Assembly (NCBI RefSeq): GCF_022095675.1
Contig: NZ_JAHYSG010000003.1
Span: forward strand, 195,180 to 259,179
DNA: 64,000 nucleotides
Direction: 5' to 3'
From: Dactylosporangium sp. AC04546
GTDB taxonomy: Bacteria > Actinomycetota > Actinomycetes > Mycobacteriales > Micromonosporaceae
A program made the translations under genes and the position numbers. Shown in pieces: positions 1 through 64,000 of the stretch. Below the pieces are notes generated by a model. It was given only the letters and a program-made list of their open reading frames with translations. It did not search any database and was not told where the DNA came from. How positions within the stretch are numbered: position 1 is the first letter of the stretch; every line of letters begins with the position of its first letter.

Positions 1-2
1 CG

Positions 3-1514
3 TGGCAGATCGACGACACCGGCTTCCGGGAGATCGACCAGGTCAACTGGAACAACACCTCGAGCGTCTTCCACAGCACCGAAGTGGTGGGAACGTTCGA
101 CCCGCGCAAGCTCGCCACGTTCGACCCGCTCAGCCGCGTGTCGATGGAGACCTACCAGGCGCCCGAGGCTGTCGGCGCCGACCAGCGCACCCGTGACCTG
201 CTCGGCGACCAGGCACTGCGACCCAACGGCAACCCGGCCGGCTACCTCTCCTCTCCGCCGATGCTGCTCACTACGCTGGAGGCGCTGGCCGAGACCTTGC
301 GGGAAACCGACGCACCCAACAAGGACGCTCCGATCAGCGCCGTTCGCGTGCGGGTCGCCGGGGTGCAAGGCTTCACGCCGACCTCCCGCGAGCGGGTCCG
401 GATCGTCGCAGAGCAGATTGCCGCAGCGACCGAGTTCGATGTAGACATCGTCTACGGGTCGTCGCCGGCGCCGCAGACGGTGACGCTGGCCGCAGGCAAG
501 TACCAACGACCCGAACTGCGGGTCACCGAGCTCTGGACGCACAAGGGTGTCGCCGCGGCCATCGTCAGCGCCGTCGACCGCAAGAGCGTCGTGTTGTTCG
601 CACTGGTACTGATCGTGTGCGCGCTGTTTCTGACCAACGCGGTCGCCGCCGGGGTCCGCGACCGTCGTGCCGAACTGTCCACGCTCACCGCACTTGGCTG
701 GCCGGCCCGCCAGGTCTTCACTGCGGTTCTCGGCGAGGTGGCAGCAATTGGCCTGGTCGCCGGGGCTGGCACGGTGCTGCTGGCAGCGCCACTCGGGATG
801 CTGCTCGACATTCGCGTGACGTGGTCGCAGGCGCTGCTCGCCGTACCGATCGCGCTTGCGCTTGCGCTGCTCGCCGGCGCCGTGCCGGCGGCGAACGCGG
901 CACGGATGCGGCCAGCCCGGGGACTGCGTCCCGCGGTGGCACTCCTCCACCGGACCGGAAGCCCATGCGGTCCCTTCATGCTCGGGCTGGCGAACCTGTT
1001 CAGAGTGCCGGGGCGGACGCTGCTCGGGGCATCGGCAGTGGCGATCGGTACCACCGCGGCCACGCTGCTGGGCGCGGTTACGTTCGCCTTCCACGGCGCG
1101 ATCGTCGGAACGCTGCTCGGCGACGCGGTGTCGTTGCAGGTCCGGACGGTCGATACGATCGCCGTGGTGGCGACGGTACTGCTGGGCGCGTTCGCCGTCG
1201 CTGACGTGCTGTACCTCAACATCCGCGACCGCTCCGCCGAGCTGGCGACACTGCGCGCGCTCGGCTGGACCGCCGCAGCGCTGACGCGACTGATCGCCGC
1301 CGAAGGCTTCGGCATCGGCGTGCTCGGCGGCGCGTTCGGCGCCGGCCTGGGTCTCGTCGGAGCCGCCTGGCTGGTCGGCGACATCACCACTGGCCTCGTC
1401 GTCACCGCGGTCGCCGCCATCGTGGCCGGCGCGCTGTCGGCCACGATGGCCGCGCTCGTGCCGGCCCTGCTCGTCCAGCGCATTCCGACCGCCCGACTGC
1501 TCGCCGAGGAGTGA
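3..1514 (+). CDS. ABC transporter permease, FtsX/MacB type (5' partial)
   Basis: This is the C-terminal part of an FtsX-family permease, the membrane subunit of a MacB/LolCDE-like ABC system. The reading frame is open from the first bases of the window, so the start lies upstream. A soluble extracytoplasmic domain comes first. Hydrophobic segments follow at about 590-660, 720-800 and 830-900, then a second set at about 1020-1110, 1170-1230 and 1310-1500. The repeated 'ELSTLTALGW' and 'ELATLRALGW' stretches are the typical coupling region that contacts the ATPase in each FtsX half. The stop lies 3 bases before the following ATPase reading frame, as in an operon. That ATPase is broken, so this permease has probably lost its partner unless another ATPase serves it. 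Confidence 0.85.
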   Translation, partial: WQIDDTGFREIDQVNWNNTSSVFHSTEVVGTFDPRKLATFDPLSRVSMETYQAPEAVGADQRTRDLLGDQALRPNGNPAGYLSSPPMLLTTLEALAETLRETDAPNKDAPISAVRVRVAGVQGFTPTSRERVRIVAEQIAAATEFDVDIVYGSSPAPQTVTLAAGKYQRPELRVTELWTHKGVAAAIVSAVDRKSVVLFALVLIVCALFLTNAVAAGVRDRRAELSTLTALGWPARQVFTAVLGEVAAIGLVAGAGTVLLAAPLGMLLDIRVTWSQALLAVPIALALALLAGAVPAANAARMRPARGLRPAVALLHRTGSPCGPFMLGLANLFRVPGRTLLGASAVAIGTTAATLLGAVTFAFHGAIVGTLLGDAVSLQVRTVDTIAVVATVLLGAFAVADVLYLNIRDRSAELATLRALGWTAAALTRLIAAEGFGIGVLGGAFGAGLGLVGAAWLVGDITTGLVVTAVAAIVAGALSATMAALVPALLVQRIPTARLLAEE

Positions 1515-1517
1515 CCG

Positions 1518-2035
1518 ATGCCAACAGGTGCCGCACTGGCCATCTCCGGACTCACGAAGCGGTTCCAGACCGGTGACCAGGAGATCGTCGCGGCCGACGA
1601 CTGCATCGTGGACATCGCCGGTGGGAGCTGCACCGCGATCACGGGGCCGAGCGGGTCGGGTAAATCGACACTGCTGAACTCATCGGCGCCATCGATGCAC
1701 CGGACAACGGCACGATCGTGCTCGACGGAGTCGAGGTGACGGCGCTGCGGCGCAAGCAGCTGCGCGAGTATCGCCGAACGGTCGGATTCATCTTCCAGCG
1801 CTACAAGCACGCGCACGGGACCTACTTGACGTGGTCGGCCTCGCCGGGCGGGAGCGGGCGCTGCCGGCGCAGCTGTCCGGCGGCCAGCAGCGGGTGGCGA
1901 TCGCACGCGCGCTCATCGGCGAGCCGAGACTCCTGCTCGCAGACGAGCCGACGGGCAACCTCGACTCCGCCAACGGCACGCAGACCCTCGACCTGCTGCT
2001 CAACCTGCGCGAAGCACGCGGGATGACAGTGCTGG
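1518..2035 (+). pseudogene. ABC transporter ATP-binding protein, multiply disrupted
   Basis: This was the ATPase of the preceding permease. The start at 1518 and a Walker A motif (GPSGSGKST, near 1645-1671) are intact. A one-base loss near 1681 shifts the frame, and the continuation ([10 protein letters not shown]..., then FIFQRY with the Q-loop) lies in another frame. About 40 residues between the Q-loop and the signature are then missing near 1805-1830. The signature [14 protein letters not shown] and Walker [13 protein letters not shown] follow in a third frame. After 'EARGMTVL' near 2030 the sequence changes to transposase. With two frameshifts, a deletion and a lost 3' end, it cannot make a working ATPase. 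Confidence 0.85.
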
Positions 2036-2458
2036 GCGGGGCCCGGTGGTGCAGCCCGCACGCCGTGCAAGCCATCCGGGTGCGCCGGCGCCGCATGAAC
2101 CTGACCACCGGCCGCTGGTCGACCGTCACCGTCTACGCCGTCACCAACCTCACCGCCGGCCAGGCCACACCAGCCGAACTCGCCGGCTGGCTGCGTGGAC
2201 ACTGGACCATCGAAGTGCTCCACCACGTGCGTGACGTGACCTTCGCCGAGGACGCCAGCCAGATCCGCACAGGCAACGCCCCACGAGCCATGGCCCCACC
2301 CTCCGCAACGTCGCGGTCAGCGTGCTTCGACTGGCCGGCACCACCACGATCGCCCGAGCCCTCCGCGCCGACGCCAGAGACCCCCGCCGACCGCCGCAGG
2401 TCCTCGGCCTACTGACATAGCGCAAAAGCGGCGAAATACCTACCTTGCAAAGGCCCTG
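2036..2458 (+). mobile_element. ISAs1-family transposase 3' remnant with right end
   Basis: The reading frame after the ATPase remnant matches the C-terminus of ISAs1-family DDE transposases: '[13 protein letters not shown]', 'LRGHWTIE', '[21 protein letters not shown]', then after a frameshift near 2296 '[14 protein letters not shown]' and 'RPPQVLGLL' ending at the TAG near 2418. Downstream, TTGCAAAGGCCCTG ending at 2458 reads in reverse as a CAGGG-type terminal repeat, so the right end of the element seems to survive. The left end and the catalytic core are absent. The element probably truncated the ATPase gene, or was left by a recombination within it. Confidence 0.75.
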
Positions 2459-2570
2459 AGGTCAGCCCGGCCACCAGCGACCGATGGCGACGCCAGGGGG
2501 TGCGATGGCATGCTTCAGGATCTACTTTCGGCGACTGCGGAGCCCGGTCATCGGCCCATACGGTGACCGC

Positions 2571-3752
2571 ATGACAGCCGACGTACCCACGCGATCACCC
2601 GGGCCGACTACTCCCGCGGCCCGCGCTCTGGCGCCAGACCTGGCGCGTGGGTTCATGCTGCTGTTCATAGCGCTGGCCAACTCGCACTACTTCCTGACCG
2701 GCCCATCGGTGTTGGGTGGCTACCCGCAGAACGGGTCGGGTCTCGACGCGGCCGTCATCTGGCTGATCTCGACCTTCGTCGACGGCCGTGCGTTCCCGAT
2801 GTTCGGGCTGCTGTTCGGGTACGGCGTCGCCCAGATCGTCCGCCGCCACGAGGCATCGAGACCTCGGGTGGTGCGCCGGCTGCTCTGGCGGCGCAGCGCC
2901 GCACTCGTGGTCGTGGGTCTGCTGGACGCGCTGCTGTTCTACGTCGGTGACATCCTCGCGGCCTACGGGGTGCTGCTGTTCCTGGGGGCATGGGCGGTGC
3001 GCTGGCACGACCGCTGGCTGGTACTGACAGCGCTCGCATTCTTCGTGCTCACCTCCCTGCCGAGCGACGGCTCGCTCGTCATCAGCCTGGCCGGACCCGA
3101 CGCCGCAATGCTCCCGCCGGACGCGGGCACCATGGTGACCGAACGAGCTCTGGTGGCGCTCTTCGTGGCGACCCTCGGCCCGCTGGGCTTCATGTGCCCG
3201 TTCATGGTGGGGTTGTGGGCGGGCCGCCGGCGCATCCTCGAGCACCCGGAGCGGCACCGCATGCTTCTGGGCGTCGCAGCGTCGATCGGCCTCGGTGCTG
3301 CGGTGCTCGGCGCTCAGCCGATCTCGCTGATGCTCGCCGGCGTGGTGACGCCGCCGAACCGACCGACGCTCGAACTGCTGGGCTCCCTGCATGACACGAC
3401 CGGGACGCTGGGCGGCTTCGGTTATGCCGCCCTGCTGGCGCTGATCGCGGCCTGGCTCCACGGCCGCCGAAGGCCGGTCACCGACGCGATCGCCGCCGCG
3501 GGCCAACGATCGATGACCTGCTACCTGATGCAGTCGGTGATCTGGGCCATCGCCTTCACGCCCTTCCTGCTCGACCTCTCCGGCACCCTGGACGTCGCCG
3601 GCACGGCGCTGCTCGCAACGGGAACCTGGATCGTGACGGTGGTCCTCGCCGATCGCATGCGCCACGCCGGCAACCGCGGACCGTTCGAAGCGCTCGTCCG
3701 ACGTGTCACCTACGGACCCGTCGGGGTTCCAAAAGCCCGTCACCGTGGTTGA
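2571..3752 (+). CDS. DUF418-family membrane protein
   Basis: The product has about 393 residues. 'ALAPDLARGFMLLFIALANSH' near the N-terminus and 'MFGLLFGYG' about 50 residues later are the conserved opening of DUF418 proteins, which are polytopic membrane proteins related to heparan-alpha-glucosaminide/acyltransferase-like families. Around eight to ten hydrophobic segments run to the end, and the C-terminal region contains 'QRSMTCYLMQSV', typical of the DUF418 domain. The ATG at 2571 was chosen because the conserved N-terminus begins just after it; in-frame ATGs at 2484 and 2508 would add an unconserved leader. It stands alone between two insertion-element remnants. The biochemical function is unknown. 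Confidence 0.8.
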   Translation: MTADVPTRSPGPTTPAARALAPDLARGFMLLFIALANSHYFLTGPSVLGGYPQNGSGLDAAVIWLISTFVDGRAFPMFGLLFGYGVAQIVRRHEASRPRVVRRLLWRRSAALVVVGLLDALLFYVGDILAAYGVLLFLGAWAVRWHDRWLVLTALAFFVLTSLPSDGSLVISLAGPDAAMLPPDAGTMVTERALVALFVATLGPLGFMCPFMVGLWAGRRRILEHPERHRMLLGVAASIGLGAAVLGAQPISLMLAGVVTPPNRPTLELLGSLHDTTGTLGGFGYAALLALIAAWLHGRRRPVTDAIAAAGQRSMTCYLMQSVIWAIAFTPFLLDLSGTLDVAGTALLATGTWIVTVVLADRMRHAGNRGPFEALVRRVTYGPVGVPKARHRG

Positions 3753-3801
3753 CATGGGCAGATGCAGCGTTCGGCCATGCCGTCGGGCATCATCACGACG
3801 C

Positions 3802-4077
3802 ATGCCGCTGCGTCTGATCTACCTCGTGTTCTGCGGTATCGCCGGCTGGCTTGCGCTCCTCACTGCACGTTGATCTGGAACCAGCGGCATCTGTGCATAC
3901 GCTGCGGGAGCATAAGCGGTTCTACAACCTACACCGACCGCATCAGGGATCGCGAATGTCCGGCCGCTGAAGCCGCTGCCCGAACCGATCACCGACCCGG
4001 ACCAACTCGTCCGGCTGAACATCCACCGGCGTGACCACCTCGGTGGCGTCCTTCACCAATACGATCACGCCGCCTGA
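3802..4077 (+). mobile_element. DDE integrase/transposase remnant, internally deleted
   Basis: This is a collapsed integrase-core gene. 'MPLRLIYLVFCGIAGWLALL' at 3802 is the usual N-terminus of a common actinobacterial integrase. It jumps directly, near 3870, to the C-terminal part: 'LIWNQRHL', then in another frame 'LREHKRFYNLHRPHQG', then in a third frame 'RPLKPLPEPITDPDQL' and 'RRDHLGGVLHQYDHAA' with a stop at 4075-4077. The middle, with the catalytic DDE residues, is gone, and at least two frameshifts are present. Assignment rests on remembered family sequence patterns; the exact IS family (IS481/IS3-like) is uncertain. Confidence 0.65.
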
Positions 4078-4390
4078 GCTGCCCGGATGGCAACCTTGGC
4101 AGATACAACGCCCCGGTCGACATGACGTTCGCAAACTGGATCAAAGGGGTGCTGGAGGCACCATCGACCGTGGCAGACCTGGAGTACCACCTCAGCACGC
4201 TGTCGCCGCCCGTGCGGCCGCACGGCTACCTGGACGTGCAGCCGGGTCTTTCGGTTACGGACGTCAGTCGGGCCGCGCCCTCGGCGGGGCGGGTAGCGCG
4301 GTACAAACTTGGATCGCCACAAAGGGGAGGTCGACGTGCAAGAAGGCCGCCTTGATTCGTTTCCAGTAGGCCGCGCGATGTGGCGCTCGG
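4078..4390. other. No recognisable gene
   Basis: About 310 bases between the integrase remnant and the response-regulator stop. A short open stretch (4122-4355, plus strand, beginning MTFANWIKGVLEAP) has protein-like composition but no family that I recognise and no ribosome-binding site. It may be the tail of a lost gene. No hairpin or repeat was noted. Confidence 0.4.
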
Positions 4391-5065
4391 TCAGCCGCGC
4401 AGGTAGGTGAGAACGGCCGAGACTCGGCGATCTGAATGCGGGTCGAGCGGCAGCTTGGCGAAGATGTTGCCGACGTGCTTGCGCACCGCCGCCTCGCTCA
4501 CGAACAGCTTGCCGGCGATCGCGTGGTTGGTGTGGCCTTCGGCCATGAGCGCGAGAACCTCGCGTTCGCGTTCGGTGAGGACCGTGAGCGGACCGTCGGC
4601 GTGCCGGAGGCCGACGAGTTGGCGGACAACCTCGGCGTCGATGACCGTGCCGCCCACCGCGACGCGGTCGATGCTGTCGAGGAAGTCGCGTACGTGGCCG
4701 ACCCGGTCCTTGAGCAGGTAGCCGATGCCCCCGCCGGGGGTTGAGTCGAGCAGTTCGCCGACGTAGGCGTCGGCGACATAGGCCGACAGCAACATGATCC
4801 CGATGCCGGGATGAGCGGCTCGGATTGTCGCCGCCGCACGCAGTCCCTCGTCGGTGTGGGTGGGTGGCATGCGGATGTCAGTGACGACGAGGTCGGGGCG
4901 GCAGTTGCCCGCGTACGTGAGCAGGGCCTGCGCATCGGCGACGGCCGCGACGACCTCGTGCCCGGCGCGTTCGAGGATCCGCACCAGCCCTTCTCGGAGC
5001 AGGGCCGCGTCCTCGGCGACCACGATCCGCAGCGCCTTCGGCCGCGGCGTCAGCCGATCGGGCAC
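4391..5065 (-). CDS. LuxR/NarL-type response regulator
   Basis: A 224-residue DNA-binding response regulator. The receiver domain covers about residues 12-130, with the acidic pair in 'VVAEDAALLREGL', the phospho-acceptor Asp63 in 'VVTDIRMPP' and the lysine in 'YLLKDRV'. The C-terminal LuxR helix-turn-helix starts at 'LTEREREVLALMAEGHTNHAIA' and includes 'VSEAAVRKHVGNIFAKL'. A GTG at 5065 was chosen because it begins just before the receiver fold and overlaps the end of the kinase gene by 16 bases. With the upstream kinase it forms a two-component system. The adjacent FtsX-type ABC transporter (6383-9045), on the opposite strand, is the most likely target by analogy with antibiotic/cell-envelope-stress modules; that link is inferred. 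Confidence 0.92.
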   Translation of the reverse strand: MPDRLTPRPKALRIVVAEDAALLREGLVRILERAGHEVVAAVADAQALLTYAGNCRPDLVVTDIRMPPTHTDEGLRAAATIRAAHPGIGIMLLSAYVADAYVGELLDSTPGGGIGYLLKDRVGHVRDFLDSIDRVAVGGTVIDAEVVRQLVGLRHADGPLTVLTEREREVLALMAEGHTNHAIAGKLFVSEAAVRKHVGNIFAKLPLDPHSDRRVSAVLTYLRG

Positions 5066-6276
5066 GTCATCCTCACCTGGGTCGGGCCGCCGGCGGGGCT
5101 GGTGATGCGCAGGTCGCCGTCGAGGGCGTCGAGCCGGGCTCGCAGTCCGGCGAGGCCGGTGCCGGCCTGCGGGTCGGCGCCGCCCACGCCGTCGTCGACG
5201 ACCGAGACGATCAGTGCGTCGTCCTCGGTCCACGCGTGCACCTGTGCCGATCGGGCCCGGGCGTGGCGGGCAACGTTGGTGAGGTTCTCGCTGACGAAGA
5301 AATAGGCCGCGGCCTCGACCGCGGGCGGGAGCCTGCCGTTCAGGGCGAGATCGAGGTGGACCGGTACGGGTGACCGGCCGGCGATCTCGTGGACGGCCGC
5401 AGCGAGGCCGTGGTCGGTCAGCACCTGGGGGTGGATGCCCCGGATCGTGGTGCGCAGGTCGGCGAGGGCCTGCTCGGCCTGGTGGTGCGCCTCGCGGACG
5501 AGGTCAAGGCCGGGGCCGTCGGGCAGGTCCAGTTCGGCGCTGCCCAGTGTCATGGTCAGCGCGACGAGGCGCTGCTGGACGCCGTCGTGGAGATCGCGCT
5601 CGATCCGGCGGCGCTCGGTTTCGAACGCGACGACCAGCCCGCTTCTGGAGCGGCGCAGCTGCCGGACCGCCTCGGCCAGCCGGGCCTCGGGCGGGTCCAG
5701 CAGGTGCCGCACCAACGCCGCCTGGCCGCAGGCCAGCGCGGTGACCGCGTATGCCAGCAGGACCAGCGTGCCGAGGCCGGCGGCCACCGCAGCCCACGCC
5801 TCACCGGTGTTGTCGACACGCCATCCGACGACGTCGAGCACGTCGTAACGGACCAGCACCGGAGCGAGGAGCAGCACGACTGGAGCCGGCAGCATCACCA
5901 CCACCACGGCGTCCACGAGCCAGAACACCGTCGCCAACAGGACCGTGACGCCCACCTCCGGCCAGGACACGCGGCCCTGGTCCCGGTCGCGCAGCGGATG
6001 TGGCCGGCCCACCGGCCACCGGGGGAAGATCAGCCGAAGCCGGCGCCGCTCACCCGCGGCAGCGAGGCGGGCGAGCGTCGGAATGCCGGCAAGCACGAAC
6101 ATTCCCGCGACCACGACGATCGTGGCCACGCCCACGCAGAGCACCACAAGCAGGAGGATCAGCCAGACGAGGCCGATGGGCACGGTGCCGCCCACGTACG
6201 CCAGAGAGCGCCACGGCCACGCCGACGCCAGGAACCGTGCGGGGCGTCCGCGTACAGCCGTCCAGGCGTCGCTCAT
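5050..6276 (-). CDS. Sensor histidine kinase, HisKA_3 (NarL-partner) type
   Basis: A 408-residue membrane kinase. Hydrophobic segments lie at about residues 30-66, 108-142 and 162-185, giving a membrane-embedded sensor without a large external domain. The dimerisation/phosphotransfer segment 'ERRRIERDLHDGVQQRL' places the phospho-accepting His at residue 230. The HATPase_c domain follows with 'FFVSENLTNVARHA' (N-box), 'VVDDGVGGA' (G1) and 'GTGLAGLRARL' (G2). It overlaps the response-regulator gene at its 3' end, consistent with coupled translation. It is divergent from the ABC transporter at 6383, so the 106-base interval between them probably carries promoters in both directions. Confidence 0.92.
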   Translation of the reverse strand: MSDAWTAVRGRPARFLASAWPWRSLAYVGGTVPIGLVWLILLLVVLCVGVATIVVVAGMFVLAGIPTLARLAAAGERRRLRLIFPRWPVGRPHPLRDRDQGRVSWPEVGVTVLLATVFWLVDAVVVVMLPAPVVLLLAPVLVRYDVLDVVGWRVDNTGEAWAAVAAGLGTLVLLAYAVTALACGQAALVRHLLDPPEARLAEAVRQLRRSRSGLVVAFETERRRIERDLHDGVQQRLVALTMTLGSAELDLPDGPGLDLVREAHHQAEQALADLRTTIRGIHPQVLTDHGLAAAVHEIAGRSPVPVHLDLALNGRLPPAVEAAAYFFVSENLTNVARHARARSAQVHAWTEDDALIVSVVDDGVGGADPQAGTGLAGLRARLDALDGDLRITSPAGGPTQVRMTCPIG

Positions 6277-6382
6277 ATGCCAACCCTACGGATCACATCG
6301 GCAGCGCGGGGTAGCGTACGCGCTACCCCGAAGTCGCGTCCAAGCCCGTGTGGCAGGCTGCGCCCGCGAGTGCACTGAGTGC

Positions 6383-7117
6383 ATGAATCAGGCATCCTCG
6401 GCGGCCGTCACGCTCGACGGTCTCACCCGCACCTACCGCTCGCGCGCCGGCTCGGTGCACGCGCTGCGCGGCGTGACCCATGTGTTCCAGCGTGGCACGT
6501 TCACCGCGATCATGGGACCGTCCGGCTCCGGTAAGTCCACCCTGCTCCAGCTCGCCGCCGGCCTCGACCGGCCGACCGGCGGGCGGGTAACCGTCGGCGA
6601 CACCCGGCTTGACGAGCTGAACGAGACCGAGCTGACCCGCTTTCGGCGTACGTCGATGGCATTCGTCTTCCAGTCTTACAACCTCCTCGACGCACTCACC
6701 GCGTTCGACAACGTCGCGCTGCCAGCCCGTCTGGCCGGACGCCGTGTCGACCCGGCCACCGTACGGACCGCCCTGACCCACGTCGGCCTCTCCGAGCACG
6801 CCCGGCGCCGACCGTCGGAGCTGTCCGGCGGCCAGCAGCAGCGGGTCGCGATCGCCCGGGCGCTGCACGGCCGGCCCGACGTGCTGTTCGCCGACGAACC
6901 CACCGGCGCCCTGGATCGCGGCACCGGACGCGACGTGCTCGAACTCCTGCGGTCGCTGGCCGACGGCGGCCAGAGCGTCGTCATGGTGACCCACGACCCG
7001 CTGGCCGCCTCGTACGCGGACGGTGTGCTGTTCCTCGCCGACGGGCAGATCGTCGGTCACCTCGCGCGCGCTGACGCCGGTCAGATCGCCGCGACGATGA
7101 ACGACCTGGAGCGATGA
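6383..7117 (+). CDS. ABC transporter ATP-binding protein, MacB/BceA type
   Basis: A complete 244-residue ATPase: Walker A 'GPSGSGKST' at residues 45-53, Q-loop in 'VFQSYNLL', signature '[15 protein letters not shown]', Walker B 'VLFADEPTGALD' and the H-loop in 'MVTHDP'. The ATG at 6383 gives the standard length; a longer open frame upstream is not conserved. The stop overlaps the permease ATG (ATGATG), so the two are translationally coupled. It belongs to the LolD/MacB/BceA group that partners FtsX permeases in peptide or lipid export and in antimicrobial-peptide resistance. Unlike the broken copy at 1518 it is intact, so this second system is the functional one in the window. Confidence 0.93.
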   Translation: MNQASSAAVTLDGLTRTYRSRAGSVHALRGVTHVFQRGTFTAIMGPSGSGKSTLLQLAAGLDRPTGGRVTVGDTRLDELNETELTRFRRTSMAFVFQSYNLLDALTAFDNVALPARLAGRRVDPATVRTALTHVGLSEHARRRPSELSGGQQQRVAIARALHGRPDVLFADEPTGALDRGTGRDVLELLRSLADGGQSVVMVTHDPLAASYADGVLFLADGQIVGHLARADAGQIAATMNDLER

Positions 7118-9045
7118 TGCGGGCCCCGACGATGCTGACCCTGGCCAGGCAGACCGTTCACAGCTCATGGCGCGGGTACTTGGGCGCCTTCGTCGCGTTG
7201 CTGTTCGGCGTCATCCTGATCGCCGTCACCGTGACGCTCATCGGGAGCGTCGACGCCACCGGCGGCCGGCCCGGCGTCACCGCCGATCAGCGTGCGCAAC
7301 TCGACGACCTGGCCGCGATGTTCGGAATGATGTCGGCGATCTCGGCGTTCATGGCCCTCTTCGTGGTCGGCAGCACGTTCGGCTTCGTCGTGGCCGGCCG
7401 CCGGCGTGAGCTCGGCTTGCTGCGCCTGGTCGGCGCGACGCCACGGCAGGTGCGCCGGCTCCTGCTGGGCGAGTCTGTCGTCGTCGCGGCCGCAGCCACC
7501 ACGGTGGGTGGTCTGCTCGGCACGTCGCTGGCCCCGGCTGTTCTCTGGCTGGTGCGGGCCGTCGGGATCACCACGCTCGACCTCCAGCCCCCGAGCCCGT
7601 GGATCGCCTGGGCGGTCGCCGCACCCACCGGTGCGGTGGTCGCGCTCCTCGGGGTCTGGCGATCCTCGCGGCGGGCCGCCCGGATCACCCCCAGCGCCGC
7701 CCTGCGGGAGGCCGCGATCGAGCGAACCCGGCCCAGCATCGTCCAGTTCGCCGTCGCGACGCTGTGCTTCGGCGGCCTGGTGGCCGCCGTCATCGTCGCC
7801 GCCGACCTGCCTCCGCTGTTCGCGCTGATCGCCTCCATCCTGCTGCCCGAGGTGGTCGTGATCGGCCTGATGAGCATCGGCCCCGCCGTCATCCCGCAGC
7901 TCGCCGCCCTGCTTGCTCGCCCGTGCATCAGCCGGGACGTGACGGCCCGGATGGCCCGCGACGAGGTGCGCGCCGCCACCCGCGCCACCGCCGCGGTCGC
8001 CGCCCCGGTCGTGGCCCTCTCCGCCATCGCCGGGTCGCTGCTGCTGGCCCTCAGCTTCACCGCCGATTGGACGACTGCGCAGGATCGGGCCCGGCTGCAC
8101 GCTCCGCTCGTCGTCGAGGCGGGCAGCCCGGCTGCGGCTGCGTCGGTCGCATCCGACAAGGCCGTCGCGATCGCCGACGCGCGCCGGCAGGTCATGCTCC
8201 AACGCGACAACAACGGCCGCCCCGGCGGGCGCGACCAGGTCGAGATCATCGACCCCGCCACCGCCGTCGCCGCCCGGAGCCTGACCGCCACTCGCGGCAC
8301 CCTCGACAACTTCCACGGACGCAGTGTCGCGGTCACCGCCACTTGGGTCACCGACGCCGGCATCGGCCTGGGCGGCACCCTCGTGTTCTGGATCGACGGC
8401 GACCGGGTCCCGCTGCACGTCGTCGCCGTCATCCCCGACGCACCCGACCTGTACGGCGACCTTGTCATCCCCGCCGACCTGCTACCACCCGCCACCGACC
8501 GCGCGACCGGGACCATCTTCGTCGTCCCGCGCACCGATACCGCCACGGCGCGAGACTCCCTCCGGCGCACGCTCGCCGGCACCAACAGCCGGATCCTCGA
8601 CTCCGGCGACTGGATCGACGCCACCACAGCGCAGACCCGCCGGGCCAACAACCTCGGCCTCACCATCCTGCTCGGACCGGCCGGCGTCTACGCCGCCATC
8701 GCGATCGTCAACGCCACCCTCATCGGCGCCTCCCACCGGCGCCGGCAACGCGACCTGGTCCAACTCCTCGGCGCGAGCCCCGACCAGGTCCGGCGAGCCG
8801 CCATCTGGCAGGCCGCCCTCGTCTGCGGCACCGGCCTGCTCCTGGGCGGCGCCACCACCGCGCTGCTGGGCTGGCTCGTACGCCGCGCCATCACGGCCGA
8901 CCTGGCCGGCTTCGCCGTGCCCATCACCATCCCATGGCTCCCGCTGCTCGGCATCGGCGTCACCTGCCTGCTGCTCACCGTGGCGGCAGCAGTGGCCGGT
9001 ATCCGTACGCGAAAGGCCCCAAACCTTGCTGAGAGCACGGCCTGA
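7114..9045 (+). CDS. FtsX-family ABC transporter permease
   Basis: A 643-residue permease with two FtsX cores. There is one N-terminal membrane segment, then three grouped segments in the first half including the coupling motif 'RRRELGLLRLVGATPRQVRRLLLGE'. A long middle portion carries further membrane helices and an extracytoplasmic region (roughly residues 330-500). A second FtsX unit at the C-terminus has the matching 'RRRQRDLVQLLGASPDQVRRAA'. The start overlaps the ATPase stop. Together with the ATPase it forms an exporter or mechanotransmission complex; the cargo is unknown. The neighbouring two-component system suggests induction by envelope stress, an inference from gene order. Confidence 0.9.
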   Translation: MMRAPTMLTLARQTVHSSWRGYLGAFVALLFGVILIAVTVTLIGSVDATGGRPGVTADQRAQLDDLAAMFGMMSAISAFMALFVVGSTFGFVVAGRRRELGLLRLVGATPRQVRRLLLGESVVVAAAATTVGGLLGTSLAPAVLWLVRAVGITTLDLQPPSPWIAWAVAAPTGAVVALLGVWRSSRRAARITPSAALREAAIERTRPSIVQFAVATLCFGGLVAAVIVAADLPPLFALIASILLPEVVVIGLMSIGPAVIPQLAALLARPCISRDVTARMARDEVRAATRATAAVAAPVVALSAIAGSLLLALSFTADWTTAQDRARLHAPLVVEAGSPAAAASVASDKAVAIADARRQVMLQRDNNGRPGGRDQVEIIDPATAVAARSLTATRGTLDNFHGRSVAVTATWVTDAGIGLGGTLVFWIDGDRVPLHVVAVIPDAPDLYGDLVIPADLLPPATDRATGTIFVVPRTDTATARDSLRRTLAGTNSRILDSGDWIDATTAQTRRANNLGLTILLGPAGVYAAIAIVNATLIGASHRRRQRDLVQLLGASPDQVRRAAIWQAALVCGTGLLLGGATTALLGWLVRRAITADLAGFAVPITIPWLPLLGIGVTCLLLTVAAAVAGIRTRKAPNLAESTA

Positions 9046-9064
9046 CCGACGGGAGCCGACCACC

Positions 9065-9916
9065 ATGATCGATGCCCGAGCGACGAGCTTCGGGGACCGC
9101 GCGAGGAAGCGGGGTCTGACGGCATTTCTGCTGATTTCGTTCGGTGTTGCCTGGGGCTGGGAAGCGGTGGCCCGCCTGCTGCTCGGCTGGTCGCTCGTGA
9201 ACCCGCTGGTGCAGGTGCCGGTCGCGTTTGCGCCGGCGGCCGCGGCGCTGGTGGTCCGGCGTTGGGTCACCCGCGAGGGTTTCGCGGACGCCGGCTCGCG
9301 CCTGCGGCTGCGCTCCGCCTGGCGGTACTACCTGCTGGCCTGGCTGGGCCCACTCTGCGTCGCCGTCGCGGTGGTCGGCGTTGCCGCGGCATCCGGGCGA
9401 TGGGAGCCGTCCGTCCGTCCGATGGCGGACCTGGTTCCCGGCGTGCCCGTCTGGTCGGTGCCGCTGCTGCTCTGCGCGGTGGCTCCGGTCGTCACCGTCG
9501 CCCTCTGGGGCGAGGAATTCGGCTGGACCGGCTATTTGCTGCTGCGCATCTGTCCCGGCCGCCCGCGCCGCGCCGCGTTGTCAGCAGGCCTGATCGCGGC
9601 GGTCTGGCACTATCCGCTCGCGCTGCTCGGCTACGCCGAGTTCCGGCATCTGGCCCTGGGCTTGGTCGGATGGACGGCGTGGATCATGTGCCAGGAGGTC
9701 ATCCTGGCCTGGCTGCGGGAGCGCAGCCGCAGCATCTGGCCGGCCTGCCTGGCGCACGCCGGCAACAACTTCGTGCTGGTCCCGCTGACCACCGCGCTGC
9801 TGCTTGGCCAAGGCGGCTTCGGGCACGAGGGCATTCAGCTGTTGGTGGTCCTGGTTCTGGGCGCCGTCGCAGCCGGGCCGCTCGTGCGAGCCGGTCGACA
9901 AGAATCCCGGGAGTGA
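9065..9916 (+). CDS. CPBP-family intramembrane metalloprotease
   Basis: A 283-residue polytopic membrane protein of the CPBP (Abi/CAAX-processing-like) family. The paired glutamates are in 'WGEEFGWTGYLLLR' (Glu150-Glu151), the first conserved histidine is in 'AAVWHYP' (His182), and the third motif is 'CLAHAGNNF' near residue 235. These form the presumed zinc site inside the membrane. The ATG at 9065 lies about 20 bases after the permease stop, so it may be the third gene of the ABC operon. In other bacteria such proteins take part in bacteriocin self-immunity or membrane-protein processing; the role here is unknown. Confidence 0.88.
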   Translation: MIDARATSFGDRARKRGLTAFLLISFGVAWGWEAVARLLLGWSLVNPLVQVPVAFAPAAAALVVRRWVTREGFADAGSRLRLRSAWRYYLLAWLGPLCVAVAVVGVAAASGRWEPSVRPMADLVPGVPVWSVPLLLCAVAPVVTVALWGEEFGWTGYLLLRICPGRPRRAALSAGLIAAVWHYPLALLGYAEFRHLALGLVGWTAWIMCQEVILAWLRERSRSIWPACLAHAGNNFVLVPLTTALLLGQGGFGHEGIQLLVVLVLGAVAAGPLVRAGRQESRE

Positions 9917-9955
9917 GCGCCTTGGATCTGGACATCGCCGGGTTCGGGGCAGGAA

Positions 9956-10575
9956 GTGTTCTGCAGACTCAAGGGCTGCGAGCTCGGCGAGGCGGCGCTG
10001 CGTGCATGGTTCGGGTTTGTCCTCGAAGGCGACACCAGCGCGAACCATATCGATCCCTTCAAGGTCGCAATGTACGGCTTCAGGACCGCCGACCCAACCG
10101 GTGCCGAAAAGCCGGAATGGCGGGCGCTGCACGACGAGTTTCGCCGGACCCACACCCTGCGCCGCTGCATCTTCGGCCCCGACGGTGCGCTCCAGGGCCT
10201 TTGCGCGGGAGCTCGACCCGGACGGGACCGGCCTGCGGCCAGCTGGCTTCACCGACCGGCCGGACACCTGGTGGGCGAGCACCTGCTACGCCCTCGCCCT
10301 GCTCGTCGAGCTCCACCGCAACCCGATGATCAAGAACTCGCCGTTGTTCCAGCTGCCGCCCGGGGCGGGCGCTGCTGATCTCCGCGCCCTGGCCGGCCCG
10401 CCTGTCGTCGCGGACTTGATCGCCATGCGGGACCTGGCCCAGCAGCGACTGCTGCCGCAGCTCCCGGCCGAGCCGGTGCACGCCGGCCCCGAATTCGACG
10501 GCAGCCGCCTTGTGCCTGCCGACGCAGACCTGATCGTGGGCGACACGCTCCTCGACTTCAAGGCCGACCAGGGAG
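9956..10575 (+). pseudogene. Frameshifted, 3'-truncated gene with PD-(D/E)XK-like motif
   Basis: A protein-like frame starts at the GTG at 9956 ('CRLKGCELGEAALRAWFGF') and is continued, after a shift near 10195, by 'FARELDPDGTGLRP' and 'WWASTCYALALLVELH'. It ends around 'ADADLIVGDTLLDFKAD' near 10565. That last stretch resembles the D...DxK core of PD-(D/E)XK nuclease-like proteins, and homologous actinobacterial hypotheticals usually continue well beyond it. Here the next bases belong to a different gene on the other strand. I do not recognise the full family; the nuclease reading rests on one motif. Confidence 0.45.
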
Positions 10576-10619
10576 GCAACCCGCGGCTGGACGGCAGCAG
10601 ATCCGCCGTCCTGCACCCG

Positions 10620-10997
10620 GGGCTTGGCCCGGCGCACACGTACCGCTGTGAACCCGGTGAAGATGGCTACGGCTCCGAGTGCAGACCCGCCGATGATGCC
10701 GGCGACGCTGACTCGTCCGGTCGCCGCGGCGGTGACGGCACCCATTGCTGCCGCCAACGACAGTGCCGCGCCGATCCACAGCAGGACGACAGTCGCTCGG
10801 ATGGATGCGGGACGCGCGAGTGGTGTTGCTGGCTTTGCTGGCCAGACAGGTGGTGGGGCGGTGGCGTTCGTCGGCTGTCGCTTGCTGCCGGTCTGGCTGG
10901 TTTGCGGGCGGACCGGTGGCGCGATCGATGACGGCAGGATCTGGGCAGCGGCGGCCCTGTCTCCAGGGAGGGCTTGCTGGGTGGTGGTCGCTGGCAT
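10620..10997 (-). pseudogene. Small membrane-protein gene, 3'-truncated
   Basis: On the minus strand a frame starting at 10997 encodes a proline/alanine-rich cytosolic N-terminus of about 65 residues. Two hydrophobic helices follow ('VVLLWIGAALSLAAAMGAV' and 'VAGIIGGSALGAVAIFTGF') with a basic tail 'VRVRRAKP'. Beyond about 10620 the frame runs into antisense of the gene above, so its natural end is lost. The two truncated genes meet tail to tail, which looks like a deletion joint. Family unknown. Basic and proline-rich cytosolic tails ahead of two helices are common in small actinobacterial membrane proteins. Confidence 0.4.
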
Positions 10998-11009
10998 TGG
11001 TGGTGGCGC

Positions 11010-11199
11010 ATCGGCGGCGGCGCGGCGGCTGGGGATGTTGGTCCGGAGCGGATGCAGCGGTTGCTGAACTTTTTACGCGTGGGACACCGATGGGGTCCGT
11101 GGCGAGGTCCGTGCGGCGGTGGTGGAGGCGATCGGGGATGCCGAGCGTGGGGTGTTGGTGGTGGACGAGACGGGGTTTCTGAAGAAGGGGTCTGGGTGA
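11010..11199 (+). mobile_element. IS701-family transposase fragment
   Basis: Translation of 11010-11075 gives 'AAGDVGPERMQRLLNF'. After a frameshift it continues 'DTDGVRGEVRAAVVEAIGD', 'RGVLVVDETGFLKKGSG' and a TGA at 11197. This is the segment of IS701-family DDE transposases around the first catalytic aspartate ('VVDETGFLKKG'). Neither the rest of the gene nor terminal repeats are visible. It is a dead scrap bounded by other gene debris. Confidence 0.75.
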
Positions 11200-11260
11200 A
11201 AGCCAGGTGGGTCACGGTCCGGGGCGGACAAACTGATCGACGACGCCGTCACCGGCGGCG

Positions 11261-11293
11261 GACGGGTCGTCGCGGCCGTCGCGACGACCCGTC
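11261..11293 (-). terminator. Perfect 14-bp hairpin after the amidohydrolase gene
   Basis: GACGGGTCGTCGCG (11261-11274) and its exact reverse complement (11280-11293) flank a 5-base loop, 7 bases beyond the amidohydrolase stop. It lacks a clear T-run on either strand but is well placed to end or stabilise the minus-strand transcript. Confidence 0.6.
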
Positions 11294-11299
11294 CAGCCG

Positions 11300-12442
11300 T
11301 CAGACGGGGCCGATCCGTGCCGCCAGCCTGGGGAACAGTCGCAACGCGTTGCCCCGGTTGATCGCCGACCAGGCGGCGCGGTTCAGCGCGGGATCCCGGT
11401 CGAGGTCGTCGGTGATGACGCCGACCTCACCGTACGGGCGCGAGGCGTAGTCGGTGCCGTAGAGGATCTGGTCGGAGCCGACGGCCTTCAGGAGCGTCGG
11501 CATCGAGTACGGCGAGGCAGGCTGCGCCGTGTCGTAGTGGAATCGGCGCAGAGCCCGGTGGAAGCGGGCAGGGTCGACGAACTCGCCCTGCCGGCCCTGC
11601 GACTCGGCCCGTCCGGCCAGGTACGGCAGAAACCCGCCGGCGTGCGACAGGATGATCGACAGGTCGGGATGACGATCGAGCGTGCCAGACACGATGAGGT
11701 TCAACGCCGCCCGGGTGGAGTCGAACAGAAAGTCGGCCAGTGAGTTCGGCACTCCCGGCAGCACGAAGTTGGTGTCGGGCAACGCGTCCGGATGGATGAA
11801 CACCACCGCGCGGCGCCGGTTCAGCTCCGCGAACAATGGCTCGAACGCCGGGTCGCCGACGTACTTCCCGCCGGCGCTCGTCATGAGGATGACACCGTCG
11901 GCGCCGAGCGTGTCGAAAGCGTACCGAACCTGCTCCATGGCCAGATCCGGGTGCAGCGGTGCCACGTTGGCGAAGAACCCGAACCGCGTCGGGTGCTCGG
12001 CCACGACCCGGGCGTACGACTCGTTGCATACCCGCACCCCTTCTTCGGCAAGCGCGCGGTTCGCAAAAGCGATGGACGGCACCGGGGCCGAGAGCACCGC
12101 CGTCCCGATGTGGTTTTTGTCCATGAGTCGCAGCGCGTCGACGACCGTCCAATCTGCCCACTCCGGCCCGGCTTCCGGATCCGCCGGCAGCAGACCGCGA
12201 CCGACCGCCCACCGCCGCAGGTCCTCCGGCAGACCGTGGTGATGGGTGTCGATCCTCATGACCGGTCGTCTTCCATCACTGTCGGCCCACGCCATCGGGC
12301 CGGCCACCAGCCCGATGCCACCCGCCACGGTAGCGGCGCCCGCGGTGCCCAGGACCGCTCGGCGGCTTATCGATGAACCCACTGCTGACCTCCAAAAGTC
12401 TGGTACCGATCCGGATCGCACTTCCGGCCGTTTGCGAAGCAT
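11300..12442 (-). CDS. Tat-exported amidohydrolase (amidohydrolase_2 superfamily)
   Basis: A 380-residue TIM-barrel metal-dependent hydrolase of the amidohydrolase-2/ACMSD-like group. After the signal the metal motif 'RIDTHHHGLP' gives HxH. Further ligands are expected at 'VVFIHPDAL', 'IILSHAGGFLPYLAGR' and the aspartate in 'ILYGTDYA'. The N-terminus has a long n-region, then 'SISRRAVLGTAGAATVAGGI', a twin-arginine signal followed by a hydrophobic stretch, so export is likely. The ATG at 12442 overlaps the stop of the preceding gene as TGATG, which supports this start despite the long leader. Substrate unknown; relatives act as decarboxylases or lactone/amide hydrolases on small carboxylic acids. 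Confidence 0.85.
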   Translation of the reverse strand: MLRKRPEVRSGSVPDFWRSAVGSSISRRAVLGTAGAATVAGGIGLVAGPMAWADSDGRRPVMRIDTHHHGLPEDLRRWAVGRGLLPADPEAGPEWADWTVVDALRLMDKNHIGTAVLSAPVPSIAFANRALAEEGVRVCNESYARVVAEHPTRFGFFANVAPLHPDLAMEQVRYAFDTLGADGVILMTSAGGKYVGDPAFEPLFAELNRRRAVVFIHPDALPDTNFVLPGVPNSLADFLFDSTRAALNLIVSGTLDRHPDLSIILSHAGGFLPYLAGRAESQGRQGEFVDPARFHRALRRFHYDTAQPASPYSMPTLLKAVGSDQILYGTDYASRPYGEVGVITDDLDRDPALNRAAWSAINRGNALRLFPRLAARIGPV

Positions 12443-12960
12443 CAGAATGGTTCGACGCTGAAGCGGACGGCCCGGGAGGACACCGATCCGCGGCCGGTCT
12501 CATTGCCGTCGATGTCGAGCCCTCGCCAGGTGCCGGTGCTGGCAAGCGTGTCACCGTTCACCTGGGCCTCGTGCCGGGCCTGGACTTCGCCGCTGTAGCG
12601 GTGCGGCAATCCGTTCAGATCCTGCGGGAGAACCTGCCACAGCTTGAAGCGGACGGTACTCGAGCCCGTGGGCGCCCACCGGCCGGTCGCGATGTGGATT
12701 CCGTCCGCGAACGACAGGAAGAATCCACCGGGGAGAAACGTGAACAGCGCCACCTCGACCTCGTGCGGCAGCGTCACGAGGCCGCGCCACGTGCCCACCA
12801 CCGGATGTGTCGACAACCGGTTGCCGTCCGGTGAACCGCCACTGGCGGCGGCCCTGTCACCGACAGCCAGTGCCCCGCCGAAGGCCAGCACTCCAGCGCC
12901 CACGGCTGTTCCGGCCGTACGCCGCAGAACGCGCCTTCGGTCGATATCGTCATGAGTCAT
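12442..12960 (-). CDS. Tat-secreted lipocalin-like protein
   Basis: A 172-residue secreted protein. The N-terminus 'DDIDRRRVLRRTAGTAVGAG' is a twin-arginine signal, with likely cleavage after 'DRAAA'. The mature part begins a small beta-rich fold: 'VVGTWRGLVTLP', 'ALFTFLPGGFFLSF', 'HIATGRWAPTGSSTVRFKL', then 'GEVQARHEAQVNGDTLASTG'. This 'GTW ... F.F..DG ... G.W' pattern resembles bacterial lipocalin-like barrels. The ATG at 12960 starts directly before the signal. Its stop overlaps the amidohydrolase start (TGATG), so the two are made together. Both are exported, which suggests a binding protein and an enzyme working on the same small molecule outside the cell; that is inference. Confidence 0.65.
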   Translation of the reverse strand: MTHDDIDRRRVLRRTAGTAVGAGVLAFGGALAVGDRAAASGGSPDGNRLSTHPVVGTWRGLVTLPHEVEVALFTFLPGGFFLSFADGIHIATGRWAPTGSSTVRFKLWQVLPQDLNGLPHRYSGEVQARHEAQVNGDTLASTGTWRGLDIDGNETGRGSVSSRAVRFSVEPF

Positions 12961-13086
12961 AGGCCCGACGCTAAGCCGCGCACCGTTGAAGCACATCGAT
13001 CATTCGCAGCCGCTTGTCGCGGTCCAACGAATGACGTCGACGCCGGTCGCTCATCCGATTGGATGAGCCATGACGACGTTCCCGGG

Positions 13087-13755
13087 TCAGCCGAGCAAGC
13101 CGGCGCGGTGAGCGAGAATGGCCGCCTGCACCCGGTTGCTGAGGTTCAGCTTTGCAAGGATCCGGCTCACGTGGGTCTTCACCGTCGCTTCACTCATGTG
13201 CAGCGTGACCGCGATCTCGGTGTTCGTCAGGCCGCCGCCGACGGCGAGCAGTACCTCGTGCTCCTTGCCGGTGAGCACGGATAGCCGCTGCGCGGCGTCG
13301 CTGTGCCGATCCGGTCTCGGTTCGGCGAACATCCGAAGCAGCCGACGGGTGACGCGCGGAGAGATCATCGCATCGCCGCTCGCCGCGCTGCGCACCGCGG
13401 CGAGCATCTCGCCGGCCGAGGCATCTTTCAGCAGGAAACCCACGGCGCCATGGCGCAGCGCGGCATGCACGTACTCGTCGAGGTCGAACGTCGTGAGCAC
13501 GACGACACGCGGCGAAGGATCGAGCCGGGCCAGCTGCTCGGTCGCGGTCAGCCCGTCGCCTCGGGGCATCCGGATGTCCATCAGGGCCACATCGGGACGT
13601 AACGTCCGTGCGAGGTCGACGGCCTCGACGCCGTCGGACGCCTCGCCGATGACTGTGATGTCGGGCGCCGCCTCCAGGATTGCGCGCAGTGTCGAGCGCA
13701 CCATCCACTCGTCGTCGGCGATCAGAGTCCTGATGGGTTCGGGCGTCGAGGTCAC
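13087..13755 (-). CDS. LuxR/NarL-type response regulator
   Basis: A 222-residue regulator. The receiver domain has the acidic pocket 'LIADDEWMVR', phospho-acceptor Asp60 in 'VALMDIRMPRGDG', Thr in 'VVLTTFDLDEYV' and Lys in 'FLLKDASAGE'. The C-terminal LuxR helix-turn-helix spans 'LTGKEHEVLLAVGGGLTNTEIA' to 'MSEATVKTHVSRILAKL'. Its ATG overlaps the stop of the kinase gene (ATGA). The pair resembles the DesK/LiaS-like two-component systems common in actinobacteria. The targets are not evident; the divergent oxidoreductase at 15066 is a candidate. Confidence 0.93.
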   Translation of the reverse strand: MTSTPEPIRTLIADDEWMVRSTLRAILEAAPDITVIGEASDGVEAVDLARTLRPDVALMDIRMPRGDGLTATEQLARLDPSPRVVVLTTFDLDEYVHAALRHGAVGFLLKDASAGEMLAAVRSAASGDAMISPRVTRRLLRMFAEPRPDRHSDAAQRLSVLTGKEHEVLLAVGGGLTNTEIAVTLHMSEATVKTHVSRILAKLNLSNRVQAAILAHRAGLLG

Positions 13756-14924
13756 GGCACTTCTCCCCGGCGAATCGGTACCTCGGCGACCACCTCGAAG
13801 CCGCCGTCGGGAGTGGGTCCCGCGGCGAACTCGCCGCCGACCAGTCGCACCCGCTCGGCCAGACCGAGCAGTCCGTGTCCGCCGGCCGGCAGCGAGGCAG
13901 TGTTGACCGGTCTGCCCCGCGCGTTGCGCACCGACAGCCGCAGCAGGCGCGGGGTCTGCTCGACGTGTACGCGGGTCTGCGCCGCCGGAGCGTGTTTGTG
14001 TACGTTGGTCAGCGCCTCCCGGACGAGTCGGTAGGCGGCGTGTTCGACGAGTAACGGCGGCCGCTGCGCCGCCGGGTTCACCACGTCGAGAGTGACGGGG
14101 ATGCCGATCCTCCGCGACTCTTCGATGAGAGCGGCCAGATCGGCGAGCCCACGCTGGGGGGCGAGTGGGGCGTCGCCCTCGTTGCGCAGGATTCCCACCA
14201 GGGAACGAAGTTCCTCGAGTGCCTCGCGCCCCGTGGCTCCGATCTGCTTGCCGATGGCGACCGGATCTCCGCCGATCGACGCTTCCAGGGCCGTGGCCTG
14301 CAACACCATCAGCGAGACCCGATGTGTGACCACATCGTGCATGTCCCGGGCGATCTGGGCCCGTTCGTCACTGCGGGCACTGGCGATGCGCTGCTGCTGA
14401 TCGCGTTCCATGCGTCTCGTCCACTCCCGGACGCGTTCCACCAGTTCGTGCCGGGTGCCCACGTACATGCCCAGAAGGACCGGTGCGATGCATACTGCCG
14501 TGCTGATCGGTATCGACCCGTCGGCGCCGGCGAACCGCCAGATCGGGATGCCTACCAGCACGGTCGACACCAGCGTTGCGGCGGCGACCCTGGGCCATCC
14601 GGTGCGCTCTGCCAACGTGAACAGCGCGACCGCGACGGCCATGTGAGCCGACACGACAGCGTTCGCCAGAAGTGATGCGGCCAGCAGCACCAGCGGAAGC
14701 CTGCGCCGCCATCTGGACAGCAGCCCGACTCCGATGGTGAGCGGAACGCCGAGCCACAGCGGCGGGAACCGGCTGTCGAGCCCCGCGAGCGTCGGCCCGA
14801 AGAAGTCGTTGGTACCGAACTCGCCGGTTCCGGTGAACACCGCGACAAGGAGGGCCAGGGCGGTGTCGGTGACGGTTCGGCGGCGGTACCAGGGCGCCGC
14901 CAGGTGCAGGTTGTGCGCAGTCAT
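13752..14924 (-). CDS. Sensor histidine kinase, HisKA_3 type
   Basis: A 390-residue kinase with several N-terminal membrane helices between residues 18 and 155, no clear external sensing domain, and a phosphotransfer segment 'ERAQIARDMHDVVTHRVSLMV' with His196. The ATP-binding domain contains 'AYRLVREALTNVHKHA' and 'GHGLLGLAERVRLVGG'. Translation of its response regulator is coupled through a 4-base overlap. The start at 14924 is 141 bases from the divergent reductase ATG. The membrane-embedded input suggests sensing of membrane or envelope state rather than a soluble ligand. Confidence 0.92.
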   Translation of the reverse strand: MTAHNLHLAAPWYRRRTVTDTALALLVAVFTGTGEFGTNDFFGPTLAGLDSRFPPLWLGVPLTIGVGLLSRWRRRLPLVLLAASLLANAVVSAHMAVAVALFTLAERTGWPRVAAATLVSTVLVGIPIWRFAGADGSIPISTAVCIAPVLLGMYVGTRHELVERVREWTRRMERDQQQRIASARSDERAQIARDMHDVVTHRVSLMVLQATALEASIGGDPVAIGKQIGATGREALEELRSLVGILRNEGDAPLAPQRGLADLAALIEESRRIGIPVTLDVVNPAAQRPPLLVEHAAYRLVREALTNVHKHAPAAQTRVHVEQTPRLLRLSVRNARGRPVNTASLPAGGHGLLGLAERVRLVGGEFAAGPTPDGGFEVVAEVPIRRGEVP

Positions 14925-15065
14925 CGTGCTCCAGACTAGGTGCCCCTACTAGCCGGACGCGTCGGCAGAAAGTTGTACGTGGTGCGGCGATTCGTGGCGG
15001 ATCTAATGATCAGTTTTCCCGGATTGGGCGACGCCGGGCGCCGAACCACTGGCGACGCTGGTCGC

Positions 15066-16859
15066 ATGTCCATCCAGGAACGGTTTCGTCGACGGCTCAG
15101 TCCCAGAAATCTTCAGTTCGCCTTCGGGGTCTTCGCAGTGCTCGCGGGGACGCTGATCGCCCTGCGGCAGGACGCGCCCCATCCCCTGTTCCAGGCCGCC
15201 GGCACGGCGGGATACCTGTGCGCCGCGGCGCTCTCCTTCAGGAGCTGGTTCGCGCTTGGCCGTGCGGGGACCGCCGCACTGACCCGACGGATCTTGATCG
15301 TGTTCCACCTGATCTTCGTTCCGGCGCAGTTCCTTTTCTTGCTCGCCCACCAGCTGCCGTGGCTGGGGATGCTGCTGTCGACGATGATCGTAGTGGGGTT
15401 GAAACCGCGCATCCCGCAACTCGGTCGGACATCGCGCAAGGTGTGGCTCACCCTCCACGTCGGCATAGGCGTCGGCTGGCTGGGTGTCGCTCTCGGGATG
15501 CTCGTCCTGTCGATCGTGGGGATGACGACGGATCGGCACGAGTTGCGGCACAACGCGTATGTACTGGTGGAGACGTTCGACAAGGCTCTGGCGATCCCGA
15601 GCGTCTTCCTGGTGATCGTCACCGGTGCGGTCGTATCGCTCGGAACGCCCTGGGGGCTGATCAAACACCGGTGGGTGTTGACGAAGCTGATCATCGCGCT
15701 CAGCCTTCCGATCCTCGCCACGTTCGAGGGCACGTGGAGCGAGACACTCACCGAGCGCACCGAGGATCCCACGGCCGAGCCCGGCGGGACCGGGATTCTG
15801 CTGATCTGCGCACTGGCGCTGTTCCTCTCGCTGCTCTGGATCGCGACGATCCTGTCCGTCTTCAAGCCCGGCGGCAGGACACGCTGGGGGCGCAGGGAGA
15901 GCACGCAGGAGCGGCGACCGGAGATCACGGTGACGCTGGCCGGCGTCGATCCGGTCGCTCACCGCACGGCCGCACTGGACCTGACACCGGCCAAGGGCGC
16001 CCTCTTGCCTGCCTGGGAGCCTGGCGCGCACATCGATCTGGTGCTGCCGTCCGGCCGCGTCCGGCAGTACTCACTGTGCGGTGACCCGGCCGACCGGCAC
16101 CGTTACCGCATCGCGGTCCTGCACGAATCGGACGGACGCGGTGGCTCAGCCGAGGTCCACCGGCTCGCACCCGGCACGACCGTCAGGATCCGCGGGCCCC
16201 GCAACCACTTCCCGCTGATCGACGCCCCCTCGTACCTCTTCATCGCCGGGGGCATCGGGATCGCCCCGTTCATACCGATGATCGAGCGGTTGGCCGCCGA
16301 CGGCGCTCGCTGGCACCTGGTCTACCGCGGTCAGGCTCCGACCGCGATGGCGTTCCACGAACAGCTCGCCCGGTCGCACGCGCGGCAGGTGACGATCGCG
16401 CCGGCCGACCGGCAGCCGCGGCCCGACCTGGCGGCAATCCTCAGCGCCGCGCCTGCCGGAACCGCCGTCTACTGCTGCGGTCCCGAGGCGATGCTCGCAA
16501 CGGTCGAGACATTGATGCCGGCCTTCTGCCCGCAGGGGACGCTGCACGTGGAGCGGTTCGCGTCGAGTTCCCGCGCCTCAGGGATCCCCGAGGCCCCGTT
16601 CGAGGCAGAGATGCGAAGGTCCGGCCGGGTGGTGCAGGTGCCGGCCGACCGGAGCCTGCTGTCGGTGCTGCAGGACGTCGACCCTAGCCTCGACTTCTCC
16701 TGCGAGAACGGGGTGTGCGGCAGCTGCGAGACCCGCGTGCTCGACGGTGTCCCGGATCACCGCGACGACGTGCTGCAGCCCGGCGACCGCGACCGCCGCG
16801 ACGTCATCTACCCGTGCGTCTCTCGCGTCCGTGGCTCCCGCATCGTCCTCGACCTTTGA
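15066..16859 (+). CDS. Membrane-anchored flavodoxin-reductase-like oxidoreductase with plant-type 2Fe-2S domain (fusion)
   Basis: A 597-residue fusion. Residues about 15-290 carry around seven hydrophobic helices, including 'LHVGIGVGWLGVALGMLVL', resembling DUF2269-like membrane proteins. From about residue 310 follows a phthalate-dioxygenase-reductase module: FMN/FAD binding 'RQYSLCGDP', pyridine nucleotide binding 'GGIGIAPFIPMI' and 'YCCGPEAML'. The C-terminal ferredoxin domain has cysteines in 'SCENGVCGSCETRV' and 'YPCVSR'. The ATG at 15066 was preferred to one at 14940 because the intervening residues look like leader DNA. It would move electrons from NAD(P)H through flavin and iron-sulfur to a partner at, or within, the membrane. 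Stand-alone PDR proteins are about 320 residues, so the membrane half is the novelty. Confidence 0.82.
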   Translation: MSIQERFRRRLSPRNLQFAFGVFAVLAGTLIALRQDAPHPLFQAAGTAGYLCAAALSFRSWFALGRAGTAALTRRILIVFHLIFVPAQFLFLLAHQLPWLGMLLSTMIVVGLKPRIPQLGRTSRKVWLTLHVGIGVGWLGVALGMLVLSIVGMTTDRHELRHNAYVLVETFDKALAIPSVFLVIVTGAVVSLGTPWGLIKHRWVLTKLIIALSLPILATFEGTWSETLTERTEDPTAEPGGTGILLICALALFLSLLWIATILSVFKPGGRTRWGRRESTQERRPEITVTLAGVDPVAHRTAALDLTPAKGALLPAWEPGAHIDLVLPSGRVRQYSLCGDPADRHRYRIAVLHESDGRGGSAEVHRLAPGTTVRIRGPRNHFPLIDAPSYLFIAGGIGIAPFIPMIERLAADGARWHLVYRGQAPTAMAFHEQLARSHARQVTIAPADRQPRPDLAAILSAAPAGTAVYCCGPEAMLATVETLMPAFCPQGTLHVERFASSSRASGIPEAPFEAEMRRSGRVVQVPADRSLLSVLQDVDPSLDFSCENGVCGSCETRVLDGVPDHRDDVLQPGDRDRRDVIYPCVSRVRGSRIVLDL

Positions 16860-17240
16860 CAACCGACCGAATCGCAGCACGTAGGATCAGCATCGCAGAC
16901 GCACGCGCCGTGGTCGTGAGCCAGGACGGTGCCGCCTATGTGCGTACGGTTCAGGTTGAGATCCCGCAAGTGCGCGACCCGCTGCACGCGAGCCGCGATG
17001 GGCTGGAAATGGCTCAAGGCGCGTACGCCGACACCGTCAGAGCGCCGACGCCGATGGCGCCCACAACGCTGAGTTCAGTTGTCGGGGCGGCCGATCACTG
17101 ATCGTGGAAGCCAGTTTCGCGTTCGAGTAGACGATCGAGGATGTCCGATCAGACGTGGTCGGGATGTTGTGGTGGCTTGTTGTCCAATGAGACCTGCGCT
17201 CGCTGGCGGGCGTGCTGCAACTCGAAGCGCGGATCGGCTG
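16860..17240. other. No confident gene
   Basis: The segment after the reductase contains a short plus-strand frame (about 16860-17101) with protein-like composition but no recognised family. A minus-strand stretch next to the intron remnant may be the 3' exon of the gene the intron entered ('ADPRFELQHARQRAQVSLD' on the minus strand). Nothing else was recognised. Confidence 0.35.
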
Positions 17241-17315
17241 GGTAGCGGCGGCGCATTGCTGCGCCGCCGCCCCCTCAGAACCGGACGTGCACGCTTTCCA
17301 TGCATCGGGCTCAAG
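17241..17315 (-). ncRNA. Group II intron 3' end: domains V and VI
   Basis: On the minus strand 17312-17278 reads GAGCC..., TGCATG, GAAAG loop, CGTGCA, CG bulge, ..GGTTC. This matches the catalytic domain V hairpin: GAGCC pairs with GGTTC, TGCATG pairs with CGTGCA, and the two-base CG bulge is present. A C-C mismatch and a five-base rather than four-base loop suggest slight decay. After TGAGGGG comes a perfect 11-bp hairpin (17270-17245, loop GCAA) in the domain VI position, followed by CTACC as a plausible 3' splice end. The upstream intron body and reverse transcriptase are not visible, so it is a remnant. Confidence 0.6.
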
Positions 17316-17398
17316 CAAGCCCTGTGGGCCGCTGGCGTGCAGTGGGGCGTTCGGTTCGCCGGCGATGTCGGGAGCGCGACCGGGTCTGGCGGTCGAGG

Positions 17399-17713
17399 GT
17401 ACTGCTTCGCTTCGGCTTCCCAGACGAGTGCGTTGTGGTCCGGGTAGCGGATGACGTCGGTGGGTGGCCACCGGACGTGGTGGTACGTCACTGCCGCCAC
17501 CTTGTCGAGGAAGTTGCGGGTGATGGTGCGGCGCATGGCGAAGCGGGCGTGCGGGGCGAGGCGACGCTGTGGTTCGACGCGGCCCAAGTACTGAACGTTG
17601 CGGCCGGCGGCGCGGCGAAGGTTCCGCCGGAACCGATCGAGCAGGACGGAAGTGCATCGCGTGCTGGGCCGCCCGCCGATCGCGCGACACCGTCTCGGCG
17701 GGATGCAGCGCAT
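17399..17713 (-). pseudogene. AICE-type replication initiator remnant (RepSA-like)
   Basis: Minus-strand frames give 'DRRAAQHAMHF', then after a one-base shift 'LLDRFRRNLRRAAGRNVQYLGRVEPQRRLAPHARF' (read in two parts), 'VAAVTYHHVRWPP' and 'ALVWEAEAKQY'. The 'VEPQRRLAPH' and 'TYHxVxWPP' signatures are those of replication initiators carried by actinomycete integrative and conjugative elements such as pSAM2. The rest of the protein is missing and the intron fragment follows directly. No integrase, tra gene or att site was found nearby, so only debris of such an element remains. Confidence 0.65.
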
Positions 17714-17841
17714 CGACCCCTCCCGGATGTCAGAAGTGTGCCATCATGCTGCCCCCCATCTCGGGCACGACAGAACTCTGACATCGCCCTTCTGCGATTT
17801 TCCGTGCATTTTCGAGGCCGGTGCAGCTCTGCCGGGCGGCG

Positions 17842-17879
17842 GTTACATAGTTGGAACGATCGAGAAATGTCAGAGTAAT
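17842..17879 (+). promoter_or_regulatory. Putative GlnR box upstream of urtA
   Basis: Four pentamers occur with exactly six bases between each: GTTAC (17842), GGAAC (17853), GAAAT (17864), GTAAT (17875). The first pair fits the actinobacterial GlnR site gTnAC-n6-GaAAC; the second pair is degenerate. It lies about 170 bases before a urea transporter, a classic GlnR nitrogen-control target. Binding is inferred. Confidence 0.5.
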
Positions 17880-18052
17880 GACACTGGATCAATCTGCTCT
17901 CACCTGCAGCAGCCGGCTGCACCTCGTTTGGCGATACCGGGCTGGGCGCTTGGGACGCCGGCGGCTCGGCCCCGGGACATGAACATCCGCACCATCCGCT
18001 GTGCCGCGACCCCGGCGTCACGCCTCCTTGACCAGGAACGGAGTTCCCGCAT

Positions 18053-19348
18053 ATGTCCACCACCAGCAAGCGGCTGCGCACGCTTGTCGCCACGGGCGCC
18101 TTCGCGACGACCGTCGCCCTCGTGCTCGCCGGCTGCGGCGCCCGCGCCGGCGACGAAACGTCCGCCAGCAAGTCGGCCGGACCCAGTTGCGTCGACACCT
18201 CCGGCAGCACCATCAAGCTCGGCTTCCTCAACTCCCTCACCGGCGGCATGGCGATCTCCGAGAAGACCGTCTCCAACGTGCTGCACATGGCCGCCGACGA
18301 GATCAACGCCGGCGGCGGCATCCTCGGAAAGAAGATCCAGTACATCCAGGAAGACGGCGCCACCGACTGGCCCACCTTCGCGGAGAAGACCGAGAAGCTG
18401 CTCACCCAGGACTGCGTCGGCGCGATCTTCGGCGGCTGGACCTCGTCCTCCCGCAAGGCCGTCAAGCCGGTCGTCGAGAAGAACAACGGCCTCTTCTTCT
18501 ACCCGGTGCAGTACGAGGGCCTTGAGGCGTCGCCGAACATCTACTACACCGGTGCGACCACCAACCAGCAGATCATCCCGGCGATGGACTTCCTCGCCTC
18601 CAAGGGGGTGAAGAGGCTGTTCCTCGCCGGCAGCGACTACGTCTTCCCGCGCACCGCGAACGCGATCATCAAGCTCTACGCGGCCAAGCTCGGCATCGAG
18701 ATCGTCGGTGAGGAGTACGTACCCCTCGACAAGGACGACTGGACCACCCAGGTGGCGAAAATCAAGGCGGCCAAGCCCGACTTCATCTTCAACACCATCA
18801 ACGGCTCGTCGAACGTCGGCTTCATCAAGGCCTATTACGACGCCGGCCTCACCGCGGCGACGACGCCGATCATCTCGGTGTCGATCGCCGAGGAGGAGGC
18901 GCCGGCCATGGGCCACGAGGTCACCGGCCACTACGCGTCCTGGAACTACTTCCAGTCGCTCAAGACCGACACCAACCCGAAGTTCATCGACAGCTGGAAG
19001 GCCTACCCCAAGAGCAGCGGCGTCACCTCCGACCCGATGGAGGCCGCCTACATCTCGCTGTACCTGTACAAGGCCCTCGTCGAGGCGGCCGGCTCGTTCG
19101 ACGTCGACGCGGTGAACGCCGCAGCGAAGAAGAACGCCATCACGTTCGCCGCGCCGGAGGGCACCGTCACGCTCGACGGCGAGAACCACCACATCTCAAA
19201 GCCGGGCCACATCGGCCGGATCAACGCCAGCAACCAGTTCGACATCGTCTGGGCCTCCGACAAGTTCATCAAGCCCGACCCGTTCCTCAACGGCTACGAC
19301 TGGTTCCCGGCGAACGTCCGCGACCAGCTCGTGAAGGCCGCGGGCTGA
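18053..19348 (+). CDS. urtA: Urea ABC transporter substrate-binding lipoprotein
   Basis: A 431-residue extracellular binding protein. The signal ends in the lipobox 'LVLAGC' (Cys28), so it is lipid-anchored. The mature protein is of the branched-chain-amino-acid/urea binding type; 'FGGWTSSSRKAVKPVVE' and 'FFYPVQYEGLEASPNIYYTGA' are characteristic of UrtA. It heads a five-gene operon with both permeases and both ATPases in canonical order. A GGAACGGAG-like ribosome site precedes the ATG. It delivers urea (possibly short amides) for nitrogen nutrition. No urease genes are in the window. Confidence 0.93.
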   Translation: MSTTSKRLRTLVATGAFATTVALVLAGCGARAGDETSASKSAGPSCVDTSGSTIKLGFLNSLTGGMAISEKTVSNVLHMAADEINAGGGILGKKIQYIQEDGATDWPTFAEKTEKLLTQDCVGAIFGGWTSSSRKAVKPVVEKNNGLFFYPVQYEGLEASPNIYYTGATTNQQIIPAMDFLASKGVKRLFLAGSDYVFPRTANAIIKLYAAKLGIEIVGEEYVPLDKDDWTTQVAKIKAAKPDFIFNTINGSSNVGFIKAYYDAGLTAATTPIISVSIAEEEAPAMGHEVTGHYASWNYFQSLKTDTNPKFIDSWKAYPKSSGVTSDPMEAAYISLYLYKALVEAAGSFDVDAVNAAAKKNAITFAAPEGTVTLDGENHHISKPGHIGRINASNQFDIVWASDKFIKPDPFLNGYDWFPANVRDQLVKAAG

Positions 19349-19370
19349 TCGGCCCACCCCCTGCACGGAC

Positions 19371-19406
19371 GCGGGGTTGCGTGTCGCCTGCGGCAGGCAA
19401 CCCCGC
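19371..19406 (+). promoter_or_regulatory. urtA-urtB intergenic hairpin
   Basis: GCGGGGTTGC (19371-19380) pairs with GCAACCCCGC (19397-19406). The 16-base loop itself contains GCCTG/CAGGC, giving a stacked structure. It follows the binding-protein gene and precedes the permease gene, a position where such hairpins raise the ratio of binding-protein message by stabilising its 3' end or by partial termination. Confidence 0.6.
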
Positions 19407-19460
19407 GTACCCGGATCCGAATCCCCCTCACACCCACCCCCGCATAGAGAGCGAGAGCAC

Positions 19461-20345
19461 GTGGACGCATTGATCCCACCGCTGCTGAACGGCAGCGCAC
19501 AGGGCGCGCTGCTCCTGCTCGCCGCGCTCGGCCTCTCGCTCACGTTCGGTCAGATGGGCGTGATCAACATGGCCCACGGCGAGTTCCTCATGATCGGCGC
19601 CTTCACCGCCTACCTCGTCCAGCAGGTCATCGACTCCAGCGATCTGTCGATCCCGGTCGCGCTGCCGGTCGCGTTCGTCGTCGCCGGACTGTTCGGCCTC
19701 CTGCTGGAGGTCAGCATCATCCAATGGATGTATCGCAGGCCCCTCGACACCCTGCTCGTCACGGTCGGTGTCAGCCTGATCCTGCAACAGGCGGCGCTGC
19801 AGATCTTCCCGTCCCAGGGCGTCCCGGTGAAGAAGCCAGGCTGGCTCGACGGGCAGTTGACCATCCTCGGCTACGACTGGCCGCTGCGGCAGGTGTTCAC
19901 CATCCTGCTCGCGACCGTCTGCGTCGCCGCGCTGGCGGCCTGGCTCAAGTACACCTCGTTCGGCCGCCGCATCCGGGCGACCGTGCAGAACCGGGACCTC
20001 GCCGAGACCGCGGGGATCTCCACCCGCACCGTCGACCGCCTGACCTTCTTCGTCGGGTCGGGGCTGGCCGGGGTCGCCGGAGTGGCCGCGTCGCTCATCG
20101 GCGGCACGAACTCCCAGATGGGCGCGCAGTACATCATCCCGGCCTTTCTCGTCGTCGCCGCCGGCGGCATCGGCCAGCTCAAGGGCACCATCGTCGCCGC
20201 GTGGGCGGTGGGCGTCGTCCTCTCGTGCTTCGCCTACTGGACGACCGGCAGCCTCGCGCAGGTATTTGCCTTCATCCTCGTGATCGTCTTCCTGCAGGTG
20301 CGCCCGCAGGGCCTGTTCACGGTGCGAACCAGGAGTCTGGTATGA
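19461..20345 (+). CDS. urtB: Urea ABC transporter permease UrtB
   Basis: A 294-residue LivH-type inner-membrane permease with about eight helices. 'GVINMAHGEFLMIGAFTAY' is the typical UrtB/LivH opening, 'RPLDTLLVTVGVSLILQQ' follows, and the cytoplasmic loop 'RNRDLAETAGISTRTVDRLTFFVGSGLAG' (aligned in two parts) contacts the ATPases. The GTG at 19461 was chosen because it starts at the first helix. The stop overlaps urtC by four bases (ATGA). Confidence 0.92.
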   Translation: MDALIPPLLNGSAQGALLLLAALGLSLTFGQMGVINMAHGEFLMIGAFTAYLVQQVIDSSDLSIPVALPVAFVVAGLFGLLLEVSIIQWMYRRPLDTLLVTVGVSLILQQAALQIFPSQGVPVKKPGWLDGQLTILGYDWPLRQVFTILLATVCVAALAAWLKYTSFGRRIRATVQNRDLAETAGISTRTVDRLTFFVGSGLAGVAGVAASLIGGTNSQMGAQYIIPAFLVVAAGGIGQLKGTIVAAWAVGVVLSCFAYWTTGSLAQVFAFILVIVFLQVRPQGLFTVRTRSLV

Positions 20346-21436
20346 CCAAACTGAAGCCACGGCTTTCCCTCGTCGGCATCGGGGTGTTCGCCGTCCTGCT
20401 CCTCGCGGTCGCTCCCCTCGTGCTCACCGATCACTGGCTCGGCAACCTCGGCAAGTACTGCTGCTGGGCGATGGCCGCCGTCGGCATCGGCCTGGCGTGG
20501 GGCCGGGGCGGGATGCTCGTGATGGGGCAGGGGGTGTTCTTCGCCCTCGGTGCCTACGCGATGGCCATGCACCTCACGCTGGAGACCGCCGGTGACGGGG
20601 TCCCGGGGTTCATGGTGCTCTACGACCCGCTCGCGCCGCTCCCGGCGTTCTGGGAGCCGTTCCGCAGCGCTGCGTTCACCCTGCTGGCGATCGTGCTGCT
20701 CCCGGTGGTCGCGGCCGGCATCCTCGGCTACGCGCTGTTCAAGCGCCGCGTGAAGGGCGCGTACTTCGCGATCCTGACGCAGGCGCTCGCCGTCGCGCTC
20801 GCCACCCTGATCAGCTCCACAATCCGCGAGACCGGCGGCGACACCGGGCTCAGCGACTTCAAGTACTTCTTCGGTTTCGTGCTGAAGGACCAGGCGAACA
20901 GGAACATGGTGTACCTCATCACGGCCGCGCTGCTCGTCGTGTGCCTGCTCGTGGTGTGGCAGCTCTACCGCAGCCGCTTCGGTGAGCTCCTCGTCGCCAC
21001 CCGGGACGCCGAGGAGCGCGTGCGCTTCCTCGGCTACGACCCGGCCAACATCAAGCTCGTCGCCTTCGTCGTCGCAGCGCTGATGGCAAGCATCGGCGGA
21101 GCGATGTTCGTGCCCATCGTCGGCATCATCACCCCGGCCGAGATCGGTGCTGCCGCCTCGATCCTCATGATCGCGGGCGTTGCCTTCGGCGGCCGCGCCT
21201 CGCTCTTCGGCCCCGCGCTCGGCGCGATGGCGGTCGGATGGGGACAATCGAGCCTCGGCTCCACCTGGCCCGACGGCTGGACCTACATCATCGGCCTGCT
21301 GTTCATCGTCGTCATCCTCTTCCTGCCGAAAGGACTGTCGTCGGTGCTCGCCAGGTTCACGGCAGCGCGCCGGAGCCCGGGCGAACAGCCCGCGGCGGCG
21401 ACCGCCACCCTGCAGCTCGAGGAGGCGAAGTCGTGA
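20342..21436 (+). CDS. urtC: Urea ABC transporter permease UrtC
   Basis: A 364-residue LivM-type permease paired with UrtB. 'KYCCWAMAAVGIGLAWGRGGMLVMGQGVFFALGAYAMAM' (spanning two helices) and 'RFLGYDPANIKLVAFVVAALMASIGGAMF' (the ATPase-contact loop and next helix) are diagnostic. It begins within the urtB stop (ATGA) and ends within the urtD start (GTGA), so the three are translationally coupled. Confidence 0.92.
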   Translation: MTKLKPRLSLVGIGVFAVLLLAVAPLVLTDHWLGNLGKYCCWAMAAVGIGLAWGRGGMLVMGQGVFFALGAYAMAMHLTLETAGDGVPGFMVLYDPLAPLPAFWEPFRSAAFTLLAIVLLPVVAAGILGYALFKRRVKGAYFAILTQALAVALATLISSTIRETGGDTGLSDFKYFFGFVLKDQANRNMVYLITAALLVVCLLVVWQLYRSRFGELLVATRDAEERVRFLGYDPANIKLVAFVVAALMASIGGAMFVPIVGIITPAEIGAAASILMIAGVAFGGRASLFGPALGAMAVGWGQSSLGSTWPDGWTYIIGLLFIVVILFLPKGLSSVLARFTAARRSPGEQPAAATATLQLEEAKS

Positions 21437-22269
21437 CCGACGCCTCGCTCGTCGTTACGGACCTCCACGTCGAGTTCTCGGGCTTCGTCGCGGTCGGCGG
21501 CGTCTCCTTCGACGCGCACCCTGGCGAGGTCCGGTTCCTCATCGGCCCGAACGGCGCCGGCAAGACGACCTGCATCGACGCCATCACGGGGCTCTCTGCG
21601 GCCACCGGGTCGGCGAGGCTCGGCGAGCAGGAGCTGCTCGGCAGGCCGGTGCACAAGATCGTCCGACTCGGGGTCGGCCGCACGTTCCAGACCGCCAGCG
21701 TCTTCAACGAGCTCTCGGTGCTGCAGAATCTCGACATCGCCGCCGGACGCCACCGCCACTGGGCCTCGCTGCTACGGACCCGGCGTGGCGTCGACCCGTC
21801 GATCGTGCAGGCGCTGGAAGAGACAGGACTCGCCGGCGAGCTCGCCACGCCGGCCGGCATCCTGTCGCACGGCCAGAAGCAGTGGCTGGAGATCGCGATG
21901 CTGCTCGTGCAGGACGCGAGGGTGCTGCTGCTCGACGAACCAGTCGCCGGCATGAGCCAGGACGAGCGGACCGCGACCGGCGAGCTCCTGCAGCGCGTCG
22001 CGGCGAAGCGCATTGTGCTGGTGGTCGAGCACGACATGGACTTCATGCGCCGCTTTGCCACGCGCGTGACGGTGCTGCACCAGGGCAAGGTGCTCTCGCA
22101 CGGCACGGTGGCCGAGGTACAGGCCGACCCCAAGGTGCAGGAGGTGTACCTCGGCACCGCGGGCGCCGCGACCACGGCCGCGATGTCGGTCGTGCCCGAA
22201 GCGGCAGCCGTCGGGCTCGCAGGCTCGCCGGAAGCGGCAGCCGGGACGCAGCAGCAGGAGGAGGACTGA
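21433..22269 (+). CDS. urtD: Urea ABC transporter ATP-binding protein UrtD
   Basis: A 278-residue LivG-type ATPase: Walker A 'GPNGAGKTT', 'GVGRTFQTASVFNELSVLQNL' around the Q-loop, signature 'LSHGQKQWLEIAMLL' (the LSHGQKQWLEI form typical of UrtD), Walker B 'VLLLDEPVAGM', and 'VVEHDMDFMRRFA' with the H-loop. The last 40 residues are a low-complexity alanine-rich extension not needed for the fold. The start is GTG overlapping the urtC stop. Confidence 0.93.
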   Translation: MTDASLVVTDLHVEFSGFVAVGGVSFDAHPGEVRFLIGPNGAGKTTCIDAITGLSAATGSARLGEQELLGRPVHKIVRLGVGRTFQTASVFNELSVLQNLDIAAGRHRHWASLLRTRRGVDPSIVQALEETGLAGELATPAGILSHGQKQWLEIAMLLVQDARVLLLDEPVAGMSQDERTATGELLQRVAAKRIVLVVEHDMDFMRRFATRVTVLHQGKVLSHGTVAEVQADPKVQEVYLGTAGAATTAAMSVVPEAAAVGLAGSPEAAAGTQQQEED

Positions 22270-22270
22270 C

Positions 22271-22954
22271 ATGCTTGAACTCACCGACATCGAGGCCGGC
22301 TACGGACGCACGCGGGTGCTGCACGGGGTGACGGTGCCGGCCGGGAAGGTCGTGGCCGTGCTCGGCCACAACGGCGCCGGCAAGACGACGCTGCTGCGGG
22401 TCGCGATCGGGCTCATCAAGCCGACGAAGGGCCGCGTGTTCTTCGACGGCGAAGACATCGCGTCGCTCGCCCCCAACAAGCGCGTCGCTCGCGGCATGGC
22501 GTACGTGCCACAGGGTCAGCAGGCGTTCGGGCAGCTCACCACGCTCGAGAATCTGCAGCTCGTCGCCGACGGACGCCGGGGCGGCAAGGCCCTCATCGAC
22601 GCGCAGCTGGCTCGCTTCCCCGCGTTGGAGCAGTTCGCAGCCCGGAAGGCAGGCCTGCTCTCGGGCGGGCAGCGCCAGCAGCTCGCGATCGCCCGCGCCC
22701 TCATCACCGAGCCGAAGCTGCTCATCCTTGACGAGCCGACCGAGGGCATCCAGCCCACGATCGTCGCCGAGATCGAGCGCACCATCGTGCAGCTGGCCGC
22801 CGAAGGCATCAACGTGCTGCTCGTCGAGCAGCACATCGGCTTCGCCCTCGAGGCCGCTGAGCGTTACGTCGTGCTCGCCTCGGGCTTCGTCACCCAGACC
22901 GACGAGGGGGGCTCGGCAGCCGTCTCCACCGTGCGAGCCGCCATGGCGATCTGA
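22271..22954 (+). CDS. urtE: Urea ABC transporter ATP-binding protein UrtE
   Basis: A 227-residue LivF-type ATPase completing the urea importer: Walker A 'GHNGAGKTT', 'GMAYVPQGQQAFGQLTTLENL' at the Q-loop, signature 'LSGGQRQQLAIARAL', Walker B 'LLILDEPTEGIQP', H-loop 'LLVEQHIGFALE'. One base separates it from the urtD stop, so it ends the operon. No strong terminator follows; the next gene is 89 bases on in the same direction. Confidence 0.93.
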   Translation: MLELTDIEAGYGRTRVLHGVTVPAGKVVAVLGHNGAGKTTLLRVAIGLIKPTKGRVFFDGEDIASLAPNKRVARGMAYVPQGQQAFGQLTTLENLQLVADGRRGGKALIDAQLARFPALEQFAARKAGLLSGGQRQQLAIARALITEPKLLILDEPTEGIQPTIVAEIERTIVQLAAEGINVLLVEQHIGFALEAAERYVVLASGFVTQTDEGGSAAVSTVRAAMAI

Positions 22955-22986
22955 GCCGACATTACCGGTTTCCGGGCCTGCAATAC

Positions 22987-23002
22987 GTTCGTAACAACGA
23001 AC
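22987..23002. promoter_or_regulatory. GTTCGT-AACA-ACGAAC inverted repeat before the nucleobase permease
   Basis: A perfect 6-bp inverted repeat with a 4-base spacer lies 41 bases before the permease GTG. Its size and position suit a TetR-type operator, and two TetR genes sit at the end of this gene set. Which protein binds it is not known. Confidence 0.45.
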
Positions 23003-23043
23003 CCGGAGGATGCCCCACGCCCAGCGCGTGAGGGGATGCCACT

Positions 23044-24723
23044 GTGAGCAGGACAGGCAACGCGCGCGCGGCCGCGGAGGACAGCCTCGAGGACTATGCC
23101 TTCCGATATGTGCCGCGCACCTTCCGGCGCTGGAGCGCGGCCTCCGTCGGCGCGACAGCCCTCGGGTCCATCGCGTTCCTCGCCGATTTCTCGATCGGCG
23201 CGACCATCGGCATCGACCACGGTACCGCCAATGCCATGCTCGGTATCCTGTTCGCGTCGGTCATCATCGTCATCGTGGGCGTGCCCGTCGCCTACTACGC
23301 CGCCCGCTACAACCTCGACCTCGACCTCATCGCCCGTGGCTCGGGATTCGGCTACTACGGCTCGATCATCACAACCGTGGTCTTCGCGGGCTTCACCTGC
23401 ATCTTCTTTGCCTTGGAGGGCGCCATCATGGCGCAGGGGCTGCAGGTGGCGACGGGGACGCCGCTGTGGCTCGGCTATCTCATCTCGACCGTGGTCGTGA
23501 TCCCGATCGTCATCTACGGCATGCGTGCGCTGGAGCGCCTGCATTTCTGGACCACGCCCCTGTGGCTCGCCCTCGCCCTGCTGCCGCTGCTGTGGATCAT
23601 CGTCTCCGACCCCGAGTCAGTGCGCGCCTTCACGTCGTTCAACGGCAACTCCGACGGCTCGATCAGTTTCGGCGCCGTTGTCTCAAGCGCGGCCGTCTGC
23701 TTCGCCCTCACCCCGCAGCTGGCGGAGCAGATCGACTACATCCGCGCCATGCCGCCGCGCACGCCGTCGAACGCCCGCTCGTGGTGGACGTCGTTCGCAT
23801 TGTCCGGCCCGGGCTGGGTCATCTTCAGCAGCACCAAGCAGATGATCGGGGTGTTTCTCGCCGTCTACGTCCTCGTGAAAGTCGATCCCACCCTCGGGCA
23901 CTCCGCGACCGAACCGGTCAAGCAGTTCGTCGGCATGTACCAGACCCTGTTCCCCGACTGGCTCGCCATCGCCCTCGCCCTCGTGCTCATCGTGGTCGCG
24001 CAGGTGAAGATCAACGTGACGAACGCGTATTCGGGCTCGCTCGCCTGGTCGAACGTCTTCACCCGGGTGGCGAAGCACTACCCGGGTCGCACGATCTTCG
24101 TGCTGCTCAACCTTGTGATCGCGTACGCGCTCATGATGCTGGACGTCTTCACCCTCATCTCCTTCGTCCTGAGCCTGTACGCGAACGTCGTCATGGCGTG
24201 GCTCGTGACGATCGCCACCGATATCGCGATCAACAAGTGGGTGCTGCGCATCTCGCCGCGCTTCCCGGAATTCCGCCGTGGCATGCTGCACGACTGGAAC
24301 CCGGTGGGGCTCGTGTCGGTGGGGCTCGCCTCGGTGCTTTCGCTGCTCGCGTTCGCCGGGCTGCTCGGCACCGCCGTGAAGCCGTTCTCGGTGCTCATCG
24401 CGATCGGCGTCGCGTTCGTCGCCACGCCGGTCATGGCCCTCGCCACGCGGGGGCGCTACTACCTCCGCCGCCGCTCCGACGGCATCGACTCTCCCCTGTT
24501 CGACGAGCACGGCAACCCCTCGGGCGAGCGGCTCCGCTGCCATGTCACCGGATACATGTTCGAGCGACCGGATATGCTGGCCTCGGCCCAGCGAGGGGCG
24601 CACGGCCAGGTGCAGTACGTCTCGTCGCTGGCGCTCACGCTCGACGATTCCGATCGCTACGTGCTTCCGCCGGAAGTCACCGGCCCCCCGCACTGGGCGA
24701 CCGATCGAGGCAGGGGAACGTGA
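23044..24723 (+). CDS. NCS1-family nucleobase permease (cytosine/purine/allantoin type)
   Basis: A 559-residue membrane protein of the nucleobase:cation symporter-1 family with about 12 helices. The N-terminal cytosolic segment is 'DYAFRYVPRTFRRWSA'. The helix pair 'ASVGATALGSIAFLADFSIG' with 'GVPVAYYAARYNLDLDLIARGSGFGYYGS' (two segments) corresponds to the substrate and cation-site region. Proteins of this size (about 550) with a long C-terminal cytosolic tail are seen for purine/cytosine or hydantoin/allantoin uptake. Following a urea transporter, purine or ureide uptake for nitrogen is the natural reading, but the substrate is inferred. A GTG start is used; its stop overlaps the first TetR gene. 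Confidence 0.85.
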   Translation: MSRTGNARAAAEDSLEDYAFRYVPRTFRRWSAASVGATALGSIAFLADFSIGATIGIDHGTANAMLGILFASVIIVIVGVPVAYYAARYNLDLDLIARGSGFGYYGSIITTVVFAGFTCIFFALEGAIMAQGLQVATGTPLWLGYLISTVVVIPIVIYGMRALERLHFWTTPLWLALALLPLLWIIVSDPESVRAFTSFNGNSDGSISFGAVVSSAAVCFALTPQLAEQIDYIRAMPPRTPSNARSWWTSFALSGPGWVIFSSTKQMIGVFLAVYVLVKVDPTLGHSATEPVKQFVGMYQTLFPDWLAIALALVLIVVAQVKINVTNAYSGSLAWSNVFTRVAKHYPGRTIFVLLNLVIAYALMMLDVFTLISFVLSLYANVVMAWLVTIATDIAINKWVLRISPRFPEFRRGMLHDWNPVGLVSVGLASVLSLLAFAGLLGTAVKPFSVLIAIGVAFVATPVMALATRGRYYLRRRSDGIDSPLFDEHGNPSGERLRCHVTGYMFERPDMLASAQRGAHGQVQYVSSLALTLDDSDRYVLPPEVTGPPHWATDRGRGT

Positions 24724-25289
24724 TGGAGGAGCCGGTCGACACCGCGACCGCGATTCTGGCGAGCGCGGCGGTGCTGCTGCGTGAGCACACGTTCGACGAC
24801 ATCTCCTATCGCGCCCTCGCCGACGAGGTCGGCATCTCGGAGCGCACGGTCTACCGCCAGTACCCCACACGTGCGCACCTGCTCGTCGCACTGTCGAACT
24901 GGATTGAGCAGACCCATTTCCCGCTGCCGCCGTTCGTGACCGTGGCCGATTTCCGCGCTGCCGTGCACGAGCGCTTCCGCGCCTTCGACGCGTCGCCCGC
25001 GTACGCATTCGTCGGCGCACGGGCGTCTACGATCTCGCTGACGCTCGACGCCGAGCCCGCCTACATCACGCGTGCGATCGAGGCGATGCTCGACGTGTCG
25101 GCCTCGACGCTCAACCGGCGGGATCGGCGGCGGATCGCGGCATCCCTGCTGTACTTCTCGTCGGCGATGTTCTGGGCGCAACTGCGCACGGGCTTCGACC
25201 TGGATGCCGGCGAGATCTGCGACGCGTTCGATCGCGCCGTTGGCACAGTGCTCGCGAGGCTGCCCGACGCGACGTGGGCGGAGCCGTGA
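24723..25289 (+). CDS. TetR/AcrR-family regulator (first of a tandem pair)
   Basis: A 188-residue regulator. The N-terminal helix-turn-helix is 'FDDISYRALADEVGISERTVYRQYPTRAHLL' (read across two segments, residues about 23-53), and a ligand-binding helical domain follows. The ATG overlaps the permease stop, and its own stop overlaps the next TetR gene, so the set permease-TetR-TetR is one translational chain. Likely a local repressor responding to a purine or ureide, by position only. Confidence 0.88.
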   Translation: MEEPVDTATAILASAAVLLREHTFDDISYRALADEVGISERTVYRQYPTRAHLLVALSNWIEQTHFPLPPFVTVADFRAAVHERFRAFDASPAYAFVGARASTISLTLDAEPAYITRAIEAMLDVSASTLNRRDRRRIAASLLYFSSAMFWAQLRTGFDLDAGEICDAFDRAVGTVLARLPDATWAEP

Positions 25290-25861
25290 GCAGGTCGATG
25301 GCCGTCCCGGCGCTGAGCGGCACGCAAGCGGCGATCCTCGCCGCCTACGCCGAGCTGATCGAGGAAGTCGGCAGCGACGACGTGTCGTACCGGCTCGTCG
25401 CCCGCCGGGCCGGCATCGCCGAGCGAACGGTGTTCCGCAACTATCCGACGCGGGTCGATCTGCTGCTGGCGACCGCAGCGTGGATCGAGGCGACGGTGTT
25501 CGTCCGCGAGGAGTCACACTCGATCTTCGACATCCCCCTCGCGATCCGCGACGCGATGCAGCGGTACGACGCGCGGCCGGAGCTCGCGCACGTCGTCGCC
25601 GAGACGGCAATGCGCGGCGTGAGCGGCGCGGCGCCGTCGCTCGGCCGGGCGCACCTCGAGCGGCTGCTGGACGCCGAGGTGCCATCCCTCGACGCGGCGC
25701 AGCGCAGAGCGGTCGTCGTGGCGCTGTCCCACCTCGACTCCGCCGCGACCTGGGTGACGTTTCGCCGCGAGTTCGGCATGGACCGGCGTGACATCGCCGA
25801 CGCAGCCGCATGGGCAGCGGAGGCGGTGCTCGACAGCATCCGAGACCGCGTCGTCCCGTAA
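25286..25861 (+). CDS. TetR/AcrR-family regulator (second of a tandem pair)
   Basis: A 191-residue regulator whose DNA-binding region 'DDVSYRLVARRAGIAERTVFRNYPTRVDLL' (two segments) is clearly paralogous to the preceding TetR ('DDISYRALADEVGISERTVYRQYPTRAHLL'), with matching C-terminal layout ('RRDIADAAAWAAEAVLDSI' against 'DAGEICDAFDRAVGTVL'). The GTG at 25286 was chosen for the 4-base overlap with the preceding stop. Two coupled paralogues in a row suggest a heterodimeric repressor or two ligands; neither can be decided from sequence. Confidence 0.87.
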   Translation: MSRSMAVPALSGTQAAILAAYAELIEEVGSDDVSYRLVARRAGIAERTVFRNYPTRVDLLLATAAWIEATVFVREESHSIFDIPLAIRDAMQRYDARPELAHVVAETAMRGVSGAAPSLGRAHLERLLDAEVPSLDAAQRRAVVVALSHLDSAATWVTFRREFGMDRRDIADAAAWAAEAVLDSIRDRVVP

Positions 25862-25928
25862 GCGCCCGTCGGGCCAGGTGAACTATGCTGCATCCAACAC
25901 AGCCAGGGCCCTGCACCGCGGGTCGCCT

Positions 25929-26265
25929 TCAATGAAGGCATCTACGCCCAGCTGAGTGCGCGGCCCAACCCTGATCGCCAGACGGGTCAGCCATCGCGAG
26001 GGGATCGGACAACCAGCCGCCGTAAGACCCGAAATCCAGCCCGCCCGCAGGTTCGCCTCCCCCGGTCAGCCCGAACCGCCGCAGCCGATCGGCGCCGGCG
26101 GCGTCCCCGGCCTGCTGCCGCAGCCCGGCCAGATGATCCAGCACGAAGGCGTGGCCGCGGTCGGCGGCCTGCCGGTACAGCGCCCCGCGCCGGCGGCGTC
26201 CCCGGCCTGCTCCCGCAGCCCGGCCAGGGACACCAGCACGTCGATGCGGCCGCGGTCGGCAGCGT
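25929..26265 (-). pseudogene. TPR-like repeat protein remnant
   Basis: On the minus strand, frames joined by a shift near 26190 read 'VLVSLAGLREQAGDAAGA', 'ALYRQAADRGHAFVLDHLAGLRQQAGDAAGADRLRRFGL' (in two parts) and 'GGEPAGGLDFGS'. The unit 'LAxLRxQAGDAAGAxxLYRQAADRG' recurs about every 36 residues, as in actinobacterial tetratricopeptide-type repeat proteins with an 'LRRFGL' C-terminal cap. Only the last two units are left. The parent protein was probably a large NB-ARC/TPR signalling protein. Confidence 0.5.
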
Positions 26266-26306
26266 GTGGGCACCGTGGGCATGATCCTGGCCACCACACC
26301 GGACAG

Positions 26307-26828
26307 CTACCGTCCGGTGAGGTGGCCCGGGATGAAGGTGACCTGCTCGACACGCATCTTCGCCCACTCCGCGACCTTCTGCACCGACAGCAGCATCGCG
26401 TCCATCGATACGACGTCGAGCTGGTCCTCACCCGTGCTGAGCACGAGTTCCGCCCCGGTCGAGGTGCGCAGCGTCAGGCCGAGGACGTCCTCGTACGTCC
26501 CGGTGCCGATGTGGGCCGACACCTGCGTGACGGTGGCGGGGAACGCCGACGGCGGTGGCCCCTCCGGCATGGCCGCAACCTCCAGCCACTCGTCCGGCTC
26601 GTGGTCGCCGGCCGGCCACAGGGCCGTCAGGTCGGAGCCGGACGCGCAGGTCAGGCCGCCCGGGCTGTAGCGAAGCAGGATGTACGTGCTCTGGCCCGTC
26701 ACCAGAACGACGGTGTTGGGCTTCTCGATCGCCGCGTCGGCGGTGGTCATGGCGACCCGGCCGATCCTGCTGATCGTCACCGGGGCGACCCGGTCCGCGA
26801 GGGACCGCACGACGTCAACCGCCTGCAT
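26307..26828 (-). CDS. Hypothetical protein
   Basis: A 173-residue soluble protein starting 'MQAVDVVRSLADRVAPVTISR', with a good ribosome site (GGAAGGAACC) just before the ATG. No membrane segment or known catalytic motif is visible. Alternating beta-type stretches such as 'NTVVLVTGQSTYILLRYS' and 'DEWLEVAAMPEG' suggest a compact domain. A paralogue is not in the window. The family is not recognised. Confidence 0.55.
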   Translation of the reverse strand: MQAVDVVRSLADRVAPVTISRIGRVAMTTADAAIEKPNTVVLVTGQSTYILLRYSPGGLTCASGSDLTALWPAGDHEPDEWLEVAAMPEGPPPSAFPATVTQVSAHIGTGTYEDVLGLTLRTSTGAELVLSTGEDQLDVVSMDAMLLSVQKVAEWAKMRVEQVTFIPGHLTGR

Positions 26829-27015
26829 CAGTGGTTCCTTCCGTCTTCCACGGCGCTGGTCGGATGAACGGGCAGGGCCGGCGATAAGCGGACCACGGTC
26901 CAACCCTATGGAACGCAACCTCTACCGCGACATCCTTGACGAGGCCGACGCTGCCGCACACGCCGGCCTGCACCGCATCGGCAGCAGCTACCAACTGTGC
27001 TTCAACATCCGAATC

Positions 27016-27615
27016 TTAAGCTGACAAATGAGCCAGGGCGACCGCCACTGTGCGGCCCTTGCGGCGCCCCATGTGGAACAGGTTGGCGAACGCCACCCAG
27101 GAACCGTCGGTGAACTCGATCGTCAGCCGGCACCAGTTCAGGCGGTACCGGCCTACCCGGGCGGAGCGGACGTTCGACACCGGCGTGTCCCACAACGGCC
27201 GCAGCCGATCGGCGGTCGGCATGCGGCGCTTGTCGGGATCGTCGATGAAGTACGCCGCGTCGCGCGGCTCGAACAGGCGTAGTCGCGCATCGGTGACCAC
27301 CAGTAGCAGCGGGTTGTGCCCGAGACACGCGCGGCGGGACTCGGCGGCGACCGAGGTGGCCGTCCCGGCGGCCGACCGGCCGAACACGAGCCACCAGAAA
27401 AATCCTTGGCCGGGCTTGGGCGGGGAGATAACCGGCCCGAGAATGCCGCCGGCAACGGATCCGGTCGTATACGCCTGGCCTCCCCCGCCGGGCGGCAACG
27501 GCGGGTCGAGGCCCATCGGTGCGTTCGTCACGACGGCGGCGAGAACCCGCTCCCCTGGGACCAGTTCGGCCAGCGGCTCGGCGTAGACCTCCATCGCGTC
27601 CGGGTCAAATTTCAT
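27016..27615 (-). CDS. Hypothetical protein
   Basis: A 199-residue protein beginning 'MKFDPDAMEVYAEPLAELVPGERVLA'. The central part contains a glycine/proline-rich stretch and 'GFFWWLVFGRS', and the C-terminal half has 'LLLVVTDARLRLFEPRD' and 'LNWCRLTIEFTDGSWVAFANL'. The strand-rich C-terminus resembles PH-like domains in actinobacterial proteins of unknown function, but this is only an impression. The ATG at 27615 was preferred to an upstream one at 27648 for its closeness to the conserved-looking start. Confidence 0.5.
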   Translation of the reverse strand: MKFDPDAMEVYAEPLAELVPGERVLAAVVTNAPMGLDPPLPPGGGGQAYTTGSVAGGILGPVISPPKPGQGFFWWLVFGRSAAGTATSVAAESRRACLGHNPLLLVVTDARLRLFEPRDAAYFIDDPDKRRMPTADRLRPLWDTPVSNVRSARVGRYRLNWCRLTIEFTDGSWVAFANLFHMGRRKGRTVAVALAHLSA

Positions 27616-27763
27616 CCGGATACCGTCGCACATCGTGCCCGTCGTCACCCGGCGACGGCGCTCACGCCGAGTCCTGTGCGATGCGGTGGCGAGCGCGCCC
27701 CGACGCGTCGCGGCGTCGCCGGTGCCGGTCGCGGCTCAGCCGTGCCCGGCACCGGCCAACATT

Positions 27764-28521
<758 letters not shown>

Positions 28522-28525
<4 letters not shown>

Positions 28526-29547
28526 GCGTTGCCTCCGCAGTCAATGAGGACTTTCACGTCACCGCCGGTCTCGAGGGCAGCGAATGCGTCGGCAACGTGT
28601 TCCAGCGGTACGATGCGGGAGATGAGTCGGGCGGCTGGCACGTGTCCGGCGTGCACGAGTCGCACTGCCGCTTCGTAGTCTTCGCGTTGGTAGACCCGAA
28701 CGCCGACGATCTCCAGCTCCCGCCAGAAGACGCGGTGCAGGTCGACCTCGCGGGCTTTCGGGTGGATGGCCACAACGACGAGGCGGCCGCGGACAGCGAG
28801 TAGTTCGGTGGCCAGTCGCACACCAGCGACGGAGCCGGAGACCTCGAAGACCACGTCGGCGCCGGCGCCGCCGGTCCTTTGCTGAATTTGCGCCGCGACA
28901 TCGGTTGTCTGCGGATCGAGCGTCGGCAGTCCCAGCTGGGCGGCCACGGCGCGACGGTGGGGGTCGAGCTCCAGGACGGTGACCTTGGCTCCGGTGGCCT
29001 GGGCGACCTTGCCGATGAGCAGTCCGACCGGGCCGGCGCCGATGACGACGGCGGACTCGCCTGCGGTGAGCCGGGACCGGCGGACATCATGTACTGCGAC
29101 GGCGGTCGGCTCGATGAGGGCGGCGTGTTCCAGCGGCAGGTCCTCGGGCAGCCGGACCAGGATGTCCGCCGGGACGGTCCAGGACTGCTGCATTGAGCCA
29201 CTTGAATCGATGCCGATGAAGTTCAGCCGGTGGCAGATGTGATTGTGGCCAGCCTCGCAGGCTGGGCACTCGCCGCACCAGGCAAGCGGCATCACGGTGA
29301 CCGGGTCGCCCGGTGCCCAGCCGGTGACATCGTCGCCAACCTCGGCGATTCGGCCGGACATCTCGTGTCCGATGACGGCGGGCCGTTGGACGCGGTGGTC
29401 CATGGCGCCGTGCAGGATGTGCAGATCTGTGCCGCAGATGCCGGTGTATGCGACGTCGATGCGGACCTGTCCGGTCCTGGGTGGCACGCGTTCGGTGTTC
29501 TCGACGGTGATGGTGCGTTCGCCGGCGTAGTGGGCGGTTCTGGTCAT
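28522..29547 (-). CDS. Zinc-dependent alcohol/polyol dehydrogenase (MDR superfamily)
   Basis: A 341-residue medium-chain dehydrogenase. 'GICGTDLHILHG' carries the catalytic zinc cysteine, 'VIGHEMSGRIAEVG' the GHE zinc/proton-relay motif, and 'CGECPACEAGHNHIC' the structural zinc cysteines. The Rossmann signature is in 'VVIGAGPVGLLIGKVA'. It resembles L-threonine/sorbitol/galactitol dehydrogenases. The ATG overlaps the mutarotase stop and the stop overlaps the SDR start, so it is locked into the deoxy-sugar operon. It may oxidise a sugar or a keto-deoxy acid in parallel with the SDR; the step is not fixed by sequence. Confidence 0.85.
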
Positions 29548-29879
29548 GCTGTCTCCTCATTCAGGTGCCAGACCTCCTGCATCGGCGCCCACCAGTGCCC
29601 GGAGCCGGGTTCGGCGAGAGACTCCTGGCATGGATCGGTCAGCGTCCACCATTGTCTGGTGCGAGGGTCCGCCGCGATGCGTGCCTGGTCGGCCTCGTGG
29701 TCGTCGCCGACGTACTCGTAGTAGCCGACCAGTAGGTCGCCGTGCAGGAAGATGGAGTAGTTACGGATGTTGGCTCGAACAAGCATCTGTTCGACGTCCG
29801 GCCATACCGATCGGTGCAGCAGCAGGTACTCCTGCCGCCGCCCGGGCCGCAGCCGGATGAGCGAGCAATAACGCTGCAT
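29544..29879 (-). CDS. Deoxy-sugar mutarotase (RhaM/FucM-like, DUF718)
   Basis: A 111-residue L-rhamnose-mutarotase-family protein, small and cytosolic: 'RLRPGRRQEYLLLHRSVWPDV', 'IRNYSIFLHGDLLVGYYEYVGDD' (two segments) with the catalytic-site His and Tyr, and the C-terminal 'WHLNEE' characteristic of the family ('VFHL(D/N)'). It converts alpha and beta anomers of a 6-deoxy-hexose. It is flanked by an aldose dehydrogenase that needs the beta-pyranose, which makes L-fucose mutarotase the likely job. One base separates it from the AKR stop. Confidence 0.85.
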   Translation of the reverse strand: MQRYCSLIRLRPGRRQEYLLLHRSVWPDVEQMLVRANIRNYSIFLHGDLLVGYYEYVGDDHEADQARIAADPRTRQWWTLTDPCQESLAEPGSGHWWAPMQEVWHLNEETA

Positions 29880-29880
29880 C

Positions 29881-30819
29881 TCAGGCCTTCCTGTTGTTCT
29901 CGGGCCGGCCGCTGGGCCAGGCATAGCCGAGGACTGGCGCGAGAACCTTTTCAATGTCGACGAGCAGTTCGGGATCCGTCGGCTCCAGCGCCCAGCGAAC
30001 GTTGCGCGCCATATTGCTGGGGCTGGCGGAACCGACGAAGGTGGTGGCGAATGCAGGAGGCTCGGCAGCGAACCGGACGGCAACCTGGGCGATGTCGGTC
30101 CCGCGATCGGCGCACAGACGCGCGGCGGCTGCGGACGCCTCGCGGACGGCCGCGGGGGCCGGGTGCCAGGGCGGCGCACCACGCTGGGAGAGCAGGCCCA
30201 TGCCGAGCGGGGAGGCGTTCATGACGGCGGTCCCACGTGCGGCAAAGTGCGGCACGGCCTCGAGCAATGCCCGATCGAGCAGGGTGTAGCGGCAGTAGGA
30301 CAAGACGGTATCGACTGGGACCTCGGCGGCAACGTGGGTCAGGGCTTCGAGGGGGTAGCCGGTGATGCCGACGAAGCGGACTTTGCCCTCCTCCTGCAGG
30401 CGGCGCAGAGCTGGGAGCGCCTCCGCGGCAACCTGGCCGAGGTCGCCGAACTCGATGTCGTGGCACTGGATGATGTCGAGGTGATCGGTGCCGAGCCGGG
30501 CTAGGCTCTCCTCGACGCTCGCGACGACGCGGGCAGCGGAGAAGTCGAAGGCGTCCTCACCGTAGCGTCCGACCTTCGTCGCCAGCATGTAGCTGTCCCG
30601 ATCGATGCCGTTCAGGGCGCGGCCGAGGACGGTTTCGGCGACGGTCGCGCCGTAGTAGGGCGAGACATCGATGATGTTCACCCCAAGGTCGAGTGCGGTA
30701 CGCACCGCGCGGATACCGGCGTCCTGGTCGATCGGCGCGAAGACGCCGCCGAGCGGCGAGGCGCCGTATCCGAGCATCGACACGCGCAGCCCGGTTGCGC
30801 CGAGTGTGCGGTACTGCAT
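29881..30819 (-). CDS. Aldo/keto reductase, L-fucose (D-threo-aldose) 1-dehydrogenase-like
   Basis: A 312-residue AKR: 'LGYGASPLGGVF' opening, Asp/Tyr of the active site in 'DVSPYYGATVAETVLG', Lys in 'LATKVGRYG' and His in 'IIQCHDIEFGD'. 'FDFSAARVVASVEESLARLG' and the C-terminal 'ATTFVGSASPSNMARNVRWAL' match L-fucose/D-arabinose dehydrogenases. The ATG at 30819 opens the operon AKR-mutarotase-ADH-SDR. A palindrome (30837-30849) sits directly upstream and the regulator gene is divergent. The expected product is the L-fucono-lactone, which the hydrolase at 31683 would open. Confidence 0.87.
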   Translation of the reverse strand: MQYRTLGATGLRVSMLGYGASPLGGVFAPIDQDAGIRAVRTALDLGVNIIDVSPYYGATVAETVLGRALNGIDRDSYMLATKVGRYGEDAFDFSAARVVASVEESLARLGTDHLDIIQCHDIEFGDLGQVAAEALPALRRLQEEGKVRFVGITGYPLEALTHVAAEVPVDTVLSYCRYTLLDRALLEAVPHFAARGTAVMNASPLGMGLLSQRGAPPWHPAPAAVREASAAAARLCADRGTDIAQVAVRFAAEPPAFATTFVGSASPSNMARNVRWALEPTDPELLVDIEKVLAPVLGYAWPSGRPENNRKA

Positions 30820-30836
30820 GGGAGTCGCGCCTTCCT

Positions 30837-30849
30837 GACATCTGATGTC
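30837..30849. promoter_or_regulatory. Regulon palindrome GACATCTGATGTC (AKR promoter)
   Basis: A 13-base palindrome (arms GACATC/GATGTC about a central T), 18 bases before the AKR ATG and in the divergent interval with the GntR gene. A weaker form, TCATCTGACGT, occurs at 30912-30922 nearer to the regulator start. It is the same motif found before the other fucose genes. Confidence 0.7.
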
Positions 30850-30963
30850 TACTCGTTTCGGCCCGGGAGATGCTGAGCTGTGCGGGGGAACCCCGGACCA
30901 CGGTCGACGATTCATCTGACGTGGGAGATAAGATGGCGGCTCTGGCGGGTGGAGGAGGCCGGT

Positions 30964-31707
30964 ATGGCACTGACGGATGATGCGATCGCGAAGATCCGCG
31001 GCATGATTCAGTCCGGCGCGCTGCCGCCCGGGGCCCGGCTGCCCACCGAGCAGCAACTGTCGGTGCAGATGGGCATCTCGCGCAGCGGGGTCCGCGAGGC
31101 GGTGAAGGTGCTCGAGGCGGCCCGCGTCCTCGACGTCCGCCGAGGCGACGGCACCTACGTGACAAGCCTGGCTCCGCGGCTGCTGCTGGAGGGTCTCGGC
31201 TTTGCCCTTGAGCTGCTGCGCGATGACACGCTGCTGGAGGTCATGGAGGTGCGCCGCATGCTGGAGCCGGTCGCCACCGGTGTGGCTGCCTTGCGCATCA
31301 CCGACGAGGATCTCGACGAGCTCAGCAAGATTCTCGACGACATGCGCAGCGCGGCCGACGACGCCGAGCGGCTTATTCAGTACGACACGGCATTCCACCG
31401 CACTGTCACCGCGGTCACCGGCAATGAGACGTTGACCTCGCTGCTCGACGGCCTGTCCGGGCAGACCCTGCGGGCGAGGGTGTGGCGCGGGCTTATCGAG
31501 GGCAACTCGTCGCACATCACGCTCGCCGAGCACGAGGCGATCTATCGCGCGCTGCGTGATCGCGACCCTTTGCTCGCCCAGGCGAGTGCACTTATGCACG
31601 TCAATACTTCGGAATCGTGGCTGCGGGCGGTGCTTGCAGTGCCGCCGGAGGAGCCGGCCGAATCCGTCGCACCGCGACGGAGTCAACGGTCCACCACCAA
31701 TCCGTAA
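30964..31707 (+). CDS. GntR-family regulator with FCD domain
   Basis: A 247-residue FadR-subfamily regulator. The winged helix spans 'ALPPGARLPTEQQLSVQMGISRSGVREAVKVLEA' (read in two parts) and 'VRRGDGTYVTS'. The C-terminal all-helical FCD domain has 'RRMLEPVATGVAALR', 'DTAFHRTVTAVTGN' and 'EHEAIYRALRDRD', whose Asp/His residues normally bind a metal and a sugar-acid or carboxylate ligand. It is divergent from the AKR operon and convergent with the lactone hydrolase, overlapping that gene's end by 25 bases. As the only regulator in the fucose block it is the natural reader of the repeated ATACATCtGATGTAT palindromes. FCD proteins commonly sense sugar acids. Confidence 0.88.
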   Translation: MALTDDAIAKIRGMIQSGALPPGARLPTEQQLSVQMGISRSGVREAVKVLEAARVLDVRRGDGTYVTSLAPRLLLEGLGFALELLRDDTLLEVMEVRRMLEPVATGVAALRITDEDLDELSKILDDMRSAADDAERLIQYDTAFHRTVTAVTGNETLTSLLDGLSGQTLRARVWRGLIEGNSSHITLAEHEAIYRALRDRDPLLAQASALMHVNTSESWLRAVLAVPPEEPAESVAPRRSQRSTTNP

Positions 31708-32540
31708 GTGCGCGCCGCCGTGCCGCCGAAGACCTCGTCCCACGCAGGCGGCGGCAGCACCTGCTCGAGGGCGATGCGGACGTCGCCATAGCTGGCGGCG
31801 AGCAGACAGACAGGCCAGTCGGAGCCGAACATCAGCCGGTCGGCGCCGAACTCGGCGACGGCGACATCGACGAAGGGCCGCAGCTGCTCGTGCGTCCAGC
31901 CGGGGCCGGCCTCGGTCACCATGCCGGACAGCTTGCACGTCACATTGGCGTTGCCGGCCAGATCGGTGAACGGCCCGCGCCAGTCGAGCAAACCCGCCGC
32001 GCCTTCGTCGATGCGTGGCTTGCCGAGGTGGTCGAGGACGAGGCGCAGCTCGGGCACGGCGGCGGCGGCCCGGGCCGCCGCCGACAACTGGTCGACCCGG
32101 ATGACCAGGTCGAACGCAAGGCCGGCGGCTGCCACCGTAGCAAGCCCGCGCCGCACATCGGCCCGGTCGAGATATGCCGGATCCGCCTCACCCTGCACCT
32201 GCGATCGAATCCCGACCAGCAGCTCACCGCCACGCAGCCGACAGAATCCCGCGATGGTTGCGGCCAGGTCGGGATCTGCCACGTCAGCCCATGCCACCAC
32301 TCCAACGATCTCCGCAGTGTCCGCGGCGTAGCCGAGGAACTCGGCGGCCTCATCGACATGGCAGCGACCGCCCTCGACCAGCACGGTGCGGTCGACTTTG
32401 GCAGCGGCGAGTTCAACCCGTAGCTCGTCGGGGGTGAAAGCGCGGCGGATGCCGGCCAACGCGGGGTCGTTCAGCCACGTGTAGCCGCGTTCGGGCCGCC
32501 ACAGATGGTGATGTGCGTCGACGATCACTCGGCCGCCCAC
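31683..32540 (-). CDS. Amidohydrolase-family lactonase, L-fuconolactone hydrolase-like
   Basis: A 285-residue amidohydrolase_2 protein beginning '[19 protein letters not shown]' with the HxHxW signature of the L-rhamnono/L-fucono-lactonase group, then '[14 protein letters not shown]', '[13 protein letters not shown]' and '[14 protein letters not shown]', which complete the metal and substrate site. It overlaps the dehydratase gene by 16 bases and is co-transcribed with it. It would hydrolyse L-fucono-1,5-lactone made by the AKR to L-fuconate. Fuconolactonase is favoured over rhamnonolactonase by the neighbouring fuconate-dehydratase-like enzyme and fucosidases. Confidence 0.87.
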
Positions 32541-33823
32541 TCCGGTCCTTCGGGAAATCGGTACGCCGTCAGCGACTCCGCCACGATCTGCGCGCTCATG
32601 CCGGGCGCGGTGGGCGCCAGGTAGCGGCCGCCGCTGATGCGCACCGGATGGACGAAGTGCTCGTGCAGGTGGTCGACGTACTCGATGGCCCGGTTCTCTG
32701 TCGTACCGCTCACTGCGACGAAGTCGAACATCGCCAGGTGCTGCACGAGCTCACACAGCCCGACACCGCCGGCATGCGGGCACACCGGCACACCGAACTT
32801 CGCGGCCAGCAGCAAGATTGCCAGGTTCTCATTCACGCCACCGACCCGGCAGGCGTCGATCTGCACGACGTCCACGGCGCCGGCCTGCAGGAGCTGTTTG
32901 AACATCACGGCGTTGTGCACGTGCTCGCCGGTCGCCACTTTGATCGGCGCCAGAGCCTTACGGACGGCGGCATGGCCGAGCACGTCGTCGGGCGACGTCG
33001 GTTCCTCGATCCAGTAAGGGTCGAACTCGCGGAGCTCGCGCATCCAGCCGATGGCGTCGGGCACGCCCCAGATCTGGTTGGCATCGACCGCGATGCGCAT
33101 CTTCGGGCCGACGGCCTCGCGAGCGATCGCCATGCGGCGCACGTCATCGGCGAGGCTTCCGCCGACCTTGAGCTTGATCAGCTCGTAGCCGTCCTCGACG
33201 GCCTCTTTGCACAGTCGCGCGAGCTTTTCGTCGTCATAGCCCAGCCAGCCCGGTGTGGTGGTGTACGCCGGGTAGCCCTCTCGCCGCAGCAGCTGTTCGC
33301 GAGCGTCGCGGTTGATGCTCGCCGCGCGCAACAACTCGAGGGCCTCGACCTCTGTCAGCGCGTCACGCAGGTAGCGGAAGTCGATCTGGGCGACGATCTG
33401 CTCCGGCGTGAGGTCGGCGAGCAGTTTCCACAGCGGCTTGCCGGCACGGCGGGCGGCGAGGTCCCACACCGCGTTGACGAGTCCACCGGCGGCCATGTGG
33501 ACCACGCCCTTCTCCGGCCCCAGCCAGCGGATCTGGCTGTCTCCGATGAGCCGGCGGGCCAGTGCCCCGGGGTCGGCGACGAGCTCGGCGACCGGCTGCC
33601 CAACGACCATCTCGGCGAGGGAGCGCACCGCGGCCACCTCGATCTCGGTGCCACGTCCCACCGTGAAGATCAGGCCGTGGCCCTCCGCGCCCTCGGTGGT
33701 ACGCAGCACGACGTAGGCGGCGGAGTAGTCCGGGAAAGGGTTCATCGCGTCCGAGCCGTCGCGGTGTCGGGACGTGGGGAACCGCACGTCGAAGGTGTCC
33801 ACGGACAGGATTGTTTCGGTCAC
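32525..33823 (-). CDS. Enolase-superfamily acid-sugar dehydratase, L-fuconate dehydratase-like
   Basis: A 432-residue mandelate-racemase-group enolase. The catalytic lysine motif KxK is in '[10 protein letters not shown]'. Metal ligands are in '[10 protein letters not shown]', '[11 protein letters not shown]' and '[10 protein letters not shown]', and the general-base histidine is in '[12 protein letters not shown]'. The N-terminal '[30 protein letters not shown]' (read in two parts) is characteristic of L-fuconate dehydratase. The GTG at 33823 was chosen because it has an AGGAG site 7 bases upstream and starts at the conserved region. It dehydrates L-fuconate to 2-keto-3-deoxy-L-fuconate. Confidence 0.9.
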
Positions 33824-33909
33824 AGCTGCTCCTGGGGATTGGTCCGGCGCCGCACAGCGGCCCGCGAATGCACGATGAGCCGCTGGCGGAAGCCGCGCTC
33901 GCTCATCCA

Positions 33910-33924
33910 CATACATCTGATGTA
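33910..33924. promoter_or_regulatory. Regulon palindrome ATACATCTGATGTAT (best match)
   Basis: A perfect 15-base palindrome about a central T, 87 bases upstream of the dehydratase GTG. It is the strongest copy of the motif and defines the consensus. It should control the dehydratase-lactonase operon. Confidence 0.75.
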
Positions 33925-34096
33925 TTTGTACCGCGGCGACCAGCCCTACGTCCAGTGCTCGGTTCCATTTGACCGTCTAGCAGCATCTTTTCCAGACTGC
34001 CACCGACCCGTCGCTCGCGATAGATCCTATGAATGTGGGATGGGGGCCGGATGCGCCCACTCGCACCCGGCCACCCACCCACTCTGGAACGACCGG

Positions 34097-35131
34097 TCAG
34101 GTCTGCACCTTGCCGCCCGTGATGCGCGACACCACCAACGCGACCAGGATGACCGTGCCGTTGAGGAAGTTGGTCCACTGCGCCGGCACGCCGGCGAGAG
34201 TCAAAACATTGATAATCATAAAAAGAAGCAGGATGCCGGTGAACGCACCGAATACCGTGCCCTTGCCGCCGTTGAGGCTGACGCCGCCGATGACCGCCGC
34301 GGCGAACACTTGGAAGATCGCTCCGTCACCTTGCGCCGCCGGCACCGCCGCGAGCCGGCCGGAGATGAGTAGCCCGGCGAGCGCGGCGAGCATGCTGGCG
34401 ATGATGAGCGTCAGCCACAGCACTCGGTCGGTGCGGATGCCAGCCGCACGCGCAGCATCGATGTTGCCGCCGATCGCGTAGAGTGCCCGGCCTGCTCTCG
34501 TGAACCCCAGCACGACGACCGCCACGGCGAAGAGCAGCAGTGAGATCCAGATCGATGCCGGGACGCCGAGCCATGACGTGGATCCGAGGTACCGCATCGA
34601 CTCCGGGAGGGCGAAGAACGTCTTACCGCCGGACACGCCGGTCAGCAGGCCGCGCAGCACGATCAGCATGCCGAGCGTGACGATGAATCCGTTGAGCCCG
34701 AACCGTACGATCAACAGGCCGTTGAACGCGCCGACGAGGGCTCCCACGAGCAGCACCATGGGGATGGACAGTGCATCGGGCAGGACGTTGAGGCCGAGTC
34801 CGTGCGTCAACGCTGGGTCGACGATCAGCCAGGCCGCAATCCCCGGTGCCAGGCCGAACGTCGACTCGAGCGACAGGTCCATCTTGCCGGTGATGAGCAC
34901 CAGTGTCTCGGCGAGGACGACGATGGAGATCTCCGACATGCTCTGCAGCACGTTGATGATGTTGTCGGACTGCAGGAATACCGGGTTGACGATGAAGCCG
35001 ACGATCGCGACGGCGACGATCGCCGGCACCAGCGCCAGGTCGCGCAGGCGTGCGATCGCGATGGTCCGCCGTCTCGTGGCGGGCGGGGGCGCCGCCGACG
35101 AGGCGGTGGTGTCCAGAAGCGTGTCAGACAT
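34097..35131 (-). CDS. Sugar ABC transporter permease, RbsC type
   Basis: A 344-residue BPD_transp_2 permease with about nine or ten helices. Family marks are 'ETLVLITGKMDLSLESTFGLA', 'FGLNGFIVTLGMLIVLRGLLTG' (two segments) and 'GIRTDRVLWLTLIIASMLAAL', near the ATPase-contact region. It overlaps the ATPase gene by 8 bases and is the last gene of the three-gene importer. It would form a homodimeric channel for the monosaccharide, here probably L-fucose. Confidence 0.9.
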   Translation of the reverse strand: MSDTLLDTTASSAAPPPATRRRTIAIARLRDLALVPAIVAVAIVGFIVNPVFLQSDNIINVLQSMSEISIVVLAETLVLITGKMDLSLESTFGLAPGIAAWLIVDPALTHGLGLNVLPDALSIPMVLLVGALVGAFNGLLIVRFGLNGFIVTLGMLIVLRGLLTGVSGGKTFFALPESMRYLGSTSWLGVPASIWISLLLFAVAVVVLGFTRAGRALYAIGGNIDAARAAGIRTDRVLWLTLIIASMLAALAGLLISGRLAAVPAAQGDGAIFQVFAAAVIGGVSLNGGKGTVFGAFTGILLLFMIINVLTLAGVPAQWTNFLNGTVILVALVVSRITGGKVQT

Positions 35132-36668
35132 GGTCGAGATCGACCCCTTCCATGGCGGCTACCAGGTCGTTGTCGCGCCAGCCGGACGGCATCTCGCGCA
35201 CGACATGACCCTGGAACATGACCAGCACGCGGTCGCAGATACGCAGGTCGTCCAGCTCGTCGGAGACGACCAGCACGACGCTGCCGCGCTCACGCACGTC
35301 ATCGATGACGCCGAGCAGGGTCTGTTTCGAGCGCACGTCGACGCCGGCGGTCGGCGCGATGAGCACCAGCAGCTTCGGGTCACTGGCGAGGGCGCGGCCC
35401 ATCACCACCTTCTGCTGGTTACCTCCGGACAGGTCGGAGACCGGCACGTGTGGACCGGACGCCTTGATGGCCAGCGCATCGATGGTCCGGCGAGCGAAGG
35501 TGTCGCGCCGGGCCGGTGAGATGAGCCCGCCGGCGGAGATCCGGTCCGGCACGGTCATGGTGACGTTCTCCGCGATGGACAACAGCGGCACGAGGCCCTG
35601 GTGGTGCCGATCCTGTGGCACCAGACCGACACCGGCTGCAATCGCGTCGGGCACGCTGCCTGGCCGCACCCTTCGACCGTCGACGGTCACCGTGCCGGCA
35701 GCGGGCTTCGCCAGGCCGACAACGGCCTCGGCGACCTCGAGCTTGCCGCTGCTAGCTCCGCCGGCAAGCCCGACGACCTCGCCGGCCCGAGCTTCGACCG
35801 TGATCTCGGCACCGGATACGGTCCGTAGTTCATGGACCACCAGGCGGACCGGGGCGTCGGCGGACGGCGCAGGCCGGTGCGTCGCCTCGGGTAGGCTGAC
35901 GTCCTCGCCTGTCATCGCGGCGACCAGGGCCGCGCGGTCGAGCTGGGCCACCGGCGCGGTGATGATATGGCGCGCGTCGCGGAACACCGTCACCTGGTCA
36001 CAGATGTCGTAGATCTCCTGCAGGTGATGGCTGATGAACAGGAATGTGACGCCCTGCGCCCGTAGTGCCTCGATGCGCTCGAAGAGCCGGGCGATACCGG
36101 CACCGTCGAGTTGTGCCGTCGGCTCGTCGAGAATGATGAACCGCGCACCGAAAGACAGCGCCCTCGCGATTTCGACGAACTGCCGTTGCTCGACCGTGAG
36201 TGCCGACGCCGGCTGCTGGACGTCCACGTCGACCGACCAGGTGGCCAGTAGCTCTCGGGCGGCTCGGCGCAGCGCGCCCCACCGGATGAGCCGGGCTGGT
36301 CCGCGGTCGTGCCGATTGAGGAAGAGGTTCTCGGCGACGGTGAGCGTCGGGATGATGGTCGACTTCTGGTAGACGCACGCGACGTTGCGCCGCCACGCGT
36401 CTCGGTCAGCCAGGCCCGGTGCCGGGCGGCCAGCGAACGCGACACAGCCGGTGTCGGGCGCCTGGAGCCCGGTCAGGATGCTGACCAGAGTCGACTTGCC
36501 CGCGCCGTTGCGGCCGACGAGCGCGTGGGTCTCCCCCGGCCGCACGACGATCCCGGCGCCATCGAGGGCGACCGTCGATCCGAAACGTTTGGTGATGTTG
36601 ACGGCCTCAACGGCGAGCCGGTCGTCGCCGACCGGCCCGCCGATCGTGCCGCGCTGGTCGAGCGTCAT
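35124..36668 (-). CDS. Sugar ABC transporter ATP-binding protein, RbsA type (double domain)
   Basis: A 514-residue tandem ATPase. The N-half has Walker A 'GRNGAGKSTLVSIL', signature-like 'LTVEQRQFVEIARAL' and Walker B 'FIILDEPTAQLD'. The C-half has a degenerate P-loop ('GLAGGASSGKLEVAEAVVG'), signature 'LSGGNQQKVVMGRAL' and 'LLVLIAPTAGVDVRSK', where the usual 'DEPT' has become 'IAPT'. A weak second site is normal in RbsA/MglA/XylG proteins. The ATG overlaps the binding-protein stop. Confidence 0.9.
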   Translation of the reverse strand: MTLDQRGTIGGPVGDDRLAVEAVNITKRFGSTVALDGAGIVVRPGETHALVGRNGAGKSTLVSILTGLQAPDTGCVAFAGRPAPGLADRDAWRRNVACVYQKSTIIPTLTVAENLFLNRHDRGPARLIRWGALRRAARELLATWSVDVDVQQPASALTVEQRQFVEIARALSFGARFIILDEPTAQLDGAGIARLFERIEALRAQGVTFLFISHHLQEIYDICDQVTVFRDARHIITAPVAQLDRAALVAAMTGEDVSLPEATHRPAPSADAPVRLVVHELRTVSGAEITVEARAGEVVGLAGGASSGKLEVAEAVVGLAKPAAGTVTVDGRRVRPGSVPDAIAAGVGLVPQDRHHQGLVPLLSIAENVTMTVPDRISAGGLISPARRDTFARRTIDALAIKASGPHVPVSDLSGGNQQKVVMGRALASDPKLLVLIAPTAGVDVRSKQTLLGVIDDVRERGSVVLVVSDELDDLRICDRVLVMFQGHVVREMPSGWRDNDLVAAMEGVDLDHV

Positions 36669-37732
36669 GCGTTGTTGCCCCAGAGGGTTGCATCGTCGTA
36701 CTTCAGCGTCTTCTCCCCGCCGATCGTGACACCGTCGGCGGTGACCAGCGGTGCGGCGAGCTGGTCTTCCAGCAGGCCGTCACGGACCTGGATGATGGTG
36801 CTGTTGTGGTCGGTCGGGCCGGGCTGGAACGTCTTGCCCTCGATGCCGGCCTTGGCGTAGTAGAGGCCGTACTTCGCGAACAGGTCGGCCGGCTGACTGA
36901 CCGTCGCGTCGATGAGGCCTTCCTTGATGTTCTTGAGCTCCTCGGGGATGCCGTCGTTCGACACGATGAAGACGTGCTTCGGGTCGGTCGGGGCCACCTG
37001 CAGGCCCTTCTGCTTGAGCACCTGCAGGGTGCCCGACAGCGCGAAGGACGACTGCATGTAGATCCCCTTGATGTCCGGGTCGGACGCGAGGCGGGTCTGC
37101 AACTTCGACGCCGCCACATCGCCCTTCCAGTCGGTCGCCTCACCGAAGACGGTGATGCCGGGGAAGTCCTTCTTCATGCACTCGTTGAACGCCTCGGTGC
37201 GGTCCCGGCCGTTGATCGAGTCGAGCCCGCCCTGCAGCATCACCACCTTGCCCTTGCCGCCGAGCTTCGTGCCGAGAAACTGGCATGCCTTCGTGCCGTA
37301 GGCGCGGTTGTCCGCCCGGACGACCATGAACACCTTGCCCGTGTCGGGCCGCGTGTCGATCGTGACGACGGGGATCTTCTTGCTCGACAGCTGCTCGAGC
37401 GTGGGCGCGATCGCAGCCGTGTCTTGCGGCGCCATCACGACACCCTTGACACCCTGGCTGATGAAGGTCTGGGTGTTGGAGATGAGGCTGGCGATGTCGT
37501 TCTGCGAGTTCGTCGTCTTCAGCTCGACGCCGAGCTCCTTGGCCGACTGCGGCACGTACTTGATGTAGGAGTTCCAGAAGTCCGTGTCCGACCGTGGGTA
37601 GTCGACACCGATGAGCGGCGCAGAGCCGCCCGAGTCACCGCCGGACGACGAGTTGTCGCTGCAGGCGGTCGTCAACGCGGTGGCAGCGATCATGGTGAGG
37701 ACGCCGAGGCTGCGCAGGGACATGCGGTGCAT
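36665..37732 (-). CDS. Sugar ABC transporter substrate-binding lipoprotein (periplasmic-binding type 1)
   Basis: A 355-residue binding protein. The signal ends 'ATALTTACS' (lipobox, Cys24), followed by a serine/glycine linker. The fold is RbsB-like: 'PLIGVDYPRSDTDFWNSYI', 'GVKGVVMAPQDTAAIAPTL', 'KVVMLQGGLDSINGRDRTEAFNECM' (two segments). It is the first gene of the importer operon, with two regulon palindromes upstream. The neighbouring catabolic enzymes point to L-fucose as ligand. Confidence 0.9.
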   Translation of the reverse strand: MHRMSLRSLGVLTMIAATALTTACSDNSSSGGDSGGSAPLIGVDYPRSDTDFWNSYIKYVPQSAKELGVELKTTNSQNDIASLISNTQTFISQGVKGVVMAPQDTAAIAPTLEQLSSKKIPVVTIDTRPDTGKVFMVVRADNRAYGTKACQFLGTKLGGKGKVVMLQGGLDSINGRDRTEAFNECMKKDFPGITVFGEATDWKGDVAASKLQTRLASDPDIKGIYMQSSFALSGTLQVLKQKGLQVAPTDPKHVFIVSNDGIPEELKNIKEGLIDATVSQPADLFAKYGLYYAKAGIEGKTFQPGPTDHNSTIIQVRDGLLEDQLAAPLVTADGVTIGGEKTLKYDDATLWGNNA

Positions 37733-37876
37733 CAGTCTCCTTCCGGGAGCGCAATGGCGCTTCGCCGTCTACGAGGCAAGCCACGCGACGGCACGCCGGA
37801 CTAACCAGGCGGGGTGTCCTGGGGCGCTCCGCGATGGGGTATTTGAGGGGTGTGGTCAGACCGCCAACAGAGCGGT

Positions 37877-37891
37877 ATTCATCAGATGTCT
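37877..37891. promoter_or_regulatory. Regulon palindrome ATTCATCAGATGTCT (importer promoter)
   Basis: A near-palindromic copy, about 145 bases before the binding-protein ATG on the minus strand, matching the consensus with central A and outer-arm changes. Confidence 0.6.
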
Positions 37892-37974
37892 TTATAGATC
37901 AGACCCCGGAGGATGTCCAGACACCCCGGAACATCCCAGCTTGCACGCGCATCGCTCATTCCCTCCGGGCCGTG

Positions 37975-37985
37975 TCATCAGATGA
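37975..37985. promoter_or_regulatory. Regulon half-length palindrome TCATCAGATGA
   Basis: A perfect 11-base core palindrome in the interval between the importer and the first GH29 gene. It may act in both directions. Confidence 0.5.
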
Positions 37986-38108
37986 ATCCACCCGATCAGG
38001 GCAATGGGGGCGGCCGCTCCTCCTCGTCGCGCCCCAGCGAGGCCCGCGGCGCCCGCGACCGGAGCCAGCCGCGCTGGCCACAACGCCAGAGTGTTGACAT
38101 CGGCACTG

Positions 38109-38123
38109 ATTCATCTTATGTTT
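38109..38123. promoter_or_regulatory. Regulon palindrome variant ATTCATCTTATGTTT
   Basis: A degenerate copy with the TTATG right half also seen before the second GH29 gene, about 170 bases before the GH29 ATG, close behind a TTGACA sequence (38094-38099). Confidence 0.5.
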
Positions 38124-38238
38124 CGTCAACGTTACGGCGGGGACCGCCAGCCCGCCCTCTCCAACGACTAGGCGCAACCAGCGGCAGAACTACTATGCCG
38201 CCCCAGTCCCGCATGAGCGCACCACCTCGTCGCGGCTT

Positions 38239-38253
38239 CATTGATCAGATGTC
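38239..38253. promoter_or_regulatory. Regulon palindrome variant near the first GH29 start
   Basis: CATTGATCAGATGTC carries a good right half (GATGTC) and a weaker left half, 40 bases before the GH29 ATG, where a bound protein would block transcription. Confidence 0.4.
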
Positions 38254-38292
38254 GATGTGCCGCGATTGACACCCTCTGAGGAGCCGACTCTC

Positions 38293-40194
38293 ATGCACCA
38301 CAGCCACACTCCAGGCCTGCCACGACGCGACCTACTGCGCCGCACCGCGATCGTCGCCGGCGCCGCCGTCGCCGGACCTCTGGTGACCGCCGCCGAACCC
38401 ACCCACGCCGCCGTCATTCCGCCCGGCGGCAACCTGCAGCAGGCGCAACAGCGCTTCGTCGACCTGCGGTTCGGCATGTTCATCCACTTCAACATGGGCA
38501 CCTTCCACGACGCCGAGTGGGTGCAGCCCGACCGCGACCCACTGACGTTCAACCCGACAGCCCTCGACTGCGGGCAATGGGCAGCTGCGGCCAAGTCAGC
38601 CGGCATGACGTTCGGCGTGCTCACCGCCAAGCACCACGACGGCTTCTGCCTCTGGCCCAGCGCACAGACCACGTACAACGTCATGAGCAGCTCGGTCCGC
38701 CGCGACGTCGTCCGGCTCTACGTCGACGCCTTTCGCGCCGCCGGCCTACAGCCCGCCCTCTACTTCTCCATCTGGGACCGCAATCAGGGCGTCGCGAAGG
38801 ACTCGATGTCGGCCGCCGACATCGCCTTCGTCAAGGCCCAGATCACCGAGCTTCTGACCGGCTACGGACCCATCCCAGCCCTCGTCATCGACGGCTGGGC
38901 CTGGCAGATGGGCCACCGTCAGGCCCCCTACGGTGAGATCCGTGACCACATCAAGGCGCTGCAACCCGACATCATCCTCGTCGACCACAACGGCCAGACC
39001 GAGCCGTTCGAAGAAGACGCCATCTACTTCGAGGAACCCAAGGGCATCTGGGCACCGGTCGGAAACACGTACGCCTGCTGCCAGGGTCAGAACATCGTCA
39101 ACACGGGCTGGTTCTGGCACCCCTCGACTCCCAATGCCACGCCGCTGAGCGCCGACAACATCGTCAACGGCCACCTCAGAGTCCTCGAGTCCCGGTACTG
39201 CACGTTCATGCTCAACTGTCCGCCCAACACAGCCGGTCAGCTCGACGCCAACATCGTCAACAGGCTTCGCGAAGTTGGTCCACTGTGGACGCCAAACCTC
39301 GCCAGGCCTGCGCTGCCTGCTCAGCCAGACGTCCTCGACCACGTCGTCACACCCGTCGCGGTGACATCAACCAGCGGCACCGCTACCAACGCCATCGACG
39401 GCATCCTCGACTACACCAGCCGCCCCGTGCAGACGCTCTGGCAGTCGACCGGCGCGCTACCCCAATCGGTAACACTCGACCTCGGCGCGGTGTATTCAAA
39501 CCTCGACATGCTCACATGCCTGCCCCGCCAGGACGGCACCACGACCGGCAACATCACCTCGTACCGCATCCTCGCCAGCACCGACGGCGTCACCTACACG
39601 CAGATCACCGCCGGCGCCTGGTCCGCCGACAAGACCCTCAAACGCGCGTCGTTCCCTCCGTTGCGCGCCCGCTACCTCCGGCTCGAAGCTGTCGATGCGG
39701 TCGGCGGCAGCGTAGCGGTCGTCAGCGAGATCGACTGCGGCGGCGTCGCCGCCCGACCGGTCAGCGGCGGCACCGGCTACTGGAACCTCATCAACCGCAA
39801 CAGCGGCAAGGCATTGGACGTCACCGCCGCATCGCTCGACAACGGCGCGCCGGTCATCCAATGGACCAGCACGAACGCAACCAATCAGCAATGGCAGCTC
39901 GTACACGTCGGCGCAGGGTACTGCAAGCTCATCAGCCGCCACAGCGGCAAGGTACTCGACGTCACAGGGGCCTCCACGGCCGACGGTGCTCCCGTCATTC
40001 AGTGGACCGACACCACCAGCGCCAACCAGCTGTGGAAACTGGTCGGCGTCGGCGACGGTTACCACAAGCTCGTCTGCTACCGCAGCGGCAAACTGCTCGA
40101 CGTTACCGGCCCGTCAACCAGCAACGGAGTGCAGGTAGTGCAATCGGCCGACCACGGCACCGCCAGCCAGCAGTGGCGGCTGACCAACGGCTGA
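38293..40194 (+). CDS. Secreted GH29 alpha-L-fucosidase with F5/8-type-C-like and ricin-type domains
   Basis: A 633-residue exported enzyme. The twin-arginine signal is 'LPRRDLLRRTAIVAGAAVAG'. The GH29 barrel follows: 'RFGMFIHFNMGTFHDAEW', 'LTAKHHDGFCLWPS' and 'PALVIDGWAWQ', whose Asp is the expected nucleophile. From about residue 350 a discoidin (F5/8 type C)-like sandwich contains 'SVTLDLGAVYSNLDML'. The last 130 residues are a ricin-B-like trefoil with repeats of 'LINRNSGKALDVT...QW', 'LISRHSGKVLDVT' and 'LVCYRSGKLLDVT'. The ATG at 38293 precedes the Tat signal and has a GAGGAG site upstream. It releases L-fucose outside the cell; the lectin parts should hold it to the polysaccharide. Confidence 0.9.
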   Translation: MHHSHTPGLPRRDLLRRTAIVAGAAVAGPLVTAAEPTHAAVIPPGGNLQQAQQRFVDLRFGMFIHFNMGTFHDAEWVQPDRDPLTFNPTALDCGQWAAAAKSAGMTFGVLTAKHHDGFCLWPSAQTTYNVMSSSVRRDVVRLYVDAFRAAGLQPALYFSIWDRNQGVAKDSMSAADIAFVKAQITELLTGYGPIPALVIDGWAWQMGHRQAPYGEIRDHIKALQPDIILVDHNGQTEPFEEDAIYFEEPKGIWAPVGNTYACCQGQNIVNTGWFWHPSTPNATPLSADNIVNGHLRVLESRYCTFMLNCPPNTAGQLDANIVNRLREVGPLWTPNLARPALPAQPDVLDHVVTPVAVTSTSGTATNAIDGILDYTSRPVQTLWQSTGALPQSVTLDLGAVYSNLDMLTCLPRQDGTTTGNITSYRILASTDGVTYTQITAGAWSADKTLKRASFPPLRARYLRLEAVDAVGGSVAVVSEIDCGGVAARPVSGGTGYWNLINRNSGKALDVTAASLDNGAPVIQWTSTNATNQQWQLVHVGAGYCKLISRHSGKVLDVTGASTADGAPVIQWTDTTSANQLWKLVGVGDGYHKLVCYRSGKLLDVTGPSTSNGVQVVQSADHGTASQQWRLTNG

Positions 40195-40204
40195 CCGCTT
40201 GTAG

Positions 40205-40243
40205 CTCAGCTCTCCGCATCCGCGACGAATGCGGAGAGCTGAG
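40205..40243 (+). terminator. Perfect 15-bp hairpin after the first GH29 gene
   Basis: CTCAGCTCTCCGCAT (40205-40219) pairs with its exact complement at 40229-40243 around a 9-base loop, 10 bases past the GH29 stop. No T-run follows, as is usual for actinobacterial terminators. Confidence 0.75.
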
Positions 40244-40299
40244 GTCGGCGTGAATGACGGGGTCCCGGCCGGCCTCGACGGCGACGCCTTCGACACGGC

Positions 40300-40511
40300 A
40301 GCGACCTCGCGCGGTCCGTGGCCCTCGGCGACGATGGTGCCGTCGGCGACGCGGCCGGAGAGCTCGAGTGCCGGTGACGAAACGGCCGGGGTACAGCCGA
40401 GCGAGCCGCGGGCTGGAGTCCTTCATGGACGGCAGCATTCCCACTCACCGGTTCCTCGGCGACGTGATCGAAGCAGCGTCCGCGGCCAATGTCGTGGTGA
40501 CGCAGCGCTGA
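40300..40511 (-). pseudogene. Deleted copy of an LLM-oxidoreductase gene, with a sugar-gene scrap
   Basis: Bases 40300-40370 are almost identical to 53505-53574, and 40369-40406 to 53790-53827, both inside the LLM oxidoreductase gene at 53173. The 215 bases between them are missing here. The minus-strand reading 'LARLYPGRFVTG' is retained. From 40405 to 40511 the plus strand reads 'SRGLESFMDGSIPTHRFLGD' and ends with a stop, resembling the tail of a Gfo/Idh/MocA-type dehydrogenase (low confidence). From 40512 to 40755 nothing was recognised. Confidence 0.6.
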
Positions 40512-40755
40512 CCCCCGACGGGTCTCGTGACTGCTCCGCCGGTTCCGCCTTCATGGCCGGTGGGCGTCCCCGGAGGCTCGGCGAGCGGCGGGTGGCAAAC
40601 AGCAGGAGAGCGGCCAGCAGCGCAGGGTCACGTAGCAGAAGCTCCGGCTGCAGATTCCGCTCCCGAGGTTAACAGTCCAACCGTAGACGCATCGAGGCAT
40701 TCGACTCGCTGACACCGGTAGGTCAGCGACGCTGCAGACAGCCCACGGCACACAG

Positions 40756-40770
40756 ATACATCTTATGTAT
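40756..40770. promoter_or_regulatory. Regulon palindrome ATACATCTTATGTAT (second GH29 promoter)
   Basis: A copy differing from the best site (33910) at one base, about 145 bases before the second GH29 ATG. Confidence 0.7.
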
Positions 40771-40853
40771 TAACGTCATCACCATCTCGGTCCGGGTGAA
40801 TTATCTTGATCTGCCAGCGAGTTTGATCATTGACGACCATCATCGGCCCGCTT

Positions 40854-40866
40854 AACATCAGATGCC
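40854..40866. promoter_or_regulatory. Regulon palindrome variant AACATCAGATGCC
   Basis: A second, weaker copy 50 bases before the second GH29 ATG. Two sites about 98 bases apart could bind cooperatively. Confidence 0.5.
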
Positions 40867-40915
40867 TGGCGCCCGCCGCGCCATCGGATACACCCCACAC
40901 AATGGAGGAACCTCC

Positions 40916-42904
40916 ATGTCCCGCTCCCCATTCACCCGGCGGTCGTTCCTGATCGCCCTCGGCGCCGCTACCGCCGCCAGCTCGAGCGAACTGTTGCGTG
41001 CGGCCCCCACCATGGCTGCCATCCCCGGACCGACGAGCTACTCCGCCACTTGGGCGTCGGTCGACCAGCACCCGCCAGCGCCGGAGTGGTTCCAGGACGC
41101 CAAGTTCGGCATCTACTACCACTGGGGCGTGTTCAGCGTCCCTGCGTACGGCAACGAGTGGTATCCGCGAAACATGTACTTTGACGGATCGGGGCCGAAC
41201 AACCACCACAAGGACGTCTATGGCGATCCGTCGGTATGGCCGTACCACAACTTCATCAACGGCGCGCGCGACAAGGCTGGCAACTTCGTGCAGTTCGCGC
41301 CGAAGCTGCGGTCGGCTGGCGGCACCTTCGACCCCAACGAGTGGGCGCAGCTATTCGCGGACGCCGGCGCCAAGTTCGCCGGGCCGGTGGCCGAGCACCA
41401 CGACGGCTTTTCCATGTGGAACAGCAGCGTCAACGAGTGGAACTCTGTTGCCAAGGGACCGAAGCTCGACCTGCTGCGGCTGCACGCCGACGCGATCCGC
41501 GCCAAGGGCCTCAAGCTGTTCGTTGCGCTGCACCACGCCTACAACTTCACCGGGTTCTACGAACGGGTGCCCGCACAGTCCGACCCGAGCCTCAAGAAGC
41601 TCTACGGCCAGCTCGACACCGCCGCGGAACAGCAGCTGTGGTACGACAAGTTGCGCGAGGTTATCGACGGCTACCAGCCAGACATCCTCTGGCAGGACTT
41701 CAACCTGGACCACGTCGACGAATCGCAGCGGCTGAAGTTCCTGTCGTACTACTACAACCGTGCGGTCGCCTGGGACAAGGAGGTTGTCGCCACCTACAAG
41801 GACGGCTTCAACAACAATGGTGAAGTCTACGACTTCGAGCGCGGTGGGCCAGCCGACATCCTGATCCCCTACTGGCTCACCGACGACAGCGTCTCCAACT
41901 CCAGCTGGTGCTACACCGTCGGCATCGGCTATTACTCGCTCAGTCAGATGCTGCACTCACTGATCGACCGCGTCAGCAAGAACGGCAACATGGTGCTCAA
42001 CATCGCTCCGATGGCCGACGGCACCATCCCGTCCGGGCAGCGCACCGTCCTGCTGGGTATGGGCGACTACCTCAAACGGTTCGGCGAGTCCATCTATGCG
42101 ACCCGCGCTTGGAGCGCCTTCGGCGAAGGCCCCACCCAGATGGGTGGTGGATCGTTCACGGCCCCACGGGCCGGCACCGCGCAGGACATTCGGTTCACCC
42201 GCAGCAAGGACAATCGAGTCCTCTACGCGACGATCCTCGGCTGGCCGGGCAGCACGGTCAACATCACCACGCTGTCCTCGAGCCGGATCAATCTCGGCAC
42301 ACTGACCTCGGTGCAGCTGCTCGACTCCACCGCGGGCACATACATCAACCTGCCCACACGCACCCAGGATGGCAGCGGGTTGCGCATCACCATGCCGTCG
42401 AGCAGTGCACCGTACAGCGCCCCGGCCTACGTGGTGAAGCTGACCTTCTCTGGGACGATCCCGGTGCTCGGCGGCGTTGGCGGTGTCCCGACCGGCTGGG
42501 TGCGGATCGCCAACGTCACCACTGGTCTGGTGCTCGACAGCGGCGGGAACGTCGCAACCGGATCGCGGCTGAAGCAGTGGAGCTGGGACAACAGTTGGAA
42601 CCTGCAGTGGCAGCTGGTGGACGTCGGTGGCGGTTGGTACCGGATCGTGAACCGCACCAACGGGATGGTGGCCGACAGCTGGGGCAACACCATGAACGGT
42701 GCGACCGCGATGCAGGCGCCCTGGAACGGCGGGAACAACCAGCAGTGGCGGCTCAACAGCATGGGCAACGGCCGCTACCAGATCATCAACCGCGGCACCG
42801 GCACCGCCCTTGACGGTATGGGCAATAGCACCGTCGGCTCCACCGTCTGCATGTGGACGCCGAACGCCCACACCAACAACCAGTGGACCATCACCAGCCT
42901 CTGA
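40916..42904 (+). CDS. Secreted GH29 alpha-L-fucosidase with C-terminal ricin-type domain
   Basis: A 662-residue exported enzyme with Tat signal 'PFTRRSFLIALGAATAASSS'. The GH29 barrel shows 'AKFGIYYHWGVFSVPAYGNEW' (two segments), 'AEHHDGFSMWNSSV' and 'DILWQDFNLDHV', with the likely nucleophile Asp in 'WQDF'. 'SKNGNMVLNIAPMADGTIP' is the usual GH29 end-of-barrel motif. After a beta-sandwich, a ricin-like trefoil has 'VANVTTGLVLDSGGNV'-type repeats and QxW motifs ('WQLVDVGGGWYRIVNRTNG', 'QQWRLNSMGNGRYQIINRG'). GGAGG precedes the ATG. It is separate in sequence from the first GH29, so the two may differ in linkage preference. Confidence 0.9.
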   Translation: MSRSPFTRRSFLIALGAATAASSSELLRAAPTMAAIPGPTSYSATWASVDQHPPAPEWFQDAKFGIYYHWGVFSVPAYGNEWYPRNMYFDGSGPNNHHKDVYGDPSVWPYHNFINGARDKAGNFVQFAPKLRSAGGTFDPNEWAQLFADAGAKFAGPVAEHHDGFSMWNSSVNEWNSVAKGPKLDLLRLHADAIRAKGLKLFVALHHAYNFTGFYERVPAQSDPSLKKLYGQLDTAAEQQLWYDKLREVIDGYQPDILWQDFNLDHVDESQRLKFLSYYYNRAVAWDKEVVATYKDGFNNNGEVYDFERGGPADILIPYWLTDDSVSNSSWCYTVGIGYYSLSQMLHSLIDRVSKNGNMVLNIAPMADGTIPSGQRTVLLGMGDYLKRFGESIYATRAWSAFGEGPTQMGGGSFTAPRAGTAQDIRFTRSKDNRVLYATILGWPGSTVNITTLSSSRINLGTLTSVQLLDSTAGTYINLPTRTQDGSGLRITMPSSSAPYSAPAYVVKLTFSGTIPVLGGVGGVPTGWVRIANVTTGLVLDSGGNVATGSRLKQWSWDNSWNLQWQLVDVGGGWYRIVNRTNGMVADSWGNTMNGATAMQAPWNGGNNQQWRLNSMGNGRYQIINRGTGTALDGMGNSTVGSTVCMWTPNAHTNNQWTITSL

Positions 42905-43163
42905 CTCCTACGGTCTGACCACGACGACCGCGCGGAGCGGCGGCTGATCGCCTGGGTGGCATGCCGGGACGGGCGGCCACCAATTCGTGCGGAGGGTTCA
43001 CAAACTACCTCCTCGACCCCCGCACTGGCGGCGCCAGCCGAAGGCTGTCGGGACTATCTCGTAACGCTATTCAGACAGTCCAGATCCAGGCGCATGCGAG
43101 ATCTCCCGGACTGGCTCCGGCAATTGCGGCAGCCGCAACGCATCCGGCGTATGCGCCGCCCGG

Positions 43164-43511
43164 TCATCGTGACCGCCAGTGTGTCGATCCTCGGCATAGC
43201 CGTTCGCAGACGATCAGTGCCTGGGTCAGCAGTCGGTGAACGGTGACCAGATCGCCACGGTCGAGTACGCGCGGAAGGGAAACCAGCCGATTGCGAAGTT
43301 CCGCCGCCGCCTCTGGTGGCTTGGCCGCCCGGGTCACGCCGCCCCGGATGCGCTGCACCACACCGGCTTTGGCCAGATGTGCCAGATCGCGGTGGACCGT
43401 CGAAGCGGAAGCGCCGGTGACGGCTTTGACCTCGGAGATCGTGGCGTACTCCCGCTGAGCCACGAGATTGAGGATCGCCTGTCTGCGCTGGGCAGCGAGC
43501 TCGTGGATCAT
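43164..43511 (-). CDS. Short DeoR-type winged-helix protein (copy 1)
   Basis: A 115-residue protein consisting almost only of a DeoR-type helix-turn-helix: 'QRRQAILNLVAQREYATISEVKAVTGASASTVHRDLAHLAKAGVVQRIRGG' (read in three parts). A leucine-rich helix follows ('LPRVLDRGDLVTVHRLLTQAL'), but there is no sugar-phosphate sensor domain; ordinary DeoR regulators are about 250 residues. The ATG overlaps the preceding small gene's stop (ATGA). A nearly identical copy is at 52198-52521. Compared with that copy, a stop has been lost, adding seven residues. Probably a real small DNA-binding protein, though a worn DeoR gene is possible. Confidence 0.65.
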   Translation of the reverse strand: MIHELAAQRRQAILNLVAQREYATISEVKAVTGASASTVHRDLAHLAKAGVVQRIRGGVTRAAKPPEAAAELRNRLVSLPRVLDRGDLVTVHRLLTQALIVCERLCRGSTHWRSR

Positions 43512-43756
43512 AGGGGGCCTTCCGTGGTGGTGACGATCACCGCCCGCGGCGCGAGGATGGCGCCAGCGACGATGGAGACGCCGATCGACCGGTCGGTGCG
43601 ATTGATGAGGAACCGGTACCGGCCGCGCATGGTGAGCTCGACCACGCCGCGAGTTTCAGACGGTAGTTCACTGGCGACACCGGCGCGGATGGCAAGGTTT
43701 CCAGGAACTGTGGTGAGGCCCGTGGGGCCGAGGCGGCTGGAAAGCACCGATGTCAT
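43508..43756 (-). CDS. Stand-alone GH42 C-terminal domain, probable gene remnant
   Basis: An 82-residue frame, 'VLSSRLGPTGLTTVPGNLA', 'AGVASELPSETRGVVELTM', 'RYRFLINRTDR', 'APRAVIVTT'. It aligns with the last 100 residues of the GH42 gene at 54186 ('VSTRLGPAGLRP', 'AGVHSELPDTLRGQVELAV', 'YWFLVNRTGE', 'GPHAVSVL'). The barrel and trimerisation domains are absent. Both ends are coupled by ATGA overlaps, to the permease stop upstream and to the small DeoR gene downstream, so it is translated if the operon is. No catalytic residue remains. Either an in-frame deletion scar or a kept accessory domain. Confidence 0.7.
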   Translation of the reverse strand: MTSVLSSRLGPTGLTTVPGNLAIRAGVASELPSETRGVVELTMRGRYRFLINRTDRSIGVSIVAGAILAPRAVIVTTTEGPL

Positions 43757-44673
43757 TTGACGGCTCCGGCACCGAGGTCGTTGCGCCAGAAGCGTTGCAG
43801 CATCAGGAACGCGATGACGAGCGGGATCACGGACACCAACGAGCCGATGATGGTGAGGCTGAAGTACTCGGGGTAGTGGGTGACCTGCGAGTTCCAGGTG
43901 TACAGACCGAGGGTCACCGGGTAGGTGTGCTCGTCGGAGAGCATCACCAGCGGGAGCAGGAAGTTGTTCCAGATGGCGACGAACTGGAACAGGAACACGG
44001 TGACCAGACCGGGGGACATCAGCCGCAACGCGATGGAGACGAACGTGCGCAACTCACTGGCGCCGTCGACGCGGGCGGAGGCCAGCAACTCGTCGGGCAC
44101 CGATGCCGCAGCATAGATGCGAGAGAGGTACACACCGAACGGGCTGACCATCGACGGCAGCAGCACCGACCAGTAGGTGTTGGCCATCCCGACCTCGCTG
44201 AGCAACAGGTACAACGGGATCGCCAGGGCGGTGCCCGGGACGAGAACGCCGCCGAGCACGACAGAGAACGCCAGTTCCCGGCCGCGGAACTCATACTTCG
44301 CCATCGCATAGCCGCACGCTCCCGCAAGCAGGGTGGCCACGGCCGCGCCGACCAGTGAGTACAGCGCCGAGTTTGCCAGCCAGCGCAGATAGATGCTGTC
44401 GTCGTTGGTGAACAGGTCAGCCAGCTGGGAGCCGAGCGCGAAGCGTCGGCCGAACCAGAACCCGAATGTGCCGTAGAGGTCACCGGTGTCCTTGGTGGAG
44501 GCGATTGCGAGCCATAGCACCGGGGCGAGGAAGTACACGCCGAACACGAACAGCACGCTGGTGAACAGCAGCTGGCGAGGCAGTCGGCGCTTGCCTGTCG
44601 TGCGGGCGGCCGGGCCCGGCGAAACGAGCGGTCCGGGTGCGTTGACCGAGGAACTGGCCAGGGTGGTGGTCAT
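43753..44673 (-). CDS. Sugar ABC transporter permease, MalG type
   Basis: A 306-residue carbohydrate-import permease with six helices. 'SARVDGASELRTFVSIALRLMSPG' contains the EAA-loop that docks the ATPase. It is the second permease of the importer, 3 bases after MalF-type gene 44677. No ATPase gene is present; CUT1 importers in actinomycetes commonly share an MsiK/MalK-type ATPase encoded elsewhere. Confidence 0.9.
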   Translation of the reverse strand: MTTTLASSSVNAPGPLVSPGPAARTTGKRRLPRQLLFTSVLFVFGVYFLAPVLWLAIASTKDTGDLYGTFGFWFGRRFALGSQLADLFTNDDSIYLRWLANSALYSLVGAAVATLLAGACGYAMAKYEFRGRELAFSVVLGGVLVPGTALAIPLYLLLSEVGMANTYWSVLLPSMVSPFGVYLSRIYAAASVPDELLASARVDGASELRTFVSIALRLMSPGLVTVFLFQFVAIWNNFLLPLVMLSDEHTYPVTLGLYTWNSQVTHYPEYFSLTIIGSLVSVIPLVIAFLMLQRFWRNDLGAGAVK

Positions 44674-44676
44674 GTC

Positions 44677-45594
44677 TCACGCCTCCAGAGCTCGGCGCCA
44701 GGTGGCCCGCAGCAGGATAAAGGACAACACGAATGTGATCAGTGCGATACACACCGAGATCGCCGCGGAGTAGTAGATGTTGTTGCTGACGAACGCGGCG
44801 GTGTAGGCCATCAGGTTCGGGGTGTAGGCGCTGTCGACGGAGCCGGTGAGTTTGGCCAGCACGGACGGTTCGGTGAACAGCTGCAGGGTGCCGATGATGG
44901 AGAACACACCGGTGAGCACCAGGGCGGGAACCAGCATCGGAACCTTGATTCGCAAGGCGATGGCGAACTCGGTGGCGCCGTCGGTGCGGGCGGCCTCGAG
45001 GATGTCGCGAGGCACGGCCTGCAGCGCCGCGAAGATGATCAGCATGTTGTAGCCGGTCCAGGACCAGGTGACGATGTTCGCGATCGACCACAGCGTCGCG
45101 TCGCCGCTGAGGAAGTTGACCCGCCCGAGTGGGGTGTGCGACAGCACGTCCGAGATCGGGCTCACGGCCGGGGAGTACAGAAATCCCCACAGGATCGCGG
45201 CGATGACGCCCGGTACGGCGTAGGGCAGGAAGTACACGATGCGGAAGGTCCGGCCGAGCCAGGCCAGCCCGCTGTCGAGGATCAGCGCGAGCGCCAATGC
45301 GATGACGAGCATGACGGGTACCTGCACGATGCCGAACAGCAAGGTGCGCACAATGCCTCGACCGAACGACGGGTCGGCCAGCACCTGCGCGTAGTTGTCG
45401 AACCAAACGAAGTTCACCGACGGCGCGGAGAATCCGAAGCCGCCCGTCTGGACCCGCTTGTGCAGGCTCGCCCACACCGCATAGCCGATGGGTGCGAGGT
45501 AGAAGGCGGCGAACAGCACCGCGAACGGGGCCGCGAGCACGTACGGCGCGGCGGATCGCCGGTACCTGCGCCGGCGCCGGGCAGAGGCTGGCAT
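44677..45594 (-). CDS. Sugar ABC transporter permease, MalF type
   Basis: A 305-residue CUT1 permease. The N-terminus is basic ('SARRRRRYRRSAAPYV') and six helices follow, with the EAA-loop 'EAARTDGATEFAIALRIKVPML'. The ATG at 45594 was chosen because it starts at the basic leader; upstream open frame belongs to shadow sequence. It pairs with the MalG-type permease and the binding lipoprotein, from which it is separated by a 95-base gap containing a strong hairpin. Confidence 0.9.
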   Translation of the reverse strand: MPASARRRRRYRRSAAPYVLAAPFAVLFAAFYLAPIGYAVWASLHKRVQTGGFGFSAPSVNFVWFDNYAQVLADPSFGRGIVRTLLFGIVQVPVMLVIALALALILDSGLAWLGRTFRIVYFLPYAVPGVIAAILWGFLYSPAVSPISDVLSHTPLGRVNFLSGDATLWSIANIVTWSWTGYNMLIIFAALQAVPRDILEAARTDGATEFAIALRIKVPMLVPALVLTGVFSIIGTLQLFTEPSVLAKLTGSVDSAYTPNLMAYTAAFVSNNIYYSAAISVCIALITFVLSFILLRATWRRALEA

Positions 45595-45628
45595 GAGGTG
45601 CTCCACTCCTCGAAGCGGTGGGATGTCG

Positions 45629-45666
45629 GCCGGTGGCCGGCTCGGGTCGCGCAACCGGCCACCGGC
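45629..45666 (-). promoter_or_regulatory. Perfect 12-bp hairpin between binding-protein and permease genes
   Basis: GCCGGTGGCCGG (45629-45640) pairs exactly with 45655-45666 across a 14-base loop. It lies 3' of the binding-protein message, as in the urt operon, and probably sets the ratio of binding protein to permease by mRNA stabilisation or partial termination. Confidence 0.65.
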
Positions 45667-45689
45667 ATTGAGATCAGCTGTCAAGGAAG

Positions 45690-46991
45690 TCAGGCGACGG
45701 GGAACCCAGCCGATTTCATAGCGGTCACGGTTTTGTCCTGGGTCTGGGTCAGGGCGTCGTTGATCGTGCCCCGACCGGATTCCATCCTTCCGGTGGCGTC
45801 CTGGAAGAAGGTGAACGAGTCCGACATGGTCGGACCCCACCGCCAGGTCGGGGCCAGCGTCTGCGCCCCGAACGTCTCGTAGATCTTCTGACCGCCAAAG
45901 AAATCGAACGACGCGTGGTACGTGTCGGTCTTCGTCCAGTTTCTGGTGGCCATGTACAGGCCGCTGGCGGTGGCCAGGATGCTGATCGATTCGGGGTCGG
46001 TGTTGAGCCACTGGATGAACTTCGCGGCCTGCTCCGGGTATTTGGAGCCCTTGAGGACCACGTTGGTCGAGCCGCCCCAGTTGCCCGTCTGGTTCGCTCC
46101 GGCGGTCCACTGTGGCATCGGTGCGGCGGCCCACTTGCCCGAGGTGTCCGGGGCGGCTTTCTGCAAGTTCGGTCCGCCCCACGCGCCGACGATCCAGGTG
46201 GCGAGGGTGCCGTCCTGCAGTTCTTTGTTCCAGCCGTCGCTCCAGAAACCTTCGGCCTTGACCAGCTTGCGGTCGACCAGGTCCTGCCAGTAGCCGGCGA
46301 CCTTCTTCGAGGCGTTGTCGTTGATCGACACACCCCACTTGTCGCCCTGCTGAGTGAACCAGGCTCCACCGGCCTGCCAGACCAGGCCGGTGAACCAGTC
46401 GCCCTGGTTGGTGGGGAAGTTTGTGATGTAGGCGTCAGGGAACTTCGCCTTCACCAGCTCGGCGTCCCTGGCGTACTCCTGCCACGTGGCCGGCGGTGCG
46501 GTGATGCCGGCGGCGGCGAAGAGGTCCTTGCGGTAGAACAGACCCATCGGCGCGATGTCCTGTGGGATGGCGTAGATCGCCTTGCCGCCCGACACCTGGG
46601 TCCAGGTCCACTCCGGGAACGCGGCCTTCGTCTCCGGCGTCACGTAGGAAGAGATGTCAACCAGGTCGCCCAGCTGGGCGAAGTTGGGCAGGAACGCGTA
46701 CTCGATCTGCCCGACATCCGGGGCGTTGCCTGCCTTCACCGCCGCATACATCTTGGTGTAGGTGCCCTGCGACCCACCGGGTACCGAGTTGAGGTGGACC
46801 TGGATGTTGGGGTTCTTGCTGTTCCAAAGGTCGACGGCCTTGCCGATGTTGTCGACCCAGGACCAGAACTCCAGGGTCACCTTCCCGTCGGCGCTGGTGC
46901 TGGTGTTGTCGTCGCTGCACGCGGTGGTGGCGAACAGCGTGGTCAGGGCGAAGGCGGCTGCGCCCATGGTCAAGAACTTTCTTCTGTGCAT
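45690..46991 (-). CDS. Sugar ABC transporter substrate-binding lipoprotein (family 1)
   Basis: A 433-residue CUT1 binding protein. The signal 'RRKFLTMGAAAFALTTLFATTAC' (two parts) ends in a lipobox with Cys25. The mature protein reads 'VTLEFWSWVDNIGKAVDLWN', 'KAGNAPDVGQIEYAFLPNF' and 'SGGKAIYAIPQDIAPMGLFYR'. The ATG at 46991 has GGAGG eleven bases upstream and precedes the signal; an ATG at 47030 would add 13 unneeded residues. It sits between the GH42 and permease genes. Ligand: a beta-galactoside or its oligosaccharide, inferred from the operon. Confidence 0.9.
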   Translation of the reverse strand: MHRRKFLTMGAAAFALTTLFATTACSDDNTSTSADGKVTLEFWSWVDNIGKAVDLWNSKNPNIQVHLNSVPGGSQGTYTKMYAAVKAGNAPDVGQIEYAFLPNFAQLGDLVDISSYVTPETKAAFPEWTWTQVSGGKAIYAIPQDIAPMGLFYRKDLFAAAGITAPPATWQEYARDAELVKAKFPDAYITNFPTNQGDWFTGLVWQAGGAWFTQQGDKWGVSINDNASKKVAGYWQDLVDRKLVKAEGFWSDGWNKELQDGTLATWIVGAWGGPNLQKAAPDTSGKWAAAPMPQWTAGANQTGNWGGSTNVVLKGSKYPEQAAKFIQWLNTDPESISILATASGLYMATRNWTKTDTYHASFDFFGGQKIYETFGAQTLAPTWRWGPTMSDSFTFFQDATGRMESGRGTINDALTQTQDKTVTAMKSAGFPVA

Positions 46992-47060
46992 GAGGTGTTT
47001 CCTCCATCCGAGGATTTGAGGTATGCACACACCCGGTGAGTGTCGGGTGGATTCGGAGCG

Positions 47061-49157
47061 TCAGGCGGTGAGCAGGGCGGTGGTGTCCCAGGCAGCCAGC
47101 TGCAGCTGGTGGCCTTCGGGGTAGGTGTCGCCCGTCCGCGCGTGCCGCGCGGTGAAGGGCAGCCGAACGCTGACCGGTTGGCCGGACCAGTTGCCGACGA
47201 ACCAGAGCTTCCGACCGCCGGGCAGAGATGCCGAGTCGGTGCGCACCGACGTTGGCAGCTCTGTCCACAATGGTGTAATGCCGGCAGCAGCTGCCGTCCA
47301 TCGGGCGAGATCTCTCGCCAGAACCGGGTCGGGTAGGGTGCCGACCCAGGTGATGCGCCCGGCGAACCACCGGTGGGTGGTCACTGCGGGATACTGGCCC
47401 CATGCGGGGTGGTCGTAGTACAGAACCGGCTCGGCGGTGGTCACCCGCAGCAGGTCGGCCCAGTAGGTCGCCGAGGCGCCGTCGGAGGCGACAGGCTCGC
47501 CCGCCGCAGCGACCACCGGCACAGCGGTGCGCAGATTGGTGAATTCCTGGTATGCCACACCGGCCGGGACCGACAGTGGGCCGGGTGCCGTGTCGGTCCG
47601 GGCACGGCCGTGCTCGTCGACGTAGCCCGTGCGCGGCGTGAGGACCAGGTGCCCACCCGCGGCGGCGTAGTCAACCAGCCGGCTCGCATCGGCATCGGCG
47701 AGCACGTACCCGGCCGGCACCACCAGCACTGGCCACCGGCTCAGATCCTCGCCCCGATCCTCCTCCAGGTCGATGCAAGCCATCTGGAAGCCGGCATCGA
47801 AGTAGCCACGGTAGAAGGTGTTGAAGATCCGCTCATAGGAAGCCGGATCCGGGCGCCCGGTCACGGGATCCGCCAGCGGCGGCTGGAACTGCAGTACGTA
47901 CTTGCTGTCCTGGGAGTAGAGGAACGCTACCTCGGCATCGGGTTCGGCCTGACCCAGTAACGGGGCGAGCGTAGCCAGCTCGGCGCCCAACGCGGCGATC
48001 TCGCGGTAGGGGCGGCCCGGCTGGTAGTCGTGGCCGAGGACGCCACGCCAGTAGATCTCTTTCCCGGTGTGGCAGGAGTGCCAGTGCCAGTACCCCATTC
48101 CGCGCGCCCCACGAGCGGCCAGCGCCAGCGCCGCCTGACGCCACTGGCCGTCGTAGGCGGGATGGTTCTCGTGCGGGTAGCCGGCGTTGGACGCATTCGA
48201 CTCCAGTACCAGGAATCGGTCATTTTTGGCGGCGACCCGTGCCATGTCGGCCTGCAGGTACAGAGCCCATACCCCCACCCCGGCCGCCCAGGACGGCACC
48301 GGCGGCTCCGTGTGGTGATCCGGTAACTCCAGCGTGTCCTGCGTGGAGTAGTAGACGTTGACGCCAGGGATATCGACGAGGCGGGCAACCGCCCGGGCGT
48401 TGCCCGCGGGTCGGATGAGCTCGTGACCGCCGACGGTGCAGTGGGTGACGAACTGATCGGGCCGAGCCAGTTCGCGCACGATGCCGGCCTGCCAGGCCAG
48501 AAACTCGGTGACCAGGCTCGTCTGGAACCGCCGCCAGGCCAGGTTGTAGCCGGGCGAGCTGTTGTGGTCGGCCGGCCACAGATCGGCCCAGTCCCCCAGC
48601 CCGAGCGACCAATGATTGGTGCCCCACGCCTCGTTGACCGCGTCGAGGCTGCCGTACGTGGCCTTCAAGTGGTCGGCGAACCGCTCCCGCACGCCCGGGT
48701 TGTGCAACAGGTACACCCCGGTCTCGTTGTCGACCTGGAACCCGATCACGCCCGCGTGCCCGGCGAAGTGCCCCACCGCGGCACGGATCACCCGCTCGGC
48801 GTGGAACAGGTACGCGCCGTGGGTGATGTCGACGTTCTGCCGTCCGCCGTAGGTCAGCGGCGTACCGGTACCGGTCTGGGCCAGGATCTCCGGGTAGCGT
48901 CTCGCCAGCCACGCCGGGATCGCGTAGGTGGGTGTGCCGACAATGGCCGAGATACCGGCCGCGTGGCACCGGTCGACGACCCGGGTGATCCAGTCGAACT
49001 GGAACTGCCCGTCGATCGGCTCCCACAGATGCCAGGTCGATTCGCCCACCCGCACGTAGTTGACCCCGGCGGCCCGCATCAGCTCGATGTCCGCATCGAG
49101 CCGGTCTACGGCCTCGTACTCGGGGTAGTAGGCGGCACCGAACAGCATCGCGGTCAC
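47061..49157 (-). CDS. GH42 beta-galactosidase (cassette 1)
   Basis: A 698-residue cytosolic GH42 enzyme without a signal peptide: 'FGAAYYPEYEAVDRLDADIELMRAAGVNYVRVGESTWHLWEP' (read in three parts) starts the barrel. The acid/base Glu is in 'GFQVDNETGVYLL' and the nucleophile Glu probably in 'FLVLESNASNAGY'. A trimerisation domain ('LVVPAGYVLADADASRLVDYA') and the beta C-terminal domain ('KLWFVGNWSGQPVSVRLPF') follow. The GTG at 49157 was chosen for its 4-base overlap with the mutarotase stop. Members of this clade include beta-galactosidases and alpha-L-arabinopyranosidases. It acts on galactosides brought in by the importer downstream. Confidence 0.9.
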   Translation of the reverse strand: MTAMLFGAAYYPEYEAVDRLDADIELMRAAGVNYVRVGESTWHLWEPIDGQFQFDWITRVVDRCHAAGISAIVGTPTYAIPAWLARRYPEILAQTGTGTPLTYGGRQNVDITHGAYLFHAERVIRAAVGHFAGHAGVIGFQVDNETGVYLLHNPGVRERFADHLKATYGSLDAVNEAWGTNHWSLGLGDWADLWPADHNSSPGYNLAWRRFQTSLVTEFLAWQAGIVRELARPDQFVTHCTVGGHELIRPAGNARAVARLVDIPGVNVYYSTQDTLELPDHHTEPPVPSWAAGVGVWALYLQADMARVAAKNDRFLVLESNASNAGYPHENHPAYDGQWRQAALALAARGARGMGYWHWHSCHTGKEIYWRGVLGHDYQPGRPYREIAALGAELATLAPLLGQAEPDAEVAFLYSQDSKYVLQFQPPLADPVTGRPDPASYERIFNTFYRGYFDAGFQMACIDLEEDRGEDLSRWPVLVVPAGYVLADADASRLVDYAAAGGHLVLTPRTGYVDEHGRARTDTAPGPLSVPAGVAYQEFTNLRTAVPVVAAAGEPVASDGASATYWADLLRVTTAEPVLYYDHPAWGQYPAVTTHRWFAGRITWVGTLPDPVLARDLARWTAAAAGITPLWTELPTSVRTDSASLPGGRKLWFVGNWSGQPVSVRLPFTARHARTGDTYPEGHQLQLAAWDTTALLTA

Positions 49158-49480
49158 TGCCCGTTCTCGGTCAACGCCCACACCTGGCCGAGCAGGTTGC
49201 GGTCCGGGTCGTCCATGTCGTTCTGAATTTCCAGGAACTGCTCCATCACCGCGCCCCACCCCTCGGCGGTCGCGTTGGTCGCCGGACCGGCGGCGAAGGC
49301 CCGGTAGTCCTCCACGTGCACGACGTGGAACAGGTGCACACCGCGGCGGAAGATCCGCCACTCGCTCACACCCCGCGCGCGCAGATCGTCGGCGATCTCA
49401 GCCGGCACCACCCGGTGCGCCTTCTCGTACTCCAGCTCCTGACCGGGCCGGAGCCGGGTGTACAACGCGACGATCTGCAC
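49154..49480 (-). CDS. RhaM-like mutarotase (DUF718), cassette 1
   Basis: A 108-residue rhamnose-mutarotase-family protein ('YTRLRPGQELEYEKAHRVVPAEI', read in two parts, 'EWRIFRRGVHLFHVVHVEDY', 'DRNLLGQVWALTENG'), second such gene in the window. Start choice: GTG at 49480 has GAGAGG six bases upstream; a TTG at 49486 is also possible. It opens the cassette-1 operon and its stop overlaps the GH42 start. It may equilibrate anomers of the sugar released by the GH42. A LacI-type palindrome lies 23 bases before it. Confidence 0.8.
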   Translation of the reverse strand: MQIVALYTRLRPGQELEYEKAHRVVPAEIADDLRARGVSEWRIFRRGVHLFHVVHVEDYRAFAAGPATNATAEGWGAVMEQFLEIQNDMDDPDRNLLGQVWALTENGQ

Positions 49481-49502
49481 GCTCAACCTCTCAACAGAGT
49501 TC

Positions 49503-49516
49503 TGTTATCGATAACA
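49503..49516. promoter_or_regulatory. LacI-type operator TGTTATCGATAACA (cassette-1 operon)
   Basis: A perfect 14-base palindrome immediately before the mutarotase-GH42-importer operon, with the central CG typical of LacI/GalR operators. It matches two further copies around the LacI gene. Confidence 0.85.
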
Positions 49517-49566
49517 AAGTTGGGGACTGTGGAACCGGACCCCCGGTTTGCCGGACCTGGTAGCCG

Positions 49567-50661
49567 TCAGATCCGCGGCGGGGCGCCCGTGCTGCGTCGC
49601 ACGATGAGCTCCGGCTGGATCTGCGAGCGCAACGGTCGGCCGTCGTCGCCGCCGATGCGTCGCAGCAGCACCTGCACACAGCGCCGGCCGATCTCCTGGA
49701 AGTTCGGTCGGATCGTGGTCAGCGGCGGCACCAGGTACGCCGCCTCCGGGATGTCGTCGAACCCGACGACGCTGACGTCCTGCGGCACCCGACGGCCCCG
49801 TTCGGACAACGCGCGCAGCAGGCCAAGGGCCATCTGGTCGTTGGCGGCAAGCACCGCCGTGACGTCGTCCCGGTCGGCCAGGTCACGGCCCAGCTCGTAG
49901 CCGGCACGGGCTTCCCAATCCCCGACCAGCACCGCGGGCACCGGCACCCCGGCGTCGACGAGCGCCGACCGCCAGCCTGACACGCGGCCGTCAGCGGCGA
50001 TCGAGTCGGTCGGCCCCGCGATGTGCCAGACGGTTCGGTGACCCAGCTGCAACAGGTACTCGGTGGCCTGCCGGGCACCGGCGGCCTCGTCGACGGTGAC
50101 CACGGCGACGTGCGGGTCAAAACTGTCGTCCAACGCCACCATCGGCACGTTCGCCGACACGTTCAGCAGAGCCCGGGCCATGTCCCTGTGCGGTGCGATC
50201 GTGATCATCCCGTCGACGGCCTGACCGGTGAGCAGGTCCACCGCGTCACGCAGTGACCGCTGGTCCAGTGACCGCAGCGGTGCCACGCAGATCGCGTACC
50301 CCGCCTCCTGGGTGGCCTGCCCGATGCTCTGCAGCACGCTCGCTGGCCCGTAGCGGACCGCGTCGAACGTGATCACGCCGATCGTACGGGTACGTCCGGT
50401 CCGCAGTGCCCGGGCGCTGGAGTTGAGCTGGTAGCCCAGCTCCCGCACCGCGGCCAGCACCCGTTCGCGGGTCTCCCGCTTGACGTGCGGGTGGTCGTTG
50501 AGCACTCTGGACACCGTCTGCGCCGACACCCCCGCGGCCGCGGCGACATCCGACATCACCAGCGGCCGGGTCTGGTTCGGCACGCCACCCGCGGTCTTCT
50601 CACCCTCGGTCATCGAGTCGTCGGTGGTGTGTGCAGCGCCGACCTCGGTCATCGCGGCCAC
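49567..50661 (-). CDS. LacI/GalR-family repressor (cassette 1)
   Basis: A 364-residue regulator. The DNA-binding head is 'VMSDVAAAAGVSAQTVSRVLNDHPHVKRETRERVLAAVRELGYQLNSSARAL' (read in three parts; hinge helix at its end). The sugar-binding core includes 'GVITFDAVRYGPASVLQSIGQA' and 'VSVVGFDDIPEAAYLVPPLTT'. A 35-residue unstructured leader precedes the head. It lies at the edge of the cassette with palindromes on each side (49503, 50705), so autoregulation and control of the GH42 operon are likely. It is a paralogue of the LacI at 59781. Confidence 0.92.
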   Translation of the reverse strand: MAAMTEVGAAHTTDDSMTEGEKTAGGVPNQTRPLVMSDVAAAAGVSAQTVSRVLNDHPHVKRETRERVLAAVRELGYQLNSSARALRTGRTRTIGVITFDAVRYGPASVLQSIGQATQEAGYAICVAPLRSLDQRSLRDAVDLLTGQAVDGMITIAPHRDMARALLNVSANVPMVALDDSFDPHVAVVTVDEAAGARQATEYLLQLGHRTVWHIAGPTDSIAADGRVSGWRSALVDAGVPVPAVLVGDWEARAGYELGRDLADRDDVTAVLAANDQMALGLLRALSERGRRVPQDVSVVGFDDIPEAAYLVPPLTTIRPNFQEIGRRCVQVLLRRIGGDDGRPLRSQIQPELIVRRSTGAPPRI

Positions 50662-50704
50662 CTCCAGGTCATTGCACGACTGTCACATGCGGTTGGCCAG
50701 AATA

Positions 50705-50716
50705 GTTATCGATAAC
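50705..50716. promoter_or_regulatory. LacI-type operator GTTATCGATAAC (LacI promoter)
   Basis: A perfect 12-base palindrome 44 bases before the LacI ATG on the minus strand, same sequence as at 49504-49515. Confidence 0.85.
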
Positions 50717-50920
50717 AGAGCCACTGTCAAGCGCCCGTGACGCAACGGAAACCTGACCGGTACAGGGCTTTGAGCTGCCCGCATGCGGCATCGAACACAC
50801 CGAGAGCAGGTCAGCCGGGTGATCGCATCGGCGTCACCGACTAGCTTCGGCCGTACCCGCCAGTCGCGACCCGTACTCGGATCCCGTTGGCACGCGTCAC
50901 ATGACCGTGGATCCGAGTTT

Positions 50921-50932
50921 GCTATCGATAAC
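50921..50932. promoter_or_regulatory. LacI-type operator variant GCTATCGATAAC (AKR promoter)
   Basis: One mismatch from the palindrome, 72 bases before the aldo/keto reductase ATG on the plus strand, putting that gene in the same LacI regulon. Confidence 0.75.
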
Positions 50933-51004
50933 ATCCTGGGGTTGACTGGATCACCGTCGACGGCAGCCGCGTCGATGTCGATGTGTGTGGAGGGTGGTTG
51001 CCTG

Positions 51005-52027
51005 ATGCCTGACAACGGTTCCGACCGTGTTCGCTTGGCGGACGGTTCGGTTCGCGTCAGTCGGTTGGGGTTGGGCTGCGCGCCGCTGGCGAACATGTAC
51101 GAGGTGCTGTCCGACGAGGCGGCGTCCGCCACGGTGGACGCGGCGTGGGCAGGAGGCGTGCGCTACTTCGACACCGCCCCGCACTACGGCCTCGGGGTGT
51201 CCGAGCGGCGGCTGGGCGCGGCGCTGGCGGGCCGGCCGCGCGCCGACTACGCCATCAGCACCAAGGTGGGCCGGTTGCTGGTCGCGGACCCCGACGGCGC
51301 CGGCCGCAGCGACGACGGGTTCCTGGTGCCAGCCGACCATCGGCGGGTATGGGATTTCAGCGCCGACGGGGTGCGGCGCAGCCTGGAGGGCAGCCTGCAC
51401 CGGCTCGGTGTCGACCGGGTGGACCTGGTCCTGCTGCACGATCCGGAGTTCCATGAGCAGGCGGCCATCGATGAGGGCTATCCGGCGTTGCAGGACCTGC
51501 GCGAGCAAGGGGTGATCGGGGCAATCGGCGCTGGCTCAACCCAATGGGAGGTACTGCACCGGTTCGTCACCCGCACGGACCTGGACGCGGTCATGGTCGC
51601 CGGGCGCTACACGCTGCTCGAGCAGCCGGCCCTCGACGCGTTGCTGCCTGCGTGCAGCACGCGTGGCGTCGCGGTGCTCAACGCCGGTGTCTACAACAGC
51701 GGCCTGCTCGCCCGAGACGCGCCCGACCCGTCCTCCCGCTACGACTACCGGCCGGCACCGGCACACCTGCTGGCCCGGGCGCAGGCGATCGCCGCAGTCT
51801 GCGCTCGGCACCAGACCACCCTGCCAGCCGCCGCGCTGGCGTTTGCCGCCGCACACCCAGCGGTGGCATGCCTCGTGGTCGGTGCCGCGACACCCGGCCA
51901 GGCGGCCCGCAACGCCGCGCTCGTCGCCGCGCCCCCGGCCCCGGCCGAGCTGTGGGCCGACCTGGTCGCCGCGGGACTGCTCCGGCCCGACGCGCCCGTT
52001 CCAGCCGACGGTTGTCCCGACGGGTGA
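51005..52027 (+). CDS. Aldo/keto reductase, aldose 1-dehydrogenase-like
   Basis: A 340-residue AKR, paralogous to the one at 29881. 'VRVSRLGLGCAPLANMYEVL' opens the barrel. The active-site residues are in 'YFDTAPHYGLGVSERRLGAAL' (two parts), 'AISTKVGRLL' and 'LVLLHDPEFHEQA'. 'RVWDFSADGVRRSLEGSLHRLG' is the D-threo-aldose/L-galactose dehydrogenase-type insert. The ATG at 51005 was chosen because it stands before the conserved region; in-frame ATGs a little upstream are possible. It likely oxidises the aldose (galactose, arabinose or fucose) released by cassette-1 enzymes. Confidence 0.87.
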   Translation: MPDNGSDRVRLADGSVRVSRLGLGCAPLANMYEVLSDEAASATVDAAWAGGVRYFDTAPHYGLGVSERRLGAALAGRPRADYAISTKVGRLLVADPDGAGRSDDGFLVPADHRRVWDFSADGVRRSLEGSLHRLGVDRVDLVLLHDPEFHEQAAIDEGYPALQDLREQGVIGAIGAGSTQWEVLHRFVTRTDLDAVMVAGRYTLLEQPALDALLPACSTRGVAVLNAGVYNSGLLARDAPDPSSRYDYRPAPAHLLARAQAIAAVCARHQTTLPAAALAFAAAHPAVACLVVGAATPGQAARNAALVAAPPAPAELWADLVAAGLLRPDAPVPADGCPDG

Positions 52028-52197
52028 GCCCGCACCGCCCGAGCGCGGACGGTAGGGCGCACGGCTCACTCGGAGCCGCTGATGACGAAGCTTTCCTTCC
52101 GCCGGGCGGGGGTCACCAACGGCGGATCACCCTCGCTGCGCCAGGTCATCGTGACATCCGGCGGATCCGCCCGGTTCCGCAACCGCCGACGTATCGA

Positions 52198-52521
52198 TCA
52201 TCGACGTAGCCGTTCGCAGGCGAGCAGTGCCTGGGTCAGCAGCCGGTGAACGGCGGTCAGATCGCCAAGGTCGAGTACTCGCGGAAGGGAAACTAGCCGG
52301 TGGCGAAGCTCTGCCACCGCCTCGGCCGGCTTGGCCGCCCGGGTCACGCCGCCACGGATGCGCTGCACCACGCCGGCTTTGGCCAGATGCGCCAGATCGC
52401 GGTGGACCGTCGAAGCGGAAGCACCGGTGACAGCTTTGACCTCGGCGATCGTGGCGTACTCCCGCTGAGCCACGAGCTCGAGGATCGCCTGTCGGCGCTG
52501 GGCGGCGAACTCGTGGATCAT
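52198..52521 (-). CDS. Short DeoR-type winged-helix protein (copy 2)
   Basis: A 107-residue protein, near-identical to copy 1 at 43164. The helix-turn-helix 'REYATIAEVKAVTGASASTV' is followed by 'HRDLAHLAKAGVVQRIRGG' and a final helix 'LTAVHRLLTQALLACERLR'. There is no DeoR sensor domain. Its ATG overlaps, by ATGA, the stop of a truncated dehydrogenase frame, the same arrangement as copy 1. Conservation of two copies in frame over their whole length argues that they are translated. Confidence 0.65.
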   Translation of the reverse strand: MIHEFAAQRRQAILELVAQREYATIAEVKAVTGASASTVHRDLAHLAKAGVVQRIRGGVTRAAKPAEAVAELRHRLVSLPRVLDLGDLTAVHRLLTQALLACERLRR

Positions 52522-52664
52522 AGGCCGTGCGCGATGTGCAGGTCCGTGCCGCAGATGCCGACGCAGGCGACGTCGATGCGGACCGCGCCCGGGCCGGGCG
52601 GCACGGGCTCGGTGTCGGCAACGGCGAAGGTGCGGTTGCCGAGATAGTGGGCGCTGCGGGGCAA
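52518..52664 (-). pseudogene. Zinc alcohol dehydrogenase, truncated after the N-terminus
   Basis: A TTG-initiated, 48-residue frame with a GGAG site just upstream. It reads 'RSAHYLGNRTFAVADTEPVP', 'VRIDVACVGICGTDLHIAHG' and then stops. It aligns with the first 48 residues of the ADH at 28522 ('RTAHYAGERTITVENTERVP', 'VRIDVAYTGICGTDLHILHG'). The break comes right after the zinc-cysteine motif, at the ATGA that starts the DeoR-type gene. Confidence 0.85.
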
Positions 52665-52684
52665 GGTGTCTCCTCGGTAGGGGG

Positions 52685-52942
52685 TCAGGAGTTCTCCGGC
52701 CGGCCGCTGGGCCAGGACTGGCCCAGGACCGGTTGGAGCCCGGCGAGCAGGTCGGCTCGATCGGCTCCTCGGCCCGTCGCACGTTGCCGGCCATGTTCAC
52801 CGGGTCGGCCATACCGACGAAGGTGGTGGCGAACTGCGCCGGCTCGGCCGCGGAGCGCACAGCGACCTGTGCGATGTCGACGCCCCGGGCGGCGCACACC
52901 CCGGTCGCGGCGGTACGCACGGCCGCCGGCGCCGGGTGCCAA
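52685..52942 (-). pseudogene. Aldo/keto reductase C-terminal remnant
   Basis: Minus-strand 'GVDIAQVAVRSAAEPAQFATTFVGMADPVNMAGNVRR' (read in two parts) and, after a frameshift, 'DLLAGLQPVLGQSWPSGRPENS'. It aligns with the end of the AKR at 29881 ('TDIAQVAVRFAAEPPAFATTFVG', 'GYAWPSGRPENN'). The first two thirds are lost. With the truncated ADH it preserves the AKR-then-ADH order of the fucose operon, so this is a decayed second copy of that operon. Confidence 0.8.
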
Positions 52943-52948
52943 TTCGGC

Positions 52949-53160
52949 GCGGCCAGCCGGCTACGCCATCGCCGAGCACATGCGCGCAGAACTCGTCATC
53001 GACGCCCGGACCGCCGCCAACGCACCCGCGGCAGCCCGACCGGGGCGATCCGGCACACCGACCACCGCGCGCACTACACCTCCCAGGCCTTCGCCACCGT
53101 CTGCCGCACCCGCCGGCGTCCGCCAGTCGATGAGCCCGATCGGCAGCTGCCGACACCGCC
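52949..53160 (+). mobile_element. IS3-family transposase fragment
   Basis: Plus-strand reading 'GYAIAEHMRAELVIDAR', then shifted 'PTGAIRHTDHRAHYTSQAFATVC', then shifted 'AGVRQSMSPIGSC'. This follows the IS3 OrfB pattern 'GWAIADHMRTELV ... GAIFHSDHGSQYTS ... GV.QSMG..G'. Three frames and the absence of both ends show a dead fragment, abutting the AKR relic. Confidence 0.75.
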
Positions 53161-53172
53161 GCCGCCGGGTCG

Positions 53173-54087
53173 TCAAGCCCCCTCCTCGGGACTGTCGAGG
53201 GCGGCGAGCACCGCGCGGACCTGGCCCAGCCGGTCGTCGCCGAGGGGGCGCAGCACGACGGTCTGCGCGCCGGCGTCCCACAGTGTGCGGACCTGCTTGG
53301 CCGCCTTGGCGGCGGGTCCGGCGACAACAAACACGTCGGCCGGGTCGACGCCGAGCCACGCGGCCTGCGCGGCGACGATCCGGTCGGTCGCGGCGTGTAC
53401 ACGAGCAGCATCGTCATCGACGCAGAGATAGGTGAAGACAGTCAGTTCGTGCCGGGCGGGCGCGCCGGGCGCGGCCCGGCCTTTGTCGATGTGCGCGAGC
53501 GCGGCGGCGACCTCGCGCGGTCCGTGGCCCTCGGCGACGATGGTGCCGTCCGCGACGCGGCCGGAGAGCTCGAGTGAGCGGGGGCGTACGACACCGGCGA
53601 GGATGGCGGGCGGTTCGGCGGGCGGGTGCCACAGTTGCACGTCACGCAGGTGTACTGCGCGACCATCGAGCGTGACGGGTCCGCCGCGCAGGAGCGACCG
53701 CACAGCGCGGATGGTCTCTTCAAGGAGCGCGAGCTTCTGCGGGGTGGCGGCGCCGACCTGCGCCATCCATTCGGATACGCCGTGTCCGATGCCGGTGACG
53801 AAACGGCCGGGGTACAGCCGAGCGAGCGTCGCCGCCTCCATGGCGAGCAGGGCTGGGTTGCGCAGCGGCGCCGGCACGATCCCGATCCCCACCCGCAGCC
53901 GTTGGATGCTCGCCAGCACGGCGGCCGCCGAGGCGATCGCGCCACCCCAGCCCAGATCCTCGACCAGCCAGAAATCCTCAACCCGCAACGCGTCGAGGGC
54001 CTGCGCGAAACCAACAAGCTCCTCCGGCTCCCGGTCACAGTCGAACATGACGCCGATGCGGAACTCAGAACCAGGTACTGAGGACAT
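53173..54087 (-). CDS. LLM-class flavin-dependent oxidoreductase
   Basis: A 304-residue bacterial-luciferase-like (LLM) protein: 'EFRIGVMFDCDREPEELVGFAQ' (two parts), 'FWLVEDLGWGGAIASAA', 'LRVGIGIVPAPLRNPALLA', 'ARLYPGRFVTGIGHGVSEWM' and 'LELSGRVADGTIVAEGHGP'. These are typical of F420- or FMN-dependent members. The ATG at 54087 has AAAGGTGG upstream; an alternative ATG at 54189 overlaps the GH42 stop but would add 34 unconserved residues. It is last in the cassette-2 operon. A deleted copy of this gene lies at 40300. Substrate unknown. Confidence 0.85.
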   Translation of the reverse strand: MSSVPGSEFRIGVMFDCDREPEELVGFAQALDALRVEDFWLVEDLGWGGAIASAAAVLASIQRLRVGIGIVPAPLRNPALLAMEAATLARLYPGRFVTGIGHGVSEWMAQVGAATPQKLALLEETIRAVRSLLRGGPVTLDGRAVHLRDVQLWHPPAEPPAILAGVVRPRSLELSGRVADGTIVAEGHGPREVAAALAHIDKGRAAPGAPARHELTVFTYLCVDDDAARVHAATDRIVAAQAAWLGVDPADVFVVAGPAAKAAKQVRTLWDAGAQTVVLRPLGDDRLGQVRAVLAALDSPEEGA

Positions 54088-54185
54088 AAGGCCACCTTTG
54101 CTGAGAAATGAGCGTTCCCCGCGACGATCACCGCCTTCCAGCCGCACATCCGATCCCGTGGCCCGCGACGGCACATGCGGCGCGG

Positions 54186-56237
54186 TCATACCTGCCTCCG
54201 GCGCAGCACGGAGACCGCGTGCGGACCGAGCACACCGGGGGCGGCGGTGTCGCCAGCCTGCTGCATGTACAGGATGGTGCCCTCGACGCCGGACAGCTCC
54301 CGCGGCTCGCCAGTGCGGTTGACGAGGAACCAGTACTCGGCGTCGGCGGACTGCCGGACGGCGAGCTCGACCTGTCCGCGTAGCGTGTCGGGCAACTCGC
54401 TGTGCACGCCGGCGGTGTCGAGGACGTCGGTCAGCACAGGCCGCAGTCCCGCCGGTCCGAGCCGGGTCGACACATAGGTCGCCGATCCGGTACCGACACT
54501 GCGGCGGGTGATCGCGGCGCGGCCGGCCAGGTCACCGGACTTGTACCAGGCGAGTACCTCGACGTCCGCATCGATGATGCCGATGCGGTCGGTCCACAGG
54601 ATGCCGGTCGTACCGTTGTCGAGTTCAACGCACTGGTCGTCGAGCAGCGGGGCGAACTCCTCGATCCGGATGCCCAGCAGGTCCCGCAGTGCGCCGGGAT
54701 AGCCGCCGAGCCAGACGTGGTCGTGCTCGTCGACGATGCCGGAGAAGTAGGTCGTGACGAGATGGCCGCCGTTGGCGACATAGGCGCGCAGCCGATCGGC
54801 GAGCGCGGCGGGCACGACGTGCAGGATCGGGGCGACGAGCAGGTCGTAGTGCTCCAGTTCGGCGGTGACGGGGACGACGTCCGCGCGGACGCCGAGGTCG
54901 AGGAGCGCGGTGTACCAGTCCAGGGCTTCCCGGCGGTAGCGCAGCCGGTCGGTGGGGTGCGAGTCGTGCTCGGCGGTCCACCAGGACTCCCAGTCGAAGA
55001 CGACGGCAGCCCGTGCCCGTTGGCGGGTCGTGCCGGCGACCTCGGCCAGATCACGCAGCGCCGCGCCGAGTTCCGTTACCGCGCGGAAGACGGCGCTGTC
55101 CTCCCCGGCGTGCGGCAGCATGCCGGAGTGGTACTTCTCTGCGCCGGCCGCGGACTGCCGCCACTGGAAGAAGCACACGGCGTCGGCGCCGTGGGCCACG
55201 TGGGTGAGCGAGTCACGGGCCAGCCCACCCGGGGCCTTCGCGACGTTGACCGGTTGCCAGTTCACCGCGCTGGTGGAGTGCTCCATGAGGTACCAGGGCC
55301 GGCCGCCGGCGATGTTGCCGGTGAGGTTGGCCGAGAACGACAGCTCGTCGAATGCCTGCGGACCGGGCACGACGTAGTGGTCGTTGGCGACGAAGTCGAC
55401 CTCGGACGCCCAGTCGGCGTAGTGCATCCCCTTGGTCTCGCCCATGACCATGAAGTTGGTGGTGACCGGGATCCCGGGCGTCACCTCGCGCAGCACCGTG
55501 CGCTCGGCCCGCAGGTGGTCCTTGAGTGCGTCAGAGGAGAACCGTTTGAAGTCCAGCTGTTGGGTGGGGTTCGGGTGCGAGGCCGCCAGGCGCGGCGGCA
55601 GGACCTGCGCCCAGTCGCTGTACCGCTGCGACCAGAACGCCGTGCCCCAGGCTTGGTTCAGCGCCTCGACGGTGCCGTACCGCCGGCACAGCCACTGCCG
55701 GAACGCGGCCGCGGCGTCGTCGGAGTAGTCGTAGATGTTGTGGCAGCCGAGCTCGTTGTTGACGTGCCAGGCGGCCAGCGCCGGGTGGCTGCCGTAGCGC
55801 CCGGCGAGTGCCCGGACCAGACGCAACGCATGCTCGCGGAAGACCGGCGACGTCGGCCGCCAGTGCTGCCGCGCGCCGGGCCACACCGTCCGGCCGTCGC
55901 GGTCGACGGGCAGGATCTCCGGATGTGCCGTGGTCAGCCATGGCGGCGGTGATGCCGTTGCCGTGGCCAGGTCGACGGCGATGCCGTTGGTGTGCAACAG
56001 GTCCATGATGTCGTCGAGCCACGCGAAGTCCCACTCGTCCGCGCGGGGCTGGATGCGCGCCCAGGAGAAGATGGCGAGGGAGACGATGTTGACTCCGGCC
56101 ACCTTCATGGCCCGCACGTCGTCGTCCCAGACGTGACGCGGCCACTGCTCCGGGTTGTAGTCGGCGCCGAACCCGAGGCGTGGCCGGACGGGGTCCGACG
56201 GCCAGCGCAGCCATCGGTGACCGTGGTGTTCCTGCAC
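54186..56237 (-). CDS. GH42 beta-galactosidase (cassette 2)
   Basis: A 683-residue cytosolic GH42 enzyme: 'GFGADYNPEQWPRHVWDDDV' start, acid/base Glu in 'WHVNNELGCHNIYDYSDDAA', 'GTAFWSQRYSDW', and nucleophile Glu in 'LMEHSTSAVNWQPVN'. The trimerisation domain ('VDEHDHVWLGGYPGALRDLLG') and the C-terminal beta domain ('EYWFLVNRTGEPRELSG') are both present. It is of the classical beta-galactosidase group (BgaB/Bbg-like), distinct from cassette 1, which lacks the 'NPEQWP' opening. A LacI-type half-perfect palindrome and a hairpin precede it, suggesting an internal promoter. Confidence 0.93.
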   Translation of the reverse strand: MQEHHGHRWLRWPSDPVRPRLGFGADYNPEQWPRHVWDDDVRAMKVAGVNIVSLAIFSWARIQPRADEWDFAWLDDIMDLLHTNGIAVDLATATASPPPWLTTAHPEILPVDRDGRTVWPGARQHWRPTSPVFREHALRLVRALAGRYGSHPALAAWHVNNELGCHNIYDYSDDAAAAFRQWLCRRYGTVEALNQAWGTAFWSQRYSDWAQVLPPRLAASHPNPTQQLDFKRFSSDALKDHLRAERTVLREVTPGIPVTTNFMVMGETKGMHYADWASEVDFVANDHYVVPGPQAFDELSFSANLTGNIAGGRPWYLMEHSTSAVNWQPVNVAKAPGGLARDSLTHVAHGADAVCFFQWRQSAAGAEKYHSGMLPHAGEDSAVFRAVTELGAALRDLAEVAGTTRQRARAAVVFDWESWWTAEHDSHPTDRLRYRREALDWYTALLDLGVRADVVPVTAELEHYDLLVAPILHVVPAALADRLRAYVANGGHLVTTYFSGIVDEHDHVWLGGYPGALRDLLGIRIEEFAPLLDDQCVELDNGTTGILWTDRIGIIDADVEVLAWYKSGDLAGRAAITRRSVGTGSATYVSTRLGPAGLRPVLTDVLDTAGVHSELPDTLRGQVELAVRQSADAEYWFLVNRTGEPRELSGVEGTILYMQQAGDTAAPGVLGPHAVSVLRRRQV

Positions 56238-56264
56238 AGCTTCTCCTGGTTGCTACGTGCTGAT

Positions 56265-56276
56265 GGTTACGTAAAC
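56265..56276. promoter_or_regulatory. LacI-type operator variant GGTTACGTAAAC (GH42 promoter)
   Basis: One mismatch from the cassette-2 palindrome GTTTACGTAAAC, 28 bases before the GH42 ATG on the minus strand, between the binding-protein gene and GH42. Confidence 0.75.
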
Positions 56277-56280
56277 ATGT

Positions 56281-56312
56281 CCGTCCGGCCGCCGCCCGGG
56301 ACGGCCGGACGG
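56281..56312 (-). terminator. Perfect 11-bp hairpin after the binding-protein gene
   Basis: CCGTCCGGCCG (56281-56291) pairs with 56302-56312 across a 10-base loop, 8 bases past the binding-protein stop. It may end that message, with GH42 restarted from the operator-bearing promoter next to it. Confidence 0.65.
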
Positions 56313-56320
56313 ACCGGGGA

Positions 56321-57661
56321 TCATTTGACCGTGAAGCCTTGTTCCTTGCCGTACTTCACGGAGGCGTCCTGCCAGGCCTTGAGGCCGTCCTGCAGGGTGG
56401 TGCCGCCGAGGTAGGCCCTGCCGGCGGTGTCGCCGAAGACGTTGTTGGCGTAGACCTGGAACGGCAGGTAGGACCAGCCGGTGACGACCTGCCCGGCGGC
56501 GTCGGCGAGGACCTGGTTGACCTTCTGGCCGCCGAAGTACGGGAACTCCTTGTCCTTGAACGCCGGCGAGTTGAGCTGGGCGGTGGTGGCCGGGAACGCG
56601 CCGTTGTCGGCCCGGCTCTGCGCGCCGGCCTCGACGGTGGCGTACTTCAGGAACGCCCACGCGAGCTTCTTGTTCGCGCCGGCGGCCGGGATCGCCAGGG
56701 CGCTGCCGCCGTTCTCCGAGGTGGCCTTGCCACCCGCCTCCCATTGCGGCATCGGCGCGACCCGCCACTTGCCCGAAGCGGCCTTCACGCCGGACTCGAG
56801 GTTGGCCGGCATCCAGGCGCCGATGACGAGGGTGGCGATGGTGCCGTCACCGAGGCCCTTGTACCAGGCGTCGCTCCAGCCGGTCACCGGGGAGAGCAGC
56901 TTGCCGTCGATGAGCTGCTGCCAGAGTGTCGTGTACCGCTTGGTGCCGGCATCGGCGAAGTTCACCCCGACGGTCGTGCCGTCGACCGTGTACGGCTTGC
57001 CACCGGCTTGCCAGATCATGCTGGTGGTGAACCCGGCGTCGCCGGTGTCGCTGGTGATGTACACCTTCGGGTCGGCCGTGTGCAGCTTCCGGGCGGCGGC
57101 GACGTACTCGTCCCAGGTGGCCGGCACTGCGACGCCGTACTTGTCGAAGACCTCCTTGTTGTAGAACAGCGCCATCGGGCCGGAGTCCATCGGCAGGCCG
57201 TAGACGACGACGCCGGAGCGCACGCCGTTCCACGGGCCGGGGGTGAAGCTGCCGTCGAGCGCGCCGGCGCCGTACGGGCCGAGGTCCGTGAGCGACTTGG
57301 CGAGGGCGAACTGCGGCAGCGCGTAGTACTCGACCTGGGCGAGATCGGGCACGCCCGAGCCGGCCTTGATCGCGTTCTGCAGGGCGGTGTACTGCTTGTC
57401 GCCGGTGCCAGCGTTGACCAGGTCGACCTTCACCTTGGGGTACTTCGCCTGGAAGTCGGCGGCGACCTGCTTGAGCGTGGGCTCCCAGGCCCAGACCGTG
57501 ATGGTGCCGCCGGCGTCGAGCGCGGCCTGGACGTCGGCCTCGGACACGGGGCCGGACTGTCCGCCGGAGCCGCTGTCACCGCCGGAGCCGCATCCGGTGA
57601 CGAGTAGCGCCACCGACAGCGCGGCACTGGCGAGCAGCATACGGCGACGGATGACCGTCAT
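56321..57661 (-). CDS. Sugar ABC transporter substrate-binding lipoprotein (family 1)
   Basis: A 446-residue binding protein whose signal 'RRRMLLASAALSVALLVTGC' ends in a lipobox (Cys24), followed by a glycine/serine linker. Mature motifs: 'GTITVWAWEPTLKQVAADFQ', 'KAGSGVPDLAQVEYYALPQF', 'VVVYGLPMDSGPMALFYNKEVF' (two parts). These parallel the cassette-1 binding protein in order and wording, so the cassettes share ancestry. It delivers a galactoside to permeases 57740 and 58663. Confidence 0.92.
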   Translation of the reverse strand: MTVIRRRMLLASAALSVALLVTGCGSGGDSGSGGQSGPVSEADVQAALDAGGTITVWAWEPTLKQVAADFQAKYPKVKVDLVNAGTGDKQYTALQNAIKAGSGVPDLAQVEYYALPQFALAKSLTDLGPYGAGALDGSFTPGPWNGVRSGVVVYGLPMDSGPMALFYNKEVFDKYGVAVPATWDEYVAAARKLHTADPKVYITSDTGDAGFTTSMIWQAGGKPYTVDGTTVGVNFADAGTKRYTTLWQQLIDGKLLSPVTGWSDAWYKGLGDGTIATLVIGAWMPANLESGVKAASGKWRVAPMPQWEAGGKATSENGGSALAIPAAGANKKLAWAFLKYATVEAGAQSRADNGAFPATTAQLNSPAFKDKEFPYFGGQKVNQVLADAAGQVVTGWSYLPFQVYANNVFGDTAGRAYLGGTTLQDGLKAWQDASVKYGKEQGFTVK

Positions 57662-57739
57662 GAGTGTTCCCTTCGTGGGGTGTGCCTACCGGGATTGTGT
57701 GGGTGTACCTGTGGGGCGGGGCTGGGGACCGTGCGCCGG

Positions 57740-58660
57740 TCATTCCTTGACGCTTCCGGCGGACAGGCCCGACTGCCAGTACCGCTGCAGCAGCAGGAAC
57801 GCTGCGACCAGCGGGACGATGGTGAGCAGCGAGCCGGTGATCACGAGGTTGAAGACCGCTTCGCCGCCCGCGGTGCCGGCCTGCTGGTTCCATTCGTTGA
57901 GGCCGAGGGTGAGCGGGTACCAGTCCGGGTCCTTGAGCATGATCAGCGGCAGGAAGTAGTTGTTCCACGTCGCCACGACGTTGAAGAGCAGGACGGTGAC
58001 GGTGCCCGGGGCCAGCAGCGGCGCGGCGATCGAGAAGAAGGTGCGGAACTCCCCCGCGCCGTCGACACGGGCTGATTCGAGCATCTCGTCGGGCACTGCG
58101 TCGCGGGCGAAGGTCCACATCAGGTACAGGCCGAATGGCGAGACCAGCGACGGGACGATGATCGCCCACGGGGTGTTCGTGAGGCCCAGGTTCGAGAACA
58201 TCAGAAAGGTCGGCACCGCCAGCGCGGTGCCCGGCACCGCGACCGCGCCGATGACCAGCGCGAACACCGCGCGTTTGCCCAGGAAGTCGAACTTGGCCAG
58301 GCCGTAGCCGGCCAGCGCCGCCAGCAGGGTCGCGCCGCCGGCGCCGACGATGACGTACAGCAGCGTGTTGAGCAGCCAGCGAGTGAAGACGCCGTCGTCG
58401 TAGGTGAAGGTGTCGGCGACGTTGCCGAACAGCGCGAAGTCGCGGTCGAACCACAGACCGAACGACCGGAACAGGCCGTCCTGCGTCTTGGTCGCGTTGA
58501 TCAGTAGCCAGGCCAGCGGCAGCAGCGTGTAGACCAGCATGAGCCCGGTCAGCGCGGTGAGCGTGAGACTGCGGCGCCGCCGCGGTGACCGCCGCCGCGC
58601 AGCGGTGCGATCGCCAGCGGCCGGGCGGGTTGGCGGGTCGGCGAGGGCGGTGGTCACCAT
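57740..58660 (-). CDS. Sugar ABC transporter permease, MalG type
   Basis: A 306-residue CUT1 permease with a basic arginine-rich leader ('ARRRSPRRRRSLTLTAL'), six helices and the EAA-loop 'ESARVDGAGEFRTFFSIAAPLL'. The ATG at 58660 follows the MalF-type stop by 2 bases; a longer upstream frame is shadow sequence. It closely parallels the permease at 43753. Confidence 0.92.
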   Translation of the reverse strand: MVTTALADPPTRPAAGDRTAARRRSPRRRRSLTLTALTGLMLVYTLLPLAWLLINATKTQDGLFRSFGLWFDRDFALFGNVADTFTYDDGVFTRWLLNTLLYVIVGAGGATLLAALAGYGLAKFDFLGKRAVFALVIGAVAVPGTALAVPTFLMFSNLGLTNTPWAIIVPSLVSPFGLYLMWTFARDAVPDEMLESARVDGAGEFRTFFSIAAPLLAPGTVTVLLFNVVATWNNYFLPLIMLKDPDWYPLTLGLNEWNQQAGTAGGEAVFNLVITGSLLTIVPLVAAFLLLQRYWQSGLSAGSVKE

Positions 58661-58662
58661 GG

Positions 58663-59580
58663 TCAGCCCGCCTTCCGCGCGCCGCGCAGCTGCACCAGGT
58701 AGGCGACGACCATGGTGAGCACGCCCATGACGATGGCGACCGTGGCGGCGTAGTTGTACTGCTGTCCGGCGAACGACAGCGAGTAGGCGTACAAGTTGGG
58801 CGTGAAGTACGTGGTGATCGAGTTCGGCGCCATCGTCTTGAGGATTCTGGGCTCGTTGAACAGCTGGAAGCTGCCGATGATGGAGAAGATCGTGGCGATG
58901 AGCAGAGGTCCACGCAGCGCCGGCAGCTTGATCGCCGTGACGATGCGCACCTGCCCGGCGCCGTCCATCTCCGCCGCTTCGTAGAGCGACGGGTTCACCA
59001 CCCGCAGCGCCGAGTAGAGGATCAGCATGTTGTAGCCGACGAATTCCCAGGTCACGATGTTGCCGATCGAGGCAAGGATCAGGTCCGGGGACAGCGGGTC
59101 GGGCAGCGTCACGCCGAGCGCCTCGTTGAGGTTGCCGACGAGACCGAAGCGGTTGCCGTACATGAATCCCCATATGAGCGTGGCGACGACCGCGGGCACC
59201 GCGTACGGCAGGAACACCGAGATACGGAAGAACCCGGCGCCGTGCAGGCGACCGCTGTCGATCACCAGGGCGACGAGCAGCGCCAGGAACAGCATGATCG
59301 GCACCTGCACGGCCAGGAACAGCGCCACCCGTCCGAAGCCGGACCAGAACTGCGGGTCGCTGAGCGCCTTCGCGTAGTTGTCGGCGCCGACGAACGTGGT
59401 GCCGCCGACGAGCCGGGTGCGGAACACACTCAGGTAGAGCGAGTAGCCGATCGGGGCGAGGAAGACCAGGGCGAAGACCGCCATGAACGGCCCGACGAAC
59501 CGCCACCCGACCCAGGATCGTCGTCGCCGGGCCGGCGCCCGGTCGAGTGCCGTGACGCTTGCGAGCCCTGCCGAGGCCAT
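58663..59580 (-). CDS. Sugar ABC transporter permease, MalF type
   Basis: A 305-residue CUT1 permease: 'VGWRFVGPFMAVFALVFLAPIGYSLYLSVF' (two parts) as first helix and EAA-loop 'EAAEMDGAGQVRIVTAIKLPAL'. The ATG at 59580 has GGAAGGAG nine bases upstream; it is first in the cassette-2 operon, 39 bases downstream of a perfect LacI-type palindrome. Confidence 0.92.
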   Translation of the reverse strand: MASAGLASVTALDRAPARRRRSWVGWRFVGPFMAVFALVFLAPIGYSLYLSVFRTRLVGGTTFVGADNYAKALSDPQFWSGFGRVALFLAVQVPIMLFLALLVALVIDSGRLHGAGFFRISVFLPYAVPAVVATLIWGFMYGNRFGLVGNLNEALGVTLPDPLSPDLILASIGNIVTWEFVGYNMLILYSALRVVNPSLYEAAEMDGAGQVRIVTAIKLPALRGPLLIATIFSIIGSFQLFNEPRILKTMAPNSITTYFTPNLYAYSLSFAGQQYNYAATVAIVMGVLTMVVAYLVQLRGARKAG

Positions 59581-59618
59581 CGGTGCGCTCCTTCCCGTCC
59601 GCACGACCGGACGTTCGG

Positions 59619-59632
59619 TGTTTACGTAAACA
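59619..59632. promoter_or_regulatory. LacI-type operator TGTTTACGTAAACA (cassette-2 operon)
   Basis: A perfect 14-base palindrome in the divergent interval, closest to the permease start. Confidence 0.85.
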
Positions 59633-59688
59633 TCCACGATCGGTTTCCGCCACACGCCGCGAGGCGACAGGAGGGTTACAGCCGGCAA

Positions 59689-59702
59689 TGTTTACGTAAA
59701 CT
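59689..59702. promoter_or_regulatory. LacI-type operator TGTTTACGTAAACT (LacI promoter)
   Basis: A second copy 70 bases from the first (centre to centre), overlapping a TTGCGG-TATAGT-like promoter region 79 bases before the LacI ATG. Paired operators at this spacing allow looping or cooperative binding. Confidence 0.85.
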
Positions 59703-59780
59703 TGGTTGCGGTATAGTGACACCCCTCACCAACGTCGTCAAGCCGGTGACACCGACCGTGCGCAGTAGGCAGGGAGCAGC

Positions 59781-60872
59781 ATGGATCTCGACGCCCAAGG
59801 GCACCGCCCACAGCTCGTGCCCATGGGCGGCGCACAGCGCGGCGGTTCGGGCATCCCCGGCGGTCGCCGCAAGCAACGCGTCTCCATGGCCGACGTGGCC
59901 AAGCTCGCCGGCGTCTCCTCGCAAACCGTCTCCCGGGTCTCCAACGGCCACCCCAGCGTCGTCGAGGAGACCCGCGAGCTGGTCCTGGCAGCGATGCGGG
60001 AGCTGGGCTACCGGCCCAACAGCGCCGCCCGCGCCCTGCGCTACGGCCAGTTCAACACCATCGGCGTCATCCTCTTCAGCCTCTCCTCCACCGGCAACAG
60101 CCGCACCGTCGAGGCGATCGCCACCCACGCCGCGGCCGAGGGCTACGCCATCACGCTGATCCCGGTCGGGGCGCCCACCCAGGACAACGTGCTCGGCGCC
60201 TTCACCCGCATGGGCGAGCTCGCCGTCGACGGCGTCATCGTCATCATCGAGGTCCACCTCCTCGACGCCAGCACCGTCGCGCTGCCGCCGGGCGTGCACG
60301 TCGTGGTCGTCGACTCCGACGCCGGCGACCGCTACCCGGTCGTCGACACAGACCAGGCCGACGGCGCCCGGCAGGCCGTCCGGCACCTGCTCGACCTCGG
60401 CCACCGCACCGTCTGGCACGTCGCCGGGCCGGCCGAGTCGTTCGCCGCGGAGCGCCGCGCCAAGGCCTGGCGGGAGGCCTTGGAGGCGGCCGCCTGCCCG
60501 CTGCCGCCGATCGAGCGCGGCGACTGGTCCGCCGAATCGGGTTACCGCGCCGGCCTCCGGCTGGCTGACAGGCCCGACTGCACCGCCATCTTCGCGGCCA
60601 ACGACCAGATGGCCCTGGGGGTACTGCGAGCCCTGCACGAGCGCGGGCGCATCGTGCCCACGGACATCAGCGTGGTGGGCTTCGACGACATCCCCGACGC
60701 CGCGTCGTACCTGCCCCCACTGACCACCGTGCACCAGGACTTCGCCGAAGTCGGCCGACGCTGCGTGCAGGCACTGCTCCGGCAGATTCGCAACGAACCC
60801 GCCGGCCCCGGCACCGACCTCGTCCCGACCCACCTCGTCGTGCGCGGCAGCACGACACCAGCATCCGGCTGA
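59781..60872 (+). CDS. LacI/GalR-family repressor (cassette 2)
   Basis: A 363-residue repressor. DNA-binding head 'VSMADVAKLAGVSSQTVSRVSNGHPSVVEETRELVLAAMRELGYRPNSAARAL' (read in three parts), core 'GVILFSLSSTGNSRTVEAI' and 'ISVVGFDDIPDAASYLPPLTT'. It has an unstructured basic leader of 35 residues like its paralogue at 49567. It is divergent from the importer-GH42 operon and flanked by GTTTACGTAAAC palindromes. The operator differs from cassette 1 (TTTACGTAAA against TTATCGATAA), so the two repressors should be insulated from each other. Confidence 0.93.
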   Translation: MDLDAQGHRPQLVPMGGAQRGGSGIPGGRRKQRVSMADVAKLAGVSSQTVSRVSNGHPSVVEETRELVLAAMRELGYRPNSAARALRYGQFNTIGVILFSLSSTGNSRTVEAIATHAAAEGYAITLIPVGAPTQDNVLGAFTRMGELAVDGVIVIIEVHLLDASTVALPPGVHVVVVDSDAGDRYPVVDTDQADGARQAVRHLLDLGHRTVWHVAGPAESFAAERRAKAWREALEAAACPLPPIERGDWSAESGYRAGLRLADRPDCTAIFAANDQMALGVLRALHERGRIVPTDISVVGFDDIPDAASYLPPLTTVHQDFAEVGRRCVQALLRQIRNEPAGPGTDLVPTHLVVRGSTTPASG

Positions 60873-61133
60873 AGCCCCGTGGGCTAGGTTCATTTTCGAC
60901 TCGGTCCCTGCTGATCGCGGGTCGCGCGCGCCCCGCCCACCCGTCCTCACCACGCCTGCCGGCGTTCGCCAGGGTTATCCACGGGCCTACGTAGAGCGTG
61001 CCGGCGTTAGGCCGCCGATGACAGAGCCTGACACGGCTGGGAACGCAACCACAGTCGCCGCAAGATTTCGTCCCGGCCTGGCACCTGACCGCTTCGCACA
61101 GGCATCTCCATCTCCAAGTCCCGGGGAAGGCAG

Positions 61134-62942
61134 TCACCCCACGCGTGTGAGCTGCCATGTCTGCGGTGATCCACCGTTGTCGGTCCACTGGATTGCGGTG
61201 GCGCCCTCGTCGGCGGTGTTGCCGTTGTCGAGTGCTTTGCCGCTGCGCTGGCAGACCAGCTTGTATCTGTTGGAGCTGACGCTGGTGATGGTCCACCGTT
61301 GCTGCGGTCCGCCGTTGTCGGTCCATTGCATGACCGGGGCGCCCTCGCCGATCGTGTTGCCGTTGTCCAGTGCCTTGCCGCTCAGGTGATTGACAAGCTT
61401 GTAGCGTCCGCTGCCGGTGGCGGTGATGGTCCATCGCTGCTGCGGTCCGCCATGGTCGGTCCATTGCAGCGACCAGGTGCCGTCGTCATGGGTGTTGCCG
61501 TTGTCGAGCGCCTTGCCGCTGCGCTGGCAGACCAGCTTGTATGTGCCGCCGGAGACGATGGCAGGGGTTGCCGTGGGTGTCGGCGTCCCAGTGACCTCGA
61601 CGACGACGACTGAGGCATGCGCATTCGGTGCCTGTGTGGGTACGGTGACGTTGATGTAGTCGCCGCTGATGGTGTAGCTGAGGGAGGTGCCCGGTGCGTT
61701 GAGCAGATACACCCGGGTGATGGCGTTCTGCACCGCGGGCAGGCGCAGCGCGCCGTCCGCAGGCCACTGGAACACATGTGCGTAGAGTTTGCCGGCCTTC
61801 TTGGTGAACCGACCCCACCAAGGCTCGAATGTGTACGGGCTGGCGGTGGTGCCATAGATACTGTCACCGTAGGTGCTCATCCACGCACCGATGTCCTGCA
61901 GCGCTGCGACAGAGCCAGGGGTGACGCTGCCGCTCCCTGTCGGCCCGATGTTGAGCAGGTAGTTGCCGTCACGGCTGACGACGGTGACCATTTCCTGGAT
62001 GAGTGCGGTCGAGGAGCGGTACCAGTTCTCGCTTCCGGCGTTGTAGCCCCAGGAGCCGTTCATGGTGCAGTTGGTTTCCCACGGCCGGGGCAAAGCGGTC
62101 GGTGGCACGGTCTCTTCGGGACATTCGAAGTCGCCCAGCCCGAGTCCCCGCTTCACCCTTTCGTTGACGATCAGGACGGGCTTGCGGGCAAGCAGCCAGT
62201 TGTAGAGGTCTTGACCATCGGCCTCGGTCCACCAATCGTCGGCTGTGGGTGCGGCCGCGTTGGCGCACCAGTCGCCGTCGAACCAGAGGATGGCCGGGTC
62301 GTATCGAGTCAGGAGTTCCTGCAGGTGGGCCTTCATGTCCTCGATGTAGGCGATGCGTGCGGCTGGTGACGACATCGTCGAGAACACGACGTCGGTGCGG
62401 CGGATGGTCTGGGAAGGGTGGTTCCAGTCCAAGATGGAGTAATAGAGCCCGAACTTGATTCCCTGTGCGTCACATTCGGCTTTGAGTGCGGCGAGCAGGT
62501 CGGGCTGGTACCCCGAATAGCTGGGCAGTGTGTATCGGGTGGTGCCGGTAGTGTCGGTGAAGCCCGCTACCTGAGAGTCCCACATGGCGAAGCCCTCGTG
62601 GTGCTTTGCGGTGATGACCAGGTATTTCATGCCGGCGGACTTGGCCAGGCCGACGATCGTCGAGGCGCTGAAGGAGGTGGGGTTGAAGTTGGCGGACACC
62701 TGCGTCTGGTAGTCGTACTTGGTCCAGTGTTCGTTGTTGAAGGCCCATTCTCCGCGGCCCAGGTAGGAGTAGGACCCGAAGTGGATGAACATGCCGAAGC
62801 GTGCGGCGTACCACCATGCCATCCGGGCGGGCACGGTATAGGCGGCGGCGGACTGCCCGGATATCGCGGATCCGGTGACCAGAGCGGCTCCCGTGAGTGC
62901 TCCGGCGGCAAGTAGTTGCCGGCGAGACAGGAAAGGGGACAT
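61134..62942 (-). CDS. Secreted GH29 alpha-L-fucosidase with three ricin-type repeats
   Basis: A 602-residue exported enzyme with Tat-like signal 'FLSRRQLLAAGALTGAALVTG'. GH29 barrel: 'ARFGMFIHFGSYSYLGRGEW', 'VITAKHHEGFAMWDS', 'DPAILWFDGDWCANAA' (nucleophile Asp in 'WFDGDW'), 'VNERVKRGLGLGDFECPEE' and 'SRDGNYLLNIGPTGSG'. After a beta domain and a Thr/Pro linker ('TGTPTPTATP') come three nearly identical 41-residue ricin-type repeats 'YKLVCQRSGKALDNGNT...QWTDNGGPQQRW'. The ATG at 62942 has AAGGAG upstream and precedes the signal. It is the third GH29 in the window and the most typical (plant-type). Confidence 0.92.
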   Translation of the reverse strand: MSPFLSRRQLLAAGALTGAALVTGSAISGQSAAAYTVPARMAWWYAARFGMFIHFGSYSYLGRGEWAFNNEHWTKYDYQTQVSANFNPTSFSASTIVGLAKSAGMKYLVITAKHHEGFAMWDSQVAGFTDTTGTTRYTLPSYSGYQPDLLAALKAECDAQGIKFGLYYSILDWNHPSQTIRRTDVVFSTMSSPAARIAYIEDMKAHLQELLTRYDPAILWFDGDWCANAAAPTADDWWTEADGQDLYNWLLARKPVLIVNERVKRGLGLGDFECPEETVPPTALPRPWETNCTMNGSWGYNAGSENWYRSSTALIQEMVTVVSRDGNYLLNIGPTGSGSVTPGSVAALQDIGAWMSTYGDSIYGTTASPYTFEPWWGRFTKKAGKLYAHVFQWPADGALRLPAVQNAITRVYLLNAPGTSLSYTISGDYINVTVPTQAPNAHASVVVVEVTGTPTPTATPAIVSGGTYKLVCQRSGKALDNGNTHDDGTWSLQWTDHGGPQQRWTITATGSGRYKLVNHLSGKALDNGNTIGEGAPVMQWTDNGGPQQRWTITSVSSNRYKLVCQRSGKALDNGNTADEGATAIQWTDNGGSPQTWQLTRVG

Positions 62943-63199
62943 GAGCAATTCTCCTTGGAGCTGGGAGGGGTGCCGGGTCGCGGGGCGGGCCAGAGCACGC
63001 GGCCATTGGCTCGTCGTCAATGTGTGGCAAGCCTTCGACAGTGAGCGCGGCGGCGATGAAGGGTCTGCGGTTCAAGGGCAGATCCGTCGCGACTCCATTG
63101 GACGAGGAATCGAAGGGCTTTGCGGGCTGGCGATTGCTCGGTGTGCATCGGGACCCAAGGGTCCCCTGCCAGTCGGTACGACTCCGGAGTCGGGCTGCG

Positions 63200-63353
63200 G
63201 TTGAGATCCTGCCAGAGGGATGTCGGGCTGGTAGCCGTCGACGATCTCCCGGAGCCTGTCGTGCCACAGCTGGTACTCGGCGGCGGTGCCGAGCTGGGGA
63301 TGGAGCTTCTGCAGAACCGGGTCGGACCGCACCGACGCCCTCTGGTAGCAGCC
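63200..63353 (-). pseudogene. GH29 fragment
   Basis: Minus-strand 'SVRSDPVLQKLHPQLGTAAEYQLWHDRLREIVDGYQPDI' (read in two parts) and, after a one-base insertion, 'LWQDLN'. It aligns with the GH29 at 40916 ('SDPSLKKLYGQLDTAAEQQLWYDKLREVIDGYQPDILWQDFN'). Only this segment around the nucleophile is left; both flanks are unrelated. No other gene was recognised between 62943 and 63422. Confidence 0.75.
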
Positions 63354-63422
63354 GTGAAGCGGCGGATCGGCGGCACTGCGCCTGCTACTGGTCCTGGTCA
63401 CGAAGGCCCCGGCTCGGGGCAC

Positions 63423-64000
63423 TCAGTTGGCGATCCTCCGTAGATAACTGAGCCCGCAAGCAGCGAGGCTGTCCTGTGTTGGTGCGAGTGATCGCCAGAT
63501 CGAGGCGGCGGTCGCGATCGTCTCGTTGTCGGCGGTGAAGGATTCGATACAGACCGCGCCGTTGTAGCCGGTAGTGGCCAAAGCCTCGAAAAAGCGGGGC
63601 CAGTCGAAGTGGTCGGAGCCCGGGGTGCCACGGTTGGTGCCGCTCACCTGGACGTGCTTGACATAGGGGCCGGCAATGACCAGCGCGGTGTAGGGGTCGG
63701 CCTCCTCGATGTTCATGTGATAGGTGTCGATCATGATGCCGACGTTGTCGGGGAGGCCGTCGATGAGCTCGAGGGTCTGCTCGACGGTGTTGGCGACGCT
63801 CGTCTCGTACCGGTTGAGGGCCTCGACGCCGATACTCACCCCGCGCTCACCGGCGTATTCGGCCACCGGCAGCAGCGCGCGGCGGAACTCGGCGTAGCAG
63901 GCCGCCCGCTGGGGCGGTGACATGCGCCACGTGCGGCCGACCGCGGCGTAGACGGGGCCGCCGACGCACGTGGCGCCGACGGCCGCCGCACTGTCCACAC
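63423..64000 (-). CDS. Sugar epimerase/isomerase, D-tagatose/D-allulose 3-epimerase-like (5' partial)
   Basis: The C-terminal 190 residues of a xylose-isomerase-like TIM barrel, still open at the window edge. Metal and active-site residues are in 'VSIGVEALNRYETSVANT', 'NVGIMIDTYHMNIEEADP', 'KHVQVSGTNRGTPGSDHFDW' and 'AVCIESFTAD'. This is the pattern of D-tagatose 3-epimerase relatives. Homologues are about 280-300 residues, so roughly a third is outside. It may interconvert ketoses from the sugars released by the neighbouring glycosidases. Confidence 0.85.
   Translation of the reverse strand, partial: VDSAAAVGATCVGGPVYAAVGRTWRMSPPQRAACYAEFRRALLPVAEYAGERGVSIGVEALNRYETSVANTVEQTLELIDGLPDNVGIMIDTYHMNIEEADPYTALVIAGPYVKHVQVSGTNRGTPGSDHFDWPRFFEALATTGYNGAVCIESFTADNETIATAASIWRSLAPTQDSLAACGLSYLRRIAN

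Follow-up and report, generated by a model that had tools for sequence, protein, structure and literature searches.

Several described regulators resemble the FCD-type GntR protein (247 aa) encoded at positions 30964..31707 of the plus strand of the window, as we call the whole 64 kb stretch of DNA analyzed here. DgoR of E. coli, an FCD regulator of the FadR subfamily of GntR proteins, has the same domain pair and likewise belongs to a sugar-acid pathway, that of D-galactonate instead of L-fucose. Its structure (PDB 7c7e) was the second-best sequence match of the 30964 protein, and its residues D146/H150/H195 align with D141/H145/H190 of the latter. DgoR binds inverted repeats overlapping its promoter, according to the available text on it; it is listed among the readers of GT-N3-AC, whereas the window operator has AT in the place of GT. 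FucR, predicted in Halomonas and others, was described in the accessible part of its publication (PMC5507952) as having sites at loci for L-fucose/L-fuconate that include genes of the oxidative pathway; it comes from other phyla than the 30964 regulator, and the two are likened by the description of these loci. The DNA complexes of VanR/Atu1419 and FadR have a related fold, a wHTH, and a short palindrome as here, and their Arg45 is present in the 30964 protein as R40. However, this arginine contacts G, while the window operators have A at the GT box; VanR lost binding upon a G-to-A change, as stated in the available part of PMC7797058. The position of FadR Arg35 is occupied by Gln in the 30964 protein and by P, Q, A, or H in its clade. 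Boxes of the GT...AC type (TKGT-N3-ACMA) are typical of FadR-subfamily operators, with exceptions named in the portion of PMC4494728 at hand; they were found in none of the nine window sites, eight of which carried AT...AT and one, the weak site at 30910, AT...AC. Neither the regulator nor a centre-base rule appeared among the matches listed in literature searches on fucose, GntR, FCD, and specificity, most subscription journals lying outside their coverage. A text search with 11- and 15-mer forms of the operator gave no GntR operator among the matches listed, as judged by title and start of abstract.

The 30964 protein belongs to the GntR superfamily, FadR subfamily with an FCD domain: the Pfam domains PF00392 (62.7 bits) and PF07729 (98.1 bits) were both above the cut-off. 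Its AlphaFold model (pLDDT 82.2, pTM 0.62) had 6az6 (GntR) as the best fold match in the PDB, with NanR, VanR, DhdR, and FadR among the 50 fold matches listed. The recognition helix starts with SRSGVRE (residues 39–45). Residues D141, H145, H190, and H212 were the same in every sequence of two alignments (12 and 27 sequences, that of the window among them) and correspond by sequence to the Asp/Asn plus three His metal site of carboxylate-binding FCD proteins (residue roles as given in the accessible part of PMC7674646). These invariant residues make L-fuconate or 2-keto-3-deoxy-L-fuconate a plausible ligand. The putative operator shell, ACAT-N3-ATGT, fits the palindrome with a 3-nt gap expected of the FadR subfamily.

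The neighbouring genes point to an oxidative L-fucose pathway of the Xanthomonas type, for which an L-fuconate dehydratase (32525..33823, minus strand; 640 bits to 1yey) was encoded. Downstream in the same operon lies an L-fucono-1,5-lactonase-like amidohydrolase (31683..32540, minus; 196 bits, curated cut-off 400). A second operon, AKR-RhaM-ADH-SDR, comprises on the minus strand an aldo/keto reductase (AKR, 29881..30819), which is likely the L-fucose dehydrogenase, a RhaM-type mutarotase (29544..29900), a zinc alcohol dehydrogenase (28522..29547), and a KduD-like SDR (27764..28525; 334.1 bits, curated cut-off 338.85), the likely 2-keto-3-deoxy-L-fuconate dehydrogenase. The lactonase-like protein and the SDR thus fall into the right families with scores under the curated cut-offs. 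No gene for the last pathway step, hydrolase or aldolase, was found among the 10 block genes scanned. Also encoded were a sugar ABC importer consisting of permease, ATPase, and binding protein (SBP; 34097..37732, minus) and two alpha-L-fucosidases on the plus strand: GH29a with lectin and F5/8C domains (38293..40194) and GH29b with a ricin-type lectin domain (40916..42904).

All seven window matches to CATC[A/T][G/T]ATG lay in promoter gaps of this L-fucose block, which confirms the palindrome family reported in the first-pass annotation; the sites themselves stood at positions 0–2 bases away from those given there. As had been claimed, sites precede the AKR operon, the dehydratase-lactonase operon, the importer, GH29a, and GH29b. 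The best of them, ATACATCTGATGTAT (33911..33925, matrix score 30.7), lies upstream of the dehydratase-lactonase operon. The AKR operator, TGACATCTGATGTCT (30836..30850, score 21.9), is centred 23 bp ahead of the AKR start codon and is kept in D. sucinum and further relatives. Upstream of the importer, about 150 bp from the SBP gene, is ATTCATCAGATGTCT (37877..37891, score 25.4), followed at 96 bp by TGTCATCAGATGAAT (37973..37987, score 18.4) between the importer and GH29a. GH29a is preceded by ATTCATCTTATGTTT (38109..38123, score 20.6) and, just upstream of the gene, by the weak ATTGATCAGATGTCG (38240..38254, score 13.2), one half-site of which is degenerate (GATC); GH29b is preceded by ATACATCTTATGTAT (40756..40770, score 24.3) and TAACATCAGATGCCT (40853..40867, score 16.3). 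The weak site noticed earlier near the GntR gene was found as ATTCATCTGACGTGG (30910..30924, 40–54 bp upstream of the GntR start), but its score of 11.8 is not significant alone; its one-sided GACG variant also occurs in two relatives (L062, L065).

The scoring matrix was derived from 16 sites that the core CATC[AT]GATG singled out in other genomes, to the exclusion of the own genome and its 97% sibling. Seven block sites scored at least 16, compared with an average of 0.13 and a largest count of 2 in 200 first-order random sequences. A search of the window for ATACATCTGATGTAT with up to three mismatches gave eight strand matches at five places, against a mean of 0.11 and a maximum of 2 in 100 shuffles. 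Since 0.4 and 0.7 chance matches per window are expected at the scores of the 38240 and 30910 sites, respectively, neither is significant by itself; what speaks for them is their position in promoter gaps. A further matrix match at 34019 (score 10.6) was left out of the site count.

We put at roughly 80% the probability that these sites are operators of the 30964 protein acting as a dimeric FadR-subfamily repressor. This reading draws on the computed sites, which are nearly confined to the block, are conserved before first genes and not before internal ones, and in two sister genomes also occur on further contigs; it draws as well on the way residue 41 varies together with the central base. 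Judged from sequence, the FCD/GntR protein is the likely reader. In the absence of inducer, the regulator dimer would occupy the ACATC-W-GATGT palindromes that lie at, or close to, the promoters of its own gene, the AKR and dehydratase-lactonase operons, the importer, and the two fucosidase genes. Oxidation of L-fucose would then supply a metal-coordinated sugar acid, L-fuconate or its 2-keto-3-deoxy derivative, which would enter the FCD pocket and release the regulator from DNA. Actinobacterial L-fucose use thereby gains a candidate regulator and operator.

The assignment of one palindrome to one regulon held within the block, but the motif belongs to a wider ACAT-N3-ATGT family, in which a second system uses ACATCSGATGT. 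In the same genome, a paralogous dehydratase-importer operon (contig C97; dehydratase 64% and importer 59–63% identical to those of the block) stands under ACATCGGATGT, with the same shell and a G/C centre. A regulator on contig C102, 52% identical to the 30964 protein, has the helix SRNSLRE (SRNS instead of SRSG), and we infer that it controls the C97 operon. This system shares the ACAT-N3-ATGT shell with the fucose block and differs from it in the C/G centre and in the separation of regulator and operon on different contigs. Exact ACATCSGATGT occurs at four places of the genome (the C97 operon, an SBP_bac_8 gene on C20, C88, and C31), and only the first two are tied to sugar genes.

Over 129 regulators (ties left out), an A/T (W) centre accompanied Ser41 in 26 of 36 cases and a G/C (S) centre accompanied Asn41 in 83 of 86 (Fisher p 3e-15, a value that ignores relatedness, as do the other p values), which supports the 30964 protein as the likely reader proposed in the first-pass annotation. 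Residue 42 was linked to the flanking bases: G/S went with CnG in 59/65 regulators, and L/P/I without it in 58/59. The regulator pool contains near-duplicates (L138/L243 and L170/L244, for instance, are identical in the tree), of which three were dropped. On the tree, the centre base changed 14 times, residue 41 eight times, and residue 42 only once.

Because the shell is shared and the centre differs, one base pair together with residues 41–42 may insulate both systems and keep them apart. An evenly balanced proposition, to our mind, is the wider one: a whole-regulon duplication would have left the genome with two L-fuconate-type pathways running side by side, both equipped with a dehydratase, an ABC importer, a lactonase, and an FCD repressor of their own, and their operators would be split by a two-residue specificity code, in which residue 41 chooses the central base pair (Ser for A/T, Asn for G/C) and residue 42, being Gly/Ser or Leu/Pro, determines the base on either side of it. 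It is unlikely that the C102 paralogue, or both regulators, read the block operators without insulation and that the W/S difference reflects drift between old paralogues. Such shared control would suit the identical shells and the S-centre sites of 10/36 Ser41 regulators; yet centres sort by system in nine genomes (29 W and 1 S in the first, 6 S and 0 W in the second), and a W centre was found in just 3/86 Asn41 regulators. Five independent residue-41 pairs on supported branches (3.6 concordant, 0 opposite, 1.4 without difference) gave a non-significant sign test (median p 0.125), which is compatible with drift and cannot reach 0.05 with the number of pairs available, but no pair ran in the opposite direction. 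Insulation would provide a naturally occurring test case of the way in which paralogous repressors separate two nearly identical operators, through a single base pair at the centre and two neighbouring residues that can be swapped in both partners. Since GntR regulators are found widely and what they bind is difficult to foresee, such a compact residue-to-base rule would help in predicting regulons and in designing orthogonal sugar sensors.

The geometry of repression was approached through promoter prediction. A sigma-70-like promoter was predicted ahead of GH29a, and its −10 box is overlapped by the 38109 operator; the 40853 operator likewise overlaps the −10 box of a promoter predicted ahead of GH29b. 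Repression geometry gains weak support from this, because the prediction gave just three promoter-like sites against 0.7 expected, and the operators of the AKR, dehydratase, and importer had none. Activation or looping is conceivable, as several sites are 95–280 bp ahead of a start and pairs spaced 74–110 bp are common; among FCD proteins, CitO is an inducer of its genes according to the available text. Still, we hold it rather improbable that the regulator is an activator, or activator and repressor in one, given the two −10 overlaps and the short distance of the AKR operator from its start codon; moreover, the FCD or GntR proteins DgoR, NanR, and VanR, all from acid catabolism, are termed repressors in the portions of the sources at hand. 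Helical phasing of the paired operators was also considered: spacings of 74–75, 96–97, and 109–110 bp had no common phase, and a looping model is therefore not claimed.

For the dimeric repressor proposed above, the rarity of its sites matters. The pattern WNNCATCWKATGNNW occurs at eight places in the 13.02 Mb genome, seven of them inside the fucose block, and its backward form gave no match in the same 13.02 Mb. The genome-wide scan suggested earlier thus found the motif nearly exclusive to the block, not scattered at like density; its supposed absence elsewhere held for the window (7/7), but one genome match lies outside the block. This eighth match (C15:116348), between an SDR gene and a thiolase gene, was rejected as a regulon member, its neighbours being thiolase, AMP-binding, and SDR genes, and is probably due to chance. 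Although a short dyad repeat may be a mobile element or function in RNA, it is already disfavoured, and extremely improbable, that the palindromes are repeat elements or RNA hairpins and not protein operators, considering this distribution, the unlike 20 bp flanks of the nine sites (mean identity 0.27 against 0.70 for the cores), the lack of sites before the ATPase and permease genes, and the co-variation of the centre base with the recognition helix.

Conservation was analyzed in the window's clade of 25 loci, in which D. sucinum and D. vinaceum were each entered twice. The palindrome preceded the first genes GntR (20/25), AKR (8/9), SBP (15/19), GH29b (5/7), GH29a (3/3), and dehydratase (8/20), and was nearly absent before the internal genes for ATPase (0/19), permease (0/19), and lactonase (1/16); the backward control gave four matches over all 178 upstream stretches. 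No site was found within 400 bp for 12/20 orthologous dehydratases and 5/25 GntR genes, and locus L096 had none before any of the 11 genes tested. Upstream of 235 regulator genes there were 165 shell matches versus 3 for the backward control, and an exact-shell site within 8 kb was absent for 135/235 regulators. A dyad search upstream of block genes recovered ACATnnnATGT in 14/24 loci of the window's clade and 31/71 of the next, with 0 in both for the backward control; the GC-rich dyad GTCGnnnnCGAC was commoner than the operator shell in the window's clade (17/24), and the 14 dyads listed for a third clade (14 loci) did not include that shell. In the six relatives having ACATCWGATGT, 20 of its 21 places adjoin fucose-block orthologues, GH29-like genes, or the orthologous regulator. 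The regulon is local, as first described, in the own genome, but not in the sister genomes G005 and G006, where the palindrome accompanies fucose genes onto other contigs.

The L-fucose utilisation block occupied 27.7–42.9 kb of the window and comprised an AKR-RhaM-ADH-SDR operon beginning with an aldo/keto reductase (AKR) gene, the FCD/GntR regulator (30964..31707, + strand), a lactonase, an L-fuconate dehydratase, and a ribose-type ABC importer; two GH29 fucosidases with lectin domains (GH29a and GH29b) completed it. The assignment of the dehydratase is firmly supported by its score of 640 bits against L-fuconate dehydratase 1yey. The lactonase and SDR belonged to the right families, with scores below the curated cut-offs. 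For the last pathway step, neither a fumarylacetoacetate-hydrolase-like gene nor an aldolase gene was found among the scanned block genes (27700–43000). The nearest named relative with the block was Dactylosporangium sucinum (L093); the regulators were 97% identical.

All seven CATC[AT][GT]ATG words of the window fell in promoter gaps of the block, and seven of the eight WNNCATCWKATGNNW matches in the strain's own genome were inside it (backward control, 0), bearing out the first-pass annotation, which had noted the motif in every promoter region of the block and nowhere else. The rest of the 13.0 Mb genome yielded only the single remaining match. A scoring matrix, built from 16 sites of other genomes chosen by the core CATC[AT]GATG, gave scores of at least 16 for all seven block sites, with 0.13 matches per window expected. 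Two weaker sites, 38240 (13.2) and 30910 (11.8), at scores for which chance gives about 0.4 and 0.7 matches per window, rest on their position in promoter gaps; a match at 34019 (10.6) was left out of the site count. The 20 bp flanks of the nine sites had a mean identity of 0.27, versus 0.70 for the cores.

The same gaps of orthologous blocks in relatives held the palindrome. Its shell, ACAT-N3-ATGT, was sought in the 400 bp upstream of genes, one mismatch being allowed, at 25 loci from the window's clade; these included the window itself, and D. sucinum and D. vinaceum were each represented twice. The shell preceded the genes for GntR (20/25), AKR (8/9), the importer binding protein (15/19), GH29b (5/7), and GH29a (3/3), less often those for dehydratase (8/20), ADH (4/15), RhaM (3/11), SDR (3/15), and lactonase (1/16), and never the ATPase or permease genes (0/19 each); the backward control gave four matches over all 178 stretches. 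The palindrome goes with operon-starting genes and is mostly absent before internal ones. The low dehydratase count is likely due to the gene following the importer in several genomes. Locus L096 had no site upstream of any of 11 tested genes.

When the stretches upstream of block genes were searched for dyads, ACATnnnATGT was recovered at 14 of the 24 loci from the window's clade and at 31 of the 71 from the next clade (backward control, 0 in each); in the former, one GC-rich dyad was commoner (17/24). Among the dyads listed for a third clade (14 loci), the shell did not appear and CATCnGATG did (3/14).

Exact ACATCWGATGT (W, A/T) was absent from G026 and G009, two of the eight relatives searched, whose best sites were one-sided variants. 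The remaining six had 21 such places, of which 20 adjoined block orthologues, GH29-like genes, or the orthologous regulator; for the exception, an exact ACATCTGATGT in G005 (L334, ~8488; C126:186487), no fucose-block orthologue was found within ~7 kb. G005 carried a GH29b gene, importer, dehydratase, and three shell sites on contig C129 and its regulators on C81; in G006, C42 held a GH29b gene and its site, and C66 the regulator. The sites follow fucose genes across contigs; separate contigs are no proof of chromosomal distance. The two G005 regulators on C81 (L058, 11782–12465; L059, 3086–3790) both have the SRSG helix, and each adjoins fucose genes.

The inner three bases of the shell varied by clade and tracked recognition-helix residues 41–42 of the regulator, which supports the proposal that the 30964 protein is the likely reader of the palindromes. 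The pool comprised 235 regulator genes from 216 loci, some near-duplicates; with sites called by the shell alone, 100 had one or more exact sites within 8 kb, and the remaining 135 lacked any. SRSG helices went mostly with C-W-G (23/29 sites), SRNS with C-S-G (34/35; S, G/C), SRNL mostly with CCC or CGC (39/56), and SRSP with ATG or CAC (6/7). One-mismatch sites upstream of the regulator (165 matches versus three in the backward control) extended the co-variation counts to 129 regulators, ties left out: Ser41 occurred with a W centre in 26/36 and Asn41 with an S centre in 83/86, and CnG was found in 59/65 with Gly or Ser at residue 42 versus 1/59 with Leu, Pro, or Ile. Ser41 exceptions with S centres were L299, L301, and L254. 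Phylogeny is the weak point of this co-variation: residue 41 changed eight times and the centre base 14 times on the tree, and the five independent pairs on supported branches, none of which ran in the opposite direction, gave a median p of 0.125. At five loci (L062, L097, L098, L100, L101), a one-sided variant ACGTCCGATGT lay upstream of GntR, the altered shell base accompanying a G/C centre despite Ser41.

Residue 41 aligned with the base-contacting Thr46 of FadR. Published work reports that this position correlates with bases beside the centre and that Asn there prefers A/T; the trend here differs, as Asn pairs with G/C. The regulator also has Gln where FadR has Arg35, and its predicted operator has AT where GT stands in the usual subfamily boxes, GT-N3-AC.

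The regulator–operator interpretation of the first-pass annotation, ligand aside, is supported. Two operators overlapped the -10 of predicted promoters, no promoter being predicted at the others, and only 23 bp separated the centre of the AKR operator from the start codon; these positions fit repression, and the regulator would act as a repressor at the predicted operators. The fold was of the FCD GntR type with an invariant metal site (aspartate and three histidines), consistent with a sugar acid held by a metal as the putative ligand, as described for DgoR (PMC7674646).

A second FCD regulator, 52% identical and with helix SRNSLRE, was encoded on contig C102 of the own genome. It adjoined SDR, AKR, and lactonase genes, and GCATCCGATGT lay upstream of this SDR gene. 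Contig C97 encoded a second dehydratase (64% identical) followed by a binding protein, ATPase, and permease (63, 60, and 59%), and ACATCGGATGT lay upstream of the dehydratase, its centre at a distance of 38 bp. This gene order was also found in G002 and G006, and the importer in G005. Nine genomes were examined for sites no more than 450 bp from system genes, a range that the site of the C102 operon, among others, exceeds. The counts were 29 W and one S for the first system (≥68% identity; seven genomes) and six S and no W for the second (48–68%; five genomes). Such paired systems, differing at the central base, are a variant worth testing.

Directly upstream of the C97 operon, a gene (L180, 6350–9406) encodes a protein of 1018 aa that has weak GH95-like, DUF7910, and crystallin domains and may hint at the substrate of the second system. 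An SBP_bac_8 sugar-binding protein gene on C20 (L178, 8311–9678), with ACATCGGATGT at its 5' end, may also belong to the S-centre regulon. Two FCD GntR genes ~4 kb apart on C67 (L177, 6939–7766 and 11555–12391, - strand) each have their own ACATCCCATGT/ACATGGGATGT site at the 5' end, another shell type in the own genome.
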